64,000 nt of DNA from Polynucleobacter sp. AP-Latsch-80-C2. GTDB lineage: Bacteria > Pseudomonadota > Gammaproteobacteria > Burkholderiales > Burkholderiaceae. Positions within the stretch are counted from its first letter, which is position 1. Every line of letters begins with the position of its first letter. The translations under genes were made by a program, and so were the position numbers. The stretch covers positions 124,001-188,000 of the forward strand of contig NZ_JACVOY010000004.1 of the NCBI RefSeq assembly GCF_018882185.1. Reading direction: 5' to 3'. Below the pieces are notes generated by a model. That model was not told the DNA's origin. It did not search any database and saw only the letters and a program-made list of their open reading frames with translations. Of this stretch, positions 1 to 64,000 are shown in pieces.

Positions 1-197
1 GCATTGGCTGGATCTTTAACAATCTCTTCGCATGGTGCAGCAACACCAGGGGTATATGCCAGAGCTAAATCGCGCTGATTTGTGAGTTGCTTGGTTGGGG
101 CAATTTCAATCTTGCCTGGTGTAGGAAACTCGTGATACTGAAGGGCAGCTTCACGAAGGGCTGCAATTTGTTGCTCTTTATTGTTTTCTTTGCTCAT
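1..197 (-). CDS. maeB: NADP-dependent malic enzyme, N-terminal fragment
   Basis: The first 65 residues of a malic enzyme (oxidative decarboxylation of malate to pyruvate, making NADPH) run off the window edge, so the 3' end is missing. Seen: an ATG at 197 on the complement followed by YHEFPTPGKIEI and QRDLALAYTPGVAAPCEEI, the N-terminal malic-domain signature of bacterial MaeB proteins. Whether the usual C-terminal phosphotransacetylase-like domain is present cannot be seen. The gene is divergent from thiL with an 84-base gap, so the two starts probably have back-to-back promoters, although no convincing -35/-10 pair was found. Confidence 0.9.
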   Translation of the reverse strand, partial: MSKENNKEQQIAALREAALQYHEFPTPGKIEIAPTKQLTNQRDLALAYTPGVAAPCEEIVKDPAN

Positions 198-281
198 CAA
201 CTAACTCTTAGGTGTACGCATATTGAAGTCTCCAATTCTATTCCTCTCAGATGTCTGTCTGCCAACAGCCTAAAATGAGGC

Positions 282-1301
282 ATGCAATCTCCATCCGCCC
301 CCATCGGTGAATTTGACCTAATCCAACGTTTTTTTAAAACGGGGGCTGAGGCAATGTCATCGCATTCCAGTATTGCCCTTGGCATTGGAGATGACTGCGC
401 TGTTTTACGCCCTGCTGCCGGGGAAGAATTAGCCATTACCACCGACATGTTAGTTGAAGGTAGACATTTTTTAGCAGGCGCTAATCCCGAGCAATTGGGC
501 CGAAAAGCCCTAGCAGTCAACCTTTCCGACCTTGCGGCAATGGGTGCTAAGCCCCTAGGTTTTACCTTGGCGCTGGCCCTCCCCAAGGCAGACCCTGTGT
601 GGCTAGAAAGTTTTAGTAAAGGTCTTTTTTCAATAGCCAACGAATACTCCTGCGCCCTAATCGGGGGAGATACCACTGCTGGCCCACTCAATATTTGTAT
701 TACAGCGTTTGGCAGCATCCCTACTGATAAAGCCATTCGAAGATCAGGGGCTAAAGCTGGGGATGACATTTGGATTTCAGGGGAACTTGGAGATGCAAGA
801 CTTACTCTTGCTGCATTGCATCATGAAATAGCCCCGCCTGAATCGGATCTCCAAGCAATCGAGCATCGCATGCATCAACCAACACCCCGAGTGCAATTGG
901 GTATTGCACTCAGAGATATTGCGACTGCTGCCTTAGATATCTCAGATGGACTATTGGGAGATCTAAAACATCTTCTCAAGCAATCTCAAGTAGATGCCGA
1001 AATATTTTTAGAGCAACTTCCAAAGTCAGCCGTTTTATTAAAACAAAGTGAAGCAATCCAAAATCAATTTGCCGCCTGTGGTGGCGATGATTATGAAATT
1101 TGTTTTACTGCTCCCATTCTTGAGCGAAACAATATTGAGCAGCTGAGTAAGTCGCTTGATTTACAACTGACTCGTATTGGTCAAACTGTAGCGATGAAAA
1201 CCACTGAAGTTAAGGTAGTACTTTTTTCTGCTGATGGAAATCCGCTGTCTGATGCAGAAACAAAAGTATTCATGAAATCTTTCGATCACTTCGCCTCATG
1301 A
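282..1301 (+). CDS. thiL: Thiamine-monophosphate kinase ThiL
   Basis: Phosphorylates thiamine monophosphate to thiamine diphosphate with ATP, the last step of the thiamine pathway, in the cytosol. The 339-residue protein shows the Mg/ATP-binding GIGDDCAVL (about 35-43), TTDMLVEGRHF (53-63), GGDTT (128-132) and DISDGLLGDLKHL (about 218-230), all typical of ThiL and the PurM superfamily. Length is normal. An in-frame stop lies two codons before the ATG at 282, so this start is forced; the GAGG at 277-280 is only one base from it, so initiation may be weak. The stop overlaps the pgpA start as ATGA, implying translational coupling. Confidence 0.95.
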   Translation: MQSPSAPIGEFDLIQRFFKTGAEAMSSHSSIALGIGDDCAVLRPAAGEELAITTDMLVEGRHFLAGANPEQLGRKALAVNLSDLAAMGAKPLGFTLALALPKADPVWLESFSKGLFSIANEYSCALIGGDTTAGPLNICITAFGSIPTDKAIRRSGAKAGDDIWISGELGDARLTLAALHHEIAPPESDLQAIEHRMHQPTPRVQLGIALRDIATAALDISDGLLGDLKHLLKQSQVDAEIFLEQLPKSAVLLKQSEAIQNQFAACGGDDYEICFTAPILERNNIEQLSKSLDLQLTRIGQTVAMKTTEVKVVLFSADGNPLSDAETKVFMKSFDHFAS

Positions 1302-1855
1302 ACCTACCCACACACTCCTCGCCAGTAAAGCCTACTTTTAAATGGGTTTTCCAAACCGCTGGACGTACCATCGCCTTTGGCTTTGGTAGCGGACTGAGCC
1401 CCATGGCGCCTGGGACTGCCGGCACCCTCTGGGCATGGGCTGCTTTTTTACTGGGTGAATATTTTCTTTCTACTGAAGATTTTTTATGGATCATCGCTGG
1501 CGGATTTTTATTAGGCTGCTGGGTTTGCGGTCACGTTAGCGAAGAGTTGGGCAAAAAAGATTTTGGTGGGATCGTTTGGGATGAAATCATCGCCTTCTGG
1601 CTGGTACTGATTTTTATCATGCCGACTAATATTTGGATGCAAGCGGGTGCTTTTGTAATCTTTCGATTTTTTGATGCAGTCAAGCCAGGCCCCATTGGCA
1701 TGATTGATCGCCACTTTAAAAACCTCGAAGGAGATCATTTACCTTCAAGCATCTTTCAAATTCTTTGGAGGGGATTTGGCATCATGGTCGATGACCTTGC
1801 TGCAGCCTTCTTCACATTACTCATCATGGCATTAGTACAAGTATTCGTCCGCTAG
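1298..1855 (+). CDS. pgpA: Phosphatidylglycerophosphatase A
   Basis: Inner-membrane phosphatase that removes the phosphate from phosphatidylglycerophosphate to give phosphatidylglycerol. The 185-residue protein carries the PgpA signature SGLSPMAPGTAGTLWAW (about 31-47) and the acidic GGIVWDEIIAFW segment (about 90-101), with several hydrophobic stretches predicted to cross the membrane. It overlaps thiL by 4 bases and is followed 7 bases later by pncC, so thiL-pgpA-pncC looks like one transcript, an order common in beta- and gammaproteobacteria. Length and motifs are ordinary. Confidence 0.93.
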   Translation: MNLPTHSSPVKPTFKWVFQTAGRTIAFGFGSGLSPMAPGTAGTLWAWAAFLLGEYFLSTEDFLWIIAGGFLLGCWVCGHVSEELGKKDFGGIVWDEIIAFWLVLIFIMPTNIWMQAGAFVIFRFFDAVKPGPIGMIDRHFKNLEGDHLPSSIFQILWRGFGIMVDDLAAAFFTLLIMALVQVFVR

Positions 1856-1862
1856 GAACAAT

Positions 1863-2363
1863 ATGAATGCACTCGATACCGCCAAAGAACTGGCTAATCT
1901 CCTGGAAACTACGGGCTGGAAAGTCGCCCTAGCTGAATCCTGCACTGGTGGGTTGGTCTGCGCAACGCTAACTGAGTTGGCCGGCTCCAGCAACTGGTTT
2001 GAGCGCGGATACATCACCTATAGCAATCAAGCCAAGACCGAGTGTCTAGGAGTGCCCATAGAACTCATCGAGTCTCATGGTGCGGTCAGTGAAGCGGTTG
2101 CCAGAGCCATGGCTGAAGGAGCGCAGCGCAATGCCAAGGTTAAAGCCGCAGTCTCCATCACAGGTATTGCAGGTCCTTCAGGAGGGTCATCTGCAAAACC
2201 AGTGGGGACCATTTGCTTTGGGTGGGCGATTCAGAGCGAGGAAGCTGTAGCCACTACCTGCCAGACCAAACTCTTTACCGGCGATAGACAAGCGGTGCGC
2301 CAACAGGCAACTGCTTTTGCATTAGAAGAATTGCTAACTCTACTAAAAGCAGTAAAGTCTTAA
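1863..2363 (+). CDS. pncC: Nicotinamide-nucleotide amidase (CinA C-terminal family)
   Basis: Stand-alone CinA C-terminal domain of 166 residues; family members deamidate nicotinamide mononucleotide to nicotinic acid mononucleotide in NAD salvage. Seen: LAESCTGGLVCATLTELAG (about 23-41) with the proposed catalytic Ser26, and SITGIAGPSGG later in the chain. It lacks the N-terminal molybdopterin-binding domain of full CinA, as in E. coli YgaD/PncC. Third gene of the thiL-pgpA-pncC run. Its stop at 2361-2363 directly abuts the corA stop on the other strand, and no terminator hairpin separates the two. Confidence 0.9.
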   Translation: MNALDTAKELANLLETTGWKVALAESCTGGLVCATLTELAGSSNWFERGYITYSNQAKTECLGVPIELIESHGAVSEAVARAMAEGAQRNAKVKAAVSITGIAGPSGGSSAKPVGTICFGWAIQSEEAVATTCQTKLFTGDRQAVRQQATAFALEELLTLLKAVKS

Positions 2364-3329
2364 TTACTTCATCCAGCCTTTGCTGTGGAAATAAAAGAGT
2401 GGAATGATTGCGGATACAACCATGGCGCCAATAGCCATTGGGTAACCCCAAGTAGCATCGAGCTCTGGCATGTACTTATAGTTCATACCCCAAATACTCG
2501 CGAGCAATGTAGGCGGCATTAAGGCAACGGATACCACCGAGAAGATCTTGATGATCTTGGATTGATTCAAGTTAATGAAACCGACGGTCGCATCCATCAA
2601 GAAGTTAATCTTGTCGAATAAGAATGCGGTGTGGTTTTCTAAAGAGTCAATATCGCGCAAAATTTGACGCGCCTCTTCTTGCTGCTCATCTGACAATAAC
2701 TTGCTACGCATCAAGAAAGATAAGGCTCTACGGGTATCCATCACATTGCGGCGAATCCGTCCGTTGGTATCTTCTTCTTTTGCAATCGTTTCGAGAACTT
2801 GCTCGGCATCAGCATCATTGATGTCATCTTGCAGAACCCGTTTACCTGCCTGCTCAAGATTTTCATAAACCTCTTCGAGCGCATCAGCAGAGTACTCAGC
2901 ATCAGTCGAGTAGAGATCGAGCAAAACATCTTTTGCATTGCTGACTGAACCTGGACGCAAGCGTGCACGCAAACGAACTAAACGGAAAACGGGAAGATCT
3001 TCGTCGTGAATGGAGAACAAGACTTGCTTAGTGAGCACAAACGCAACGCGTACGTTACGAGAAGTTTCTTCTTCATCCAATAAGAAATCGGTACGAATAT
3101 GAAGGTGGCCATCGTCAGCTTCAAAATATCGAGCGGAAGCCTCTAAGTCACCCAAGTCATCCAACTCAGGCAAAAGCACTCCGAAAGCCTCTTTAATCCA
3201 AATGAGTTCCTCTTCTTCTGGGTCAACAACGTCGATCCAGATAGGATTGGCATATTGCAACAATTCATTGCGATCTTCGACTTGCTCTTGAGAGAGGCGG
3301 CCATTTTGCAGGACGAACAAGTTGATCAT
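2364..3329 (-). CDS. corA: Magnesium/cobalt transporter CorA
   Basis: Mg2+ (and Co2+) uptake channel of the inner membrane. The 321-residue protein has a large soluble N-terminal domain, then two C-terminal membrane helices; the first ends in the diagnostic GMN motif (WGMNYKYMPE, about residues 285-294) and the last is followed by a short basic tail (FHSKGWMK). A ribosome site AGGAG lies 8 bases before the ATG at 3329. It stands alone, divergent from pyrF and tail-to-tail with pncC. Nothing odd. Confidence 0.95.
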   Translation of the reverse strand: MINLFVLQNGRLSQEQVEDRNELLQYANPIWIDVVDPEEEELIWIKEAFGVLLPELDDLGDLEASARYFEADDGHLHIRTDFLLDEEETSRNVRVAFVLTKQVLFSIHDEDLPVFRLVRLRARLRPGSVSNAKDVLLDLYSTDAEYSADALEEVYENLEQAGKRVLQDDINDADAEQVLETIAKEEDTNGRIRRNVMDTRRALSFLMRSKLLSDEQQEEARQILRDIDSLENHTAFLFDKINFLMDATVGFINLNQSKIIKIFSVVSVALMPPTLLASIWGMNYKYMPELDATWGYPMAIGAMVVSAIIPLFYFHSKGWMK

Positions 3330-3402
3330 GGTGAACTCCTAAGGAATGTGCGCTAGTTTATCCTATAGAACATGACACTTTGACTAAAATAAGCAAAATT
3401 CA

Positions 3403-4248
3403 ATGAACTCAAGCTCAAATACCTTTAACCAGCAACTCCAGTCTGCATGGGCTTCCCAAGGCAGCATGCTGTGCGTTGGTTTTGACCCCGATCCAAAGCG
3501 TTTACCCCCGTCGCTTCAAGGGAAGCCCGAGGGCATCTTTGAGTTCTGTAGAGAAATCGCTGACGCTACTGCGGATTTGGTCTGCGCATTCAAACCCCAG
3601 TTCGCCTACTTTGCATCGCAAAGAGCTGAAGTCCAGCTAGAAAAGCTGATCCAACATCTAAAAGATAAATACCCGCATATTCCGGTGATTCTGGATTCCA
3701 AGCGCGGCGATATCGGCAGTACCGCGGACCACTATGCCATGGAAGTATTTGACCGATATGGCGCAGATGCAGTAACCGTTAGCCCCTATATGGGCTTTGA
3801 CACCATTGAGCCCTACCTTAAACACCTTGGCAAAGGGGTCATCGTCCTCTGTCGCACCTCTAACCCAGGCGGCTCAGATTTACAGTTCTTAAACGTATCT
3901 CCTGATGGTCAACCACTCTATCTCCATGTAGCGAAGTTAGCTGCAGAGAAATGGAATAGCTCAGGTCAAATCAGCCTCGTTGTCGGCGCTACCTTCCCCG
4001 AAGAAATTGCCAAGGTACGCGCCATCATTGGTGATATGCCTTTACTCATTCCGGGTATTGGAGCTCAAGGTGGCGACATCGATGCCACAGTAAAAGCAGG
4101 TGCTATTCCCAATAAACCCGGTACTGGCATGATCATTAATTCCTCTAGAGCCATTCTGTATGCCAGCTCAGGAAGTGATTTTGCAGAGGCAGCTAGAACG
4201 GTTGCCCTCAATACCCATGATGCGCTAAGAGCGGCTACAGCTAAGTAA
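3403..4248 (+). CDS. pyrF: Orotidine 5'-phosphate decarboxylase, type 2
   Basis: Decarboxylates OMP to UMP, the last step of de novo pyrimidine synthesis. The 281-residue length and the sequence around the active-site lysine ([17 protein letters not shown], Lys at about 100) place it in the longer type 2 PyrF subfamily found in betaproteobacteria, mycobacteria and Myxococcus. Also visible are [13 protein letters not shown] near the N-terminus and the phosphate-binding [10 protein letters not shown] near the C-terminus. Monocistronic, between the divergent corA and the convergent mtgA, 26 bases from the latter. Confidence 0.95.
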
Positions 4249-4274
4249 ATACTCTTAAGGGGGCTGGTTGCTGC

Positions 4275-5018
4275 TTACTTGCTAGTAGCACTCTTAGGTA
4301 TTGGAGTTAGCGCTACCCGATCCATATATTCCAAAATGAATTCCTGGCGGGTGGGGAAATGAATATTGGCTTTACGGCAATACTGCGTTTTATCAAAACA
4401 TTTAGGCGCCGGTAAAGCCGAAGCTAGCGCTGCAGACTGCTCACGGTCTAGCGCTGCCGGGGAAGTAGCGTAGTAATGCGCGGAAGCGGCACCGATACCA
4501 AAAATACCTTCACCCCACTCGACTGAGTTGAGGTAAATCTCAAACAAACGCTGCTTAGAAAGCGTCAGTTCTAACAAGCCAGTGATGATGAGCTCTTGAC
4601 CCTTGCGGAAATAATTTTGCTCTGAAGAGAGAAATAGATTTTTAGCAAGCTGCTGTGTAATGGTTGAACCACCCCGCAATGCAGTCGTTGCTTTATTACC
4701 AGTGCGCCGCTTCTGTTGATTCTTCTCCCAGGCTTTTTGCATGTCTTCAACACGAACGCCCTTATGTTGAAAAAAGATATCGTCTTCACTGACCAAAACC
4801 GCGCGCTTGAGATTCCCAGAAATTTTGTCGTATGGAGTCCACTTCGACTGAATGGGGCAAGACCAATGCCAAGTGCATAAGCGCCAGCGCTCCGCCCTCT
4901 GGAAGGCGGTACTGTCAGGGTTCAACGTAGTCCATAGGCCGATCTGTATAGCAAAATAGGCTTGCATTGCTAGGAAGCCACATAAAAGACATTTAATGGG
5001 ATAAGTAAACCAGCGCAT
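4275..5018 (-). CDS. mtgA: Monofunctional biosynthetic peptidoglycan transglycosylase
   Basis: Polymerises lipid II into glycan strands on the periplasmic side of the inner membrane. The 247-residue protein has one N-terminal membrane anchor (about 8-30) followed by the family 51 glycosyltransferase motifs: VSEDDIFFQHKGV with the catalytic Glu, GGSTITQQLAKNLF, RKGQELIIT, and FEIYLNSVEWGEGIFG. No transpeptidase domain, so it is MtgA and not a bifunctional PBP. It is the last gene of the mpl-to-mtgA run, 11 bases after aroE, an aroE-mtgA pairing seen in many betaproteobacteria. Confidence 0.94.
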   Translation of the reverse strand: MRWFTYPIKCLLCGFLAMQAYFAIQIGLWTTLNPDSTAFQRAERWRLCTWHWSCPIQSKWTPYDKISGNLKRAVLVSEDDIFFQHKGVRVEDMQKAWEKNQQKRRTGNKATTALRGGSTITQQLAKNLFLSSEQNYFRKGQELIITGLLELTLSKQRLFEIYLNSVEWGEGIFGIGAASAHYYATSPAALDREQSAALASALPAPKCFDKTQYCRKANIHFPTRQEFILEYMDRVALTPIPKSATSK

Positions 5019-5029
5019 GGGCGTGGAGT

Positions 5030-5932
5030 TTAGCTTCTGAGCTCAGCCAACACTACTCTCGGATCAATAGTAGTTGCAAGGTCTGCGCCCCGCCAGAGCA
5101 AAAATGCATCGGCAGCTTGCTCTACCAACATCCCCAAGCCATCACTGACTCGCGAGCCTCTTTGCAAAGCTTGCTGCATGAAGCTTGTTGTTTTGCCATA
5201 GAGCATTTCATAAGCAAATGAGCTGGGCACAAAAATATTTGCAGCTGCCGTATTACTGAGTGGAGATTGATTATCCAGTCCGGCAGCAGTGGCATTAATT
5301 ACCAAATCAAAAGGTGTTGTCCTTTTTGCATCTTCCAAACTTTCAAGCGTGGCTGATTCTAGAGTCGTATTTTTAGCCTTGGCCAAGCCCGCAAAGAGAG
5401 CAACCAATTCATCAGCTTTAGCGCTGGAGCGATTGGCAAGAACTAAATGTTTAGGAGACTGATCTAGCAAGGGACCAAGAACACCGCGGGCAGCGCCGCC
5501 TGCTCCTACAAGCAAGATGCGCGCACCATGAAGCGCAATGCCTTGCGCCAGTAAATCCCGCACTAGGCCGGCACCATCAGTGTTGTCTCCGTAAACCTTG
5601 CCATCCCGATTCCAGAGCGTATTAACTGCGCCAGCCAATTGCGCCCTAGGCGTTAAGACATCCGCTAGCGCTTGTGCGTCCAACTTAAACGGGACTGTCA
5701 CATTCATACCCTTGCCACCGGCAGTGAAAAATTCTTGCGCTGCTTTTGCAAATCCACCCAGTTCAGGCTGTAAACGTCCATAGTGCATGGCCTGTTTGGA
5801 CTGTTGTGCAAACCTTGCATGAATCAGTGGTGACTTACTATGTGAAATAGGGTTACCTGCAACCGCATACACATCTACCCCATCAAATAATTTGGGATCG
5901 GTATGCAAATCAATAGGCGCCGGTGATGTCAT
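5030..5932 (-). CDS. aroE: Shikimate dehydrogenase
   Basis: NADPH-dependent reduction of 3-dehydroshikimate to shikimate, fourth step of aromatic amino acid synthesis. With the start at 5932 the protein has 300 residues. The reading frame stays open to 6037, but that would overlap the upstream gene and add 35 unrelated residues, so MTSPAPIDLH is preferred. Seen: NPISHSKSPLIHARF (shikimate binding), NVTVPFKLDA with the catalytic Lys, GDNTDGAG with the catalytic Asp, and the NADP loop VGAGGAARGVLGPL. No clear Shine-Dalgarno precedes 5932, so the start is likely but not proven. aroQ, an earlier step of the pathway, lies at 11794. Confidence 0.93.
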   Translation of the reverse strand: MTSPAPIDLHTDPKLFDGVDVYAVAGNPISHSKSPLIHARFAQQSKQAMHYGRLQPELGGFAKAAQEFFTAGGKGMNVTVPFKLDAQALADVLTPRAQLAGAVNTLWNRDGKVYGDNTDGAGLVRDLLAQGIALHGARILLVGAGGAARGVLGPLLDQSPKHLVLANRSSAKADELVALFAGLAKAKNTTLESATLESLEDAKRTTPFDLVINATAAGLDNQSPLSNTAAANIFVPSSFAYEMLYGKTTSFMQQALQRGSRVSDGLGMLVEQAADAFLLWRGADLATTIDPRVVLAELRS

Positions 5933-5990
5933 GATGAGTAGAGGATAAGCGAATTTGTAGTGAATTTCTTGGACTATTTTGTAATTGAAT

Positions 5991-6845
5991 TTAATTTCGC
6001 AATTCCAAGCGATCGGCACCATCACGAGCAAACTCAAAAGTCGAGACCCAGTCTAAGACGTCAATTTGCTTGCGCATTTCTGACGGAAAGGGGCCAAAAG
6101 GCGCTGAAGCCCGAACGATAGCCAAGGCTTGGCGATCTAACTCAGCATTACCAGAGCTGCGACCAATGGATAGGCCATCCTTACCTTGGGCATTACTCGT
6201 AATGTTGCCTTGGGCATCGACACTCACCACAATGATGAGGCTGCCATATAAAGGCCGGCCATTAGCGCGAGGGAAGAATGCGCTGCCGTAGGCCTCAATC
6301 TTTTGACGCATCGCATCGTAGTAATGCGCAAAACTCACCGCCTTAGCATTTGCGCCTGTTAAGACCTTGCGCCGCGGTCCGCGACCATCTGCTTGCAAAC
6401 GCTTTGCCAGCTCTGCCTCTAAAGAATTGAGTTGTGGCGTAATTTTTTGCTCATCACCACTTTTCCGTCCGCCAGAGCGAGCGCGTTGCTCATCTAACTT
6501 GGCCAACATTTGCTTTTGCTGTTTCTCTAAAACTTCTAAGCGCGCCTCGGCGCCCAAACGAGCCCGATGCAAAGCAGTAGCATCTTGATTCTCCATTTTT
6601 CCACCGCCCTGCAAATCCGCTTGAGCTAATTTATTAGCCTGTGAAGGCGGAGTCTTGCTGCTGGCATTCACCAACACCACGCTCAGAGGTGTATTTAGTC
6701 GGCGACTTTGGATTTCTCCTGCACCCCAACGAACCGATAAAAAAAGGAGATGTATTACCAGCGAGGCACAAAGAGCAAATTGAAATGGATGGCGACGCCA
6801 AGCATTTTGCAAATAAAGTATGGTGGAGTTACTGTGGACTTCCAT
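5991..6845 (-). CDS. TonB-like energy transducer family protein
   Basis: A 284-residue single-pass membrane protein: a short cytoplasmic N-terminus, a hydrophobic anchor at about 21-40, a charged helical stretch rich in Glu, Lys and Gln (about 90-125, likely coiled coil), and a C-terminal TonB-like domain (about 195-280) with GSLIIVVSVDAQGNI and a closing WVSTFEFARD segment. TonB proteins couple the proton-motive force to outer-membrane receptors, but no exbB, exbD or receptor gene lies in the window, so a different structural role is possible. The start at 6845 overlaps the end of the RNase gene by 17 bases, which suggests co-translation. The function call is moderate. Confidence 0.75.
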   Translation of the reverse strand: MEVHSNSTILYLQNAWRRHPFQFALCASLVIHLLFLSVRWGAGEIQSRRLNTPLSVVLVNASSKTPPSQANKLAQADLQGGGKMENQDATALHRARLGAEARLEVLEKQQKQMLAKLDEQRARSGGRKSGDEQKITPQLNSLEAELAKRLQADGRGPRRKVLTGANAKAVSFAHYYDAMRQKIEAYGSAFFPRANGRPLYGSLIIVVSVDAQGNITSNAQGKDGLSIGRSSGNAELDRQALAIVRASAPFGPFPSEMRKQIDVLDWVSTFEFARDGADRLELRN

Positions 6846-8841
6846 CTTCAGCAGGATTTTCTACGATCTCTTCAGCAATTTTTGCAGGCGCCTCAATTTC
6901 CAATACTCTTACCCCAGCCCCAAGTTGCAATAAATCGACATCAGCGATAAGCACTTGCGCCTGCGTCATACGGGGATGAGCAGCTAGCTCTGGCACAGGA
7001 ATATGTAGAGGCACTAATTCCACTCGTGACATACCCTCTTTAAGGTGACGAACATAAACCGTTCTCGATCCGCCTTCTTGCGCAATCCAACGCAAGCACC
7101 AATATTTCTCTAATCTGTCCTGATACTCCCCATAAGCCTGATAACAAGACTCAAAGTCGGCAGCAATTCCCATGAGAGTTGCATCCCTTGGGGGAAATGG
7201 CGCAACCATCTTGGCAGTTACCCCATGCTGAGCCAAAGCAATCAGTTGCCATTGATTCACCAAGTCAGAATAGCGACGCAATGGAGAAGTACACCAAGCG
7301 TAATAATCCAAACCTAAACCTTCATGAGGTCCTGGAGTGGTTTGCATCCGAGTGCGCAGTGGACCCCATCCCTTTTGGGTTCTAAAGAGTCCAGGTAGGC
7401 CATAATCAGCAAGCAACTGTCCGGAAGCGCTGTTACAAAAAATCATCCATTCAGCAACGATGGTATCGAGCACCGATCCCCGCTGACGAGGAATAATTTC
7501 TACGTGTTCCTCACCATTGATTTGCTCCACTTCAAAATAAAAGTCTCTGGCTAAAGCATTGGGATCTGTCACGCCAAGTTGCTCTGCACGCAGGCCATTG
7601 GCTATACGCTTCTCTTGACGGCCAGCATGAAGTAATTTGGCTGTTTTCCATAAGACTGCTAGCTCTTTGCGAAAGGGGTAGGCCGCCCCATCATCAAGCA
7701 AGCTTTCTTCGCTCACTAAATGCTCTAAATCCTCTAGGCGTAAATTTGCCGCCATGGGCACCATCTCGGCACGCATTTGCAAAGACGCTTGATTGACTTG
7801 GCCATCCGCATCAATATCGACATAGATGGATAGTGCTGGTCGAGGTGCGCCCTCATCTAGTGAAAATTGCTCAATCACCGAATCTGGCAACATCGTAATT
7901 TTGTTGCCGGGGAAATACACCGTAGACATTCGGCTGCGAGCCACTTGATCTAAAGGATCATCCTTGGCGATTGCTAAACCTGGAGCAGCAATATGGATAC
8001 CTACACGGTGACCGCCACCCTCTAAATCGGTTACAGACAAGGCATCGTCGATCTCTGTTGTCCCGGCATCATCAATAGAGAATGCCTTTACTTCAGCGAG
8101 CGGCAACTGCGCAATAGCAGCATCGTAGGCAGACTGGTCAACACCGATGCTCTCGTGATGAGCAGCACCATTTGGGAAATGTGCCTTTAAAAATAATCCC
8201 TGGTGATACGCTAATGGAGACTCAATAGCGCCACAGCGAATCATCAATTGCGCAGGAGATTCACCAGTTTCCGTACAGGCAGCAATCAAGGCCTTATAGG
8301 CTGAAGTATTTTTATCTGGAGAAAAAAGTAATTGTGTTGCAGAGGACTTGAGGGTTTCTGGGAAGATGCCTTGTACTAGCTCTTGCTGCCAAACACCTTG
8401 TTGCTCCAATTCTTTTTGTTTGCGCTCTAAAGCCGCCAAGCCAGCCTGCAATTGCTCCAGTGGCGCTCTCTGAAAGCGGCCACGCCCTTTGCGCCGAAAG
8501 AATACTGGGGCACCTTGCAAAGCGATTGCTAAAGCGACTTGCTGCGGAATACTCGCTTGCGCACCAAAGTACTCCATCGCAACATCTACCAAACTAAACT
8601 CTTCATCCGGAGCGCAATCCCAAAGCAATTGGAGATCAATATCTTTCGAAAGTGTCTGCGCTTCATCCATGACGGCCTGCGCTTCAGGCTTTTCAAAGCG
8701 CAACCAAACTTCTTTAGCCTTTAGTTTGATCTTTTTTCCCGACAGACTAGTTGCCTGCCAAGATTCAGCATCCCCAGAACCAGATGCAGACTGCACCGTG
8801 GCGAGTTTGATATCCCCGCCCTCTTCATATAAAAGATTCAT
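6829..8841 (-). CDS. Ribonuclease II family exoribonuclease (RNB domain)
   Basis: A 670-residue 3'-to-5' exoribonuclease of the RNase II/R superfamily. The catalytic RNB domain occupies roughly residues 240-560; it contains SIDDAGTTEIDDALSV, whose aspartates match the Mg-binding site, RSRMSTVYFPG, MLPDSVIEQFSLDEG and, near the C-terminal end, the conserved CTSPLRRYSDLVNQWQL. It is shorter than E. coli RNase R and has an atypical N-terminus, as in other betaproteobacterial copies annotated rnb or vacB, so no precise symbol is given. It starts 2 bases after fabG stops and overlaps the TonB-like gene, so it is in the same transcript. Confidence 0.88.
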   Translation of the reverse strand: MNLLYEEGGDIKLATVQSASGSGDAESWQATSLSGKKIKLKAKEVWLRFEKPEAQAVMDEAQTLSKDIDLQLLWDCAPDEEFSLVDVAMEYFGAQASIPQQVALAIALQGAPVFFRRKGRGRFQRAPLEQLQAGLAALERKQKELEQQGVWQQELVQGIFPETLKSSATQLLFSPDKNTSAYKALIAACTETGESPAQLMIRCGAIESPLAYHQGLFLKAHFPNGAAHHESIGVDQSAYDAAIAQLPLAEVKAFSIDDAGTTEIDDALSVTDLEGGGHRVGIHIAAPGLAIAKDDPLDQVARSRMSTVYFPGNKITMLPDSVIEQFSLDEGAPRPALSIYVDIDADGQVNQASLQMRAEMVPMAANLRLEDLEHLVSEESLLDDGAAYPFRKELAVLWKTAKLLHAGRQEKRIANGLRAEQLGVTDPNALARDFYFEVEQINGEEHVEIIPRQRGSVLDTIVAEWMIFCNSASGQLLADYGLPGLFRTQKGWGPLRTRMQTTPGPHEGLGLDYYAWCTSPLRRYSDLVNQWQLIALAQHGVTAKMVAPFPPRDATLMGIAADFESCYQAYGEYQDRLEKYWCLRWIAQEGGSRTVYVRHLKEGMSRVELVPLHIPVPELAAHPRMTQAQVLIADVDLLQLGAGVRVLEIEAPAKIAEEIVENPAEDGSPQ

Positions 8842-8843
8842 AC

Positions 8844-9578
8844 TTAGAGGGAAATCCCGCCACTCGCTTCCAAAGCTACACCGTTGACATAACTTGCTTC
8901 ATCACTCGCCAGAAATAAATACACATTGGCCATTTCTTCTGGAGTACCTAGGCGCCCAAGCCAGCTACGGCGCTCAATATCTTGCAAAATATTTTCAGGC
9001 ATCGCTTTAACCATCTCCGTGGCAATAAAGCCGGGGCAGACTGCATTCACCCGAATACCTTTAGGGCCTAATTCACGCGCCCAAGTTTTAGTAAATCCTA
9101 TTACGCCAAACTTGGTGGCTGAGTAATTGGTTTGTCCAAAATTTCCATAGAGCCCTACTACGCTTGATGCGTTCACCACAGCGCCAGAGCCCGCTTCCAG
9201 CATATGCGGAACAATCAATTGAGTGCAATTAAACACACCCTTCAGATTCACATCAATCACCGTATCAAATTGTGCCTCAGTCATTTTGATGAGACGGGCG
9301 TCTTGCGTAATACCAGCATTGTTGATCAAGATATCAATGCGTCCATGTCTTTGCATCACTTGATCTACTACCGCCTGAATACTACCGCGATCGGTCACGT
9401 TCATCTCATAGGGCTCAGCATTAGGAATCTGTGCAGCGGCACCTTTCACAGACTCGAGATTAATGTCGGCAATTATCACCTTCGCACCCTCTTCTGCGAA
9501 GCGCTTTGCAGTCGCAAAACCAATGCCCTTGGCTGCGCCAGTAATGATCGCTACTTTGTCTTTTAGTCTATCGCTCAT
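8844..9578 (-). CDS. 3-oxoacyl-ACP reductase FabG-type short-chain dehydrogenase
   Basis: A 244-residue classical short-chain dehydrogenase with the cofactor loop TGAAKGIG (about 14-21), NNAG (about 86-89), the active-site Ser in NASSVVG and the YSATK catalytic Tyr/Lys, and PGFIATEMV after it. Best match by eye is the FabG/PhaB group, which reduces 3-oxoacyl-ACP or acetoacetyl-CoA. Because it is not next to fabD, acpP or fabF, it may be a second paralogue, and the substrate is not decided by sequence alone. It lies 24 bases downstream of mpl and 2 bases before the RNase II-like gene. Confidence 0.85.
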
Positions 9579-9602
9579 TTTTTTCTTTCTTGTTTTAACT
9601 AT

Positions 9603-11000
9603 TTATCCCGAAAGGGCTTTCAGTATTTTTTGATGCACACCACCAAAGCCGCCATTACTCATCACCAGAATATGGTCTCCGGGTTTAGCCTCCATAGCCA
9701 CAGCTTCAACCAATGCATTCAGCTCGTCAAAAGCTTTTGCTCTTCCAGAGCTGCCACTATTGAGGGGCGCTAGAACCTCGTCTAAATCCCAACCTAAAGA
9801 TTCTTTACCGGAATTGGCTCCATAGGCAAAAATTTTGTCCGCTGCTTCTAAGCTAGCAGGAAGCTGCGCCTTCATCACGCCCAACTTCATTGTGTTGGAG
9901 CGTGGCTCCAACACCGCCAAGATGCGTGATTTACCGACACGACGCCGTAATCCATCCACAGTAGTCGTAATAGCAGTGGGATGGTGGGCAAAGTCATCGT
10001 AAACGGTAACGTCATTTGCTACACCGACGGTTTCTAAACGGCGTTTGACATTCTTAAACGCCGCCAAAGCACGTGCTGAATTTTCGGGGGAGATACCAAT
10101 GTGATTCGCAGCAGCGATCGCAGCAAGCGCATTCAACTGATTATGTCTACCCATGACACCAGAGTCGGGTGCCCATTTCACCGTGGCCATCTCTTTGCCA
10201 GATTTTCGAACAATGAAACCATCGGCCTCTTGTGAAATGAGTGACCACTCATTACTCAACTCCTGCCCAAAGCGCTCTACGGGGGCCCATGCGCCACGTG
10301 TCACAACCCGCTCAAGCGCTTGTTCCTCACCATTGACTACCAATAGGCCATCACCGGGAACGGTACGCACTAAATGGTGAAATTGCGTTTCGATTGCCGC
10401 TAAATCAGCAAAGATATCGGCATGATCAAACTCTAAATTATTGAGAAGTGCAGTGCGAGGTCTGTAGTGCACAAACTTACTACGCTTATCAAAAAAAGCG
10501 GTGTCGTATTCATCTGCTTCAATCACAAAATATTTACCGCCACCCAAATGTGCAGAGACTGTGAAATTGAGTGGCACTCCACCAATTAAATAACCAGGCT
10601 TATACCCATTGAATTCCAGAATCCATGTAAGCATTGCAGAAGTGGTTGTTTTACCATGGGTGCCTGCCACTGCTAACACATGCTTGCTATATAAAACTTG
10701 TTCACCGAGCCATTGCGGACCAGAAATATAAGGAAGACCTTGGTTGAGAATGGCCTCCATTAATGGATTGCCACGAGAAACCACGTTACCAATCACAAAT
10801 AAATCCGGCATCGTGTCAAACTGGGATAATTGATCCGGAGAAAATCCCTCAATGAGTTCAATGCCCTGTGCTTGGAGTTGCGTACTCATTGGTGGATACA
10901 CGTTGGCATCGCAGCCTGTGACGCGATGTCCAGCCTGTCGAGCGATTGCGGCAATGCCGCCCATGAAGGTGCCGCAAATGCCCAAGATATGTATATGCAT
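9603..11000 (-). CDS. mpl: UDP-N-acetylmuramate:murein tripeptide ligase Mpl
   Basis: Peptidoglycan recycling ligase that attaches the recovered tripeptide L-Ala-gamma-D-Glu-mesoDAP to UDP-MurNAc. The 465-residue Mur ligase begins MHIHILGICGTFMGG (the Mpl variant of the MurC N-terminus), has the ATP loop [15 protein letters not shown] (about 113-127), EADEYDTAFFDKRSKF, and YDDFAHHPTAI in the C-terminal domain. The partner recycling enzyme AmpD is encoded at 22040. It is the first gene of the - strand run and is divergent from the TlpA-like gene. Confidence 0.95.
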   Translation of the reverse strand: MHIHILGICGTFMGGIAAIARQAGHRVTGCDANVYPPMSTQLQAQGIELIEGFSPDQLSQFDTMPDLFVIGNVVSRGNPLMEAILNQGLPYISGPQWLGEQVLYSKHVLAVAGTHGKTTTSAMLTWILEFNGYKPGYLIGGVPLNFTVSAHLGGGKYFVIEADEYDTAFFDKRSKFVHYRPRTALLNNLEFDHADIFADLAAIETQFHHLVRTVPGDGLLVVNGEEQALERVVTRGAWAPVERFGQELSNEWSLISQEADGFIVRKSGKEMATVKWAPDSGVMGRHNQLNALAAIAAANHIGISPENSARALAAFKNVKRRLETVGVANDVTVYDDFAHHPTAITTTVDGLRRRVGKSRILAVLEPRSNTMKLGVMKAQLPASLEAADKIFAYGANSGKESLGWDLDEVLAPLNSGSSGRAKAFDELNALVEAVAMEAKPGDHILVMSNGGFGGVHQKILKALSG

Positions 11001-11015
11001 CAGCGAATTTTAGCG

Positions 11016-11021
11016 AAGGAG
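11016..11021 (+). promoter_or_regulatory. Shine-Dalgarno that fixes the TlpA-like start
   Basis: AAGGAG at 11016-11021 followed by 5 bases and GTG at 11027. The alternative GTG at 11021 would overlap the site itself, so this site argues for the shorter protein. Confidence 0.7.
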
Positions 11022-11026
11022 TGGCA

Positions 11027-11554
11027 GTGAATCGAAGACAGTGGTTAAGTATTAGCGTAATTAGCCTTTTGGCACTAATGGCTGGAGTCTTCAGTTCACA
11101 GTGGATTTCTAAAACAGGGCTTGCAAGTGATCCTGCCGTTAAAGCTTTTTTTGCCAATGCTTGGCAATCTCCGGATGGAAAAGCCATCAATTCTGCAGAT
11201 TGGCAGGGAAAAGTCTTAGTTGTGAACTTTTGGGCCTCCTGGTGCCCTCCCTGCGTAGAGGAAATGCCTACTTTAGATCTCCTTCAGAAAGATTTTTTGC
11301 AACAAAATGTCTTATTTGTCGGCATCGGTATTGATTCACCCTCTAATATTCGTGAATTTCTCAAAAAGACCAATGTTTCTTATCCTATCGTGATTGGCGG
11401 CCTTGAGGGCAGCAATCTTTCTAAGCAGCTAGGTAACACCCAAGGCGCCCTACCTTATACGATCATCATTAATGCCAAGGGCAAGGCAGTATTTAGCAAA
11501 TTAGGAAAAATAAACGAAGATGATCTCAGAAAAGCAATTAAAGAAGCAATTTGA
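11027..11554 (+). CDS. TlpA-family thioredoxin-like protein, membrane anchored
   Basis: Periplasmic thiol:disulfide oxidoreductase of the TlpA/ResA family. With the GTG start at 11027 it has 175 residues: an uncleaved or cleaved N-terminal hydrophobic segment (about 7-25), then a thioredoxin fold with VNFWASWCPPCVEEMPT and the redox pair Cys73-Cys76. A GTG at 11021 is also in frame, but AAGGAG at 11016-11021 overlaps it and sits 5 bases before 11027, so the later start is preferred. Such proteins reduce periplasmic disulfides, for example in cytochrome c maturation; a CcsA-like protein is encoded at 22862 but a link is only a guess. Confidence 0.87.
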   Translation: MNRRQWLSISVISLLALMAGVFSSQWISKTGLASDPAVKAFFANAWQSPDGKAINSADWQGKVLVVNFWASWCPPCVEEMPTLDLLQKDFLQQNVLFVGIGIDSPSNIREFLKKTNVSYPIVIGGLEGSNLSKQLGNTQGALPYTIIINAKGKAVFSKLGKINEDDLRKAIKEAI

Positions 11555-11685
11555 GAATATTTAAAGACTTTTTAACTAAAAAAACGAGTCTCAAAACAGC
11601 CAAAAAATCCGTTTCTAGGTCCTAAATTTTCAATATCTGTAGCTAAAAATCGTTATTTTTTAGCCTTTTTAAGAGATTGAGCGGG

Positions 11686-11691
11686 TATACT
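11686..11691 (+). promoter_or_regulatory. Possible -10 element upstream of aroQ
   Basis: TATACT lies 103 bases before the aroQ start within the 239-base gap 11555-11793. No good -35 is present at the standard distance (the candidate hexamer is T-rich but poor). The rest of the gap is A/T-rich with no open frame or strong hairpin. Offered only as the best promoter candidate for aroQ-accB-accC. Confidence 0.4.
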
Positions 11692-11793
11692 TTCCCTTGT
11701 AATGAATGAAGCATCAAATTCATCCAAGACGCATTTGTAGTCAAAAGCCAAAGTAAGCAATTGATACTGAACTGCATCTAAAAACAGGGAAAT

Positions 11794-12243
11794 ATGTCTA
11801 AAAAAGCTTCAATTCTCGTTATTCAGGGCCCAAATCTTAATTTACTGGGAACCCGTGAACCAGAGGTTTATGGGAAAACAACCCTAGAAGATATTCATAA
11901 AAAGCTGGGTGAGACCGCAAAAGCGAACTCGGTCGAGCTTGATACCTATCAAAGCAATCATGAAGGCGAATTAATTGATCGCATTCAAAAGGCAAAGCAA
12001 GATGGGGTTGATTTCATCATCATCAATCCGGGTGCCTTTACTCATACCAGCGTGGCTTTGCGTGATGCCTTAGCTGGTGTTGCTATTCCGTTTACGGAAA
12101 TCCATCTATCCAATATTCACCAGCGTGAAGAATTCCGTAAGCACTCTTATTTGTCTGACATTGCCACTGGTGTGATTTGCGGTTTAGGTGCGATCGGCTA
12201 TGAATTAGCCCTGCAAGCAGCCATTACTCGTTTACAAAAATAA
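11794..12243 (+). CDS. aroQ: 3-dehydroquinate dehydratase, type II
   Basis: Dehydrates 3-dehydroquinate to 3-dehydroshikimate in the shikimate pathway; dodecameric type II enzyme. The 149 residues contain [18 protein letters not shown] (about 9-26, with the catalytic Tyr and Arg), [11 protein letters not shown] (about 48-58), [17 protein letters not shown] (about 74-90) and [17 protein letters not shown] (about 98-114). Length and motifs are standard. It precedes accB by 37 bases; aroQ-accB-accC is a very common order in Proteobacteria. Confidence 0.97.
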
Positions 12244-12280
12244 GCTTAATTTAAAGAATCACAAGAGAGGAAGTACTCAT

Positions 12281-12736
12281 ATGGATCTGAGAAAACTAAA
12301 AACCTTGATCGACCTAGTCTCTGAATCAGGTATTTCTGAATTAGAAGTGAATGAAGGCGAAGACCGTGTGCGCATCGTCAACGCTGGTGCGCCAGCTCCT
12401 GCCGGGCAAATGGTTTATGCAAATCCTGCACCAGCCCAAGTGATGCAATCTGCACCAGCTGCTGTAGCCGCGCCGGTCGCCCCAGAAGAGCCAGTAGAAA
12501 CTGGTTTTGTCGCACGCTCACCGATGGTGGGAACTTTCTACCGCGCTCCAAATCCTGAATCACCAAACTTTGTCAACATTGGTGACACTGTGAAGGTTGG
12601 TCAAACACTTTGCATCATTGAGGCGATGAAATTACTCAATGAAATTGAATCCGAAAAAGACGGCGTGATTAAGCAGATTCTTTGTGAAAACGGTCAAGGC
12701 GTTGAATTTGACCAGCCACTTTTCATCATTGCTTAA
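12281..12736 (+). CDS. accB: Biotin carboxyl carrier protein of acetyl-CoA carboxylase
   Basis: Carries the biotin that shuttles carboxyl groups between AccC and AccAD in the first committed step of fatty acid synthesis. The 151-residue protein has an N-terminal helical part, an Ala/Pro-rich flexible linker (about 45-75) and a C-terminal lipoyl/biotinyl domain with the biotinylation site IEAMKLLNEIE (Lys near residue 116). A strong ribosome site AGAGGAAG precedes the ATG. It is 48 bases upstream of accC and presumably cotranscribed. Confidence 0.97.
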   Translation: MDLRKLKTLIDLVSESGISELEVNEGEDRVRIVNAGAPAPAGQMVYANPAPAQVMQSAPAAVAAPVAPEEPVETGFVARSPMVGTFYRAPNPESPNFVNIGDTVKVGQTLCIIEAMKLLNEIESEKDGVIKQILCENGQGVEFDQPLFIIA

Positions 12737-12784
12737 TTACTTAACGCATTCTTTTTATCCACTATTACCTAACTCAGAGCCGAC

Positions 12785-14149
12785 ATGTTCGATAAGATTC
12801 TGATTGCCAATCGGGGGGAAATTGCCCTCCGTATCCAACGAGCGTGCCGCGAGTTGGGAATAAAAACTGTCGTCGTCTACTCGACTGCTGACAAAGAAGC
12901 GAAATACGTCAAACTAGCTGATGAAGCGGTATGCATCGGACCAGCGCCATCGCCACTTAGTTACCTCAACATGCCTGCGATTATTTCTGCGGCTGAAGTA
13001 ACAGATGCAGAAGCCATTCATCCTGGTTACGGCTTTCTCTCTGAAAACGCGGACTTTGCTGAGCGCGTTGAAAAATCAGGATTTGCCTTTATTGGTCCAA
13101 CTGCAGCATCAATTCGCTTAATGGGCGACAAGGTCTCTGCAAAACGCGCCATGATTAAAGCAGGCGTACCTTGCGTTCCTGGATCAGAGGGCGCATTGCC
13201 AGACAACCCAAAAGAAATTATTGCTACTGCAAAAAAGGTGGGCTATCCGGTCATCATCAAAGCTGCAGGTGGTGGTGGTGGCCGCGGTATGCGTGTTGTA
13301 CATACTGAAGCCGCCCTCCTCAATGCTGTCAATATGACAAAAGAGGAAGCTGGTCGTGCGTTCGGAAATCCTGAAGTCTATATGGAGAAGTTTTTAGAAA
13401 AGCCACGCCACGTAGAAATTCAGATTTTGGCTGATACCCATGGTAATGCCATTTGGCTGGGCGAGCGCGATTGCTCTATGCAGCGCCGCCACCAAAAAGT
13501 CATTGAGGAAGCACCAGCACCAGGTATTGATCGTCGTTTAATCGCGAAGATTGGCGAACGTTGTGCAGAAGCTTGCCGCAAGATTGGTTACCGTGGTGCC
13601 GGAACGTTTGAGTTCCTCTATGAAAACAACGAGTTTTTCTTTATTGAGATGAATACCCGTGTTCAAGTTGAGCACCCCGTTACCGAAATGATTACTGGTG
13701 TCGACATTGTTCAAGAACAAATTCGCATTGCTGCGGGTCTCAAGTTAGGCTATCGCCAAAAAGACATCGTCTTCCGTGGTCATGCCATTGAGTGCCGCTT
13801 AAATGCAGAAGATCCGTTTAAGTTCACCCCAAGCCCAGGGAAAATCGGTTCCTTCCATATGCCCGGTGGTCCAGGGATTCGTGTGGACTCTCATGCCTAC
13901 AGTGGCTACGTAGTTCCCTCGAACTACGATTCGATGATTGGTAAGTTGATTTCTTACGGCAATACTCGCGAACAAGCGATTCGTCGTATGCAAATTGCGC
14001 TCTCCGAAATGGTCATTGATGGCATCACCACCAATGTTCCTTTGCACCGTGAATTGATGCTCGATCCTAATTTTATGGAGGGTGGTACCAGCATTCACTA
14101 CCTAGAGCATCGCCTAGAAGAGCAAGCCGCAAGTCGCGGGAAATCTTAA
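12785..14149 (+). CDS. accC: Biotin carboxylase subunit of acetyl-CoA carboxylase
   Basis: ATP-dependent carboxylation of biotin on AccB. The 454-residue protein starts [17 protein letters not shown], and shows the ATP-grasp glycine-rich [14 protein letters not shown] (about 159-172), the EKPRHVEIQ and [17 protein letters not shown] segments, and [16 protein letters not shown], all diagnostic of biotin carboxylase. Length equals the family norm. Followed after 16 bases by prmA, an accB-accC-prmA order common in betaproteobacteria. Confidence 0.97.
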
Positions 14150-14165
14150 TTGATACGGGTTCTTC

Positions 14166-15686
14166 ATGTCATATCGTGAGCTCGTCTTTACGGTCGTTGC
14201 CGAAACTGCCGAACCGCTAGGTGATGCGCTCATCGACTTGGGCGCCTTGTCAGTCACGGTTGAGGATGATGCTGCCGGTGGCTATGACGAGAACCCTCTC
14301 TACGGAGAGCCCGGTCTTTCCCCAGAAGTACAAGCTTGGGAACGATCTTCAGTCACCGCCCTCTTTAACCCAGAGATAGATGATTCAGGAAGCGCTGATT
14401 TTGTCTCTCAACTGCTTGTCTCTCTGAAAGAAGCGGGGTTTCATCTTTCCCCCCCTGAAGAAAAAATTGTCGAAGAACAAGATTGGGTTCGACTTACCCA
14501 AAGCCAATTTGCTCCCATCCAAATTGGCGAGCGGATTTGGGTTGTCCCTTCTTGGCACGAAGCTCCCACTGATCCCAATGCCATTTGTTTAGCGGTAGAT
14601 CCAGGACTAGCTTTTGGGACGGGCAGTCATCCTACGACCCACTTATGCCTGCTGTGGTTAGAACAACATCGCAATTTACAAAACCAAAGTTTGCTTGATT
14701 ACGGATGTGGTTCAGGAATACTGGCAATTGCTGCTGCAAAACTGGGTGCCAAGCCTGTCGTGGGAACCGACATCGATCCACAAGCCATGGTTGCCGCCCG
14801 GAGTAACGCTGAAATCAACAATACGGTGATTCAGTTTGTATTGCCGAACGAAGATGCTCCTGAATTAGCTGCCAAAACTAAATACGACATCGTGATCGCT
14901 AATATTTTGGCCAATCCACTGCAAGTCCTTGCGCCAGCACTCGTCAATAAAATGCGCCCTGGCGGTCAAATTGTTTTATCTGGCGTCCTTGCACGCCAGG
15001 CAGAAGAAGTGATTGCAACCTATAGCCAATGGCTAACGCTCTCCGTCTGGAAAGAAAGTGAAGGCTGGGTTTGCCTACATGGCACGCTAGCAGATCGCAA
15101 ATCACAAGCTATTTCCGCGCCGGCTCAAAAAAAAAGTCTTAAATTAATCCTGCTCGGACTTTTTTTGCTGATCTTGCTGGTGTTTGGTGAACACCTTTCA
15201 AGAAATTCTTTGCTACCAATATTGGCGCCACGCGTCGATGGCACATCTCCCGCTATCGCAGTCAGCACTTTTTCTGTATTAAAACGCGTTGATCAAAAAT
15301 TGTGTATCGCATTGGGCTGCATTAACCGTCCCGTAAGCGATTTTGCTGCGTGGAAAATAACTTCCGCCACACTCACACCTGAAAACGCGCGAGAGGGGCT
15401 TAAAAACGCTCCTAATCAATCTGTATTACAAGTTGAAATACAAAATCGTCTTGCAATCGCAGTTTTGATACCAAATTTAGAAATTTCTCTCACGGATTCA
15501 GAAGAATCTGAACTGAAATCGATTCAACTCACACCAAAAGAATGGTTACCGGTTGCGTGGCAAGAGACTCATCCCGATTTTTTATCGACAGGTGCACCCT
15601 CTGGAGATCTCATTCAAGCGCAATTACCGCTTTTGCTACCAGCAAATGCTGCTGGCTATCGCGTACGCATTCTTTATCCTCAATAA
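14166..15686 (+). CDS. prmA: Ribosomal protein L11 methyltransferase PrmA fused to a DUF3426 module
   Basis: A 506-residue protein made of two parts in one uninterrupted frame. Residues 1 to about 308 are PrmA, the SAM-dependent trimethylase of ribosomal protein L11, with FGTGSHPTTHLCL, the SAM loop LLDYGCGSGILAIAAAKLGA and the catalytic-region IVIANILANPL. Residues about 322-342 form one membrane helix preceded by KK, and about 345-506 resemble the C-terminal half of betaproteobacterial DUF3426 proteins (CIALGCINRPVSDF, LIPNLEISLTDSEE, AAGYRVRILYP). In relatives these are usually separate genes and the DUF3426 protein has an N-terminal zinc ribbon, absent here. The topology would leave PrmA cytosolic and DUF3426 periplasmic. 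The domain calls are firm; the meaning of the fusion is open. Confidence 0.88.
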   Translation: MSYRELVFTVVAETAEPLGDALIDLGALSVTVEDDAAGGYDENPLYGEPGLSPEVQAWERSSVTALFNPEIDDSGSADFVSQLLVSLKEAGFHLSPPEEKIVEEQDWVRLTQSQFAPIQIGERIWVVPSWHEAPTDPNAICLAVDPGLAFGTGSHPTTHLCLLWLEQHRNLQNQSLLDYGCGSGILAIAAAKLGAKPVVGTDIDPQAMVAARSNAEINNTVIQFVLPNEDAPELAAKTKYDIVIANILANPLQVLAPALVNKMRPGGQIVLSGVLARQAEEVIATYSQWLTLSVWKESEGWVCLHGTLADRKSQAISAPAQKKSLKLILLGLFLLILLVFGEHLSRNSLLPILAPRVDGTSPAIAVSTFSVLKRVDQKLCIALGCINRPVSDFAAWKITSATLTPENAREGLKNAPNQSVLQVEIQNRLAIAVLIPNLEISLTDSEESELKSIQLTPKEWLPVAWQETHPDFLSTGAPSGDLIQAQLPLLLPANAAGYRVRILYPQ

Positions 15687-15728
15687 TTCTCAATCTTTTT
15701 ACCCCTTACCACCTACAGAAAGTAATTT

Positions 15729-16694
15729 ATGGCTAGCTTGATTTGCGGTTCTATCGCCTACGACACCATCATGAACTTTGAAGGCAAATTTGCCGATCAA
15801 ATCTTGCCTGAACAAATTCATATTCTGAATGTGGCGTTTTTAGTTCCCACCATGCGCCGTGAATTCGGTGGCTGCGCCGGCAATATTGCCTACAACCTAA
15901 AGCTCTTGGGCGGCGACCCCATCATCATGGCAACTGTTGGTGGTGATGCTGCCCCTTACATGGATCGTCTTTCAAAACTCAAGATTGATGCCAGCCATAT
16001 TCGCCAGATTGATCAAGCATTTACTGCACAAGCCATGATCACCACCGATCAAGCCAACAATCAAATCACCGCTTTTCATCCCGGGGCAATGGGAGAGTCT
16101 CATCTAAACCAAGTCTCTGAAGTCGTGGCTGAGCGCAGCAACAATGCCAAGGGTGCCGCTAAGTTCGGCATCGTTGCGCCCGATGGTCGTCAAGGAATGT
16201 GGGAGCACTGTCACCAGCTTGCTGAGGCAGGCATTCCATTTGTATTCGATCCAGGCCAAGGTTTGCCAATGTTCAATGGCCCTGAGTTGCTTGAATTGGT
16301 GGATATTGCAAGCTACTTGGCAGTAAATGACTACGAGGGAGAGATGCTTTCCCAGCGGACTGGCTTAAGCCTGGCAAAAGTTGCGGAGCGCGTTAAAGCC
16401 CTGATCGTTACTAAAGGCGCTGAAGGTGCAGATATTTACTCGGATGGTAAATGCATTGCTATCCCACCAGTACCGGCAGCAAAAGTGATTGACCCAACGG
16501 GTTGTGGAGATGCATTCCGTGGTGGATTGCTCTTTGGATTAGAAAACGACATGGATTGGGAAATAACTGGTCGCCTAGCAAGTCTGATGGGCTCTATCAA
16601 AATTACCCATCAAGGTCCGCAAAACCATCAATTGAGCAAAGATCAGATCGCCGATCAATTCAAATCAGCCTTTGGCTTTAGCTTTAGCCTCTAA
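15729..16694 (+). CDS. PfkB-family carbohydrate/nucleoside kinase
   Basis: A 321-residue ribokinase-fold enzyme that phosphorylates a sugar or nucleoside with ATP. Seen: the N-terminal FGGCAGNIAYNLKLLGG glycine motif (about 48-64), VVDPTGCGDAFRGG-type signature as VIDPTGCGDAFRGGLLF (about 255-271) with the catalytic Asp, and VTKGAEGADIY before it. Betaproteobacterial homologues are often annotated as adenosine kinase or carbohydrate kinase; the substrate cannot be read from the sequence. It follows prmA by 42 bases on the same strand. A hairpin GGGCT-loop-AGCCC at 16712-16728 lies just downstream but has no T-run. Confidence 0.85.
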   Translation: MASLICGSIAYDTIMNFEGKFADQILPEQIHILNVAFLVPTMRREFGGCAGNIAYNLKLLGGDPIIMATVGGDAAPYMDRLSKLKIDASHIRQIDQAFTAQAMITTDQANNQITAFHPGAMGESHLNQVSEVVAERSNNAKGAAKFGIVAPDGRQGMWEHCHQLAEAGIPFVFDPGQGLPMFNGPELLELVDIASYLAVNDYEGEMLSQRTGLSLAKVAERVKALIVTKGAEGADIYSDGKCIAIPPVPAAKVIDPTGCGDAFRGGLLFGLENDMDWEITGRLASLMGSIKITHQGPQNHQLSKDQIADQFKSAFGFSFSL

Positions 16695-16750
16695 ACACCC
16701 TAGCTGAGTCTGGGCTTCACCAGAGCCCTTCGGAAAAAATAAGCAATAAA

Positions 16751-16776
16751 AAAAGGGGTCTCGTGAGAGACCCCTT
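16751..16776 (-). terminator. Rho-independent terminator of the H1-like gene
   Basis: Stem GGGGTCTC (16755-16762), loop GTGA, stem GAGACCCC (16767-16774), extendable by two A-T pairs. On the - strand the hairpin is followed by a run of about 8 T. It begins 18 bases after the distal stop at 16795, not after the early stop at 16920, which fits the longer reading of the H1-like gene. Confidence 0.88.
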
Positions 16777-16794
16777 CTAGTAACACCCGTCCGA

Positions 16795-17234
16795 TTAAGG
16801 ACGTGTGCCAGTTGGGAAGGGCCAGGCAGCAGCAGGATTCAACGCACTAGACGCTGGTGCAGCTTTCTTAGCCGCGGGCTTTTTTACAGCGGAGCCCGTT
16901 TTCTTCGCAGCAGGCTTACTTACTTTTTTTTTGCTACGCGCTTCTTTGCTACTTTTTTAGCTACTTTTTTAGCGGCTGGCTTTTTAGCAGCAGCTTTTTT
17001 AGCAGCAGGACGCTTCTTAGCTACTTTTTTAGCAGCTGGCTTTTTAGCAGCAGCTTTTTTAGCAGCAGGACGCTTCTTAGCAGCTACTTTTTTAGCAGCA
17101 GGCTTCTTAGCAGCTACACGCTTCTTAGCAGCAGGCTTCTTCTTAGCTACTTTTTTAGCAGCTGGTTTCTTAGCAGCTACTTTTTTCTTAGCAGCTGGTT
17201 TTTTTGCAGCAGGTTTCTTTTTGGCGATTGCCAT
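16795..17234 (-). CDS. Histone H1-like lysine/alanine-rich protein, interrupted by a -1 frameshift at a slippery site
   Basis: Low-complexity DNA-binding protein of the bacterial H1-like family (KKPAAKK/KKVA repeats), expected to coat or compact nucleoid DNA. The first frame runs from ATG 17234 to a stop at 16920-16922 (104 residues). In the -1 frame the sequence continues VSKPAAKKTGSAVKK and ends ALNPAAAWPFPTGTRP at 16795, the C-terminus I recall as conserved in Burkholderiaceae homologues. The switch point is A9 read as A-AAA-AAG then TAA; a -1 slip there gives a 146-residue product. The start at 17234 is chosen because AAGGAG lies 7 bases before it but 1 base before the in-frame ATG at 17240. 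Three readings: programmed frameshifting, a real null-like mutation, or a one-base homopolymer sequencing error. Confidence 0.82.
16924..16932 (-). other. Poly-A slippery site (A-AAA-AAG) in the H1-like gene
   Basis: Nine A on the coding strand give codons GCA AAA AAA AAG TAA. The heptamer A-AAA-AAG is the one used for -1 frameshifting in E. coli dnaX. Slipping one base back avoids the adjacent stop and joins the conserved tail frame exactly. A possible GGGCT/AGCCC stem begins about 25 bases downstream, further than usual for a stimulator. Confidence 0.6.
16961..17080 (-). repeat. Two tandem 60-bp copies inside the H1-like gene
   Basis: Positions 16961-17020 and 17021-17080 match at 59 of 60 bases by eye; the one difference is G at 16974 versus A at 17034. 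Each copy encodes 20 residues of KKPAAKKVAKKR-type sequence, so copy-number change keeps the frame. Confidence 0.85.
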
Positions 17235-17241
17235 AGTCATG

Positions 17242-17247
17242 CTCCTT
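17242..17247 (-). promoter_or_regulatory. Shine-Dalgarno that fixes the H1-like start
   Basis: AAGGAG on the complement, 7 bases before ATG 17234 and 1 base before ATG 17240. Supports the start MAIAKKKPAAKK. Confidence 0.7.
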
Positions 17248-17388
17248 CACGTGAGGATTAGTACAAACTACCGATTAAGAAGACCCGACCATTCATTTCC
17301 GCCTGGTTTTGCAACCGATTGGATCTGACGAGCGAGCCATTCATCGGCGCGCGGCTTGATGCAAAGTGCTGCACGCTAATGAATCTTG

Positions 17389-17422
17389 GAAAAAAAGCCG
17401 TAGCCCCAAAGGGCAACGGCTT
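17389..17422 (-). terminator. Rho-independent terminator of nrdAB
   Basis: AAGCCGT (17395-17401) pairs with ACGGCTT (17416-17422), with an inner GCCC-CAAA-GGGC helix and one A-A mismatch. Seven T follow on the - strand (17390-17396). It lies about 145 bases after the nrdB stop, leaving a long 3' tail. Confidence 0.85.
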
Positions 17423-17567
17423 CTTAAATATGCTGGAAAAAATAGAGAGAGTAGTCCAGACACCCTTGAACAAGGGTTTTCGGATTTGAGTCTTGTTTTG
17501 CTGACTTCTTAAACTATCCAACCGTCTAATCTCCAATTAACCGGCTGTGCGCTTTCAAACTACCTTA

Positions 17568-18752
17568 CTACTCCCAACTTAGCGCACCACCAGTTTGATA
17601 CTCAATAACGCGTGTCTCAAAAAAGTTTCTTTCTTTCTTAAGATCAATCATTTCTGACATCCATGGGAATGGATTCTCTTCATTTGGGAACATCGCGTCA
17701 AGTCCTATTTGCAAACATCTGCGATTACAGATGTATCTTAGGTACCCTTTGAACATCGGAGCGTTCAATCCGAGCACTCCGCGAGGCATCGTATCTTCGG
17801 CATAACGGTACTCTAATTCGACCGCTTTTTCGAAGATCGATTTGATCTCGTCTTTGAACTCGGAAGTCCATAACTGCGGGTTCTCCAGCTTGATTTGGTT
17901 TATCAAATCAATACCAAAATTGCAGTGCATAGACTCATCGCGCAAGATGTATTGATACTGCTCAGCAGCACCCGTCATTTTGTTTTGACGACCCATTGCA
18001 AGTATTTGCGTAAAACCAACATAAAAGAACAAACCTTCCATTACGCAAGCAAAAACAATCAGCGAACGAAGTAATTTTTGGTCAGCTTCTAATGTGCCAG
18101 TCTTGAAATTTGGATCAGTTAAGACGTCGATAAAGGGAATTAAGAACTGATCTTTAGCGCGAATTGACTCAATCTCGTTGTACGCATTAAAGATTTCGGA
18201 CTGATCTAGACCCAAAGATTCCACAATATATTGGTAGGCATGAGTATGAATTGCCTCTTCAAAAGCCTGGCGCAATAGGTATTGGCGGCATTCTGGAGCG
18301 GTAATGTGGCGATAAGTACCCAAAACAATATTGTTTGCAGCTAAAGAGTCTGCAGTCGTAAAGAAACCGAGATTGCGCTTAATAATGCGACGCTCATCCT
18401 CAGTTAAGCCATTTGGATCTTTCCAAAGCGCGATATCGCGATTCATATTGATCTCTTGTGGCATCCAGTGGTTTGCGCAACCAGCTAAATACTTCTCCCA
18501 TGCCCATTTATATTTAAATGGAACCAACTGATTGACGTCAGTCTTCGCGTTAATCACGCGCTTATCAGCAGCATTGACGCGCAAGGCTGCGCCACCCGCT
18601 AAATTTGCTGCGGCAACTGATGCTGGCGCAGCTGTTTGTGGCGCCATTGCTACTTCGTCTGGCTGTGGACGTTGTGGCTCCACTGCAACCGGCTGCGGTG
18701 CAAGACCAGCTTTCGCTAGTGCTGGAGCAACTTCCTCATCCCAATTCAACAT
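17568..18752 (-). CDS. nrdB: Ribonucleotide reductase class I, beta subunit
   Basis: Small subunit that houses the di-iron centre and tyrosyl radical used to reduce ribonucleotides. The 394-residue protein has an Ala/Pro-rich N-terminal extension (about 12-55), then metal-ligand segments [25 protein letters not shown] and [11 protein letters not shown], and ends [17 protein letters not shown], the C-terminal tail that docks on NrdA. A good ribosome site (AGGAG, 6 bases) precedes the ATG. It lies 45 bases downstream of nrdA in the same operon and is presumably under the same NrdR control. Confidence 0.96.
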
Positions 18753-18797
18753 AACTTTCTCCTAAATTCTTCTATTTCTGACCAATAAGCAAATCGC

Positions 18798-21764
18798 TTA
18801 TTGGCATGCTTCACATTCTTCAAAGCCGTCATCACCGGGGCGCATTGTACAAACTGGACCATCCGCCTCTTGCGCTGCTGCAGCATCTGTTCCGTTTACG
18901 CCACCACCACTAGAAACGGCGTTCAACTGACCGCTAGCAACTGTTGATTTCTCAACGTGCGTTGCAGCCATCGTGCGGAGGTAATAAGTCGTTTTCAAGC
19001 CGCGCAACCATGCCAACTTATAAGTGTCATCCAGTTTCTTGCCGGATGCACCGCCCATGTAGATATTGAGTGACTGAGCTTGGTCGATCCACTTCTGACG
19101 ACGGGAAGCCGCTTCAACCAACCAGCTTGGCTCTACTTCAAATGCTGTAGCGTACAAATCGCGCAAATCTTGTGGAATGCGGTCGATCTTAGACAAAGTG
19201 CCGTCAAAGTACTTCAAGTCAGCAATCATGACTTCATCCCAAAGGCCGCGATCCTTCAAATCACGTACCAAGTACTCGTTCACTACCGTGAATTCACCGG
19301 AAAGATTGGATTTCACGAACAAGTTCTGGAATGTAGGCTCGATACAGGCAGAAACACCAATAATGTTTGAAATCGTTGCTGTTGGTGCAATTGCCACGCA
19401 ATTGGAGTTACGCATACCGTGCTGCTTGATGCGTGAACGCAAACCGCTCCAATCCATCGTAGAAGAGTTATCAACCTCAACATAACCACCGCGCTCAGTA
19501 GCAAGCATGGCTACTGAATCTTGTGGAAGAATGCCGCGATCCCATAAAGAACCTTTGTAAGTGCTGTATACGCCACGCTCTTCTGCCAATTCGCAAGAAG
19601 CTTGGTAGGCGTAGTAGCAAACGGCTTCCATTGAGGAATCCGCAAACTTCACAGCCTCATCGCTAGCGTAAGGAATACGTTGCATATGCAAGCAATCCTG
19701 GAAGCCCATAATGCCCATACCGACTGGACGGTGCTTTAAGTTCGAATTGCGTGCTTTTGCCACTGCGTAGTAGTTGATATCAATCACGTTATCCAACATG
19801 CGCATTGCAGTACGCACGGTTTTTTGGAGCTTCTCGTGATCCAAAATCATCTTGCCATTAGCATCAGTAGTCATGTGAGCAGTTAAGTTCACAGAACCGA
19901 GGTTACATACGGCGATTTCGCTCTCGTTGGTATTGAGAGTAATCTCAGTACACAAGTTTGAAGAGTGCACAACACCAATATGCTGCTGTGGGCTACGGAT
20001 ATTGCAAGGATCTTTAAAAGTGATCCATGGGTGGCCAGTTTCAAACAACATGCCTAGCATCTTGCGCCATAACTGTTGCGCCGGAATTCTGCGGAATGGC
20101 TTCAACTCACCACGGTCCGCTTTTTGCTCGTAAGCAACATAAGCTTCTTCAAATGCCTTGCCGAACTTGTCATGCAAATCGGGCGTATTAGATGGTGAGA
20201 ACAATGTCCAATCACCGTTCTCCATGACACGCTTCATAAACAGGTCAGGAATCCAGTTTGAAGTATTCATGTCGTGGGTACGACGGCGGTCATCACCAGT
20301 GTTCTTACGCAACTCCAAGAACTCTTCGATATCCAAGTGCCATGTTTCCAAGTAGGCACAAACTGCACCCTTACGCTTACCACCTTGGTTCACAGCAACC
20401 GCTGTATCGTTTACCACTTTCAAGAATGGCACAACGCCTTGTGATTTACCGTTAGTCCCTTTGATATGGCTACCTAAGGCGCGAACGTTAGTCCAGTCAT
20501 TACCCAAGCCACCTGCAAACTTAGACAACAACGCATTTTCTTTTAATGCTTCGTAGATGCCGTCAAGATCATCATCCACTGTTGTCAAATAGCAGCTAGA
20601 AAGCTGTGGACGTGTTGTTGCAGAGTTAAACAAAGTTGGTGTGCTGGACATGAAATCAAATGTAGACAAGATTTCATAGAACTCAATCGCACGACGCTCA
20701 CGGTCCAATTCATTCAGGGATAAGCCCATCGCAACGCGCATAAAGAAAGCCTGTGGCATTTCAATGCGACGGTCTTCAATGTGCAAGAAATAGCGGTCAT
20801 ACAAAGTTTGCAGGCCAAGGTAATTGAACTGCAAGTCACGGCTTGCATTCAAGGCAGCAGCCAATCTTGGCAAATCAAATTCACGCATGCGTGGATCCAA
20901 CAACTCTGCAGAAATACCTTCGTTGATGTACTTCGCAAAATACGTGCCGTATTCAGCTTGCATATCACCTTGCAATACCTCATGACCCAAAATTTCTTTA
21001 CGAATCACGTGCATCAAGATGCGCGCTGTCACTTGGCTATAAGCCGGATCTTTCTCAATCAATGTGCGTGATGCCAAGATCGCTGAGTCATACACTTGCG
21101 CCATGGGTACGCCATCGTACAAATTCTTAATGGTTTCAGTAATAATTGGTGTTGCATCAATGTTGTTGCCTAAACCTTCACAAGCCGCCTCAATCACGGT
21201 ACGTAAAGCGGCCATATCTAACCACTTCTCAACACCGTTATCAGTTACTTTGATACCTGATTCACCTGCCTCATGAGAGCTTTGTGTCTGCTGGGAAACT
21301 TCTTGCTGGGCAGCACGCTCTTGATTGCGCTTCTCACGGTACAAAACATAGGCACGAGCAACGTTGTGCTCACCACTGCGCATCAAGGCCAATTCAACTT
21401 GATCCTGAATATCTTCAATATGGAAGGTTCCGCCATTAGGACGGCTACGCAATAAGGCACGAACTACGGAATGGGTCAATTGCTCTACTTGCTCACGCAC
21501 ACGTGCTGAAGCTGCCCCTTGCCCACCATTTACAGCTAAAAATGCTTTGGTTACTGCGATTGCAATTTTGGATGGCTCAAAAGCAACCACTGAGCCATTG
21601 CGGCGAATAATTTTGTAATCAGACAATTGCGTTGCCTGAGTACCACCAACACCACCGGCGACAAAGCCAGCAGAAGGGGCTTGATTCATAGCCCCTGCAG
21701 GGCTCATTCCTGGATTACTAGCACCAGAGGGTTGGCCTGCTGTTTGTGGATTAGCGTATGTCAT
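18798..21764 (-). CDS. nrdA: Ribonucleotide reductase class I, alpha subunit
   Basis: Catalytic subunit that reduces NDPs to dNDPs, aerobic. The 988-residue protein starts with a Gly/Ala/Pro-rich stretch (about 1-45), then an ATP-cone regulatory domain (from YKIIRRNGSVVAFEPSKIA, about 50-150), and the barrel with the active-site cysteines in QLSSCYLTT, SSNLCTEITLN and EIAVCNLGSVNL, plus the radical-transfer tyrosine region near RTMAATHVEKST. It ends FEECEACQ, the swinging Cys pair re-reduced by thioredoxin or glutaredoxin. Ribosome site GCAGGAG is 4 bases before the ATG. The upstream region carries two NrdR boxes. Confidence 0.97.
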   Translation of the reverse strand: MTYANPQTAGQPSGASNPGMSPAGAMNQAPSAGFVAGGVGGTQATQLSDYKIIRRNGSVVAFEPSKIAIAVTKAFLAVNGGQGAASARVREQVEQLTHSVVRALLRSRPNGGTFHIEDIQDQVELALMRSGEHNVARAYVLYREKRNQERAAQQEVSQQTQSSHEAGESGIKVTDNGVEKWLDMAALRTVIEAACEGLGNNIDATPIITETIKNLYDGVPMAQVYDSAILASRTLIEKDPAYSQVTARILMHVIRKEILGHEVLQGDMQAEYGTYFAKYINEGISAELLDPRMREFDLPRLAAALNASRDLQFNYLGLQTLYDRYFLHIEDRRIEMPQAFFMRVAMGLSLNELDRERRAIEFYEILSTFDFMSSTPTLFNSATTRPQLSSCYLTTVDDDLDGIYEALKENALLSKFAGGLGNDWTNVRALGSHIKGTNGKSQGVVPFLKVVNDTAVAVNQGGKRKGAVCAYLETWHLDIEEFLELRKNTGDDRRRTHDMNTSNWIPDLFMKRVMENGDWTLFSPSNTPDLHDKFGKAFEEAYVAYEQKADRGELKPFRRIPAQQLWRKMLGMLFETGHPWITFKDPCNIRSPQQHIGVVHSSNLCTEITLNTNESEIAVCNLGSVNLTAHMTTDANGKMILDHEKLQKTVRTAMRMLDNVIDINYYAVAKARNSNLKHRPVGMGIMGFQDCLHMQRIPYASDEAVKFADSSMEAVCYYAYQASCELAEERGVYSTYKGSLWDRGILPQDSVAMLATERGGYVEVDNSSTMDWSGLRSRIKQHGMRNSNCVAIAPTATISNIIGVSACIEPTFQNLFVKSNLSGEFTVVNEYLVRDLKDRGLWDEVMIADLKYFDGTLSKIDRIPQDLRDLYATAFEVEPSWLVEAASRRQKWIDQAQSLNIYMGGASGKKLDDTYKLAWLRGLKTTYYLRTMAATHVEKSTVASGQLNAVSSGGGVNGTDAAAAQEADGPVCTMRPGDDGFEECEACQ

Positions 21765-21837
21765 GTTGCTCCTGCTTTTATATATAGTTATTTGGACAAA
21801 AAATCGTTATAAAACAATGGTGTATTGCGAGATTCAA

Positions 21838-21853
21838 ACACTACATCTAGTGT
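21838..21853. promoter_or_regulatory. NrdR box 1 upstream of nrdA
   Basis: ACACTACATCTAGTGT is a near-palindrome that closely matches the NrdR consensus acaCwAtATaTwGtgt. It lies between the predicted transcription start and the nrdA start codon. Confidence 0.85.
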
Positions 21854-21868
21854 TTCGAAGTGCATTAG

Positions 21869-21884
21869 GCACTAAGTATAGGGA
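21869..21884. promoter_or_regulatory. NrdR box 2 overlapping the nrdA -10
   Basis: GCACTAAGTATAGGGA keeps the CTA and TAG core of the NrdR consensus. Its start is 31 bases from box 1, the about three-turn spacing typical of paired NrdR boxes. It overlaps the -10 TATACT on the complement, so binding should block RNA polymerase. Confidence 0.8.
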
Positions 21885-21903
21885 AATATTGAAGCTTTGG
21901 TAA
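21875..21903 (-). promoter_or_regulatory. Predicted sigma70 promoter of nrdAB
   Basis: On the complement, TTACCA (-35, 4 of 6), 17 bases, TATACT (-10, 21875-21880). The predicted start is near 21868, giving a leader of about 100 bases. The -10 lies inside NrdR box 2. Confidence 0.6.
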
Positions 21904-22008
21904 GCTTTTTCTGACGAATATTTATAAGTATTTTTACTAAGTTTTGTACTTATTTTGGGGTCATTTTGGTGCGTATTTTTCAGCCCTTTTTAGGTAAAGG
22001 CTAGAAAA

Positions 22009-22024
22009 GTGAGCATATGCTCAC
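22009..22024 (-). terminator. Perfect 16-bp palindrome, probable weak terminator of ampD
   Basis: GTGAGCATATGCTCAC is its own reverse complement and can fold as a 6-bp stem with an ATAT loop, followed on the - strand by TTTTC. It lies 15 bases after the ampD stop. It could instead be a dimeric-protein binding site upstream of nrdA. Confidence 0.5.
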
Positions 22025-22039
22025 ATACAAAAATGAGCT

Positions 22040-22858
22040 CTAGCGGGAATCTAGTCCGTAAGGTAATTTTTCCTGAGAAATGCCTGTCTCTTTTTGGAAC
22101 TTTTTCCAATTAAAAAATATTCCCGGGTCAGTTTTTCGCTCTGGAGCGATATCGCTATGTCCTGCAAATTGCAGTTTTGGATACGAACTGCTTAATTTTT
22201 TAATCAAATTTGCCAGTACTTGATATTGCGCTTCCTCAAAAGGAGTATCGCCATCACCCTCCAGCTCAATACCAATTGAAAAATCATTGCATTTTTCCCG
22301 ACCGAAAAATGCAGAAACCCCAGCATGCCAAGCCTTGTTGTGTGTAGAGACAAATTGAATTAACTGACCTGAACGGGTAATTAAAAAATGACTGGATACC
22401 TTTTGAGCACCAATCTCCTCAAAATAGGGATGCGCAGTGGTATCTAAGTTGTTTTGAAAAAAATCAATGATGTATTGACTAGAGGCCTGACTTTTAAAAG
22501 CCCCCGGGGGAAGACTGATGTGATGAACCACCACTAAGTCAGGTGTCACGTTTTCAGGTCGACTATCTTGGTTTGGAGAAATTCTCCAAGTAGCATTGCC
22601 CAACCAACCCTGATGATCGAGTGCTTGCAGATGTTCTTTCGAGCAATAAAAACGGTCCTCCTTCACTAACGCATCGGACTTTGGAAGGTGTACTTGGCAG
22701 TACTGACAGAGAACCATTGCCTCTGGCTCAACCGCCGCCTTAGCCTTACGGGGATTGGATCTAGCGGATTGCTCGCGTTGAACTTTGGCCTGCTTATTGC
22801 CTTTAAGCCAAAAGTAAAACAGAGTAAAGCCTGCAATCAAGAGAAGCCACTTAAACAC
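22040..22858 (-). CDS. ampD: AmpD amidase fused to an N-terminal PP0621-like membrane/zinc-ribbon domain
   Basis: A 272-residue fusion. Residues 3-19 form a membrane helix followed by many basic residues, so the rest should stay in the cytosol; about 48-80 is a zinc-ribbon-like part with Cys51, Cys54, Cys72 and His76, as in PP0621-family proteins; about 92-268 is AmpD, the zinc amidase that cleaves the peptide from 1,6-anhydroMurNAc during murein recycling. AmpD ligands are visible as His112 in VHHISLPPG, His234 in GHSDIAP and Asp244 in KTDPG. AmpD is normally soluble and stands alone, with the PP0621 gene often next to it. Here membrane tethering at the entry point of muropeptides is plausible but inferred. 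Confidence 0.88.
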   Translation of the reverse strand: MFKWLLLIAGFTLFYFWLKGNKQAKVQREQSARSNPRKAKAAVEPEAMVLCQYCQVHLPKSDALVKEDRFYCSKEHLQALDHQGWLGNATWRISPNQDSRPENVTPDLVVVHHISLPPGAFKSQASSQYIIDFFQNNLDTTAHPYFEEIGAQKVSSHFLITRSGQLIQFVSTHNKAWHAGVSAFFGREKCNDFSIGIELEGDGDTPFEEAQYQVLANLIKKLSSSYPKLQFAGHSDIAPERKTDPGIFFNWKKFQKETGISQEKLPYGLDSR

Positions 22859-22861
22859 GGA

Positions 22862-23710
22862 TCATGCTCTTTGGAGAATGACTTCCAACACAAAACGGCT
22901 ACCGACATAAGCTAGCAATAAGGCAGTGTATGCACTGAGGACCCAGCGTATTGCCGCGCGCCCACGTAAACCCACTCTCCAACGGGCAATTAAGAGGCCA
23001 GCGAATAAAAACCAAGAGAGCAGCGCAAAAATAGTTTTGTGATCAAACACCAACGGCTTACCAAAGAGCGTTTGCGAAAACAGTAAACCAGAAAATACTG
23101 TCAGACTGAGTAAAGCAAAGCCAACATACAGTAAGTTAAACAAGAGGCTTTCCATGGTCATTAATGGGGGTAAGTCCTCTAACCAATGCGCTGCGCGACT
23201 ATTGGGGACAATGGCCAGCTGCCGATGCAAGGCACGGTCCTGAATACTCATCAACATTGCATGCATCGCTGCCAAACTGAGTAGGCCCACTGATATGGTT
23301 GCCACAATAAAGTGGCCCTTAAACCAAGGATCTGAAACCGCCTTTGGAGAAATCAAGGTGCCAGGAAATAGATTGGGCAAGATGGTGCAAATAAATGCAA
23401 ATAGAATGGCTACCCAGCGTAAGCTGGAGATAGGCAGAAACCAAGACTGAAACCAGTAAAAAGCCAAACCCACCCAGGCAATCAGGGATAAATCTTGGGC
23501 AAATCCAAATACAAAGCCTGAAGGCGTAAAAACAGAGTCATGTAATTGAATGCCATGAATAACCAAAGTCCCAAAGATAGCCGCCTGTATCAAGGCGCTT
23601 GAAGTAGGAGACTCCACGCCAGCCTTTGCTCTGAAGCTTAAAAAGAGCAAAAGAAGCAAATAAAGTGCACAAGGCAGATATCCGTAACTTGAGTAACCTA
23701 AAATGTCCAT
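22862..23710 (-). CDS. CcsA/YpjD-like cytochrome c assembly family membrane protein
   Basis: A 282-residue protein with about eight hydrophobic segments, matching the cytochrome c assembly protein (CcsA/HemX/YpjD) family by its HFIVATISVGLLSLAAMHAM stretch and a late DHKTIFALLSWFLFAGLL segment; conserved histidines in such segments bind or pass heme in relatives. The ffh-adjacent, divergent position is typical of the YpjD/CorE-like members in beta- and gammaproteobacteria, whose exact role is unclear. It is 3 bases upstream of the ampD fusion gene, so the two are cotranscribed. Confidence 0.8.
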   Translation of the reverse strand: MDILGYSSYGYLPCALYLLLLLFLSFRAKAGVESPTSSALIQAAIFGTLVIHGIQLHDSVFTPSGFVFGFAQDLSLIAWVGLAFYWFQSWFLPISSLRWVAILFAFICTILPNLFPGTLISPKAVSDPWFKGHFIVATISVGLLSLAAMHAMLMSIQDRALHRQLAIVPNSRAAHWLEDLPPLMTMESLLFNLLYVGFALLSLTVFSGLLFSQTLFGKPLVFDHKTIFALLSWFLFAGLLIARWRVGLRGRAAIRWVLSAYTALLLAYVGSRFVLEVILQRA

Positions 23711-23730
23711 CTAGAAAGTCTAATCCATAA

Positions 23731-25113
23731 ATGCTAGAGAACCTCACCGATCGCCTATCGCGCGTTGTTAAAACAATGCGTGGGCAAGCCCGCCTCACCG
23801 AAAGCAACACCGCAGAGATGCTGCGGGAGATCCGCTTGGCCTTATTAGAGGCCGACGTAGCCCTACCAGTGGTGAAGTCTTTGCTAGAGCAAATTAAATT
23901 TAAAGCCTTGGGCGAAGAAGTGGTTGGCAGTCTTAGCCCTGGTCAAGCCTTGGTAGGCGTAGTTCAAAGAGAGCTCGCAGAAGTCATGCGCGGCGATACC
24001 AATCAAAGTGGTGAACTTAATTTAGCGACTCAGCCTCCTGCGGTGATCTTGATGGCTGGTCTGCAGGGTGCTGGTAAGACAACTTCAGTCGGTAAATTGG
24101 CGAAGTGGCTACAAGAGAAAAAGAAAAAGAAAGTACTCACGGTTTCTTGTGACGTTTATCGCCCTGCTGCTATTGAACAGCTAGAAACGGTTACCAAGCA
24201 AGTGGGTGCAGAATTTTTCCCAAGCAATATCAATCAAAAGCCAAATGACATTGCTCTGGCTGCTCTGGATTGGGCGCGTCGTCACTACTTCGATGTCGTA
24301 CTTGTCGATACCGCAGGACGCTTAGGTATTGATGAAACCCTCATGCAAGAAATTAAAACCTTGCACGCCAGCCTCAATCCGATTGAAACCTTATTTGTGG
24401 TTGATGCGATGCTAGGTCAAGATGCTGTCAATACCGCTAAGGCCTTCCATGAGGCGCTGCCTTTAACTGGCGTCATCCTCACCAAGCTCGATGGTGACTC
24501 ACGCGGTGGTGCTGCGCTTTCTGTTCGCCAAGTGACTGGCGTCCCGCTCAAGTTTATTGGTGTAGCAGAAAAGATGGATGGCCTGGAGGCCTTTGATGCA
24601 GAACGCATGGCCAATCGCATTTTGGGCATGGGCGATATTCTGGCGCTGGTCGAGCAAGCACAACAACATGTGGATGTTGCTCAAGCAGAAAAGCTAGCAA
24701 CAAAAATTTCTAAAGGTGGATTTGATCTGGGAGACTTCCGCGATCAATTGCTACAAATGCAGAAGATGGGTGGCATGGCTAGCTTGATGGATAAATTACC
24801 AAGTCAAGTTGCTCAAGCCGCTTCAAAAACGAATCTTAGTCACGCTGACAAACAAACGAAACGCATGCGCGGAATTATTGACAGCATGACGCCTCGCGAA
24901 CGGAGCAAACCCGAATTACTCAAAGCCAGTCGCAAGCGTCGAATTGCTGCTGGTGCTGGCGTAGAGGTGCAAGAAGTCAACCGACTCCTGGTTCAGTTTG
25001 AGCAAATGCAAACCATGATGAAGCAATTCAAAGGTGGAAAAATGGCCCGCACTATGGCGACCATGGCCGCAAAAGGCGCAGCCAAAGGTATCGGCGGGCT
25101 ATTTAAAAAATAG
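23731..25113 (+). CDS. ffh: Signal recognition particle protein Ffh
   Basis: SRP54 GTPase that binds 4.5S RNA and signal sequences of inner-membrane proteins. The 460-residue protein has the N-terminal helical domain (1-85), the G domain with GLQGAGKT (110-117), DTAGR (about 190) and TKLDGDSRGG (about 250), and a Met-rich M domain (about 325-445) including LLQMQKMGGM and RKRRIAAGAGVEVQEVN for RNA binding. Length and layout are standard. Monocistronic, with 20 bases to the divergent CcsA-like gene and tail-to-tail with proS, 18 bases apart. Confidence 0.97.
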   Translation: MLENLTDRLSRVVKTMRGQARLTESNTAEMLREIRLALLEADVALPVVKSLLEQIKFKALGEEVVGSLSPGQALVGVVQRELAEVMRGDTNQSGELNLATQPPAVILMAGLQGAGKTTSVGKLAKWLQEKKKKKVLTVSCDVYRPAAIEQLETVTKQVGAEFFPSNINQKPNDIALAALDWARRHYFDVVLVDTAGRLGIDETLMQEIKTLHASLNPIETLFVVDAMLGQDAVNTAKAFHEALPLTGVILTKLDGDSRGGAALSVRQVTGVPLKFIGVAEKMDGLEAFDAERMANRILGMGDILALVEQAQQHVDVAQAEKLATKISKGGFDLGDFRDQLLQMQKMGGMASLMDKLPSQVAQAASKTNLSHADKQTKRMRGIIDSMTPRERSKPELLKASRKRRIAAGAGVEVQEVNRLLVQFEQMQTMMKQFKGGKMARTMATMAAKGAAKGIGGLFKK

Positions 25114-25131
25114 AACTGAATTGGTTCTTAG

Positions 25132-26874
25132 TTAAGCAACCAATTTCTTGGCTGCTGCAACGGAAGCAATGACTTTTTCTCTGATGTCAGCAAGTGGAAT
25201 ATTTTGTGACTCTTCGTCAGTCCGCCCTTTAAATTCCACCACAGCGTCCGCTAAACCGCGGTCACCAATCACCACGCGATATGGGGCACCAATTAATTCC
25301 CAGTCAGCAAACATCGCACCTGGACGCTCACCGCGATCATCCAAAATCACATCGATGCCGGCAGCAATGAGTTCATCATGAAGTTGGTCAGCAGTTGCCT
25401 TAACAAGCTCTGACCTGTCGTAATTCATTGGGCAAATCACTACCTCAAATGGCGCCATCGAAATCGGCCAAATGATGCCGCGCTCATCGTGACCTTGCTC
25501 AATCGCAGCGCCCAGTAAACGCGTTACACCGATGCCGTAGCAACCCATCACCATAGGCTGTGCTTTGCCTTGCTGATCTAAATAAGTACAGCCCATCGCT
25601 TCAGAGTAACGTGTACCCAGTTGGAATACATGGCCTACTTCAATGCCACGACAGATGTCCACGGCACCCTTGCCATCCGGTGATGGATCACCAATCACCG
25701 CATTGCGAATATCCAATACCAAAGGCTCAGGTAAATCACGCCCCCAGTTCACACCAGTTAAGTGATGTCCCGCATCGTTTGCACCACACACGAAGTCAGA
25801 CATATTGGTAACTGTACGATCAGCCACCACCGTGACTTCAGAGCTCACGCCGACTGGACCCAAATAACCAGCGGGTGCCTTGCATGCTTGCAAGATCTCT
25901 GCTTCAGTAGCAAAGCGAGATTCAGTCATACCCGGTACTTTGCTGGCCTTCACTTCGTTTAGTTCATGATCACCACGCACTAACAACATAAAGAGTTTTG
26001 CTGGCCCATTTTCCTGATCCGCTGCAAAGAGCAAAGACTTCACAGTATTTTCAAGCGGTATATTTAAGAACTTCGCAACATCAGCACAATTCGTCTTATC
26101 TGGTGTTGGTACTTTTGCCATAGCAGCACCTGCTGGAGCCCGTGAGGCCATTAATGCCAGAGATTCTGCCGCCTCTAGATTGGCTGCGTAATCGGAGTTT
26201 GGACAATACACAATCGCATCCTCACCAGTATCGGCAATCACATGAAACTCTTGACTACCGGAACCACCAATAGCGCCGTTGTCAGCAGTGACGGCACGGA
26301 ATTGCAGACCCATGCGCTTAAAAATTTTGGTGTATGCATCGAACATCACTTGATACGATTTCTTCAAGCCTTCGGTATCACGATCGAATGAGTAAGCATC
26401 TTTCATGCTGAACTCACGACCACGCATGATGCCAAAACGGGGGCGACGCTCATCACGGAATTTTGTTTGAATTTGATAAAAATTGACCGGGAGCTGTTTA
26501 TAACTCTTGATTTCATTGCGGGCCAAATCAGTAATAACTTCTTCTGAAGTTGGCTGAATCAAAAAGTCACGATCGTGACGATCTTTAATACGCAGTAATT
26601 CAGGGCCCATCTTTTCCCAGCGGCCTGTTTCTTGCCACAGCTCAGCTGGCTGAATCATCGGCATTAACAATTCGATGGCACCCGCACGATTCATTTCTTC
26701 GCGAATGATGTTCTCTACCTTGCGAATTACCTTCAAACCTAAGGGTAAATAGTTATAAATACCGGCGCTGAGTTTGCGAATTAAACCTGCGCGCACCATG
26801 AGCTTGTGCGAAACCACCTCAGCATCTGAAGGGGCTTCTTTTAGCGTGGCGAGAAATGACTGTGATGCTTTCAT
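25132..26874 (-). CDS. proS: Prolyl-tRNA synthetase
   Basis: Class II aminoacyl-tRNA synthetase, bacterial type with an inserted editing domain. The 580 residues show motif 1 around [25 protein letters not shown]-like sequence (about 42-66), motif 2 [21 protein letters not shown] (about 138-158, split here only for reading), the YbaK-like editing insert (about 225-390, [14 protein letters not shown]), motif 3 [13 protein letters not shown] and a C-terminal anticodon-binding domain. Length is close to the E. coli enzyme. Divergent from rppH across 48 bases. Confidence 0.96.
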
Positions 26875-26881
26875 GTATGGA

Positions 26882-26887
26882 TATAAT
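26882..26887 (+). promoter_or_regulatory. Candidate -10 of the rppH promoter
   Basis: TATAAT exactly, 36 bases before the rppH ATG in the 48-base proS-rppH gap. No good -35 stands 16-18 bases upstream, where proS coding sequence begins. Confidence 0.5.
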
Positions 26888-26922
26888 CAAATCATTGATT
26901 TTAAAGGATTTGAGGCACGATC

Positions 26923-27522
26923 ATGCTTGACCGTGAAGGGTATCGCCCCAATGTCGGCATTGTCCTCCTCAACGCCCGTAACGAGGTTTTCTGGGGAAAA
27001 CGCGTTGGGCAGCATTCGTGGCAGTTCCCGCAGGGCGGGATACAACATGGCGAGGGCCCTGAGCAGGCCATGTACCGCGAATTGCATGAAGAGGTTGGCT
27101 TGCTGCCGGAACATGTCCAAATTATTGGACGAACTAGGGATTGGCTTCGTTACGACGTCCCTGAGGAATACTTGCGCCGTCAACATGCCACCCGCGTTCA
27201 CAGAGCCGCTTACCGCGGACAAAAACAAATTTGGTTTTTACTGAGATTAGTAGGTCTGGATAGCGATATTCAATTGCGCGCCTCTGAACATCCTGAGTTT
27301 GATGCTTGGCGATGGGTTCCTTTCTGGATTCAGCTCGATGGCGTTATTGACTTCAAAAGAGAGGTTTATCAACTTGCCCTCTCTGAGTTAGCGCGCTACC
27401 TATCTCGCGGACTGCGCATGCAACAACTTGCCTGGGGCGCGCCTCTTGACCTCATACAGTCTTTTTATTCAAATAATGAAGATCATCCCAAAGAACCTGA
27501 CCCAGAACAAAAATCAACATGA
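26923..27522 (+). CDS. rppH: RNA pyrophosphohydrolase RppH
   Basis: Removes pyrophosphate from the 5' end of transcripts and so triggers RNase E decay. The 199-residue protein begins [17 protein letters not shown], and the Nudix box [23 protein letters not shown] covers about 38-60. It is longer than E. coli RppH (176), the extra residues being at the charged C-terminus, as in other betaproteobacteria. Divergent from proS, an arrangement common in the group. Its stop overlaps the start of the CNP1-like gene as ATGA. Confidence 0.95.
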
Positions 27523-28070
27523 TGCTATTCATCCAGCGCTCTCATCTCTATCTAAGCAGTGCAATCCTATGCTTCAGTATTGTGGGATGTGCCGGCGACT
27601 CACTTGAGAGTGGCCTAGACCCATTTGCACCGATGGTGTTTAAGGAAGGAATCACTGCATTGCCTCTGAATCCCCCCAATCCATCAACCTTGCAACCTTT
27701 TTATGTTTCACGCACCACTATTTTCAAATTTGCAGTAGATACCAACTCTATTTTGATTGGTGCTGATGGCGTGACACGCTACACAGTCGCCATTACCAAT
27801 CCTAGCGGTGAAACGCAATTGCAATACGAAGGCATTCGATGTGACTCATTTCAATGGCGCCTATATGGCACTTTTGAAAATGGTAAGTGGAAAGAAAACC
27901 CTTTGTCTGCATGGCGAGCCATTAGCGATCCTGTTCCTAATCGTTATCAGGCAGCTTTAGCACAAGGGGCTTTTTGTAACCTACTCACTCAAGAAAAAGT
28001 CCTGCAGAAGGTACTGCAAAATCTTAACCCCAGGAATTTTACTGGCAGTATTGCGCCGCCACCTTATTGA
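27519..28070 (+). CDS. CNP1-like family lipoprotein
   Basis: A 183-residue predicted lipoprotein of the CNP1-like family, function unknown. A signal peptide (hydrophobic about 10-22) ends in a lipobox-like IVGC with Cys24 as the acylation site. The mature part is soluble and contains [21 protein letters not shown] and FQWRLYGTF, typical of this family in beta-proteobacteria. Translationally coupled to rppH by a 4-base overlap. The periplasmic side of which membrane is not decided; the +2 residue is Ala, which favours the outer membrane. Confidence 0.8.
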
Positions 28071-28086
28071 GATTACTCAGCAAAGC

Positions 28087-28869
28087 TTATTTTGCTGTCA
28101 AGCAGGTACCCATTTTTTCGCCTGCCAATAGGCGAGTCAGAATATGCGGTTCGCGTCCTGAGGCAATCACAGTGGATGCTCCAGTTTGAGCAGCAATCTT
28201 TGCAGCCAAGACCTTAGTGAGCATCCCACCTTTGCTCAACTCACTCGCCGCGCCGCCAGCCATTTTTTCCAAAGCAGGATCGCCAGCAACCGCGTCCGAT
28301 AAGAGGGTTGCATCGGGATTTTGACGTGGATCAGCAGTATATAAACCGCCTTGGTCCGTCAAAATCACAAGAAGATCAGCATGGATTAGATTCGTTACTA
28401 AAGCTGCCAGACTATCGTTGTCACCAAACTTAATCTCATCCGTAACAACCGTATCGTTTTCATTGATGATGGGGACCACTCCCAGCTTGAGCAAAGTATC
28501 TACCGTCGCCTTAGCGTTCGCATTGCGTTCTGCATGCGCCAAATCCGCATTGGTTAATAGGATTTGAGCACTACGCAAATTAAAGCGTGCAAAACAACTT
28601 TCGTAGACCTGCACCAAGCCCATTTGACCTACTGCAGCAGCAGCTTGCAGTTGATGAATTTCTTGAGGACGTTTAGTCCAACCTAAGCGTTGCATGCCTT
28701 CAGCAATCGCGCCGGAGCTCACCATCAATACCTCATGGCCATCTTTTTGCAATGCCGCCATTTGATCAGCCCACATCGCAATAGCAGCATGATCCAAGCC
28801 TTCGCCGTTATTGGTTACGAGGCTTGAACCTACCTTGACAACAATTCGTTTGGATTTTTGAACAGTCAT
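28087..28869 (-). CDS. proB: Glutamate 5-kinase without the PUA domain
   Basis: Phosphorylates glutamate in the first step of proline synthesis. The 260-residue protein is only the amino acid kinase domain: [13 protein letters not shown] (about 8-20), [37 protein letters not shown] (catalytic and glutamate-binding, about 134-157) and [12 protein letters not shown]-type [12 protein letters not shown]. It stops at [11 protein letters not shown], where E. coli ProB (367 residues) would go on into a C-terminal PUA domain; only 16 bases separate its stop from the next gene, so no remnant is left. It follows obgE by 26 bases, the usual rplU-rpmA-obgE-proB order. Confidence 0.93.
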
Positions 28870-28895
28870 ATCAATGAAACATCTCTAATACGGAT

Positions 28896-29984
28896 TTAAT
28901 CTGGAGCTTTGTCTTCGGCTTGATCTTGGTAGCGAGGATCGGCCAATCGTTCCTCAGCATCATCGCGATCACGACGAACAGAATCTAAATAATCCTGCAA
29001 GGCGTAACAAAGCTTGTCGCAGCCAAGACCCGTTAAAGCAGAAATCTCAAATACGGGACCCTTACACTTAAACTTCTTCACAAAATCCGCCACAACCTTT
29101 TTACGATCCTCTTCAGGAATCATATCGACCTTGTTGAGCACCAACCAACGTGGTTTCTCAACTAAAGCTTCATCATATTTACGCAGCTCATTCACAATCG
29201 CAACGGCATCTGCAACCGGATCGATGTTTTCATCAAACGGGGCGATATCGACTAAATGTAATAGAACACCGGTACGCTGTAAGTGACGTAAGAAGCGATG
29301 ACCTAAACCCGCTCCTTCTGCCGCGCCTTCAATCAAACCTGGAATATCGGCAATGACGAAGCTGCGCTCATTCCCAACCCGCACCACACCAAGATTGGGA
29401 TGCAAAGTAGTAAAGGGATAGTCAGCAATTTTTGGACGTGCATTAGAAACTGCAGTAATCAAGGTGGATTTACCTGCGTTTGGCATTCCTAACAATCCAA
29501 CATCCGCCAAGACCTTGAGCTCTAACTTCAGCTTACGACGCTCGCCTGGTTTGCCGTTGGTCTTCTGACGTGGCGCACGATTGGTACTACTCTTAAAGTG
29601 AATATTGCCCCAACCACCTACGCCACCCTGAGCCAAACATAAGCGCTCACCATGGGTTGTTAAGTCAGCGATGGGTTCGCCAGTATCGTAGTCAGCAATG
29701 ATGGTTCCCACTGGCATCCGTAATTCAATGTCATCCCCTGCGCGACCATAGCAATCCGCACCACGACCAGGCTCACCATTTTTAGCGGTGTGCGTTTTTG
29801 CGTAGCGATAATCAATCAGGGTATTAATGTTGCGATCAGCAATGGCCCAGACGCTTCCGCCTTTGCCGCCGTCACCACCATCGGGACCGCCAAATTCAAT
29901 AAACTTTTCGCGGCGCATGGAGGCACTCCCGGCGCCACCTTGGCCAGCTATGACTTCAATACGTGCTTCGTCTATAAATTTCAT
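28896..29984 (-). CDS. obgE: GTPase ObgE/CgtA
   Basis: Essential GTPase that binds the 50S subunit and links ribosome assembly to growth state. The 362-residue protein has the glycine-rich Obg fold (1-158, starting [19 protein letters not shown]) and a G domain with GMPNAGKS (166-173), the switch [22 protein letters not shown] and SAL motifs, and a short acidic C-terminal tail. Length is typical. The rpmA terminator ends 4 bases before its ATG, and the only GAGG-type ribosome site lies in the 3' arm of that hairpin. Confidence 0.96.
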
Positions 29985-29988
29985 GAAT

Positions 29989-30014
29989 AAAAAAGGCCTC
30001 GCTTAGCGAGGCCT
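29989..30014 (-). terminator. Terminator after rpmA, just before the obgE start
   Basis: AGGCCTCGC (29994-30002), loop TTA, GCGAGGCCT (30006-30014): a 9-bp perfect stem, followed on the - strand by six T. It lies 57 bases after the rpmA stop and 4 bases before the obgE ATG, so obgE needs readthrough or another promoter; it probably acts as an attenuator that lowers obgE-proB relative to the ribosomal proteins. Confidence 0.9.
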
Positions 30015-30071
30015 GTTCCTAAGAGTTAAATTCGGAATAAATCTGAATCAAACGTGTCTCAGTCAGGCGTC

Positions 30072-30332
30072 TTATGAACGCGGGAGAACTGAAACCTGGG
30101 CCTTCTTCAAAGCACCCTTAACGCCGAATTCCACTTGACCGTCAATTAAGGCGAACAATGTGTGATCTTTACCAATACCAACGTTTGCACCTGGATGAAC
30201 ACGTGTGCCACGTTGACGAATGATGATGCTGCCAGCATTAATATGCTCGCCACCAAATACCTTAACGCCTAAGCGTTTCGATTCTGAGTCGCGGCCATTT
30301 CGTGTTGAGCCGCCGCCTTTTTTCTGTGCCAT
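30072..30332 (-). CDS. rpmA: 50S ribosomal protein L27
   Basis: Ribosomal protein near the peptidyl-transferase centre. The 86 residues begin [16 protein letters not shown], whose basic flexible N-terminus reaches the tRNA acceptor end, and contain [22 protein letters not shown], the L27 core. Length is standard. It is 19 bases downstream of rplU and shares its promoter. Confidence 0.98.
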
Positions 30333-30351
30333 ATCTTTCTCCTACCCTGAA

Positions 30352-30663
30352 TTAGGCTTTAATCGTGTTGATCAAAATTTCAGTGAAATTTTGACGATGG
30401 CCTTGGTGCTTTTGATAATGCTTGCGACGGCGCATCTTAAAGATTGTCACTTTATCGTGACGTCCCTGGGAGACGACAGTGGCCATCACAGCTGCACCAT
30501 TAACCAATGGATCACCTAATTTCAGTGAAGCGCCTTCGCCAACGGCGAGGACTTGGTCAAGAGTGATTTCGCTGCCGATTTCCGCTGGTATCTGTTCTAT
30601 TTTCAATTTTTCGCCTGCAGCAACTTTATATTGTTTGCCACCGGTTTTTATGACCGCGTACAT
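30352..30663 (-). CDS. rplU: 50S ribosomal protein L21
   Basis: Ribosomal protein that binds 23S rRNA. With the start at 30663 it has 103 residues, [14 protein letters not shown] to LINTIKA, and carries the C-terminal [16 protein letters not shown] signature. The frame is open five codons further upstream (MRFQT), but the standard family start is MYAVI. The operon rplU-rpmA has a consensus promoter at 30727-30755. Confidence 0.98.
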
Positions 30664-30726
30664 GGTTTGAAACCTCAATTAATATCTACATTTAAGCTAA
30701 TCCACCCTGGAGAAGCTAAGCCCATT

Positions 30727-30755
30727 ATTATATCTTGCATGACGAGCACTGTCAA
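30727..30755 (-). promoter_or_regulatory. Consensus sigma70 promoter of rplU-rpmA
   Basis: On the complement, TTGACA (30750-30755), 17 bases, TATAAT (30727-30732): a perfect match in both hexamers and spacing. The predicted start near 30720 gives a leader of about 57 bases. The -35 lies inside codons 4-6 of the divergent ispB, and the -10 is just upstream of the ispB ATG. Confidence 0.9.
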
Positions 30756-31743
30756 AACCAATGACTTAAGCCAAATCCTGGCCCCAATTTCCTTAGATTT
30801 CAAGGCCTTAGATGAGGTTATTCGCCTTCGATTAGCCTCAAAAGTCGCCTTAATTGACCAAATCTCGACTTACATCATCCAAGCAGGCGGCAAGCGGGTC
30901 AGACCGGCCCTGCTAATGCTGGTGGCTAAAGCATTGGCCAACGGCAAGCCAACCCCCCATTCCCTGGAAATGGCAGCAGTAGTGGAATTTATCCATACGG
31001 CCACCCTTTTGCATGATGACGTGGTTGATGAATCCACCCTCAGAAGAGGTCGAGAGACGGCTAATGCCGCTTTTGGCAACGCAGCAAGTGTCTTAGTAGG
31101 TGACTTTTTATATTCCAGAGCCTTCCAGATGATGGTTGGCCCAAATGACTTACGGGTCATGCAAATTCTGTCCGATGCAACCAATACGATCGCTGAAGGC
31201 GAAGTTTTACAACTTCTGAATATGAACGATCCAGAAGTAGATGAAACCAGTTATCTGCAAGTGATTCGCTATAAGACTGCGAAATTATTTGAAGCCTCTA
31301 CTGAACTTGGCGCCATTCTGGCAAACGCCAGCGATGTGCATCGCGAACAAGCCGCTGCCTTTGGTAGACACATTGGTACAGCATTTCAGTTGATGGACGA
31401 TTTGTTGGACTACACCGCAAACGCGGCGCAAATGGGTAAGAATGCTGGCGACGATTTGCGCGAGGGCAAGCCGACACTGCCACTCATCTATTTGCTAGAA
31501 AACGGTACAAACGAAGAGCGTTTATTAGTCCGCGCAGCGATTGAACAAAACCAAGATTTACCTGATGACGTCTTCGCACAAATTTTGCGAGCCGTACAAA
31601 GTTCAGGCGCTTTAGATTACACCCAGGCTGCTGCCAAACGCGAAGCAGACTTAGCCTTAGATCGCATTAAAAACTTCCCAAAAAATGAAGCTACTAGCGC
31701 ATTACATGCCTTGTGCGAATACTCTCTAGCTAGACAAACTTAA
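30739..31743 (+). CDS. ispB: Octaprenyl diphosphate synthase (polyprenyl synthetase)
   Basis: Extends farnesyl diphosphate with IPP to the C40 side chain of ubiquinone. With the ATG at 30739 it has 334 residues; the open frame runs back to 30553 but that part lies antisense to rplU. Motifs: GGKRVRPAL (about 45-53), the first Asp-rich LLHDDVVDESTLRRG (about 88-102) and the second MDDLLDY (about 217-223). The small chain-length pocket residues could not be judged, so the product length is by analogy. No clear ribosome site precedes the ATG, and the rplU promoter overlaps its start. Confidence 0.9.
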   Translation: MTSTVKTNDLSQILAPISLDFKALDEVIRLRLASKVALIDQISTYIIQAGGKRVRPALLMLVAKALANGKPTPHSLEMAAVVEFIHTATLLHDDVVDESTLRRGRETANAAFGNAASVLVGDFLYSRAFQMMVGPNDLRVMQILSDATNTIAEGEVLQLLNMNDPEVDETSYLQVIRYKTAKLFEASTELGAILANASDVHREQAAAFGRHIGTAFQLMDDLLDYTANAAQMGKNAGDDLREGKPTLPLIYLLENGTNEERLLVRAAIEQNQDLPDDVFAQILRAVQSSGALDYTQAAAKREADLALDRIKNFPKNEATSALHALCEYSLARQT

Positions 31744-31749
31744 GTAGTT

Positions 31750-32685
31750 TTAACTTCCAACGCTGTTCATTCTCAGTTCACGCGCGGTAACGCGCGCCTT
31801 CTCTGCCTCTTCGCTTAAGCGCGCAATTTCTTCCTTCGATAATCTCTCTAGATTGGAATAATCCAACTTCCAATCTGCATCAATAGACCACCTCAGGGGT
31901 GATTGCACCGTGGTTCTCGGGGCTGGGGCAGATTCCAATAACTTCAGAGCAAGCTCAAAGTTAAGGTCTTGCGATGCTGGATCATTTGGACGAGCAGCAG
32001 CATTACCCAATGGAAAATCGCTAAATAAAAATCGTGGAATGCCGCAGTACTCTACGATGTCCTTCGCGGTACCCATGACAACCGTCGAAATACCAGCTGC
32101 CTCCAAATACCGCGCCAACAAACTTTGGCTCTGATGACAAATCGGACAGTTCGGAATTAAAACGGCAACATCCACATTATCTGCACGCAACATTTCTAAA
32201 ATAATCGGGGCATCAATTTCTAATGTGTGACGCTGACTGCGATTCGTTGGTAAACCATAAAAGTTTGGCGATACCATCCGGAGTCTGCCCATCTCAACCA
32301 CACGTCTTGCCGCAGCCAACGGAAACCAACATTCAAGCTCTTCCATATTGGCATTTTTGCGATCGACGCCCACATGAGCAATTCTCAAATCCAGTTTTTG
32401 ATTGATAGCGCTTTTATAGGGCTGATAAAACTTTGCAGCCGCGTTATAGGGTGACCCCTTTCCTTGAGGCCCTTTATCAGCATCGTAAGGTACGGCGGTA
32501 GTAATGAGGCCGAGTGCAGACTGATTGAGAGGTTTCTTTAAGGGCGCAAATGGCACATCCAAGTAATGTGCCCATACGTAAGGGTTGTCATAACCCAATC
32601 CGAAGTAATAGCTTCGGGTGCGCTCGATATAGCGAACTGGCTGATCCTGTTCTGGTGCAAAAGGCAGTTCTGAAGTCTTTGCCAT
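31750..32685 (-). CDS. Glycine/sarcosine/betaine reductase selenoprotein B-like protein, cysteine form
   Basis: A 311-residue protein resembling the GrdB-like 'selenoprotein B family' of aerobic proteobacteria, of unproven function. The redox-type motif is NCPICHQSQ with Cys180, Cys183 and His184, followed by AAGISTVVMGTAKDIVEYCGIPRFLF and SDFPLGNAA; relatives may have selenocysteine at the first Cys, here TGT. The ATG at 32685 with AGGGA 7 bases upstream is preferred to a TTG at 32688. No grdA or grdC is nearby, so classical glycine reductase activity is unlikely. Tail-to-tail with ispB (6 bases) and divergent from an FAH-family gene. Confidence 0.72.
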   Translation of the reverse strand: MAKTSELPFAPEQDQPVRYIERTRSYYFGLGYDNPYVWAHYLDVPFAPLKKPLNQSALGLITTAVPYDADKGPQGKGSPYNAAAKFYQPYKSAINQKLDLRIAHVGVDRKNANMEELECWFPLAAARRVVEMGRLRMVSPNFYGLPTNRSQRHTLEIDAPIILEMLRADNVDVAVLIPNCPICHQSQSLLARYLEAAGISTVVMGTAKDIVEYCGIPRFLFSDFPLGNAAARPNDPASQDLNFELALKLLESAPAPRTTVQSPLRWSIDADWKLDYSNLERLSKEEIARLSEEAEKARVTARELRMNSVGS

Positions 32686-32741
32686 CAATACATCCCTGTA
32701 AGATATTGCTTATTAAATATTAAACTTCACAGGAACTGATT

Positions 32742-33509
32742 ATGGCTCAATGGCTGAGATATCAACACCAAGGAAAAAGTGGTTTAGGGCAAGTTCAAGG
32801 CGATCAAATCGCTGTCTATACCGGCGATCTTTTTAATCAACCTAAGGCCACTGGAGAGACGCTCAAGCTAGCAGACGTCACGATTGATATACCATGTACG
32901 CCATCCAAAATGGTTGCGATGGTAGATAACTTTCATGCATTAGTAACCAAGCTGGAGCATGCTGTACCTGCAGAGCCTTTGTACTTCCTCAAAGGCAATA
33001 ACTCGTTTTTAGCAGCTAACCAAGTGATTCGCACACCAAAGTCTTACTCAGGCAAAGTGGTTTATGAAGGCGAACTGGGGATTGTGATTGGCAAGCGGTG
33101 TCATGGAGTCAGCGAAGCTGAAGCTGCAAACACCATTTTTGGTTATACCTGCATCAATGATGTCACCGCGATTGAAATTCTCAATCGTGACCCGGGTTAT
33201 GCCCAGTGGACACGCTCAAAAAGCTTTAATACCTTTGGTGTGTTTGGTCCTTACATCACGACTGATGTTGATCCAAGCAAACTCCACATCAAGACCATCT
33301 TGAATGAGCAAGAGCGTCAAAACTATCCTATTGCCGATATGATTTTCCCGCCTGCAAAATTGGTCAGTCTGATTTCACAAGATGTGCCATTGGAACCAGG
33401 TGACATTATTGCTTGCGGCACTTCAGTTGGTGTAGGCTCTATGAAACCCGGCAGCAATGTCAGCATCATTATTGATGGCGTAGGTCGTTTGGATAATCGC
33501 TTCGAATAA
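32742..33509 (+). CDS. Fumarylacetoacetate hydrolase family protein
   Basis: A 255-residue FAH-superfamily enzyme; members hydrolyse or decarboxylate 2-oxo acids, often in aromatic degradation. Seen: a short N-terminal beta domain, FLKGNNSFLAANQVI, GKVVYEGELGIVIGKRC (metal-binding Glu region, about 105-121), TCINDVTAIEIL, WTRSKSFNTFGVFGP and the late GDIIACGTSVGVG. These match the 2-hydroxyhepta-2,4-diene-1,7-dioate isomerase-like group, but the substrate cannot be assigned. A good AGGA ribosome site precedes the ATG. It is followed by a bidirectional terminator. Confidence 0.83.
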   Translation: MAQWLRYQHQGKSGLGQVQGDQIAVYTGDLFNQPKATGETLKLADVTIDIPCTPSKMVAMVDNFHALVTKLEHAVPAEPLYFLKGNNSFLAANQVIRTPKSYSGKVVYEGELGIVIGKRCHGVSEAEAANTIFGYTCINDVTAIEILNRDPGYAQWTRSKSFNTFGVFGPYITTDVDPSKLHIKTILNEQERQNYPIADMIFPPAKLVSLISQDVPLEPGDIIACGTSVGVGSMKPGSNVSIIIDGVGRLDNRFE

Positions 33510-33530
33510 ATCCATTCTGAGCAAATAACA

Positions 33531-33564
33531 AAAAACCCTTGCTACTCACAAAGCAAGGGTTTTT
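33531..33564. terminator. Bidirectional rho-independent terminator
   Basis: AAAAACCCTTGCT (33531-33543), loop of 8, AGCAAGGGTTTTT (33552-33564). A-rich on the left and T-rich on the right, so it can end both the FAH-family gene (+) and the ketopantoate reductase-like gene (-), which converge here. Confidence 0.92.
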
Positions 33565-33602
33565 TTATAGGGCTTAGTCACTAACTCAGTGGCTCTCTTT
33601 TA

Positions 33603-34622
33603 TTAGTAGCCAGAAACCGATGGCAACGCCAAACTACCTTTAGAAGCTTGAACGTTTTCATCCAAGTATTTAGTTAAAGCAAATACGGTATTCAAACAAG
33701 GCGTTGGCGTTTTAGTGATCTTGCCAAGCTCAATAACAGAACCAAGCAAAGCATCAATCTCTAAACTGCGACCAGCCTCTAAGTCTTGCAACATCGAGGT
33801 TTTATGCTTACCGACTTTTTCAGCACCAGCGATACGACGCTCAATATCAACCCGGAAAGTTACTCCTAATTTTTCAGCAATGGTCTGCGCTTCAGCCATC
33901 ATATTGCGTGCCAACTCTTTGGTTAATGGGTACTGACAGATTCCTTCTAGCGTGCCATGCGTTAAAGAGCTAATCGGATTGAAGGTCATATTGCCCCACA
34001 ACTTGAGCCAGATTTCAGAGCGAATGTCATCCAAAATCGGTGACTTAAATCCTGCAGCAGTCATCATCTCGGAGATTTTCTGAATACGATCTGTTGTCTT
34101 GCCATCTAATTCGCCCAGCGGAAAGCGATTGCCTTCTACGTGACGAATCACACCAGGAGCTTGAGTAAAGGTTGCTGGATACACTACGCAACCAATAATG
34201 TTGTTTGGGTTAATTGCTTTTTTAGCAAGACCACCAGCATCAACTGTTTCAACAGCATGATCTTGATACTCGCCACCCAACTTCTGGAAGTACCACCATG
34301 GAATACCGTTTTGCATTGGGATCAAGATTGTCTCTGGTCCCATGATGGCAGCTAAGTCATCAATAATCGGCTCCACTTGATGCGCCTTGACTGCCAGAAT
34401 AATGACATCCGGTGTTTCTGCATCTTTAATTTTTTCGACCGCTTTTACCGTTGCAACTAAAGGCTCAGGCTGGTCATCCATAATTAGCGCGAGACCACGC
34501 TCTTTAATTGCTGCTAATGTTGCGCCACGCGCAACGACAGTGACATCATTGCCGGCTCGGGCCAACATGACAGCAAGATAACCGCCAATTGCGCCTCCTC
34601 CACCGATCACACAAATTTTCAT
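33603..34622 (-). CDS. 2-dehydropantoate 2-reductase family protein
   Basis: A 339-residue NADP-dependent reductase of the PanE/ApbA family, which makes pantoate for coenzyme A. The N-terminal Rossmann loop is IGGGGAIGGYLAVMLARAG (about 6-24), followed by VAVKAHQ-type ILAVKAHQV and PMQNGIPWWYF; the C-terminal helical domain holds the catalytic Lys region (SEIWLKLWGNMTFNPI). It is longer than E. coli PanE (303), and such long forms are often not pantothenate enzymes, so no symbol is given. Alone on - between the terminator and the symporter gene. Confidence 0.82.
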   Translation of the reverse strand: MKICVIGGGGAIGGYLAVMLARAGNDVTVVARGATLAAIKERGLALIMDDQPEPLVATVKAVEKIKDAETPDVIILAVKAHQVEPIIDDLAAIMGPETILIPMQNGIPWWYFQKLGGEYQDHAVETVDAGGLAKKAINPNNIIGCVVYPATFTQAPGVIRHVEGNRFPLGELDGKTTDRIQKISEMMTAAGFKSPILDDIRSEIWLKLWGNMTFNPISSLTHGTLEGICQYPLTKELARNMMAEAQTIAEKLGVTFRVDIERRIAGAEKVGKHKTSMLQDLEAGRSLEIDALLGSVIELGKITKTPTPCLNTVFALTKYLDENVQASKGSLALPSVSGY

Positions 34623-34697
34623 AGGAACTCCATAAGAACAAAAATTTTTGAATTAATGCCATATTAGAGGAGATTATTTTGCACTGCAACAAAATAT

Positions 34698-34720
34698 TAT
34701 TGCCTAATTTTTAGGCAATA
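34698..34720 (-). terminator. Hairpin after the symporter gene, weak terminator
   Basis: TATTGCCTAA (34698-34707), loop TTT, TTAGGCAATA (34711-34720): a 10-bp perfect stem 6 bases after the symporter stop. The following - strand bases are AATATTTTG, not a clean T-run, so termination is uncertain. Confidence 0.4.
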
Positions 34721-34726
34721 TGCCCT

Positions 34727-36142
34727 TTAGACCGCCTTGAGCATATCTTTTGGCACCAGACTCCCTAAAAGCATGCCTGCAATGCTGGCAAATAAACCAG
34801 CCAATTGAGGAGGCAAGATATCGTGGGGAGCCAAAACTTCACAGCTGATCCATACCGTTAAACCGCAGACCACCGCCAAAAGACCCCCTAAAGAATTTGC
34901 CCTAGGCCAATAGACTCCAAAAGCCAGCGGTACAAAAGCAGCCACTAAAGTGACCTTATAGGCACTTTCTACCATCTTAAAAATCGACAATTCAGAGTTC
35001 ACGGCAAAGAAGGTCACCACTACTGCAAAACACAAGACTGTAATACGCATGACTTTCAGTAAATCATGATCGGTTAAATGTTTAAAAAAGCCTCGCACAA
35101 TATTTTCCGCAAAGGTAACCGATGGTGCTAATAAGGTTGCACTTGCGCAACTCTTAATCGCGGACAACAACGCACCGAAGAACATGACCTGAGCAAAGAC
35201 AGGGGCATGATTCAAAATTAGCTTTGGCAAAATCATTTGTGGATCAGTATCCAAATATTGCTTCACTAAATCAGGGCTGATGAGGGTTGCAGAGTACGCC
35301 AAATACATCGGCACAAAAGCAAAGATGAAATACAGCACGCCACCCAAAAGGGCTGCCTGTACTGCGATGTTGACGTTTTTTGATGAAGTGATACGCTGGA
35401 AAACGTCTTGCTGCGGAATTGAGCCGAGCATCATGGTGCATAAGGCTGCGGTAAAGCCAAGAATGGATGCCAGATTCATTTCTGGCCAGAAATTACTAAA
35501 CAGCCCCGCAGCCGAAGCATGCTCAACCACAACACTGATGCCGCCGGTCTGTGCTGTCATCTCCCCGCCAATATAGAGCATGCCAATCACAATGATGATC
35601 ATCTGAATAAAGTCTGTAATTGCTACAGACCACATGCCACCAAAGAGCGTATAGATCAACACACTTCCTGCGCCTATCAACATGCCACCCGTCTGTGAAA
35701 TGCTACCTTCGGAAACTACATTGAATACCAAACCGAGCGCTTTAATTTGTGCAGCTACCCAACCTAAATAGGAAACCACAATACATAAGGTAACCAGTAC
35801 CTCTACTGTGCGGCCATATTTTTCACGAAAAAAGTCGCCGATGGTGAGCATGCGACGGTTATAGAGATGTCTTGCAAAAAAGAGTCCCACCAAAATCAAA
35901 CAGAGTGAAGAGCCAAAAGGATCCGCAACAATGCCGCCCAAACCTTCTTTCAAAAAGGTGGCCGGAACACCTAAGACAGTCTCAGATCCAAACCAAGTGG
36001 CAAAAACCGTTGCCGTAACAATAGGCAAGGGCAAGCTATGGCCAGCTGCAGCAAAGTCTGCAGTGTTCTTCACGCGTAGGGCGGCCCATAAGCCTATGCC
36101 TACCGATACCACCCAATAGATGATGACAAACCAAATCAACAT
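34727..36142 (-). CDS. Sodium:solute symporter family transporter
   Basis: Inner-membrane Na+-coupled transporter of the SSS family, 471 residues with about 13 hydrophobic segments. The N-terminal TATVFATWFGSETVLGVPA and GDFFREKYGR segments, and YTLFGGMWSVAITDFIQM, match the SSF fold; the ADPFGSSLCLILVGLFFA helix is also typical. The substrate is not evident; candidates such as organic acids, proline or pantothenate cannot be separated by eye. Its neighbour on the same strand, 104 bases downstream, is the ketopantoate reductase-like gene, with a weak hairpin between. Confidence 0.83.
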   Translation of the reverse strand: MLIWFVIIYWVVSVGIGLWAALRVKNTADFAAAGHSLPLPIVTATVFATWFGSETVLGVPATFLKEGLGGIVADPFGSSLCLILVGLFFARHLYNRRMLTIGDFFREKYGRTVEVLVTLCIVVSYLGWVAAQIKALGLVFNVVSEGSISQTGGMLIGAGSVLIYTLFGGMWSVAITDFIQMIIIVIGMLYIGGEMTAQTGGISVVVEHASAAGLFSNFWPEMNLASILGFTAALCTMMLGSIPQQDVFQRITSSKNVNIAVQAALLGGVLYFIFAFVPMYLAYSATLISPDLVKQYLDTDPQMILPKLILNHAPVFAQVMFFGALLSAIKSCASATLLAPSVTFAENIVRGFFKHLTDHDLLKVMRITVLCFAVVVTFFAVNSELSIFKMVESAYKVTLVAAFVPLAFGVYWPRANSLGGLLAVVCGLTVWISCEVLAPHDILPPQLAGLFASIAGMLLGSLVPKDMLKAV

Positions 36143-36250
36143 CGCCCAGTTTCTCCTTAAGGAAATTGGTCAAATTATATGGCCTTGTCACTTTTAGCAA
36201 TAAGGGAATAAGTACCAATTTGATGCGGGCTGGTCTGACATAATTCAAGG

Positions 36251-37225
36251 GTGAATTCCCTTGAAGAGAACCCTCATGCCGATTTGGCATATCAGAAAAC
36301 CATTCTGGGATCAGTCTCCCGCACCTTTGCATTGACCATTCCCTTGCTGCCCCAAGCTATCGAGAAAGTGGTTGGCAACACCTATTTGCTGTGCCGCATC
36401 GTCGATACGATTGAAGATGCCGCAGACTTAAGTCCAGGCACTAAACAAGCACTCTCTAAACTTTTTTTAGATGCGGTCCTTGAAAAATCTTCTGTTGATT
36501 CTTTTGTAACCCCTTGTCTAGAGGCCCTCAAGAATTACAGCAATCAAGATGAGTTGGATTTAATTATTCATACACCAACGGTTCTCCGTATTTTGCATAC
36601 CTGCTCTCTTAGCGATCAGGCCGCTGTAAGTCGCTGCGTTTCGATTATGTCCAATGGCATGTCGCACTTTCATGGCAAACAAAATGCATTAGGCCTTAAA
36701 GATCTTCAAGAGTTCGAAGAATACTGTTATGTAGTTGCAGGCGTTGTTGGCGAACTCCTCACCACTATTTTTAGCAACCACTCTCCTGAATTTGCCAAAC
36801 ATATCGGTGGACATGAGGACCTTTCCATCGCCTTTGGTCAAGCACTACAAATGACCAATATATTGAAGGACTCCCCTGAAGATAGGGCTCGTGGTGTGTC
36901 TTGGAAGCCAACCAACGTCAGCCAATCGGAGTTACTGTGCATTGCCTATCAAAAACTGGAAGACTCCTTGCGCTATATCCAATTAATACCCAAGCAAGAT
37001 ATTGGGATGCGACAGTTTTGCTTTTTGGCATTTGGCTTAGCTGCCATGACCCTCTCTAAGATTGCCAATCGTAAGCAATTTGCTCATAAAGATGAAGTCA
37101 AACTCTCTCGCAGCACCGTCATGGGCTTTTACAGCCTTACGAAGCTCGCTGCCTCTAGTGATATTTTGATGAAAGTATTTTTTTATCTATCGACTGGTTC
37201 ACTGAGAAAACTCAATAGAACTTAA
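36251..37225 (+). CDS. Squalene/phytoene synthase family protein
   Basis: A 324-residue head-to-head prenyl transferase. Seen: SRTFALTIPLLP (about 23-34), the first Asp-rich motif DTIED (52-56), the central YVVAGVVGELLT (about 160-171) and the second motif NILKDSPEDRARG (203-215). The DTxED and NIxxDxxED pattern resembles squalene synthase more than bacterial HpnC/HpnD. No hpn or crt gene lies nearby, so the product (squalene or another C30) is unknown. The start is a GTG preceded directly by AAGG with an in-frame stop 15 bases upstream; CATAAT at 36239-36244 would put a transcript start at the GTG, so it may be leaderless. Its stop overlaps the ogt stop as TTAA. Confidence 0.8.
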   Translation: MNSLEENPHADLAYQKTILGSVSRTFALTIPLLPQAIEKVVGNTYLLCRIVDTIEDAADLSPGTKQALSKLFLDAVLEKSSVDSFVTPCLEALKNYSNQDELDLIIHTPTVLRILHTCSLSDQAAVSRCVSIMSNGMSHFHGKQNALGLKDLQEFEEYCYVVAGVVGELLTTIFSNHSPEFAKHIGGHEDLSIAFGQALQMTNILKDSPEDRARGVSWKPTNVSQSELLCIAYQKLEDSLRYIQLIPKQDIGMRQFCFLAFGLAAMTLSKIANRKQFAHKDEVKLSRSTVMGFYSLTKLAASSDILMKVFFYLSTGSLRKLNRT

Positions 37226-37752
37226 ATTACTCCCTCGTGCTTTAAAAGCCAGATTTTGATCTGCCGATAAAACCCTGGTGCATCCTCTTTCATGAAGCCA
37301 CCAAGACCTTGCACAGAAACTACGCGGTGACAAGGTGTAATGAGAGGATAGGGATTGGCACCGCAAGCAGTTCCCACTGCACGCGCCCCACTCTTGATTT
37401 GTTTTGCGACCTGCCCATAAGTGCTTGTTTGGCCAGCGGGAATATTCAATACGCTATTCCAAACTTTGTTTTGATGATCCGTACCCTGTGGCTTCAAAGG
37501 TAGATCAAAGAGGTAATCTGAATTCTTGAAGTAAGCCTGGCATTGTTTAGCTACTTCACGAGCCAATTGATTCCGGGGTTTGATTAACACTGCTTTAACA
37601 GGCAAATAGTCGATTCTGGAAACCATCAAACTACCCTCCACCATTTCTGTTTCGATCCCCAAACGCCCAAAGGGCGCCTCAATGACGCAATACTGCAGGT
37701 CGGGAGAAGTTTTCTGGGGAGAGGAAGCCATAAGGAAGATTCTCACACACAT
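37222..37752 (-). CDS. ogt: Methylated-DNA--protein-cysteine S-methyltransferase
   Basis: Suicide repair protein that takes the methyl group from O6-methylguanine onto its own cysteine. The 176-residue frame contains GTACGANPYPLITPCHRVV with the acceptor Cys141, and IPAGQTSTYGQVAKQI before it. The start is unsure: ATG 37752 or ATG 37731 (MASSPQKT, 169 residues), neither with a clear ribosome site. The N-terminal domain and size match Ogt rather than Ada. Convergent with the squalene synthase-like gene, sharing the stop bases. Confidence 0.9.
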   Translation of the reverse strand: MCVRIFLMASSPQKTSPDLQYCVIEAPFGRLGIETEMVEGSLMVSRIDYLPVKAVLIKPRNQLAREVAKQCQAYFKNSDYLFDLPLKPQGTDHQNKVWNSVLNIPAGQTSTYGQVAKQIKSGARAVGTACGANPYPLITPCHRVVSVQGLGGFMKEDAPGFYRQIKIWLLKHEGVI

Positions 37753-37848
37753 TCAGAGATGAGATGACGTAGCTTTACGCCCAAGCTATAGCTTGTGAAA
37801 TAACACTTTGCTATATTGAATCCATCTTACTTATTGCAGGCAAATCAC

Positions 37849-39138
37849 ATGGACACCTTTTTTGACGATTGGCCCTTCATAGGCCAACTAGCGCTAGTCC
37901 TATTTCTACTCGCACTATCTGGCTTTTTTTCCATGGCAGAGACCAGCATGTTGTCTTCCAATCGTCATCGGCTACGTGCCATGGCCAATGGCGGCAATGC
38001 TGGTGCTGCTTTAGCTGAAAGACTTCTCAAGCGCATTGATTCATTACTTTCCGTATTACTGATCTCCAATAATTTGATCAATACCATCCTACCGATTTTA
38101 GTTACCGGTATTGCGCTTCATATTTTTGGAGAAAGTGGTCTCGTTCTATCTATCGCTACACTCGTTGTTGCCTTGCTAATTATTGTTTTTAGCGAAATCA
38201 CACCGAAAGTCATTGGCGCAGCCTTTCCAGAAAAAATTGCTTCCAGCGTTGGCTGGTTCATCCTGCCCCTCACCTTTATTTTCAAGCCCCTGCTATGGCT
38301 TATCAATAGCTTTGTCTCTGGCCTGATGCGAGTCTCCGGTCTACAGTCTTCTGCAGATAGCCGGGCGATGAGCAAAGAGGAGTTACGTAGCCTCGTGCTG
38401 GAATCCAATCGCTTCGTCTCAACTCACCATCGCAATATTTTGCTCAACCTTTTCAATCTAGAAAAAATTACAGTGGATGATGTCATGACGCCTCGATCCA
38501 AGATTGAGGTTCTAGATCTTTCTAGACCGATCGATGAAGTAATACAGCAGCTAGAGACCTGTTATCACAACAAATTACCTGTATGCGATGGTGACTCAGA
38601 GCGCATCATTGGTATTTTGTCGGTGAAGAAGGCGCTTTCTCTGCTTGGTGATACCGATCTAAAACATGAGGACTTTAAGTCTTTGGTGAATGAACCCTAT
38701 TTCATCCCCAGCGGCACACCCGTACTGCAGCAGATGCAATTTTTCCAAGACAACCAACAACGCTTGAGCTTGGTTGTAAATGAGTATGGCGAAGTATTAG
38801 GTCTCGTTACCTTCGAGGATATTGTTGAAGAGTTAATTGGTGAGTTCACAACATCCTTCTCGAACCTATCTACCGACCCTCATTGGCTTGCTGATGGCAC
38901 TTACTTAGCCAGCGGCAGCGCCTCACTTCGCGACCTCAATCGCCTTCTCAATCTTAATTTACCGCTAGATGGTCCGCGCACTTTAAATGGATTACTGCTG
39001 GACAAGCTTGAGGCGATTCCTGATCATGATGTCAGCGTGCGCCTTGCAGGAGTCGTGATGGAGATCGTGCAATTTGATGAGCAGGGTATTAAAACCGTCA
39101 AACTATATCGACCCGCTACTAATAGCGATCAAGATTGA
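37849..39138 (+). CDS. CorC/HlyC-family transporter (DUF21-CBS-CorC)
   Basis: A 429-residue inner-membrane protein of the CNNM/CorC family, proposed to move Mg2+ or other divalent ions. Order: DUF21 membrane domain (about 10-190, with GFFSMAETSMLSSNRHRLR), a CBS pair (about 205-325, VMTPRSKIEVLDL and EYGEVLGLVTFEDIVEELIGE) and a CorC_HlyC domain (about 340-420). The ATG at 37849 follows an AGG 8 bases upstream and is preferred to a TTG at 37816 with no such site. Its TGA overlaps the TTG start of the PilB-like gene. It is the first gene of a six-gene + strand run. Confidence 0.88.
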   Translation: MDTFFDDWPFIGQLALVLFLLALSGFFSMAETSMLSSNRHRLRAMANGGNAGAALAERLLKRIDSLLSVLLISNNLINTILPILVTGIALHIFGESGLVLSIATLVVALLIIVFSEITPKVIGAAFPEKIASSVGWFILPLTFIFKPLLWLINSFVSGLMRVSGLQSSADSRAMSKEELRSLVLESNRFVSTHHRNILLNLFNLEKITVDDVMTPRSKIEVLDLSRPIDEVIQQLETCYHNKLPVCDGDSERIIGILSVKKALSLLGDTDLKHEDFKSLVNEPYFIPSGTPVLQQMQFFQDNQQRLSLVVNEYGEVLGLVTFEDIVEELIGEFTTSFSNLSTDPHWLADGTYLASGSASLRDLNRLLNLNLPLDGPRTLNGLLLDKLEAIPDHDVSVRLAGVVMEIVQFDEQGIKTVKLYRPATNSDQD

Positions 39139-40214
39139 GAGTAAATCATGATGACTCACTCATTATTCGGATCTGGCATGAAATCGCTGTTAATGCGATT
39201 AACTCCAGGGCGAGTGATATTCATATTGAGGCCGGCCCGCACAACACCTTAGTGCGCATCCGAGTAGATGGCTTATTACAAAAGCACTCCCAATATTCTG
39301 CTGAACTCCACGAACGACTCATTACTCGCATCAAAATTCTGGCGCGGCTTGATATAGCTGAAAAGCGCCTTCCACAAGATGGGCGCCTTTGTATAGGTCA
39401 TGATTTTTCTAGACCGGATATAGATTGCCGAGTATCCATACTGCCAACCCTCTATGGAGAAAAAGCAGTCATTCGTATTCTGCCAAACCGAATTGATGAA
39501 CTCGCGCTAGACCAATTAGGCCTATTACCTGAGCAACTGGATATTTTTAAAGGCGCTCTGTCCCAAGTCAATGGATTAATTTTGGTGACCGGCCCAACCG
39601 GGAGCGGTAAAACGCGTACCTTGTATAGCTGCTTGCAGGCGCTTAATCACATGCACCGCAATATTTGCTCTATTGAAGATCCGATTGAAATTCGTTTACC
39701 AGGTATCAATCAAGTCGCTTACCATCCACGAGCAGGCCTCGACTTTTCAATCATCATTCGAGCCCTGCTCAGACAGGATCCAGACGTCATCATGATTGGT
39801 GAGATTCGGGATAAGGCCAGCGCTGAACTTGCTATTCAAGCAGCGCAAACAGGGCATCTCGTTTTAAGCACACTGCATACCCGCAATGCTCGTGCTGCCG
39901 TATCCAGATTGCAAAATCTTGGTGTTGATCAAGGCGCACTTGAATCTTGCATTCGCAGTATTAGTTCTCAACGTTTAGTACGCAAAACTTGCCTACACTG
40001 CCATGGACAAGACAATTCACAACAAAGTATTTGTGAGTCCTGCAAGGGGTCTGGATACTTTGGGCGTCTGGGCGTTCATGAGGTACTCAATACATCCCAT
40101 ATATTAAATCCTGACTTAAGTTACCCCTCTATGCATGCCGCAGGAATACGCCATGTTGAAAGAGGCTGGATTACACAGGATGCTCTAGCCGCGGAAGTGG
40201 GTACCTGGGCATGA
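39135..40214 (+). CDS. pilB: PilB/GspE-type pilus assembly ATPase, short form
   Basis: Hexameric ATPase that powers type IV pilus or type II secretion assembly. The 359-residue protein has only the N2 and C domains: ASDIHIEAGP (27-36), Walker A GPTGSGKT (153-160), the Asp box EDPIE, Walker B DPDVIMIGEIRD (215-226), the His box STLHTRNA, and a zinc tetracysteine at Cys286, 289, 300 and 303. Typical PilB has about 560 residues, with an N-terminal MshEN domain missing here. The start is a TTG overlapping the upstream stop (TTGA), with no clear ribosome site. The stop overlaps pilC as ATGA. The family is sure, the start less so. Confidence 0.82.
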   Translation: MRVNHDDSLIIRIWHEIAVNAINSRASDIHIEAGPHNTLVRIRVDGLLQKHSQYSAELHERLITRIKILARLDIAEKRLPQDGRLCIGHDFSRPDIDCRVSILPTLYGEKAVIRILPNRIDELALDQLGLLPEQLDIFKGALSQVNGLILVTGPTGSGKTRTLYSCLQALNHMHRNICSIEDPIEIRLPGINQVAYHPRAGLDFSIIIRALLRQDPDVIMIGEIRDKASAELAIQAAQTGHLVLSTLHTRNARAAVSRLQNLGVDQGALESCIRSISSQRLVRKTCLHCHGQDNSQQSICESCKGSGYFGRLGVHEVLNTSHILNPDLSYPSMHAAGIRHVERGWITQDALAAEVGTWA

Positions 40215-41263
40215 GTCACAGACTATCCAAACAAGATCAACTTGGCTTTGCTCGGCAACTCCTTACCTTACTGCAGGCTGGCCTAGCACTTCTAAATGCC
40301 ATCGAGCTGATCTACCAAACCGCGCCCAAATCATGGCATGCATGGTTACAAAACATTCATGCTCAATTAAAAAATGGGTACAGCCTGTCACAATGTCTCC
40401 GTTTGAATGCCGATCTTTTCTCGATGGAATTGATTAATCTCATCAGTGTGAGTGAACGCACGGGAGATATTGAACTTGCACTTACCGCCATCTGCGAACA
40501 ACTCGAAGCGCAAATTGAATTACGCCGTAAAGTACAGCAAGCGCTGGCTTATCCCCTCATCACTCTAACGACCTCTCTGGCACTGGTAATTGTCATGATG
40601 GTTTGGGTGGTACCCGTCTTTAAGGATGTATTTGCCAACTTTCAGGCAGAGCTTCCGGGGCCCACGCGAATGTTGATCCAAGCCTCCTCCCTGATAGAGC
40701 ATTACTTTCTTGAGCTTGGGTTTGGCTTGGTTCTAAGCATTGTCACCTTTTACCTTAGTTGGGCGAAGTCTATGCGCCTACAAAGGCAATGTGATCGGCT
40801 CAGTTTTCGTCTTCCTATCCTCGGCCCGCTATTAAGGCTGGCTACCTTAACGCATTGGTGTCGAACACTCGGCCACCTCATTTCTTCAGGACTCTCCTTG
40901 CCAGACGCCCTGCGGGTTACAGCCCAATCATCCAATCATTGGCTTAGCCATGATTTCAGCGCCGAGGTATTTAAGCAGCTCACTCGAGGCTGGCCATTAG
41001 GAGAATCATTAACCAGGGCAGATCCAAAACAGATCCTATTTGATCTTGAAACACTGCAATTACTCAGGATTGCATCCGAGAGCGGTTCGCTAGATAGCAT
41101 GCTTTGCAAGCGTGCCAATATTTTGGGTTCCGAACTAAGCAATCGATTAAATACCCTTAGCCAAACACTTGAACCCCTTTTAATTGTGATTGTTGGGATA
41201 ATCATCGGTAGCCTAGTCATCATCCTGTATCTCCCGATTTTTAATCTTGGACAGATTGTGTAA
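40211..41263 (+). CDS. pilC: PilC/GspF-type inner-membrane platform protein
   Basis: Polytopic platform on which pilin subunits are assembled. The 350 residues have two T2SSF domains (about 5-125 and 205-325) and three membrane helices (about 112-135, 160-182, 320-343). FARQLLTLLQAGLALLNAIEL and LISVSERTGDIELAL are typical. It is shorter than most PilC (about 400), missing an N-terminal extension, in keeping with the short PilB. It overlaps pilB and its stop overlaps the pilD start (TAATG). Confidence 0.85.
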   Translation: MSHRLSKQDQLGFARQLLTLLQAGLALLNAIELIYQTAPKSWHAWLQNIHAQLKNGYSLSQCLRLNADLFSMELINLISVSERTGDIELALTAICEQLEAQIELRRKVQQALAYPLITLTTSLALVIVMMVWVVPVFKDVFANFQAELPGPTRMLIQASSLIEHYFLELGFGLVLSIVTFYLSWAKSMRLQRQCDRLSFRLPILGPLLRLATLTHWCRTLGHLISSGLSLPDALRVTAQSSNHWLSHDFSAEVFKQLTRGWPLGESLTRADPKQILFDLETLQLLRIASESGSLDSMLCKRANILGSELSNRLNTLSQTLEPLLIVIVGIIIGSLVIILYLPIFNLGQIV

Positions 41264-41763
41264 TGCGTTTACTTAATAATCTTGACCTCATCCGTTATTT
41301 GCTCATACTGGCTTTACTGTATTTGAGCTACATTGATTTACGCAGCTTTAGGCTTCCAGACTTTGTCACCCTGCCACTCATCATTGCTGGCATTCTTTTT
41401 AATCAGCTATCACCTATAAGCTTTGTTGATCCTGTTAGCGCTGTTACTGGGGCAGCTATTGGGTATGGGTCTCTCTGGCTCTTAAATCGTCTTTACCGTC
41501 TAACTAAAAAGCAAGATGGAATTGGCATGGGGGATGCAAAATTACTGGCGGCTCTTGGCGCTTGGTTGGGATGGGCGGCTTTACCAAGCATCCTACTGAT
41601 TGCCTCAGTCTCCGGCCTTATTGGTGGGCTGATCTACTTGAAATGGCGCAAAAAAAATACTCGTCACGCCTTTCCTTTTGGGCCATTTCTTGCCTTTGCT
41701 GGCATTATTGAGTTGTTATGGCCACAGCATCTCCTACCATTCCTTCTGAGCAATCTCCCTTAA
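41263..41763 (+). CDS. pilD: Prepilin peptidase, A24 domain only
   Basis: Membrane aspartyl protease that cuts type IV prepilin leader peptides. The 166 residues hold the catalytic Asp pair: Asp25 in YIDLRSFRLPD and Asp90 in GMGDAK, among about six hydrophobic segments. Usual PilD (about 290 residues) also has an N-terminal zinc/methyltransferase region with four Cys, absent here, so N-methylation of pilins is doubtful or done elsewhere. Coupled to pilC upstream; coaE starts inside its 3' end (46-base overlap). Confidence 0.85.
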   Translation: MRLLNNLDLIRYLLILALLYLSYIDLRSFRLPDFVTLPLIIAGILFNQLSPISFVDPVSAVTGAAIGYGSLWLLNRLYRLTKKQDGIGMGDAKLLAALGAWLGWAALPSILLIASVSGLIGGLIYLKWRKKNTRHAFPFGPFLAFAGIIELLWPQHLLPFLLSNLP

Positions 41764-42389
41764 GTACCTTAAGGGAACTTCTGCCTTTAGTTGGCTTAAC
41801 CGGGGGAATTGGTTCAGGCAAAACAGCAGTCAGCGACTTACTTGGTCAAATGGGTGCCGGCATCATCGATACCGATTTGATAGCGCATCAGATTACCGCT
41901 CCTGGTGGAATTGCTATTCCGCTGATTCAGGCGAAATTTGGACCTGAGTTTATTGAGCCTAATGGCGCTCTAGATAGAGCCAAAATGCGAACCCTTGTCT
42001 TCGGTTCTCCGGATGCCAGAGAGTCCTTAGAGGAAATTACCCACCCTTTAATTCGCCAAGAGACCCTAAAGCAGGCCAAGGAATTGGCCGATACTGGTGT
42101 TCCATACCTTGTCTTTGTAGTTCCCCTCTTAATTGAGTCTGGAAGCTGGGCAGGCCAAGTTGATTACCTGGTAGTGGTTGATTGCCCAGAGGAAACCCAA
42201 ATCCAGAGGGTGATGCAGCGCAGCAAGCTATCTAGAACTGAGGTCGAAGGGATATTAAACGCCCAGGCAAGCCGTCAACAGAGACTTCGGCTGGCAAATG
42301 CCGTCATTGAAAACCAAGGCAGCTTGGCTGAGCTCAAATTGGCTGTTGAGCAATTGCACCAAAAAATCCTAGGGATTAAGAAAGCTTAA
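41718..42389 (+). CDS. coaE: Dephospho-CoA kinase
   Basis: Last step of coenzyme A synthesis, phosphorylating the ribose 3'-hydroxyl of dephospho-CoA. The 223-residue frame shows the P-loop GLTGGIGSGKT (26-36), DTDLIAHQITAPGG, and PLLIESGSWAGQVDYLVVVDC. The start at 41718 gives a 25-residue extension before the usual N-terminus and a 46-base overlap with pilD; a start nearer the P-loop is possible but no in-frame ATG occurs before it. Its place in pilB-pilC-pilD-coaE-zapD is typical of beta- and gammaproteobacteria. Confidence 0.92.
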   Translation: MATASPTIPSEQSPLSTLRELLPLVGLTGGIGSGKTAVSDLLGQMGAGIIDTDLIAHQITAPGGIAIPLIQAKFGPEFIEPNGALDRAKMRTLVFGSPDARESLEEITHPLIRQETLKQAKELADTGVPYLVFVVPLLIESGSWAGQVDYLVVVDCPEETQIQRVMQRSKLSRTEVEGILNAQASRQQRLRLANAVIENQGSLAELKLAVEQLHQKILGIKKA

Positions 42390-42415
42390 GCCAGTTCGTC
42401 ATAGAATATGGGCTT

Positions 42416-43168
42416 GTGATTGTTTACGAATACCCCTTCAACGAATTAGTTCGAAGCATGCTTCGGCTGGAGTATTTGTACGCCCGTTTCAATCACTTTA
42501 ATCGCTCTGACGATCCTGAACTTCACCACAATGCAATCTCGATTTTGTTTGATCTCGGCGACATCGGATCACGCGGTGACATCAAGTCATTACTCTTAAA
42601 AGAATTTGAGCGTCAGAAATACAACTTGAATGGTCTTAAGTCATCGCAAAAAGTAGATCAAGAAGCTCTTACCCAAACCCTTAGTGAAATTGATTCTGTT
42701 GCAAGTAGCATTAACAGTTCGATGGGTAGGCCAAATTTAGCCATCTCAGAAAGCGAGTGGCTCAATGCCATCCGCACTAGATTAAATATTCCCGGCGGCA
42801 CCAGCCCGATAGATTTACCGAGCTATCATGCCTGGAAAAATAGCCCCTCGAGTGAACGTCGCGCACTACTCGATCAATTTGTTACACCACTCTTGCCATG
42901 GCAAGAAGCTTGTCAATTATTTTTACGCTTACTTCGTCAATCGGGTGAAGCCAAAGATGTTGTTGCACACAATGGCTCTTTTCAGCAAGCACCCTCAGGA
43001 AAAGTCTATCAATTAATGCGTCTGGCTGTTGAAGATGACACGCTCTTCTCAGAAATTAGCGCCAATAAATATCTACTCTCGGTTCGTTTCTTAAAAGCAG
43101 ATCGGGATAAAAAAGCACAGCACGTCAACGTAGATGTGCCATTCAAGCTGACGCTCTGTCAGTTTTAA
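42416..43168 (+). CDS. zapD: Cell division protein ZapD
   Basis: Cytosolic protein that bundles FtsZ filaments and helps Z-ring assembly. The 250 residues begin at a GTG and read MIVYEYPFNELVRSMLRLEYL, and include NHFNRSDDPELHHNAISILFDL and LPWQEACQLFLRLLRQSG, matching ZapD (DUF1342). Length matches the family. It lies 26 bases after coaE, ending the + strand run. Its stop overlaps the mutT stop on the other strand. Confidence 0.93.
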   Translation: MIVYEYPFNELVRSMLRLEYLYARFNHFNRSDDPELHHNAISILFDLGDIGSRGDIKSLLLKEFERQKYNLNGLKSSQKVDQEALTQTLSEIDSVASSINSSMGRPNLAISESEWLNAIRTRLNIPGGTSPIDLPSYHAWKNSPSSERRALLDQFVTPLLPWQEACQLFLRLLRQSGEAKDVVAHNGSFQQAPSGKVYQLMRLAVEDDTLFSEISANKYLLSVRFLKADRDKKAQHVNVDVPFKLTLCQF

Positions 43169-43581
43169 GCGAGTAGCTCTCTCAGCCTTTCCAGCATTGG
43201 CCAAGCGGCCGGCAAAAGGGGTTCAACTGAAGGTGTTTTTGCTGTCAGCAACTCCCACGATAAAGCCTGACCTTCACAGCCTACAGGGGTACCTGACCAC
43301 TGGCGAATCACACTCACATGCAAACGCACATAAGCATGAGGATAATCATGTTCTAGAACCGTCAGCTCCTCACTAGACTCAATCTCAATACCCAACTCTT
43401 CTTGCAGCTCACGCTTGAGAGCCTCAAAAACAGACTCCCCTTTTTCAATTTTTCCACCAGGCACTTCCCAGTAACCAGCATAGGGCTTGCCCTCTGGTCT
43501 TTGTCCTAATAAATAGCGACCTTGTGTATCCAATAAGATACCAGCCGCAACTTCTGTGACGGGACGCTGATCTTGAGCCAT
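43165..43581 (-). CDS. mutT: MutT-like Nudix hydrolase
   Basis: Hydrolyses 8-oxo-dGTP, preventing oxidative mutations. With the ATG at 43581 it has 138 residues; the Nudix box GGKIEKGESVFEALKRELQEELGI lies at about 42-65. The frame is open to 43617 (adding MGWIARLKAVYF), but that would overlap the ATPase gene upstream, and the Nudix fold starts at PVTEVAAGIL. The call to MutT instead of another Nudix enzyme rests on the length, PYAGYWEVPGG and the neighbourhood with argJ. Confidence 0.88.
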   Translation of the reverse strand: MAQDQRPVTEVAAGILLDTQGRYLLGQRPEGKPYAGYWEVPGGKIEKGESVFEALKRELQEELGIEIESSEELTVLEHDYPHAYVRLHVSVIRQWSGTPVGCEGQALSWELLTAKTPSVEPLLPAAWPMLERLRELLA

Positions 43582-43595
43582 AAAATAAACCGCTT

Positions 43596-44453
43596 TTAAG
43601 CGTGCGATCCAGCCCAATGTTTAGCAAATTGCCACGCGACACGACCAGAACGTGAGCCACGTTCAAGCGCCCAGACTAAAGCTTCGGAACGTGCTGCTTC
43701 AATCTGTGACGCACTTAAGCCAAAGTGCGTTAGCCAATGTGCCACGATAGCTAAATATTCATCTTGCTTGGGGGGATAAAAGGACAGCCATAATCCGAAT
43801 CGCTCTGATAAAGAAATTTTTTCTTCAACCACCTCACCCGGATGAATTTCGCCATCATCACTATAAGAATAACCTTCGTTATCCTTCATATATTCGGGTA
43901 GAAGATGGCGTCGATTTGAAGTAGCGTAAATCAAAATATTGTCGACTTGCGCAGAAACTGAGCCATCTAAGGCTGATTTCATGGCCTTGTAGCCTGATTC
44001 ACCTTCATCAAAAGACAGGTCATCACAAAAAACAATAAAGCGCTCAGGCCGCTCGGCCAAGATATCAGCAATATCCGCTAGGTCTGCTAAATGATCTTTC
44101 TCAACCTCGACCAAGCGCAAGCCCTGACTTGCAAATTCATGCAAGCTCGCTTTAATTAAGGAAGATTTACCAGTACCCCTAGCGCCAGTGAGCAAAATAT
44201 TATTAGCGGGCTTTTTTTGAATGAAGTTTTTGGTGTTGTCCCGAATGGCATCACGCTGACGATCAATATTCTTCAGATCGTCAAAGGTAATATCTGCAAC
44301 ATGCTTAACCGGCTGCATAAATCCAATGCTACCAAAAATACTATCGCGTCTACGCCATCTAAATGCAGTAGAAGATTTCCACTCATTCTCCGTTAAAGGC
44401 TTAGGCAGGAAAGTTTCGAGATGATTTAAAAGTTGCTCTAATTTTTCATTCAT
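43596..44453 (-). CDS. DUF815-family ATP-binding protein
   Basis: A 285-residue AAA-like ATPase of unknown function (DUF815). Seen: Walker A GARGTGKSS (about 94-102), Walker B FIVFCDDLSFDEGE, the sensor IYATSNRRHLLPEY and SLSERFGLWLSFYPP. The family is widespread in Proteobacteria and commonly lies between argJ and mutT, as here (argJ ends 15 bases upstream; mutT starts 14 bases downstream). The substrate is unknown. Confidence 0.87.
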   Translation of the reverse strand: MNEKLEQLLNHLETFLPKPLTENEWKSSTAFRWRRRDSIFGSIGFMQPVKHVADITFDDLKNIDRQRDAIRDNTKNFIQKKPANNILLTGARGTGKSSLIKASLHEFASQGLRLVEVEKDHLADLADIADILAERPERFIVFCDDLSFDEGESGYKAMKSALDGSVSAQVDNILIYATSNRRHLLPEYMKDNEGYSYSDDGEIHPGEVVEEKISLSERFGLWLSFYPPKQDEYLAIVAHWLTHFGLSASQIEAARSEALVWALERGSRSGRVAWQFAKHWAGSHA

Positions 44454-44468
44454 GATTTTTTGGCTTTA

Positions 44469-45704
44469 TTAAGAGCGATAGTCTGCATTGATCGAAACAT
44501 ATTCATGCGATAAATCACAAGTCCACATCGTTTGCGAAGCCGTGCCACGACCTAAATCAATCTTGATCGTAATCTCTGAAGCCTGCATGACCCTTTGGCC
44601 ATCAGCCTCTTGATAACTAGGATTGCGCCCACCATCCTTGGCAACCCAAACGTCTCCCAACCACATTTGAACTTTGCCAACATCCAGGTCTAAGATACCC
44701 GCATACCCAATGGCTGCCAGGATTCGCCCAAGATTAGGGTCACTCGCAAAAAAGGCTGTCTTTACCAAAGGTGAATGGGCAATAGCCTTCGCTACTAAAC
44801 GGCATTCTTCAACCGTCTTGCCACCAACGACCTCTATAGTCATAAATTTTGTTGCGCCTTCGCCGTCACGCACAATCATTTGCGCTAACTTTCTAGCGAT
44901 CGCAATCAGGGCATCACGCAGAATGGCATAGTTGGCATCAGCTGTGGAACTAATCTGAACGGTAGATTTTCCCGTCGCCATGATGATGAAAGAATCATTT
45001 GTTGAGGTATCACCGTCAATAGTGATGGCATTAAATGATTGGTCGGCAACCTCACGGGTCAAGCCGGTCAACAAGCCTGGTGCAAAGCCTGCATCAGTAG
45101 CGATGAAGCCCAACATCGTTGCCATATTAGGATGAATCATGCCGGCACCCTTACAGATACCAGTCATCGTCACTAGGCCAGCAGGACTCTGAACTGAAGC
45201 GGAGCAAGCCTTCGGCTGAGTATCCGTTGTCATGATGGCTTCAGCCGCATCCAACCAATTGTCTTCGCCTAAGTTTGCAACTGCCGCTGGTAAAGCAGAG
45301 ATAATTTTCTCAATGGGTAGAGGCTCCAAAATCACACCGGTAGAAAAAGGTAGGATTTGCTCTGGGTTTAATTTGAGGTCATTTGCTAAAGCGGCGCAGG
45401 TCTCTAGGGCATGCTTCATGCCCTGCTCACCGGTGCCCGCATTGGCATTGCCTGTATTGACGACCAATGCCCGAATCTCGCCGTTACGACCTTCTTGAGC
45501 CAAATGCTCTCGACATACTTGAACGGGGGCTGCACAAAAGCGATTGAGCGTAAATACACCAGCTACTTGCGAACCTGGCGCCAATCTCATGACCAATAGA
45601 TCCTTGCGATTGGCCTTTTTAATTCCGGCCTGAGCGATACCCATCTCAAAGCCTGCAATAGGCTTGAGGTCTGATTTTTGAGGGAGAGGTAAGTTAACGG
45701 TCAT
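44469..45704 (-). CDS. argJ: Glutamate N-acetyltransferase / amino-acid acetyltransferase ArgJ
   Basis: Transfers acetyl between ornithine and glutamate in the cyclic arginine pathway. With the ATG at 45704 it has 412 residues. The autocleavage site is in [16 protein letters not shown], where the chain cuts before Thr to make alpha and beta subunits; [12 protein letters not shown] is also typical. The frame stays open to 45737 but MTVNLP is the usual start. No ribosome site precedes it; a TACAAT at 45714-45719 on the complement, 9 bases away, suggests a very short leader. First gene of argJ-DUF815-mutT. Confidence 0.93.
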
Positions 45705-45729
45705 AGTTCGACAATTGTAGATGACGTAC

Positions 45730-45761
45730 AAAAACAAAGCGCGCCAGAGTATGGCGCGCTT
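45730..45761 (-). terminator. Rho-independent terminator of the Ior-type operon
   Basis: AAGCGCGCCA (45737-45746), loop GAGTA, TGGCGCGCTT (45752-45761): a perfect 10-bp stem, followed on the - strand by TTGTTTTTG. It separates the oxidoreductase pair from argJ. Confidence 0.9.
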
Positions 45762-45794
45762 CTTGACTTACTTTAGAGCTAGCTTTGTAACACC

Positions 45795-47924
45795 CTATAC
45801 CTTGATTGGTAACTCACGTATCCGCTTGCCAGTTGCGGCAGCAATAGCGTTTACCAAAGCAGGGGCTACCAAAGGAACCCCGACTTCGCCCAAGCCACCA
45901 GGCTTTTCTTCACTTGGAATCAAATGAACCTCAACCACAGGCACCTGATTTTGACGTAGAGATGGGTAGTTATTAAAGTTACTTTGTTGTACTCGACCAT
46001 TTTCAATCGTAATTTCATTATTAAGGGCTGCACTGAGACCGTAAATTACTCCGCCCGTTAATTGCGCTCTCGCTTGATCAGGGTGAACTGTTATTCCGCA
46101 ATCTGCAACAAAAGTCACTTTCTTTACTTTAGTTTGAGTTGCAGTGGGATCTAACTCAACAACACAGGCTGAATAGGTGCCATAACATTCCATCTGCGCC
46201 ACCCCAAAACGCTTACTACCAGGGGTATAACCAGACATTTTCACAGCCATATTGAGCACAGTGTTTGCTCTCAGATGCTTTCTGCCAAGCGATGCCAAGC
46301 GGAATGCAACAGGATCTTTGCCGGCCACCAATGCGACTTCATCAACAAAGCTTTCAATAGCAAATGCATTTAATGCATTACTTACCGAGCGCCAATATCC
46401 AACACGCACGCCGGTATCAGAAATAACATTGGTAAGATCCAAATTTGGTACGTCATCATAGGTCACGTTTTGAGAGCCCTCGACCATGAAAGGATCAAAG
46501 CCATCTTTTACAAACCCAGGGAATGCACGAGCAGTAACGGATTGCGAAACCATCTTCGCTTTAACAACATTTAATTTTCCATCTGCACCCAATACACCCT
46601 CTACCTTATGAAGGCTCATAGGACGATAGAAGTCATGCGTAATGTCATCTTCTTTTGTCCACAACATCTTGACAGGCATGCCAGCCGCCTTAGAAATCTC
46701 AGCAGCTTGTCGAATGAAATCAAGTTCTAATTTGCGACCAAAACCACCACCTAAGAATGTTGTTTCAATGGTGACATCCTCAGGCTTTACACCTGCTGCT
46801 GCAGCAGCAACTGCTTCACCACCCTGCTGAAACTGAATCGGCCCAATAATTCTGCACTTACCATTAGATACATCAGCAGAACAATTGACTGGCTCCATTG
46901 TGGAGTGGGCTAAATAGGGCAAGAAATACTGGGCGCTAATGACTTTGCCTTTAGCCAACTCGGCATCAGTATTGCCAGCCGTCTTAATAGTGGCGCCTTT
47001 TTTCGTCAATGACTCCTCTAAGCTTTTGCGAATCATGGCGGTATTCAAATTTGCATTAGGGCCTTCATTCCAAACGATTTTGAGAGCATCTCGCCCTTTT
47101 CGAGCCGCATAAAAATCTTTAGCTAATACTGCGACACCATCTGAAATCTGAACTACCTTTATCACGCCTGATACCTTCATGGCAGCAGATGCATCAAATG
47201 AAGTAGGTGTTCCTCCAATAACTGGGCATTGCGCCAAAGAAGCAATTGCCATACCAGGAATCTTGACATCGATTCCATAGATGGCTTTACCAGCTACTTT
47301 CAAGGGCGTATCCAAACGCCGCATACTTTCTTTACCGATCACCATAAATTTTGTAGGCGGCTTTAGGGCTGGCTTTTCAGGTAATGGTAATTTAGCCGCA
47401 TCGGCAGCTAACTCACCATAAGTTGCGGACTTGCCGCCAACATGAGTAACCTTGCCATTCATTGCCCGACAACTTTCAGGTGATACCTTCCAGCGTGCAG
47501 CCGCCGCTTCTACTAACACGGTGCGAGTCGCTGCGCCGGCTGTTCTCAGCTTATCGAAGGCTTCGCGAACAGATGTTGAGCCGCCAGTAATTTGACCCCC
47601 CAGCAAGGCATTGATATAAACCGGCGCCACACCTGCCATCTCCACCTTAATCATGGAGAGTGGCAAATTTAATTCTTCCGCCAACAAAGCAGGCATTGAT
47701 GTGTAGACATCTTGACCCATCTCTGAGCGAGCACAAATCAAAGTAATTTGATTATTGGGCGTAATACGAATCCAAGCATTTGCTAATGCAGGCTGCGCAG
47801 AAGCACTAGTAGCTGCCTCACTAGCTAATGGCAGGTACATTCCAAGAACAAATGCACCTGATACTGATGCACCATGCTGAATAAATTGGCGACGACCTAA
47901 ACTCTTAACGGAATTATTTTTCAT
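45795..47924 (-). CDS. Molybdenum hydroxylase large subunit, IorB type
   Basis: A 709-residue molybdopterin-binding subunit of the xanthine oxidase family, closest to isoquinoline 1-oxidoreductase beta and related aldehyde dehydrogenases. A twin-arginine signal is visible (RRQFIQ at 11-16, then a hydrophobic stretch to about 37), so it is exported folded to the periplasm. Molybdenum-site features include GGFGRKLELDFIRQA, HSTMEPVNCSAD and the late GLGEVGVPLVAPA, whose Glu is the catalytic base in the family. It starts 12 bases after the 2Fe-2S subunit. No molybdenum cofactor or cytochrome gene is adjacent, and the substrate is unknown. Confidence 0.85.
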   Translation of the reverse strand: MKNNSVKSLGRRQFIQHGASVSGAFVLGMYLPLASEAATSASAQPALANAWIRITPNNQITLICARSEMGQDVYTSMPALLAEELNLPLSMIKVEMAGVAPVYINALLGGQITGGSTSVREAFDKLRTAGAATRTVLVEAAAARWKVSPESCRAMNGKVTHVGGKSATYGELAADAAKLPLPEKPALKPPTKFMVIGKESMRRLDTPLKVAGKAIYGIDVKIPGMAIASLAQCPVIGGTPTSFDASAAMKVSGVIKVVQISDGVAVLAKDFYAARKGRDALKIVWNEGPNANLNTAMIRKSLEESLTKKGATIKTAGNTDAELAKGKVISAQYFLPYLAHSTMEPVNCSADVSNGKCRIIGPIQFQQGGEAVAAAAAGVKPEDVTIETTFLGGGFGRKLELDFIRQAAEISKAAGMPVKMLWTKEDDITHDFYRPMSLHKVEGVLGADGKLNVVKAKMVSQSVTARAFPGFVKDGFDPFMVEGSQNVTYDDVPNLDLTNVISDTGVRVGYWRSVSNALNAFAIESFVDEVALVAGKDPVAFRLASLGRKHLRANTVLNMAVKMSGYTPGSKRFGVAQMECYGTYSACVVELDPTATQTKVKKVTFVADCGITVHPDQARAQLTGGVIYGLSAALNNEITIENGRVQQSNFNNYPSLRQNQVPVVEVHLIPSEEKPGGLGEVGVPLVAPALVNAIAAATGKRIRELPIKV

Positions 47925-47936
47925 ATTGTTTACCCC

Positions 47937-48395
47937 TTAGGCCAATTTATCTGCAGCACGTTTAACCGCTTTTTCAATCCGAGAATAAGTTCCACAACGA
48001 CAGATGTTTCCACTCATTGCGTTTTTTATCTCTTCAGAATTTGGCTTTGATTTTTTGGCTAGCAAATCAGCTGCTGACATCATTTGCCCTGTCTGACAAT
48101 ATCCACACTGTGGCACATCAAACTCAATCCAAGCCTCTTGAAGAGCGCTACCCATTTTTGCTGGTAGGCCTTCCAGGGTTGTAACTGATTTGCTAGCTGC
48201 GGCTGAAACCGGGGTTGAGCAGGAGCGAATGGCAGTGCCCTCAAGGTGAACAGTACAAGCTCCGCACAGAGCTGCACCACAACCATATTTAGGGCTCGTT
48301 ACATCCATATGATCTCTAAGAACCCATAAAATAGGGGTTTCAGGGTCCCCTTCAAAACGAACGGCTTTGCCATTGAGATTAAAAGAAATAGCCAT
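47937..48395 (-). CDS. 2Fe-2S subunit of the Ior-type molybdenum hydroxylase
   Basis: A 152-residue electron-transfer subunit with two 2Fe-2S clusters. The plant-ferredoxin-type set is Cys39, 44, 47 and 59 (KYGCGAALCGACTVHLEG), and the second set Cys97, 100, 132 and 134 (QCGYCQTGQM, ICRCGTYSRI). It has no signal peptide and is presumably exported bound to the twin-arginine subunit. It is the first gene of the pair, behind a good candidate promoter. Confidence 0.9.
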   Translation of the reverse strand: MAISFNLNGKAVRFEGDPETPILWVLRDHMDVTSPKYGCGAALCGACTVHLEGTAIRSCSTPVSAAASKSVTTLEGLPAKMGSALQEAWIEFDVPQCGYCQTGQMMSAADLLAKKSKPNSEEIKNAMSGNICRCGTYSRIEKAVKRAADKLA

Positions 48396-48424
48396 ATCAC
48401 CCCCCTTAGATTTTTTCTATTGCG

Positions 48425-48454
48425 AATATAAATTCAACCTTGCAGCACTCTCAA
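48425..48454 (-). promoter_or_regulatory. Candidate promoter of the Ior-type operon
   Basis: On the complement, TTGAGA (48449-48454, 5 of 6), 18 bases, TATATT (48425-48430). The predicted start is about 25 bases before the ATG at 48395. Confidence 0.5.
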
Positions 48455-48509
48455 ATCATGACAGATTTACTCATGTCTTGCCCATATCATTTACTAGGGA
48501 TTTCACCAA

Positions 48510-48535
48510 GAAAAAAGCCCAGCATTCACTGGGCT
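48510..48535 (-). terminator. Rho-independent terminator of secA
   Basis: AGCCCAG (48516-48522), loop CATTCA, CTGGGCT (48529-48535), followed on the - strand by TTTTTT. It lies 23 bases after the secA stop. Confidence 0.9.
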
Positions 48536-48557
48536 CTCGGAGACGGAGGCTAACTAT

Positions 48558-51317
48558 TTACGCTAGAGCGCCGTGGCAACTCTTATATTTCTTGCCACTG
48601 CCACAAGGACAAGGATCGTTGCGACCCACCTTAGGTCCTGTACGCAAAGGTGCTGGGGTTAATTCAACATCAGCCAGATCTGGCGCATTGGAGATCGCAG
48701 CATCCGCTTCCGCGTGCTGATATTGCACGTCAGATAGCTTAGCTAAATCCTCATTCATGGATTCAGAGGCCTGATCTAACTCGCTAGCACTTCGAATTTG
48801 CACGGTCATAATGCTTTTCACAACATCATTCTTGATTACATCTAAGAGCTCGCTATACAACTCAAAGGCTTCACGGCGATATTCTTGTTTAGGATCTTTC
48901 TGAGCGTAGCCACGCAAATGAATACCTTGGCGCAAATGATCCAATGCAGCCAAGTGCTCACGCCAATGAGTATCTAAGCTATACAAAAGCACTGAGCGCT
49001 CAAAACCAGCAAAGGACTCTCTACCACTTAAATCCACTTTGGCATCGTATGCCGCTTTAGCAGCTTGCTGAACACGCTCTAGGATTTCAGCATCTTCCAC
49101 CGTCTCAGCACTTTCAACCCACTTCTGTAAATCTACCGTGAGACCCCATTCACTTGCAAGGGCATTCTCAAGACCCGCTAAATCCCACTGCTCCTCCATG
49201 GAGTCTTGTGGCACATATACAGAGCACACTGTACGAAGTACGTCTTCACGCAGATTAGCAATTAACTCACCAACATCACTGCTCTCTAAGACTTCATTTC
49301 TGAGGCGATAAGTTTCTTTACGCTGATCATTCGCAACATTGTCGTACTCCAACAATTGCTTACGAATATCAAAGTTGCGGCCTTCCACTTTACGTTGCGC
49401 AGATTCAATCGAGCGAGTCACCATACCTGCTTCAATTGGCTCGCCATCTGGCATCTTCAAGCGTTCCATGACTGCGCGCAGGCGATCGCCAGCGAAAATA
49501 CGCAGAAGAGGATCATCTAAAGAAAGATAAAAACGTGAGGAACCTGGATCACCCTGACGACCTGAGCGACCCCTTAGCTGGTTATCAATGCGTCGACTTT
49601 CATGACGCTCAGTACCAATGATATGTAAACCACCAGCAGCTAAGACTTGGTCGTGAATGCTTTGCCACTCATCTTGAAGGCTCTTAATCTTTGCGGCCTT
49701 CTCTGCATCTGCAAACGCTGAATCTGCTTCAATCAATGAGGATTGCTTACCAACATTACCGCCCAATACAATATCGGTTCCACGACCAGCCATATTGGTG
49801 GCAATCGTGATCATCTTAGGGCGGCCAGCTTGCGCAATAATTTCCGCTTCACGCTCATGCTGTTTTGCATTCAAAACTTGATGAGGCATTTTGCGTTGAT
49901 CAAGCATCTTCGCAATTAACTCAGAATTTTCAATCGAAGTAGTTCCTACTAGTACGGGTTGGCCGCGCTCATAGCAATCTTCAATATCTTTAATCACGGC
50001 ATCATAACGCTCGCGCGATGACTTATAAATCTGATCTTGACGATCTTTACGCTGACTAATTCTGTTTGGTGGAATCACAACCGTTTCGAGGTTGTAAATT
50101 TCTTTAAATTCGTAAGCTTCAGTATCAGCAGTACCAGTCATACCAGCTAACTTGCCGTACATGCGGAAATAGTTCTGGAATGTAATCGTCGCTAAGGTTT
50201 GATTCTCATTCTGAATCGGAACGCCTTCTTTGGCCTCAACAGCTTGATGCAATCCATCGGACCAGCGACGACCCTGCATTAAGCGGCCAGTAAATTCATC
50301 AACGATGATGACTTCGTTGTTTTGCACTACATAATGTTGATCGCGGTGGAACAAGGAATGCGCACGCAAGGCTGCGTATACATGGTGCATCAAAGTAATG
50401 TTTTGCGGAGCATACAAGGAGTTGCCATCATTGAGAGCACCTAATTGCACTAATACAGCCTCAGCCTTATCGTGACCTTGCTCAGTTAAATATACCTGCT
50501 GAGACTTTTCATCTACCCAATAATCACCTGGCTTTTCAACACCAGTTCCATCCGCTTTTTCTTCGCCAATTTGCAAATCTAAATAAGAGGGAAGTGCATT
50601 AATCTTGAGGTAGAGATCGGTATGGTCATCTGCTTGGCCGGAAATGATTAATGGCGTACGCGCTTCATCAATCAAAATCGAATCGACCTCATCGACGATG
50701 GCATACGCTAAACCACGCTGTACGCGTTGACCTAAATCTTGCACCATGTTGTCGCGCAAGTAATCAAATCCAAATTCGTTATTAGTACCGTAGGTAATAT
50801 CTGCTGCGTAAGCTGCTTGCTTAGTAGTGTGATCCATCTGCGAAAGATTGATCCCTACCTGCATTCCTAGAAAGTTATATAACTTGGACATCCACTCAGC
50901 ATCGCGCTGAGCAAGGTAATCATTTACTGTAACTACATGCACACCCTTACCAGTCAGTGCATTTAAATATACTGGAAGCGTAGCAGTTAAAGTTTTTCCT
51001 TCACCTGTGCCCATTTCAGCAATCTTGCCTTGATGCAATGCTAGACCACCGATGATCTGGGCATCAAAATGGCGCATCTTCATAACGCGCACACTGGCTT
51101 CGCGAACTACAGCAAATGCCTCCGGGGCGATGTCGTCCAGCGACTCGCCCGCAGCTAAGCGCGCTTTAAATTGCTCAGTTTTTGCGGCCAATGCAGCATC
51201 ATCCAAAGCTTGAAGGCTGGACTCAAAAGCGCCAACCTTGGCAACGACTTTGCGATACTGCTTTAAGAGGCGGTCGTTACGACTGCCGACCAGGGTTTTA
51301 AGAAGACCGATTACCAT
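48558..51317 (-). CDS. secA: Preprotein translocase ATPase SecA
   Basis: Motor that pushes unfolded proteins through SecYEG. The 919 residues include Walker A MGTGEGKT (102-109), the DEAD-like [20 protein letters not shown] (about 206-225), [17 protein letters not shown] and [15 protein letters not shown] in the second motor domain, and the C-terminal zinc-binding tail [16 protein letters not shown] that binds SecB. Length is standard. Divergent from the DUF721 gene across 53 bases; own terminator downstream. Confidence 0.97.
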
Positions 51318-51370
51318 GGGATATTGAAGAAAATGAAGTCCTTGAGTTTATCACCCGCAACCCCTTTTTT

Positions 51371-51874
51371 ATGAACTTTGCTCCTAAACCGAAACGTCAG
51401 CAAACAGCCCATGAATGGGTTGATTACCTTCGGGATTCTGAGGGCTTGGGGGGCATTTTGGCTAAGACCGAGGATCTAGCCAAGCTGAAGTCCATCCTCG
51501 CGCGAGCCTTAACCACGCTCGAATTGGGTCACTTGAGTCAAAAAATCGAATCTGGATGGCGTCAAGGCACCCAAAATGAGTTGTTTTTACTCGTCGGCAA
51601 CGCCAGCATTGCAAGCCGTCTGCAACAAGTTTTACCTAGTTTAATCAATGAGTTAGCGAAGAATGGCTTAGTTTGTAGCGCCATCAAGGTGCAGGTGAAG
51701 CCTGCGCCAGCAAGCCGGGAAATAAAACCCCGTACCGATGCTGGAGCGCTACGAAAACCCACTGGTTTAAATGAAATAGCCAGATCATCTTGGCAAGGAT
51801 TACTTGAAAAATTGGCGCCTGACTCAAGTTTGCGTAAGGCAGTTGAGAAGTTGCTACAAAATAAACCTAAGTAA
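51371..51874 (+). CDS. DUF721/DciA-family protein
   Basis: A 167-residue protein with a DUF721 domain, the family that includes the DnaB helicase loader DciA, used by bacteria without DnaC. Visible parts: a helical start (about 12-60), VGNASIASRLQQVLPSLINEL in the KH-like core (about 76-97) and a basic C-terminal tail. The position, back to back with secA and convergent with lpxC, is the usual one in betaproteobacteria. The ATG at 51371 has no ribosome site but follows a T-run. The stop lies in a tandem TAAACCTAAG repeat (51862-51881). Confidence 0.75.
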   Translation: MNFAPKPKRQQTAHEWVDYLRDSEGLGGILAKTEDLAKLKSILARALTTLELGHLSQKIESGWRQGTQNELFLLVGNASIASRLQQVLPSLINELAKNGLVCSAIKVQVKPAPASREIKPRTDAGALRKPTGLNEIARSSWQGLLEKLAPDSSLRKAVEKLLQNKPK

Positions 51875-51898
51875 ACCTAAGTAATCGGGAAGAATCTA

Positions 51899-52813
51899 TC
51901 AGAAAAAGAGAGGCTGACTCTCTTGTGAATAAGCTTCAGGTGCCTTATTGGCTGAGAAAGTACTAATTTCATAGGCACTTGGATCTTCTAATAACTTGCG
52001 TAGCAAGGCGTTATTTAGGGCGTGTCCTGATTTCTCAGCTACATAAGCACCAACAATCGGATGGCCAACTAAATACAAATCGCCAATGGCATCCAAAATT
52101 TTATGGCGCACAAACTCATCTTCATAACGAAGTTCTTCGTTATTCAAAATACGATGCTCATCCAAAACAATTGCGTTATCTAAGCTGCCGCCACGAGCTA
52201 AACCCATCTCTCGTAATGCTTCAACTTCGTGAGCAAAACCAAAAGTGCGAGCACGGCCAATTTCACTGCGGTAAGCATGCTCTGCAAAATCCACTACGAA
52301 ACGTTGGCCTGTTTTATCTACAGCTGGATGTTTAAAGTCGATGGTGAAATCCAACTTATATCCAAAGAATGGTTCTAAGCGTGCAAGCTTATCGCCTTCA
52401 CGAACCTCGATTGGTTTTTTAATCACTACAAACTGACGTGGAGCTTCTTGCTCAACAATGCCAGCAGACTCAATTAAGAATAAAAAAGATGCAGCACTAC
52501 CATCCATGATGGGAACTTCTTCCCCATCTAATTCAAATAAGAGATTGTCTAGGCCCAGGCCAGCACAAGCAGAAAGCAAGTGCTCAACCGTAGAGACTCT
52601 AACGCCATCTTTTTGAATCACAGAGGCGAGGCGGGTATCGCACACAGCCAGAGCAGTGGCAGGAACTACCGAATGCTCTGGTGTATCAACACGCACGAAT
52701 TGAACCCCTGAATTGACGTGTGCAGGTTTGATCGAAATCGTTACCTTACGCCCAGAGTGCAAGCCAATCCCTACGGTTTTCACCGGAGTAGCGATAGTGC
52801 GTTGCTTCATCAT
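51899..52813 (-). CDS. lpxC: UDP-3-O-acyl-N-acetylglucosamine deacetylase
   Basis: Zinc enzyme for the committed step of lipid A synthesis. The 304 residues show the zinc ligands His78 (STVEHLLSA), His237 and Asp241 ([13 protein letters not shown]) and the catalytic His264 ([10 protein letters not shown]). Length is normal. Last gene of the cluster, 30 bases after the peroxiredoxin gene. The usual C-terminal degradation signal for FtsH cannot be judged by eye. Confidence 0.97.
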
Positions 52814-52843
52814 GATGATGTTTCTCTATTCAGGGGATGTGAA

Positions 52844-53344
52844 TTACAGCTTTTTCAAAATAGATGCAGCATCGCTTACTTCAAATTTTCCTGGAGCTTC
52901 GCGATCTAATATTTTCACTACGCCATCTTCAACAATCATGGCATAACGATCTGAACGCACACCTAAACCGCGGGCAGTTAAATCCAACTCTAAGCCTACT
53001 TTTTTAGTGAACTCTGCACTGCCGTCGCCCATCATGCGAATTTTTTTGCCGACCTTTTGGTCACGACCCCATGCACCCATGACAAATGGATCGTTTACAG
53101 AAATACACCAAATCTCGTCAACACCTTTTGCTTTGATTGCATCGTAGTGCTCCACATATCCAGGAACGTGTTTTGCAGAACAAGTAGGCGTAAAAGCACC
53201 AGGCAAAGCAAAAATGACAATTTTTTTACCCGCTAACAGCTTCTCAACTTCAAATGCATTTGGCCCTAGGGAGCAGCCTTCGCTCTCTTCATTCATGAAT
53301 TCATAAAGAGTAGCGTTAGGTAATTTTTGTCCAACAGCAATCAT
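52844..53344 (-). CDS. Peroxiredoxin, Prx5 type
   Basis: Thiol peroxidase that reduces hydrogen peroxide or alkyl hydroperoxides. With the ATG at 53344 (GGAG 5 bases before it) it has 166 residues; the peroxidatic Cys55 lies in PGAFTPTCSAKHVPGY, typical of Prx5/AhpE-like proteins. The open frame reaches 53386 but that part has no ribosome site. It lies between ftsZ and lpxC, as in many betaproteobacteria. It may be glutaredoxin-dependent; no fused glutaredoxin domain is present. Confidence 0.9.
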   Translation of the reverse strand: MIAVGQKLPNATLYEFMNEESEGCSLGPNAFEVEKLLAGKKIVIFALPGAFTPTCSAKHVPGYVEHYDAIKAKGVDEIWCISVNDPFVMGAWGRDQKVGKKIRMMGDGSAEFTKKVGLELDLTARGLGVRSDRYAMIVEDGVVKILDREAPGKFEVSDAASILKKL

Positions 53345-53374
53345 GACATCTCCAATAATTAGTTGTTCGTTAGT

Positions 53375-53426
53375 ATGCCAACGCAAGCGCGGGATTCGTC
53401 GTCCGGAGGGGCGCCCGCGCTGGCAT
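53375..53426. other. GC-rich hairpin between ftsZ and the peroxiredoxin gene
   Basis: ATGCCA (53375-53380) pairs with TGGCAT (53421-53426), and GCGCGGG (53387-53393) with CCCGCGC (53414-53420), with an unpaired ACGCAA on one side. A 20-base loop includes TCCGGA. No T-run follows on either strand, so it is not an ordinary terminator; it may be an RNA-stability element or intergenic repeat. Confidence 0.6.
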
Positions 53427-53457
53427 TTCGCAACTACCTATTGTATTGAGCAGTCAA

Positions 53458-54789
53458 TTAATCTGCTTGCTTACGCAAAAAGGCTGGTATTTCATAGTAA
53501 TCAGCCCCCTTGTCCAACATGGATTTAGCCTGAGGAGAGCTATCCGCACCTAATGTAGGCGCAGGAGTCGCTTCACGAGAGCTACGAAAAACCCGTGGCA
53601 AATCATATTGGCTGTAATCAACACTACCAGCACCAGCTGATTGCGCAGGCACGGAAGATAAACCTCCAGCCATGGCAGCACTAGCACCTAAAGCAGAGTC
53701 CATACCCACCTTACTCATTGCAGCCGATGGGCTGGCAGGAGCAAAGCTATTGAGATCGGCCATCGTTGGCATTGCGTCATGTGTACCTGTAGCCTGTCTC
53801 CACACTACTTCTGGTTGATGTGCTTGACGGGCTTGTGGATTATTCAATCCAGTAGCAACTACTGTTACACGCAAAGCATCACCCAAGCTATCGTCATATA
53901 CAGTACCGAAGATCACCGTTGCATCATCAGCTGCATAACCACGAATCGCAGCCATCACTTCACGAGTCTCAGACAATTTCAATGAACGGCTTGCAGTGAT
54001 ATTGACTAATACACCGCGTGCGCCTGACAAATCAACACCTTCAAGCAATGGTGAAGCTACAGCAGCTTCTGCTGCTAAGCGTGCACGATCCATGCCCGAA
54101 ACAGTTGCTGTTCCCATCATGGCTTTACCTTGCTCGCCCATTACTGTTTTTACGTCCTCAAAGTCAACGTTAATCAGACCTTGAACATTGATGATTTCTG
54201 CAATACCAGAAACCGCGTTATGCAACACATCATCGGCGCAAGCAAAGGCTTTATCAAACTCAGCATCCTCACCCATCACTTCAAATAGTTTTTCATTCAA
54301 CACAACGATCAATGAATCTACATATGACTCGAGCTCAGAAGCACCGTTCTCAGCAACTTTCAAGCGCTTAACGCCCTCGAAATCAAATGGCTTGCTAATA
54401 ACGCCGACTGTCAGAATACCCATCTCCTTAGCCACTTGTGCCACGATAGGAGCCGCACCAGTTCCAGTACCGCCGCCCATTCCAGCGGTGATGAACACCA
54501 TATGAGCACCTTGCAATGCATCAGCAATACGCTCACGCGCTTCAATCGCTGAAGAAGCACCGATTTCAGGTTTTGCACCAGCTCCCAATCCGCTAGAGCC
54601 CAGTTGCAAATTCACAGATGCTTCAGAACGCTGCAAAGCGCCTGCATCGGTGTTCATGCAAATGAACTCTACGCCGTTTACTCCGCGACGGATCATGTGC
54701 TGAACGGCATTACCGCCAGCGCCACCGACTCCAACCACTTTAATAATGGTTTTGCCAGCAGTATCTTGATCTAACATTTCAAATTCCAT
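53458..54789 (-). CDS. ftsZ: Cell division protein FtsZ
   Basis: Tubulin-like GTPase that forms the Z ring. The 443-residue protein has [15 protein letters not shown] (about 17-31), the GTP loop [15 protein letters not shown] (about 101-115), a flexible linker rich in Ala, Pro and Ser (about 325-425) and the conserved C-terminal peptide [12 protein letters not shown], which binds FtsA and ZipA. The linker makes it longer than E. coli FtsZ (383), as in relatives. It starts 48 bases after ftsA. Confidence 0.98.
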
Positions 54790-54837
54790 ATACCCTCCTA
54801 GGTAATTAAATTACTACATTGACGACGACGAAAAAAC

Positions 54838-56067
54838 TTAAAAATTCCCTGCAAACCATTCCTTCATGCGCGAGATAACCCCTTGTAACGCGCCTGACTG
54901 AGAAACACGACGACCGCGCAATAACTGCGCTTGACCTTCCATCAGCAAACCAATGCTGGTGGCATATCTGGGGCTACGTAATACTTCATGCAAATGACCG
55001 CGGTACTCTGGAGTACCAATACGAGCAGGGCGTAAGAACACTTGCTCAGCAAGCTCTACCATGCCGGGTATCAATGAAGTGCCTCCCGTTAGAACAATTC
55101 CCGAGGAGACCATGTCCTCATAGCCAGAGTCACGAACCACGCCTCTAACTAAAGTAAATAATTCTTCAACGCGGGGCTCAATCACCGCAGCCAAAGCCTG
55201 CTTAGACATTGGACGAGGCTCACGATCACCCACGCCAGGCACATCAATCATGGTTGTCGGATCAGCTAATTCTTGACGGGCTATTCCATGAGCAATCTTG
55301 AGATCCTCTGCATCAATGGTTGGAGTACGAAGCGCCATCGCGATGTCATTGGTGATTTGATCACCTGCAATTGGAATAACTGCCGTATGACGAATAGATC
55401 CTTGGCAGTAAATCGCGATGTCGGTTGTACCGCCACCAATATCGACCAAAACAACGCCCAACTCTTTCTCATCATCCGTTAATACCGCTAAGCTCGAAGC
55501 TAGAGGTTGCAAGATGAGATCGTTTACTTCTAAGCCACAACGGCGTACACACTTCACAATATTTTGTGCGGCACTCACAGCGCCAGTAACGATATGCACC
55601 TTCACTTCTAAGCGTAGGCCACTCATACCAATTGGCTCACGCACATCTTCTTGACCATCGATGATGAATTCTTGAACCAGAATATGCAGAATCTGCTGGT
55701 CTGTTGGAATATTAATTGCTTTAGCAGTTTCAAGTACGCGCTCTACATCACCTTGACCAACTTCCTTGTCACGAATCGCCACCATACCGCTAGAGTTAAA
55801 ACTCACAATGTGATTACCAGCGATACCAGTAAAGACCTGAACGATTTGGCGATCTGCCATTACCTCAGCCTCTTCAAGCGCCTTCTGAATAGATTGCACA
55901 GTCGCCTCAATATTGACAACGACGCCCTTCTTCAAACCTTTAGATGCGGTTTGGCCAACGCCTACGACATTAAATTGACCATCTGGCGCCAATTCAGCCA
56001 CCAAGGCAACCACCTTGGAGGTTCCAATATCTAAACCCACCAATAGATCGCGATTGTCTTTACTCAT
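54838..56067 (-). CDS. ftsA: Cell division protein FtsA
   Basis: Actin-like membrane tether of FtsZ. The 409-residue protein shows GLDIGTSKVVALVAEL (about 11-26), VLVDIGGGTTDIAIY (about 205-219) and SSGIVLTGGTSLIPGM (about 325-340), and ends in an amphipathic helix (SRMKEWFAGNF) that binds the membrane. Ordinary length and layout. It follows ftsQ by 9 bases. Confidence 0.98.
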   Translation of the reverse strand: MSKDNRDLLVGLDIGTSKVVALVAELAPDGQFNVVGVGQTASKGLKKGVVVNIEATVQSIQKALEEAEVMADRQIVQVFTGIAGNHIVSFNSSGMVAIRDKEVGQGDVERVLETAKAINIPTDQQILHILVQEFIIDGQEDVREPIGMSGLRLEVKVHIVTGAVSAAQNIVKCVRRCGLEVNDLILQPLASSLAVLTDDEKELGVVLVDIGGGTTDIAIYCQGSIRHTAVIPIAGDQITNDIAMALRTPTIDAEDLKIAHGIARQELADPTTMIDVPGVGDREPRPMSKQALAAVIEPRVEELFTLVRGVVRDSGYEDMVSSGIVLTGGTSLIPGMVELAEQVFLRPARIGTPEYRGHLHEVLRSPRYATSIGLLMEGQAQLLRGRRVSQSGALQGVISRMKEWFAGNF

Positions 56068-56076
56068 TCCAATTCC

Positions 56077-56934
56077 TCATTGCTTCTGCTCACTTTTTTT
56101 ACCATCTACGTCATTCTTTTTTACACTGGCAGATGCCAAGTGCACAGCAAATCCATTGGCATATCGCAAGTCCACTGCATCAACGCGATTCGCCCATTTT
56201 TCTTGAACCTGTGGCCAATACTTAAACAGGCGTGCAACCCGTTCTTCAGTTAAGTTTTTGTCAGAACTTTCTTCATCTCGCCCAAACTCCACTTTCATGC
56301 CATTGGATAATTTCACATGCCAGGCATAGCGTTCCGTCAGCGCAAGACTTCTCACTTCCACATCCCATGGCTTAAACCAGGTTGTGGCTTTGTCATAAAG
56401 ACTCATCACTTCTTTGCCGGCATCGCTTGGGCCATAAAAATCAATGAGGCGAACATCATCACCAATTTCGGAAGAGCGCCCAGAAAATAATTCGCCATGC
56501 GTATTCATCAAGGTATGGCTATCAGCACCACCCCAAGTGCCAAAAGGCTTTTGCTCTTCAATACTCACCACTAATCCGTTTGGCCATACGCGACGAACAT
56601 TGGCATGACGTACCCAAGGCATGTTTTCAAAGCCACGCTTAACGTCCTCTAATCGCACACTAAAGAAATTGCCCTGCACAGTTTCAAGAAACTGTTGCTT
56701 CACAATGGGTTTATTGATGTGTTTGAGGGTTTGACCGGCCACGGGTTCAATTTGGATTTGTTTTAACTCGAAGACGGGGCGCTGACTGAGCCAGACTAAA
56801 ACCCCAATCACTAGCATGACTGCGAAACAACGCATCAAGAAACGGCTCAGCTTTTGCATCCGCTCTGGGTGATTCCAGAGTGGAGACATCAGCATGGCGA
56901 AAATTTCGCCGAACCGGTCCATGAAATTATTCAT
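56077..56934 (-). CDS. ftsQ: Cell division protein FtsQ
   Basis: Divisome hub, a bitopic inner-membrane protein. The 285 residues have a basic N-terminal part, one membrane helix (about 29-49), then the POTRA domain ([17 protein letters not shown], about 54-125) and the beta domain. [25 protein letters not shown] is the conserved stretch. The start overlaps the ddl stop by 4 bases. It ends in a basic, Lys-rich tail. Confidence 0.94.
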
Positions 56935-57935
56935 CCCTTAAATCCCACCTTTTGCTCTAAGGTTTGGCTCAATAACCAGAGGGTTAAATCTGCGTAGCCA
57001 ACACCTGCTGCTTTTGCCGCCATAGGCACCAGGGAATGTGAAGTCATTCCTGGAGAGGTATTCATTTCCAAGAGATAGGGCTTGCCAGTCTTTTCATCCA
57101 ACATCACATCAGCACGACCCCAGGTACGGCATCCCAAAGCCTTGTAAGCCGCGAGAGCTAAAGCCTGGATCTGGGCATTAACTTCTGGTTTGAAGCCCGT
57201 AGGGCAAAGATATTTAGTTTCGTCTGAGTAATACTTATTATGAAAATCGTAATTGGCTTGTGGCGGAATAATCTTGATGACCGGTAAAGCCTCTGCCGTA
57301 TTTCCTTGACCTACTAATGGGCAGGTTAATTCATCTCCAATAATGCAAGTCTCGGCAATGACTTTTTTATCTAGCCCAGCCGCTAATTGGTAGGCATCTG
57401 GTAACTCATCGACTGATTTCACTTTAGTAAGACCAAGCGATGAACCCTCATGCGCAGGCTTCACAATCAACGGTAGTCCTAATTTTTTGACTACTGCATT
57501 CCAATCACTTGTAGCAGTGAGCTCTTCAAACTCTGGCGTAGACAAGCCATTGCTCAGCCAAATTTGTTTGGTGGCAATTTTGTCAATCGCTAAAGCTGAA
57601 GCCAATACTGCACTGCCGGTATAAGGCACATTCAGGAGCTCTAATAGACCTTGGATAGTTCCATCCTCACCATAACGACCATGCAAGGAAATAAATATCC
57701 GATCAAACTTTTCACCGGCCAATTCAGTTGGGCAACGCAAGCCCGTGTCAAAAGGATGGGCATCAACACCCTTAGATAGGAGTGCCTCTAATACTCCATT
57801 ACCGGACATGAGGGAGATTTCACGTTCGCCTGAGCGACCCCCTAAAAGGACTCCCACTCGACCCAAAGACTTGACGTCTAAACTAGATAGTTGTGCCTGA
57901 ACACGCTGCCCCCAATCCATCAACTGTTTAGACAT
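56931..57935 (-). CDS. ddl: D-alanine--D-alanine ligase
   Basis: ATP-grasp enzyme that joins two D-Ala for the peptidoglycan pentapeptide. With the ATG at 57935 it has 334 residues; the frame is open to 57983 but [10 protein letters not shown] fits the family and overlaps murC by 8 bases. Motifs: [16 protein letters not shown] (about 29-44), [17 protein letters not shown] (about 83-99), [14 protein letters not shown] (about 158-171) and [17 protein letters not shown] near the C-terminus. It belongs to the DdlB type found in dcw clusters. Confidence 0.95.
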
Positions 57936-59364
57936 TTTTTGCCTCCACCAAAGTGTTTGGCAAAGCCGAAATAGATCCTGCACCCATCGTAATCAATACA
58001 TCTCCATCTTTTAAAACTTGACTTAACTTTTCTGGCATCTCAGCAACGTTTGCTGCAAACATCACGGCATTTGAATCCAGCGATGATGTCGATTGCTTAT
58101 CTTCAACAAGCGCTGCCTTCATCAAACTCTTACCATCGGCACCTGGAATTTTGGCTTCGCCAGCGGGATAGACTTCTGTAAGCACAAGAGCATCGAAGTT
58201 CTTTAGGACTTGCACAAACTCACCAAAACAATCGCGTGTTCTCGTAAAGCGATGAGGTTGGAACGCTAGCACCAAACGGCGCTCTGGATAAGCACCTCGT
58301 GCTGCAGCTAAAGTTGCGGCCATCTCAACAGGATGATGGCCATAGTCGTCAATTAAGGTAAAGCTTCCACCTGAACGCAAGGCAATATCACCATGTCGCT
58401 GAAAGCGCCGACCTACGCCACCAAATTGAGATAAGGCCTTTTGAATTGCTTCGTCACCAACACCCAACTCAGTTGCAATACCAATAGCCGCTAAAGCATT
58501 TCGAACATTGTGCAAACCAGGTAAGTTGAGGGTGATATTGAGTGGACCTGGTTTATTACCATGACGACGCACCGTACGACGATCTACTGTGAAATGCATT
58601 TGTGTTCCATCCGCACGAACATTACTTGCACGGATGTCCGCATCATCCGATATACCGTAGCGTAGAACCGGCTGAGAAACAAATGGAATGATGTCCCGCA
58701 CATTGGCATCATCAATACAGAGCACAGCAACACCATAAAAAGGCATGCGCTGAATAAATTGCACAAATGCCTGTTTTAATCTAGCCATGTCATGCTGATA
58801 GGTATCCATATGATCAGCATCAATATTGGTTACCACTTCCATTGCCGGGAATAACTGCAAGAAAGAAGCATCAGACTCATCAGCCTCGACCACAATAAAG
58901 TCACCCTGCCCCAAGCGCGCATTAGCGCCGGCAGAATTTAACTTCCCACCAATCACAAAGGTTGGATCTAATCCCCCTTCTGCCAATACTGAAGCTACTA
59001 GACTGGTGGTAGTGGTCTTACCATGTGTCCCAGCAATCGCAATACCCTGCTTCAGACGCATTAACTCACCAAGCATCACAGCTCGCTGTATTACAGGAAT
59101 CTTCGCAGCACGTGCAGCCAAGACTTCGGGATTATTACCAGCAACTGCAGTTGAAATCACTACCGCCTCTGCTGTTCCGACATTTTTAGGATCATGTCCT
59201 ATATAAATGACAGCGCCCAATTCACGAAGACGATTAGTGGTGGCGCTCTCCGCCAAATCCGAACCCGATACTTGGTAACCTAAGTTCAACAAGACCTCGG
59301 CAATGCCACTCATACCAGCGCCGCCAATACCTACAAAATGAATTTGTTGAACGATATGTTTCAT
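57928..59364 (-). CDS. murC: UDP-N-acetylmuramate--L-alanine ligase
   Basis: Adds the first amino acid of the peptidoglycan stem peptide. With the ATG at 59364 it has 478 residues, beginning [20 protein letters not shown]; six more codons are open upstream but overlap murG further. Motifs: [18 protein letters not shown] (about 113-130), [12 protein letters not shown], and [14 protein letters not shown] in the C-terminal domain. It overlaps the murG stop as ATGA. Confidence 0.97.
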
Positions 59365-60434
59365 ATGCCTACTCCTGCGCAATTAGCGCATACCTCAGCT
59401 ACACGCTGAGTGGCATGTGGCTTAGATAAAGCATGAGCACGCAATGCCATCTCTTTTAAATCGGCACGATTGAGGTTTTGAATCATTAATGCTAAATCTT
59501 GTGGATTGAGATATTGCTGCGGCAATAAAATGGCAGCATCTGCATCAGATAAAAATTTGGCATTCGCAGTTTGATGATCATCAATCGCATGCGGAAAAGG
59601 AATTAAACAGGAGGCAACTCCGCAAGCAGCTAACTCGGATACCGTCATCGCACCAGAACGGCAGATTACTAAATCTGCCTGTGCATACGCTGACGGCATA
59701 TCGTCAATGAACGGACGAATATCAGCTACAACTCCTAACTTTGCATAGCGATTTTGCAAATCGGCTAAATGCTTATCACCCGCCTGATGAATAACGGTAG
59801 GTCTCTGCTCCTGAGGAATCAAAGCTAGTGCAGCGGGAATACTCTCATTTAAGGCTGTAGCGCCTAAGCTACCGCCCACCACCAGAATCGATAAGGGTCC
59901 TTGACGCTGCTCATAACGTAAAGCAGGCGCTTGCACATGATCAAATTCTTGACGAATTGGATTACCTACCCACTCGGCAGGTTTCATCGTATTTGGAAAG
60001 CCTGTTAAGACACGCATTGCAATTTTGGCGAGCGCACGATTAGCGCTGCCTGCAACTGCATTTGATTCATGCAAAACCAATGGACGTTTTAGTAACTTAC
60101 TTACCAAGCCTCCTGGGAAGGTAATGTATCCGCCCATACCCAATACAACACTTGGCTTTAGTCGACGCATAATCTTCCAGCTCTGGAAACAGGCGCGCAT
60201 TAAATTGATTGGCAACATTAACTTGGCCTTGAGTCCCTTGCCACGCAATCCGCCAAAATCAACTGCCTCAAATGGAAAATCGCAAGACTTCACAAGACGG
60301 TACTCCATGCCATTTTGGTTTCCCAACCATGACACACTCCAACCGCAGATCCGCAAATATTCAGCGACAGCAAGGCCCGGGAAGATGTGCCCCCCAGTAC
60401 CTCCAGCCATCACTAAAATAGAGGGTCTTGTCAC
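59361..60434 (-). CDS. murG: N-acetylglucosaminyltransferase MurG
   Basis: Adds GlcNAc to lipid I to make lipid II on the cytosolic face of the inner membrane. The 357-residue protein has the N-terminal loop [18 protein letters not shown] (about 8-25), [17 protein letters not shown] (about 94-110), [16 protein letters not shown] in the C-terminal Rossmann domain, and [16 protein letters not shown] (UDP-GlcNAc binding). Overlaps ftsW by 4 bases upstream. Confidence 0.97.
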
Positions 60435-61702
60435 AGCTTCCCTCCGCGCATCAAAATGCGATTCTCGTAATCAATTCTGAGTAGCATTGCAATCGCTACT
60501 GCGTTCATCAATATGCCTGAACCACCGTAGCTCACTAATGGTAATGTCAGACCTTTAGTAGGCAACAAGCCTAAATTCACACCCATATTGATAAAGGCTT
60601 GCCAGCCAATCCAAATAGCCACCCCTTTTGCAGCGAGTCCTGCAAAGCTTCGGTCCAATTGCAAAGCCGTACGACCGATCATGAATGCACGACGCACGAT
60701 CCAATAAAAGAGGAAGATCATGACGACGACGCCAACGAAGCCAAGCTCTTCACCGATCACCGCCATAATGAAATCAGTATGTGCTTCAGGCAAATAATGG
60801 AGCTTCTCAACACTTCCGCCTAAGCCTGTACCAAACCATTCTCCACGACCAAATGCCATGAGAGAGTGCGTTAACTGATATCCCTTATTTGCGGCGTTAT
60901 CTACCTGCCATGGATCCATAAACGCCAACATACGGCCGCGACGGAAGGGAGATAAAGCAATCATCGTAGCGCCGCTCATTAAGCCAACCGCAATGAGACC
61001 GCCGAATAATTTGGCATTAATGCCGCCTAAAAATAGAATTCCAAATGCTATCAATGCCACCACCACAAAGGCACCCATATCTGGTTCTGCCATCAGCAAA
61101 CCACCAACCAAGGCAACTGCAATACCCATAGGCAACATGCCCTTCACAAAAGAGTGAAGATATTCTTGGCGTTGCACGGTATAGCTTGCAGCAAAGATCA
61201 CCGCTGCAAATTTCATGAGCTCGGAAGGCTGGAAGTTCATCAGACCCAAGGGGATCCAGCGTTTAGCGCCATTCACACCCTTACCCACTCCAGGAATCAA
61301 GACGGCAATAAGAAGCAGCACAGTGCAACCAAAAATCACTGGCGAGTAACGATCCCATACTTTTGTAGGAATTTTAAATGCCCAAATCCCCACACCCACA
61401 GCAATCGCCAGAGAAATCAAGTGACGAATGAGAAAGAAGTTACTACTGTAGTTTGCATACTTTGGTCCATCAGCCAAGGTAATGGAGGCTGAATAAACCA
61501 TCACTAAACCAATCAGAGCCAATGATAAGACTGCCCATACTAATAATTGGTCATAGTCCATCATGCGCGAACGGGTTTGCTCAACGCCAGAGACGGCATC
61601 TCTTAAGCCACTGCGGAAATTATGAATTCCGCCACGAGAAAAATTCCAGAAACGGTTTAAACCCATCCGGTTTTCAGGAAAGATTTTTTCTCTTAGGCTC
61701 AT
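60431..61702 (-). CDS. ftsW: Cell division protein FtsW
   Basis: SEDS-family glycosyltransferase that polymerises septal peptidoglycan with its partner PBP3/FtsI. The 423-residue protein has about ten membrane segments; GAKRWIPLGLMNFQPSELMK and AHTDFIMAVIGEELGFVG are conserved loops, and PLVSYGGSGILMNAVAIAML near the end is the family signature. A soluble N-terminal extension of about 50 residues precedes the first helix. It overlaps murD upstream and murG downstream by 4 bases each. Confidence 0.96.
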   Translation of the reverse strand: MSLREKIFPENRMGLNRFWNFSRGGIHNFRSGLRDAVSGVEQTRSRMMDYDQLLVWAVLSLALIGLVMVYSASITLADGPKYANYSSNFFLIRHLISLAIAVGVGIWAFKIPTKVWDRYSPVIFGCTVLLLIAVLIPGVGKGVNGAKRWIPLGLMNFQPSELMKFAAVIFAASYTVQRQEYLHSFVKGMLPMGIAVALVGGLLMAEPDMGAFVVVALIAFGILFLGGINAKLFGGLIAVGLMSGATMIALSPFRRGRMLAFMDPWQVDNAANKGYQLTHSLMAFGRGEWFGTGLGGSVEKLHYLPEAHTDFIMAVIGEELGFVGVVVMIFLFYWIVRRAFMIGRTALQLDRSFAGLAAKGVAIWIGWQAFINMGVNLGLLPTKGLTLPLVSYGGSGILMNAVAIAMLLRIDYENRILMRGGKL

Positions 61703-63321
61703 ACTTGAACTCCTTCGAAACGCATTCCCAATTCTTCTACCTCAGAAGCAAATAATTCAGCGCGCTCAACGTAGTCGCGGAATTGATCAAGACTTGCACA
61801 AGCTGGCGAGAGTAAAACCAAGTCTCCAGACTGCGCTTGCGCTGCTGCTGCTTGAACGGCTGCTGGTAAGGTAGCGCTGAGAATGCATGCCACTTCATCA
61901 CTCAGAACCTCAGCAATTTTTTCTGCATCCTTACCAATTAAGAAGATGCCTTTAACAAAACGTAAGGCTGGCTCACGTAAGGGACCAAAGTCTTGCCCTT
62001 TGCCATCGCCACCAGCGATCAACCAGATTCTCTTTCCAGATTCACTGTTACCCAAGCCATTTAAGGCTGCAACAGTAGCACCGACATTCGTGCCTTTGCT
62101 ATCATCGATATATTCCACATCTTTGACGATGGCAATACTTTGAACACGATGTGGCTCGCCATGATAATCACGCAATCCATGCAATAAAACATTCATCGGT
62201 AAATTGGCGGCTCTTGCCAAAGCTAATGCGGCTAAGGCGTTCAAGGCATTGTGACGCCCCCGAATACGTAGTGCATCGGCTGGTATTAAACGTTTTAAAC
62301 GTAAAGGCTCATCTTCTTCTACTGCAGCGCCTTTACGACGCCGCTTCGGCTTTGGCTCAAGATCTTCATCAACCTCAGCCCATACCAGCCAATCAATTCC
62401 GCCTGCACGTAAATCATGCTCAATGCCAAAAGCACCCTGCTCATCAGGTCGATTAGCCCCAAACGTCACTATCGAATGCTCTGCCTTTTGGTCGTCAGTT
62501 AATAGCTTCATGACTAAATCATCATCACGATTCAAGATACAAATAGTGTCTTTGCCAAATATATTGGCTTTCGCAGCTGCGTAGCTCTGCATATCTCCAT
62601 GCCAATCCAAATGATCTTGAGAGAGGTTGAGAACTGTTGCTGCTGCTGCATTTAAAGAATAGGTATAGACCAACTGAAAGCTAGATAACTCTAATACCCA
62701 AATATCTGGCATATCTTCAAGCTGATCAGATGTATCCAAACAAGACATTAATTTCTCTAGCGCTGCTGGGCTAATATTTCCCGCAACGGCAACTTTCTTG
62801 CCGGCTCGCTCACACAATTGCCCAGTCAATGCAGTGGTAGTTGTTTTACCATTCGTGCCAGTGACCGCTAAGACAGTAGATGCATAGGCTGATTGGGTTT
62901 CCAGGGCCATACGGCTTAGGGCAGCAATGGCTCGCGCAAAAAATTCAATCTCGCTCCAGACATCGATTCTCGATTTTCTGGCCTTCACTAAGAAGGACTG
63001 AGCAGGCTCCTGCAATGGAGATAGGCCCGGACTAATACCAATGACATCAATGTCGACTAGCAAGTCATCAGCTAAAGGGCCAAATTGAATATCCTTTAAG
63101 CCCACCATTCTTAACTCATCAACCCAAGCGAGTTGGCGGGCCGATAATGTAGACTCATCGCGTGTATCTGCCATGCGCACTTGAGCGCCATTACGCAAAC
63201 ACCATTTCGCCATGGCCAAGCCTGACTCCCCTAGACCCAAAATCAGAAAACGATGTGGGGCTTCATAGCCTGCATCAGCTATGGCAGCAGGGTTGGCGAA
63301 AATATTTTCTAAATTAAGCAT
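61699..63321 (-). CDS. murD: UDP-N-acetylmuramoylalanine--D-glutamate ligase
   Basis: Adds D-Glu to UDP-MurNAc-L-Ala. The 540 residues include LGLGESGLAMAKWCLRNGA (about 29-47), the P-loop VTGTNGKTTTTALTG (about 153-167), LSQDHLDWHGDMQSY and YIDDSKGTNVGAT in the C-terminal domain. It is about 100 residues longer than E. coli MurD; a charged insert with KPKRRRKG and acidic runs sits at about 315-340. It overlaps ftsW by 4 bases and follows mraY by 13. Confidence 0.95.
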   Translation of the reverse strand: MLNLENIFANPAAIADAGYEAPHRFLILGLGESGLAMAKWCLRNGAQVRMADTRDESTLSARQLAWVDELRMVGLKDIQFGPLADDLLVDIDVIGISPGLSPLQEPAQSFLVKARKSRIDVWSEIEFFARAIAALSRMALETQSAYASTVLAVTGTNGKTTTTALTGQLCERAGKKVAVAGNISPAALEKLMSCLDTSDQLEDMPDIWVLELSSFQLVYTYSLNAAAATVLNLSQDHLDWHGDMQSYAAAKANIFGKDTICILNRDDDLVMKLLTDDQKAEHSIVTFGANRPDEQGAFGIEHDLRAGGIDWLVWAEVDEDLEPKPKRRRKGAAVEEDEPLRLKRLIPADALRIRGRHNALNALAALALARAANLPMNVLLHGLRDYHGEPHRVQSIAIVKDVEYIDDSKGTNVGATVAALNGLGNSESGKRIWLIAGGDGKGQDFGPLREPALRFVKGIFLIGKDAEKIAEVLSDEVACILSATLPAAVQAAAAQAQSGDLVLLSPACASLDQFRDYVERAELFASEVEELGMRFEGVQV

Positions 63322-63334
63322 ATGGATTATTGAC

Positions 63335-64000
63335 TCACCGTAACTTCAAGCTTGATAAGCCAATTAAGACTAAAAGGATGGTGATGATCCAGAAACGAAC
63401 CACCACTTGTGTTTCTTTCCAGCCACCTAATTCAAAGTGGTGATGTAAAGGTGCCATGCGGAAAATACGTCTACCTTCTCCATAGCGCTTCTTGGTGAAC
63501 TTAAACCAGAACACCTGCAACATCACTGAAAATGTTTCTGCAACAAAAATGCCACCCATGACAAACAGTACGATTTCTTGTCTAACGATGACTGCTATGG
63601 TTCCCAAAGCTCCGCCCAATGCAAGTGCACCGACATCACCCATAAATACTTGTGCAGGATGCGTGTTGTACCAAAGGAATGCCAAACCAGCTCCACCCAT
63701 AGCACCGCAGAAGATCATGAGCTCACCAGCACCTGGGATGTAGGGGAACAATAAATATTTGGCATAAATTGCATTACCCATCACATAGGCAAATGCGCCT
63801 AATGCGGCGCCCACCAAAATGACTGGCATGATGACCAAGCCATCAAGGCCATCTGTCAAATTCACAGCATTACTACTACCTACGATGACTAGGTAACTCA
63901 AAATAATGAAACCCATCATGCCCAAGGGATAGCTAACTTCCTTAATGAAGGGGAGTAGTAAATTGGTCTTGGCTGGAAGATCTAATGCAAACCCACTTTT
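63335..64000 (-). CDS. mraY: Phospho-N-acetylmuramoyl-pentapeptide transferase, 3' part
   Basis: Membrane enzyme that makes lipid I. The 5' end is outside the window; the frame is open to 64000 ([22 protein letters not shown] lies at the edge in shortened view) and continues through the start-like TTG at 63925. Seen: [13 protein letters not shown] with the catalytic Asp residues, [12 protein letters not shown] and the cytosolic APLHHHFEL, all MraY signatures, with several membrane segments. First visible gene of the dcw run. Confidence 0.96.

Follow-up and report, generated by a model that had tools for sequence, protein, structure and literature searches.

A genus-wide fusion of PP0621 and AmpD in Polynucleobacter predicts a membrane-tethered amidase

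Introduction

AmpD is a cytosolic 1,6-anhydro-MurNAc-L-Ala amidase that in other bacteria is made as a protein of its own, as a rule not attached to anything. The cell wall fragments on which it acts are imported and either recycled or, with AmpR, sensed as a β-lactam signal. The Citrobacter freundii enzyme (PDB entries 1j3g, 2y28 and 2y2b) is an Amidase_2 protein with His/His/Asp zinc ligands and conserved Lys and Glu residues. Exported amidases of the same catalytic superfamily include AmiD, AmpDh2 and AmpDh3. Peptidoglycan fragments are described as entering the cytoplasm via AmpG, and a Neisseria strain mutated in ampD as accumulating MurNAc-peptides there (PMC6365954). Cytoplasmic location has been called a hallmark of AmpDs (PMC12323641).

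The PP0621 family (NCBIfam NF041023) is little studied. Its members are small proteins with one N-terminal hydrophobic helix and a C-C-C-H/C metal-site pattern. Here we describe a gene of the freshwater bacterium Polynucleobacter sp. AP-Latsch-80-C2 in which a PP0621 domain continues into AmpD. The gene lies in a 64,000-nucleotide stretch of contig NZ_JACVOY010000004.1, hereafter the window.

Results and discussion

PP0621 and AmpD share one reading frame

The fusion gene occupies positions 22040..22858 of the reverse strand, starts with GTG and encodes 272 amino acids (ORF translation and NCBIfam). Measured from stop to stop, the frame has 273 codons and so exceeds the protein by a single codon, which places the predicted membrane helix at the extreme N terminus. 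Residues 1-77 (22628..22858, reverse strand) form the PP0621 domain, with Cys51, Cys54, Cys72 and His76 as a predicted treble-clef zinc finger. Residues 78-272 (22043..22627, reverse strand) form the AmpD amidase domain, with ligands His112, His234 and Asp244, and with Lys242 and Glu198 also conserved. The PP0621_fam model (NF041023) matches residues 3-77 (E 1.9e-18; 66.5 bits, cut-off 45) over positions 2-71 of 71. The AmpD PRK11789 model (NF008758) matches residues 78-263 (E 8.6e-78; 260.1 bits, cut-off 143) over positions 4-187 of 190. The two matches share a frame with no spacer between them. Thus, with both models above cut-off, the original prediction that the helix, C51/C54/C72/H76 and H112/H234/D244 lie in one frame is confirmed. 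In Pfam searches Amidase_2 also matched the protein (E 4.7e-30), and the LIM model reached residues 50-78 below its cut-off.

The N-terminal part has the model score, covering nearly the whole 71-position model, the single N-terminal hydrophobic helix and the C-C-C-H finger of the PP0621 family. Unlike free PP0621, it is not a separate small protein but runs directly, in frame, into AmpD. It is a PP0621 domain, not a free PP0621 protein. The remainder has the whole-model score, the His/His/Asp ligands and the Lys/Glu pair of AmpD. It resembles C. freundii AmpD in each of these respects and differs in that the Polynucleobacter chain adds a predicted N-terminal membrane helix and a predicted zinc finger. 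Both halves are known families, and the joined architecture is a variant of AmpD. Among the literature matches listed, which exclude most subscription journals, no title concerned a PP0621-AmpD fusion.

Upstream of the fusion gene is a CcsA-like cytochrome c assembly gene (22862..23710, reverse strand; assigned by Pfam and synteny). Three bases (22859-22861) separate the two genes, which are probably on the same transcript. Elsewhere in the window, near the nrdAB genes, positions 16920-17240 encode a 106-residue Lys/Ala/Pro-rich repeat protein of the AAKKP type, presumably histone-H1-like.

Metal ligands are conserved and the finger is predicted to be a treble clef

Both models match all 32 aligned members of the genus, and C51, C54, C72, H76, H112, H234 and D244 are invariant in this set. 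In a phmmer alignment, H112, E198, H234, K242 and D244 fall opposite residues 34, 116, 154, 162 and 164 of C. freundii AmpD (1j3g). We take 34, 154 and 164 to be the zinc ligands of that enzyme, and 162 and 116 to be its catalytic Lys and Glu. The AmpD His/His/Asp set is kept in all 56 complete genus proteins; a strict ligand pattern missed two, and reading these showed the residues to be present in both. The C-C-C-H finger is kept in 55 of the 56, the exception (L020) having Asp for His. In two members of the class (L121 and L122) the fourth finger ligand is Cys, as would be expected of a metal site.

An AlphaFold2 model of the fusion, built with 75 sequences, has a mean pLDDT of 94.6 and a pTM of 0.82. 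It contains a helix at residues 2-32 and a weak stretch at about residues 31-40 (pLDDT 65), with blocks at 93-98 across residues 41-110. Compared with crystal structures of AmpD, the amidase part gives TM scores (target) of 0.92-0.94; with the NMR entry 1j3g it gives 0.67. Going by the pTM of the whole fusion, the finger and AmpD may form one rigid unit. Modelled alone, the PP0621 part has a mean pLDDT of 83.3 and a pTM of 0.49. The finger was originally called a zinc ribbon, probably not the most fitting name: the CxxC...C...H/C arrangement and predicted fold instead fit treble clefs of the TRASH/FCS/eL24 type (2das, 2w0t and eL24 chains), albeit with weak scores (best Foldseek E 0.15; Z about 4). 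Hence, treble clef is the better guess from the model. Matches this weak are no evidence for a function shared with those fingers.

The fusion is found throughout Polynucleobacter

A PP0621 match is present in 178 of 186 Polynucleobacter genomes. The eight others are all less than 90% complete; when these eight were searched again with the full-length fusion, seven gave no match and one (G151) a 24-residue fragment. In 173 of the 178 genomes the match lies in a joined frame 264-326 codons long. These 173 comprise 145 of 150 listed rows and 28 genomes re-searched with the whole protein. The AmpD part was read directly in the 28 re-searched genomes and in 29 of the 30 loci L002-L031, L003 being cut by a contig end; the other listed rows are counted as holding AmpD because of their frame length. 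In four genomes contig ends cut the fusion (G118, G136, G158 and G169), and in G118, G158 and G169 the junction is still spanned. The single broken frame that a contig end does not explain (1/178) is in G004, a finished genome, where the two domains are in different frames at the junction (L061, about 3478-4291). This may be a real re-split, marking the link as dispensable, or a sequencing error.

Recovery of the same joined frame from 173 genomes also disposes of the idea that an assembly or sequencing artefact had joined two genes in the window. We found no support for such an artefact, give it practically no chance and reject it, the fusion being genus-wide. Equally, the combination of separate genes in close relatives and a frameshift in the window, which would point to two genes, is not what the 173 joined frames among 178 genomes show.

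Searching with the window protein gave 14 loci among named genomes; five of them are Polynucleobacter, and two more full-length matches (L137 and L143) are betaproteobacterial MAGs. In a 30-row tree of Ffh, NrdA and CcsA, made by a quick method and with some rows gappy, a branch with SH-aLRT support of 99 separates the six fused genus rows from the others. This fits a single fusion before the genus radiated.

PP0621 and ampD are separate neighbours in the rest of the family

In a sample of 150 genomes of the family, Burkholderiaceae, 117 from outside the genus had a PP0621 match. We paired 112 of these with a listed strong ampD match; the other five had no ampD among the matches listed. None of the 112 paired genomes has a fusion. 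The domain pair, sought across Polynucleobacter and its neighbours as the original prediction proposed, is therefore joined in 173/178 genus genomes and 0/112 paired family genomes. The separate genes are adjacent (within 300 bp) in 74 of the 112, 0.96-1.37 kb apart in 13 and 3.6-3.9 kb apart in 25. With adjacent genes in the family and a fusion across the genus, the proposed gene merger is borne out. In the loci read outside Polynucleobacter, PP0621 is its own protein, of 68-114 aa in alignment A3 (alignments A2 and A3 exclude L035, L037, L039-L041, L048, L049, L055, L056, L058 and L060). The window shares the order ffh, ccsA-like, PP0621, ampD, nrdA with the genus loci and with most of the family loci that were read. 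In genus g11 a gene separates PP0621 from ampD. Four family genomes have ampD and no PP0621 match (G195, G202, G203 and G308; loci L130-L133); in L131-L133 the ccsA-like gene and ampD are nearest to one another among the genes searched for.

An ATGA stop/start overlap is present in 8 of the 20 junctions read (L068, L069, L072, L073, L074, L076, L080 and L082), although in L082 the overlapping ATG is well upstream of the conserved part of ampD. Genes overlapping at ATGA are in different frames, so that joining them requires a net frame change and loss of the stop codon.

Several loci had the appearance of independent fusions and were rejected. In ten listed loci with frames of 222-534 codons, the length is an upstream extension of the open frame, and PP0621 ends normally; G680 was left out of that reading (a 768-codon frame with two internal stops and a score well under the cut-off). 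PP0621 also ends normally in G187, a family genome with a 473-codon frame. In G227, G290, G297 and G209 (297-434 codons) ampD is adjacent but in another frame. The same-frame adjacent pairs of G275, G249, G201, G531, G413 and G403 are separate open frames too short for a fusion; of these we read G275 and G201 at the stop, G531 and G413, with G249 and G403 left out. Finally, L148 gave an apparent match over 1-255, and its two genes are in different frames.

A two-component pair is the usual neighbour of PP0621 outside the order

The survey of the order, Burkholderiales, gave 201 PP0621 matches, about 50 of them outside the matches listed. For ampD, the counts in this and the preceding section rest on the stronger, listed AmpD rows. 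Outside the family there were 144 listed PP0621 genomes, 109 with a listed ampD and 35 without. Among the 109, ampD follows on the same strand, 2.5-12 kb downstream, in 79, is adjacent in 8 and lies at 1.2 kb in 1; in the remaining 21 it is distant, on the opposite strand or on a different contig. For the class outside the order, 86 of 132 PP0621 genomes were paired by hand, the other 46, with no listed ampD row, being left out. In none of the 86 is ampD within 12 kb downstream of PP0621 on the same strand; in G715 it is 3.8 kb upstream on the same strand. The premise of the original prediction, that PP0621 sits beside ampD in many relatives, is thus right for the family (74/112) but does not extend generally to the order (8/109) and the class (0/86 downstream).

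In family locus L077, the genes between PP0621 and ampD encode a HisKA/HATPase sensor kinase and a regulator with receiver, sigma-54 activator and HTH_8 domains. Both are below cut-off in each of the best 25 NCBIfam rows; the pair is PilS/PilR-like. We located such pairs by tblastn, using a single kinase and a single regulator as queries; as these are large families, the names rest also on position. A kinase and regulator lie between PP0621 and ampD in four family loci (L077, L078, L083 and L086) and in four of seven order loci read (L125, L126, L134 and L135). Two further order loci (L123 and L136) have nothing between the genes, and in L124 the pair follows PP0621 with ampD outside the stretch. 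For the class we read 20 loci, the top-scoring paired rows not otherwise read. The kinase follows PP0621 in 15 of these, with the regulator inside the stretch in 14; one miss, L168, is too short to tell. Of six further class loci, four (L117-L120) have the kinase after PP0621, and searches within 6 kb found neither kinase nor regulator in L121 and L122.

The two-component pair looks like the older neighbour of PP0621, with ampD appended in Burkholderiales and the pair dropped in several lines of Burkholderiaceae, a direction of change that we infer. Three stages can be compared in living bacteria. First, in many Burkholderiales, ampD is a few kb downstream of PP0621, the kinase and sigma-54 regulator filling the gap in most order loci read and in the four family loci. 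Second, in several Burkholderiaceae genera PP0621 touches ampD, in some cases through ATGA and in different frames. Third, in Polynucleobacter there is a single frame. Because the kinase follows PP0621 in 15/20 class loci and ampD is downstream in 0/86, loss of the pair would have preceded gene contact and then fusion. Probably, therefore, that loss brought PP0621 and ampD together, and one fusion followed. The two regulator genes would have been lost rather than gained, and a small indel at the stop/start overlap would have merged the frames in a single event that predates the radiation of the genus. As a fusion the case is clean, since its likely earlier steps (regulators between, touching genes, one frame) survive in living relatives.

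Fused proteins can imply, as a "Rosetta stone", that PP0621 and AmpD interact. We downgrade that argument because the two-component pair is the usual neighbour of PP0621 outside Burkholderiales. For the same reason we consider it doubtful that many Burkholderiaceae use free PP0621 as an adaptor for AmpD at the membrane, the pair being made covalent in Polynucleobacter; the older link to the two-component pair lowers the standing of this idea. Where the genes touch, they are probably translationally coupled; an adaptor would there recruit AmpD to the inner membrane, and a large bacterial group would then lack a freely cytosolic AmpD.

The amidase is predicted to face the cytosol

We judged topology from hydropathy and charge. 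The strongest hydrophobic segment of the window protein is residues 2-18 (22805..22855, reverse strand), a predicted membrane anchor with a basic stretch after it (hydropathy and alignment). The sole strongly hydrophobic stretch is N-terminal. Charge is more positive on the C-terminal side of this segment in 30 of 32 genus sequences, the bias being absent from the other two. By the positive-inside rule, more positive charge after the helix predicts a cytosolic C-terminal part. With one N-terminal segment and this charge pattern, the suggestion of a cytosolic amidase held at the membrane finds backing, and tethering of AmpD is, as a prediction from sequence, well supported.

The helix could instead be an export signal, making the amidase periplasmic like AmiD or AmpDh2/3. 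Export is predicted for two of four Chromobacterium "AmpD" proteins, one with an Amidase_3 domain (PMC12323641). In 30/32 genus sequences, however, the basic residues come after the helix and not before it, which predicts a cytosolic enzyme. The exported AmiD, AmpDh2 and AmpDh3 have lower identity to the fusion (27-32% in Foldseek alignments). The protein also has an AmpD equivalog score, and its genome, in which AmpG, NagZ and Mpl are present, encodes no other Amidase_2 protein. We consider export very unlikely.

Soluble AmpD might also be released, by an internal start near the junction or by proteolysis of the linker, with the amidase staying cytosolic. The linker, residues 21-46, varies strongly (mean identity to the window protein 17%), as release would allow. 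Moreover, the stretch from finger to active site contains, in 10 of 32 genes, an ATG in frame or some start codon preceded by a Shine-Dalgarno-like word. Conversely, another 10/32 counts against it: that many genes lack any start codon in this stretch, and none is common to all 32. Separately started AmpD is thus not genus-wide. Cleavage in the linker, for its part, would leave the finger attached to AmpD. Release of soluble enzyme is, in our judgement, unlikely.

A predicted tethered AmpD and the recycling pathway

The window genome encodes a single Amidase_2 protein alongside AmpG, NagZ and Mpl. Together with the charge pattern, this supports a cytosol-facing, tethered AmpD, its localisation and any coupling to AmpG being predictions. 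Our main reading, with a probability of about 0.8, is that the genus-wide fusion makes AmpD a single-pass, inner-membrane-tethered enzyme facing the cytosol. The N-terminal helix would insert N-out/C-in, and the finger would bind zinc and fold beside AmpD. AmpD would then cleave the peptide off anhydro-muropeptides at the membrane surface, at the point of their delivery by AmpG. Any lasting advantage might lie in capturing imported muropeptides locally or in regulation by the finger. A tethered AmpD allows a direct test of whether this recycling step takes place at the membrane, next to AmpG, and provides the PP0621 family with a concrete candidate partner.

That nearness to AmpG brings a benefit is conjecture. 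Of 41 genus genomes, 39 have an AmpG match above cut-off. The remaining two, G032 and G046, are finished and show pieces of ampG only, yet keep a fusion frame of 270 codons. AmpG delivery is thus not needed for retention of the fusion, and these two genomes without intact ampG weaken the case for a nearness benefit.

The same two genomes lend weight to a serious rival, namely that the frames were joined by chance after the two intervening genes had gone, and that the fusion is passive and tolerated. The tether would have no function in recycling, and PP0621 would keep an unrelated job of its own, which perhaps stems from the older two-component link. The older neighbourhood agrees with this (kinase in 15/20 class loci, ampD downstream in 0/86), as does the occurrence of ampD without PP0621 in members of the family. 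Against it, helix and finger are conserved across the genus, with one unexplained broken frame in 178; that conservation would, however, also fit a constrained role of PP0621's own. We rate a passive fusion at somewhat below an even chance. Under it the protein would still be tethered.

As to the remnants of ampG themselves, in G032 the gene is matched in three pieces (C1:1452237-1453222). In G046 a start fragment, positions 3-48 of 417, lies at C1:1815999-1816136 inside an open frame of 13411 codons, and this giant gene may have replaced ampG.
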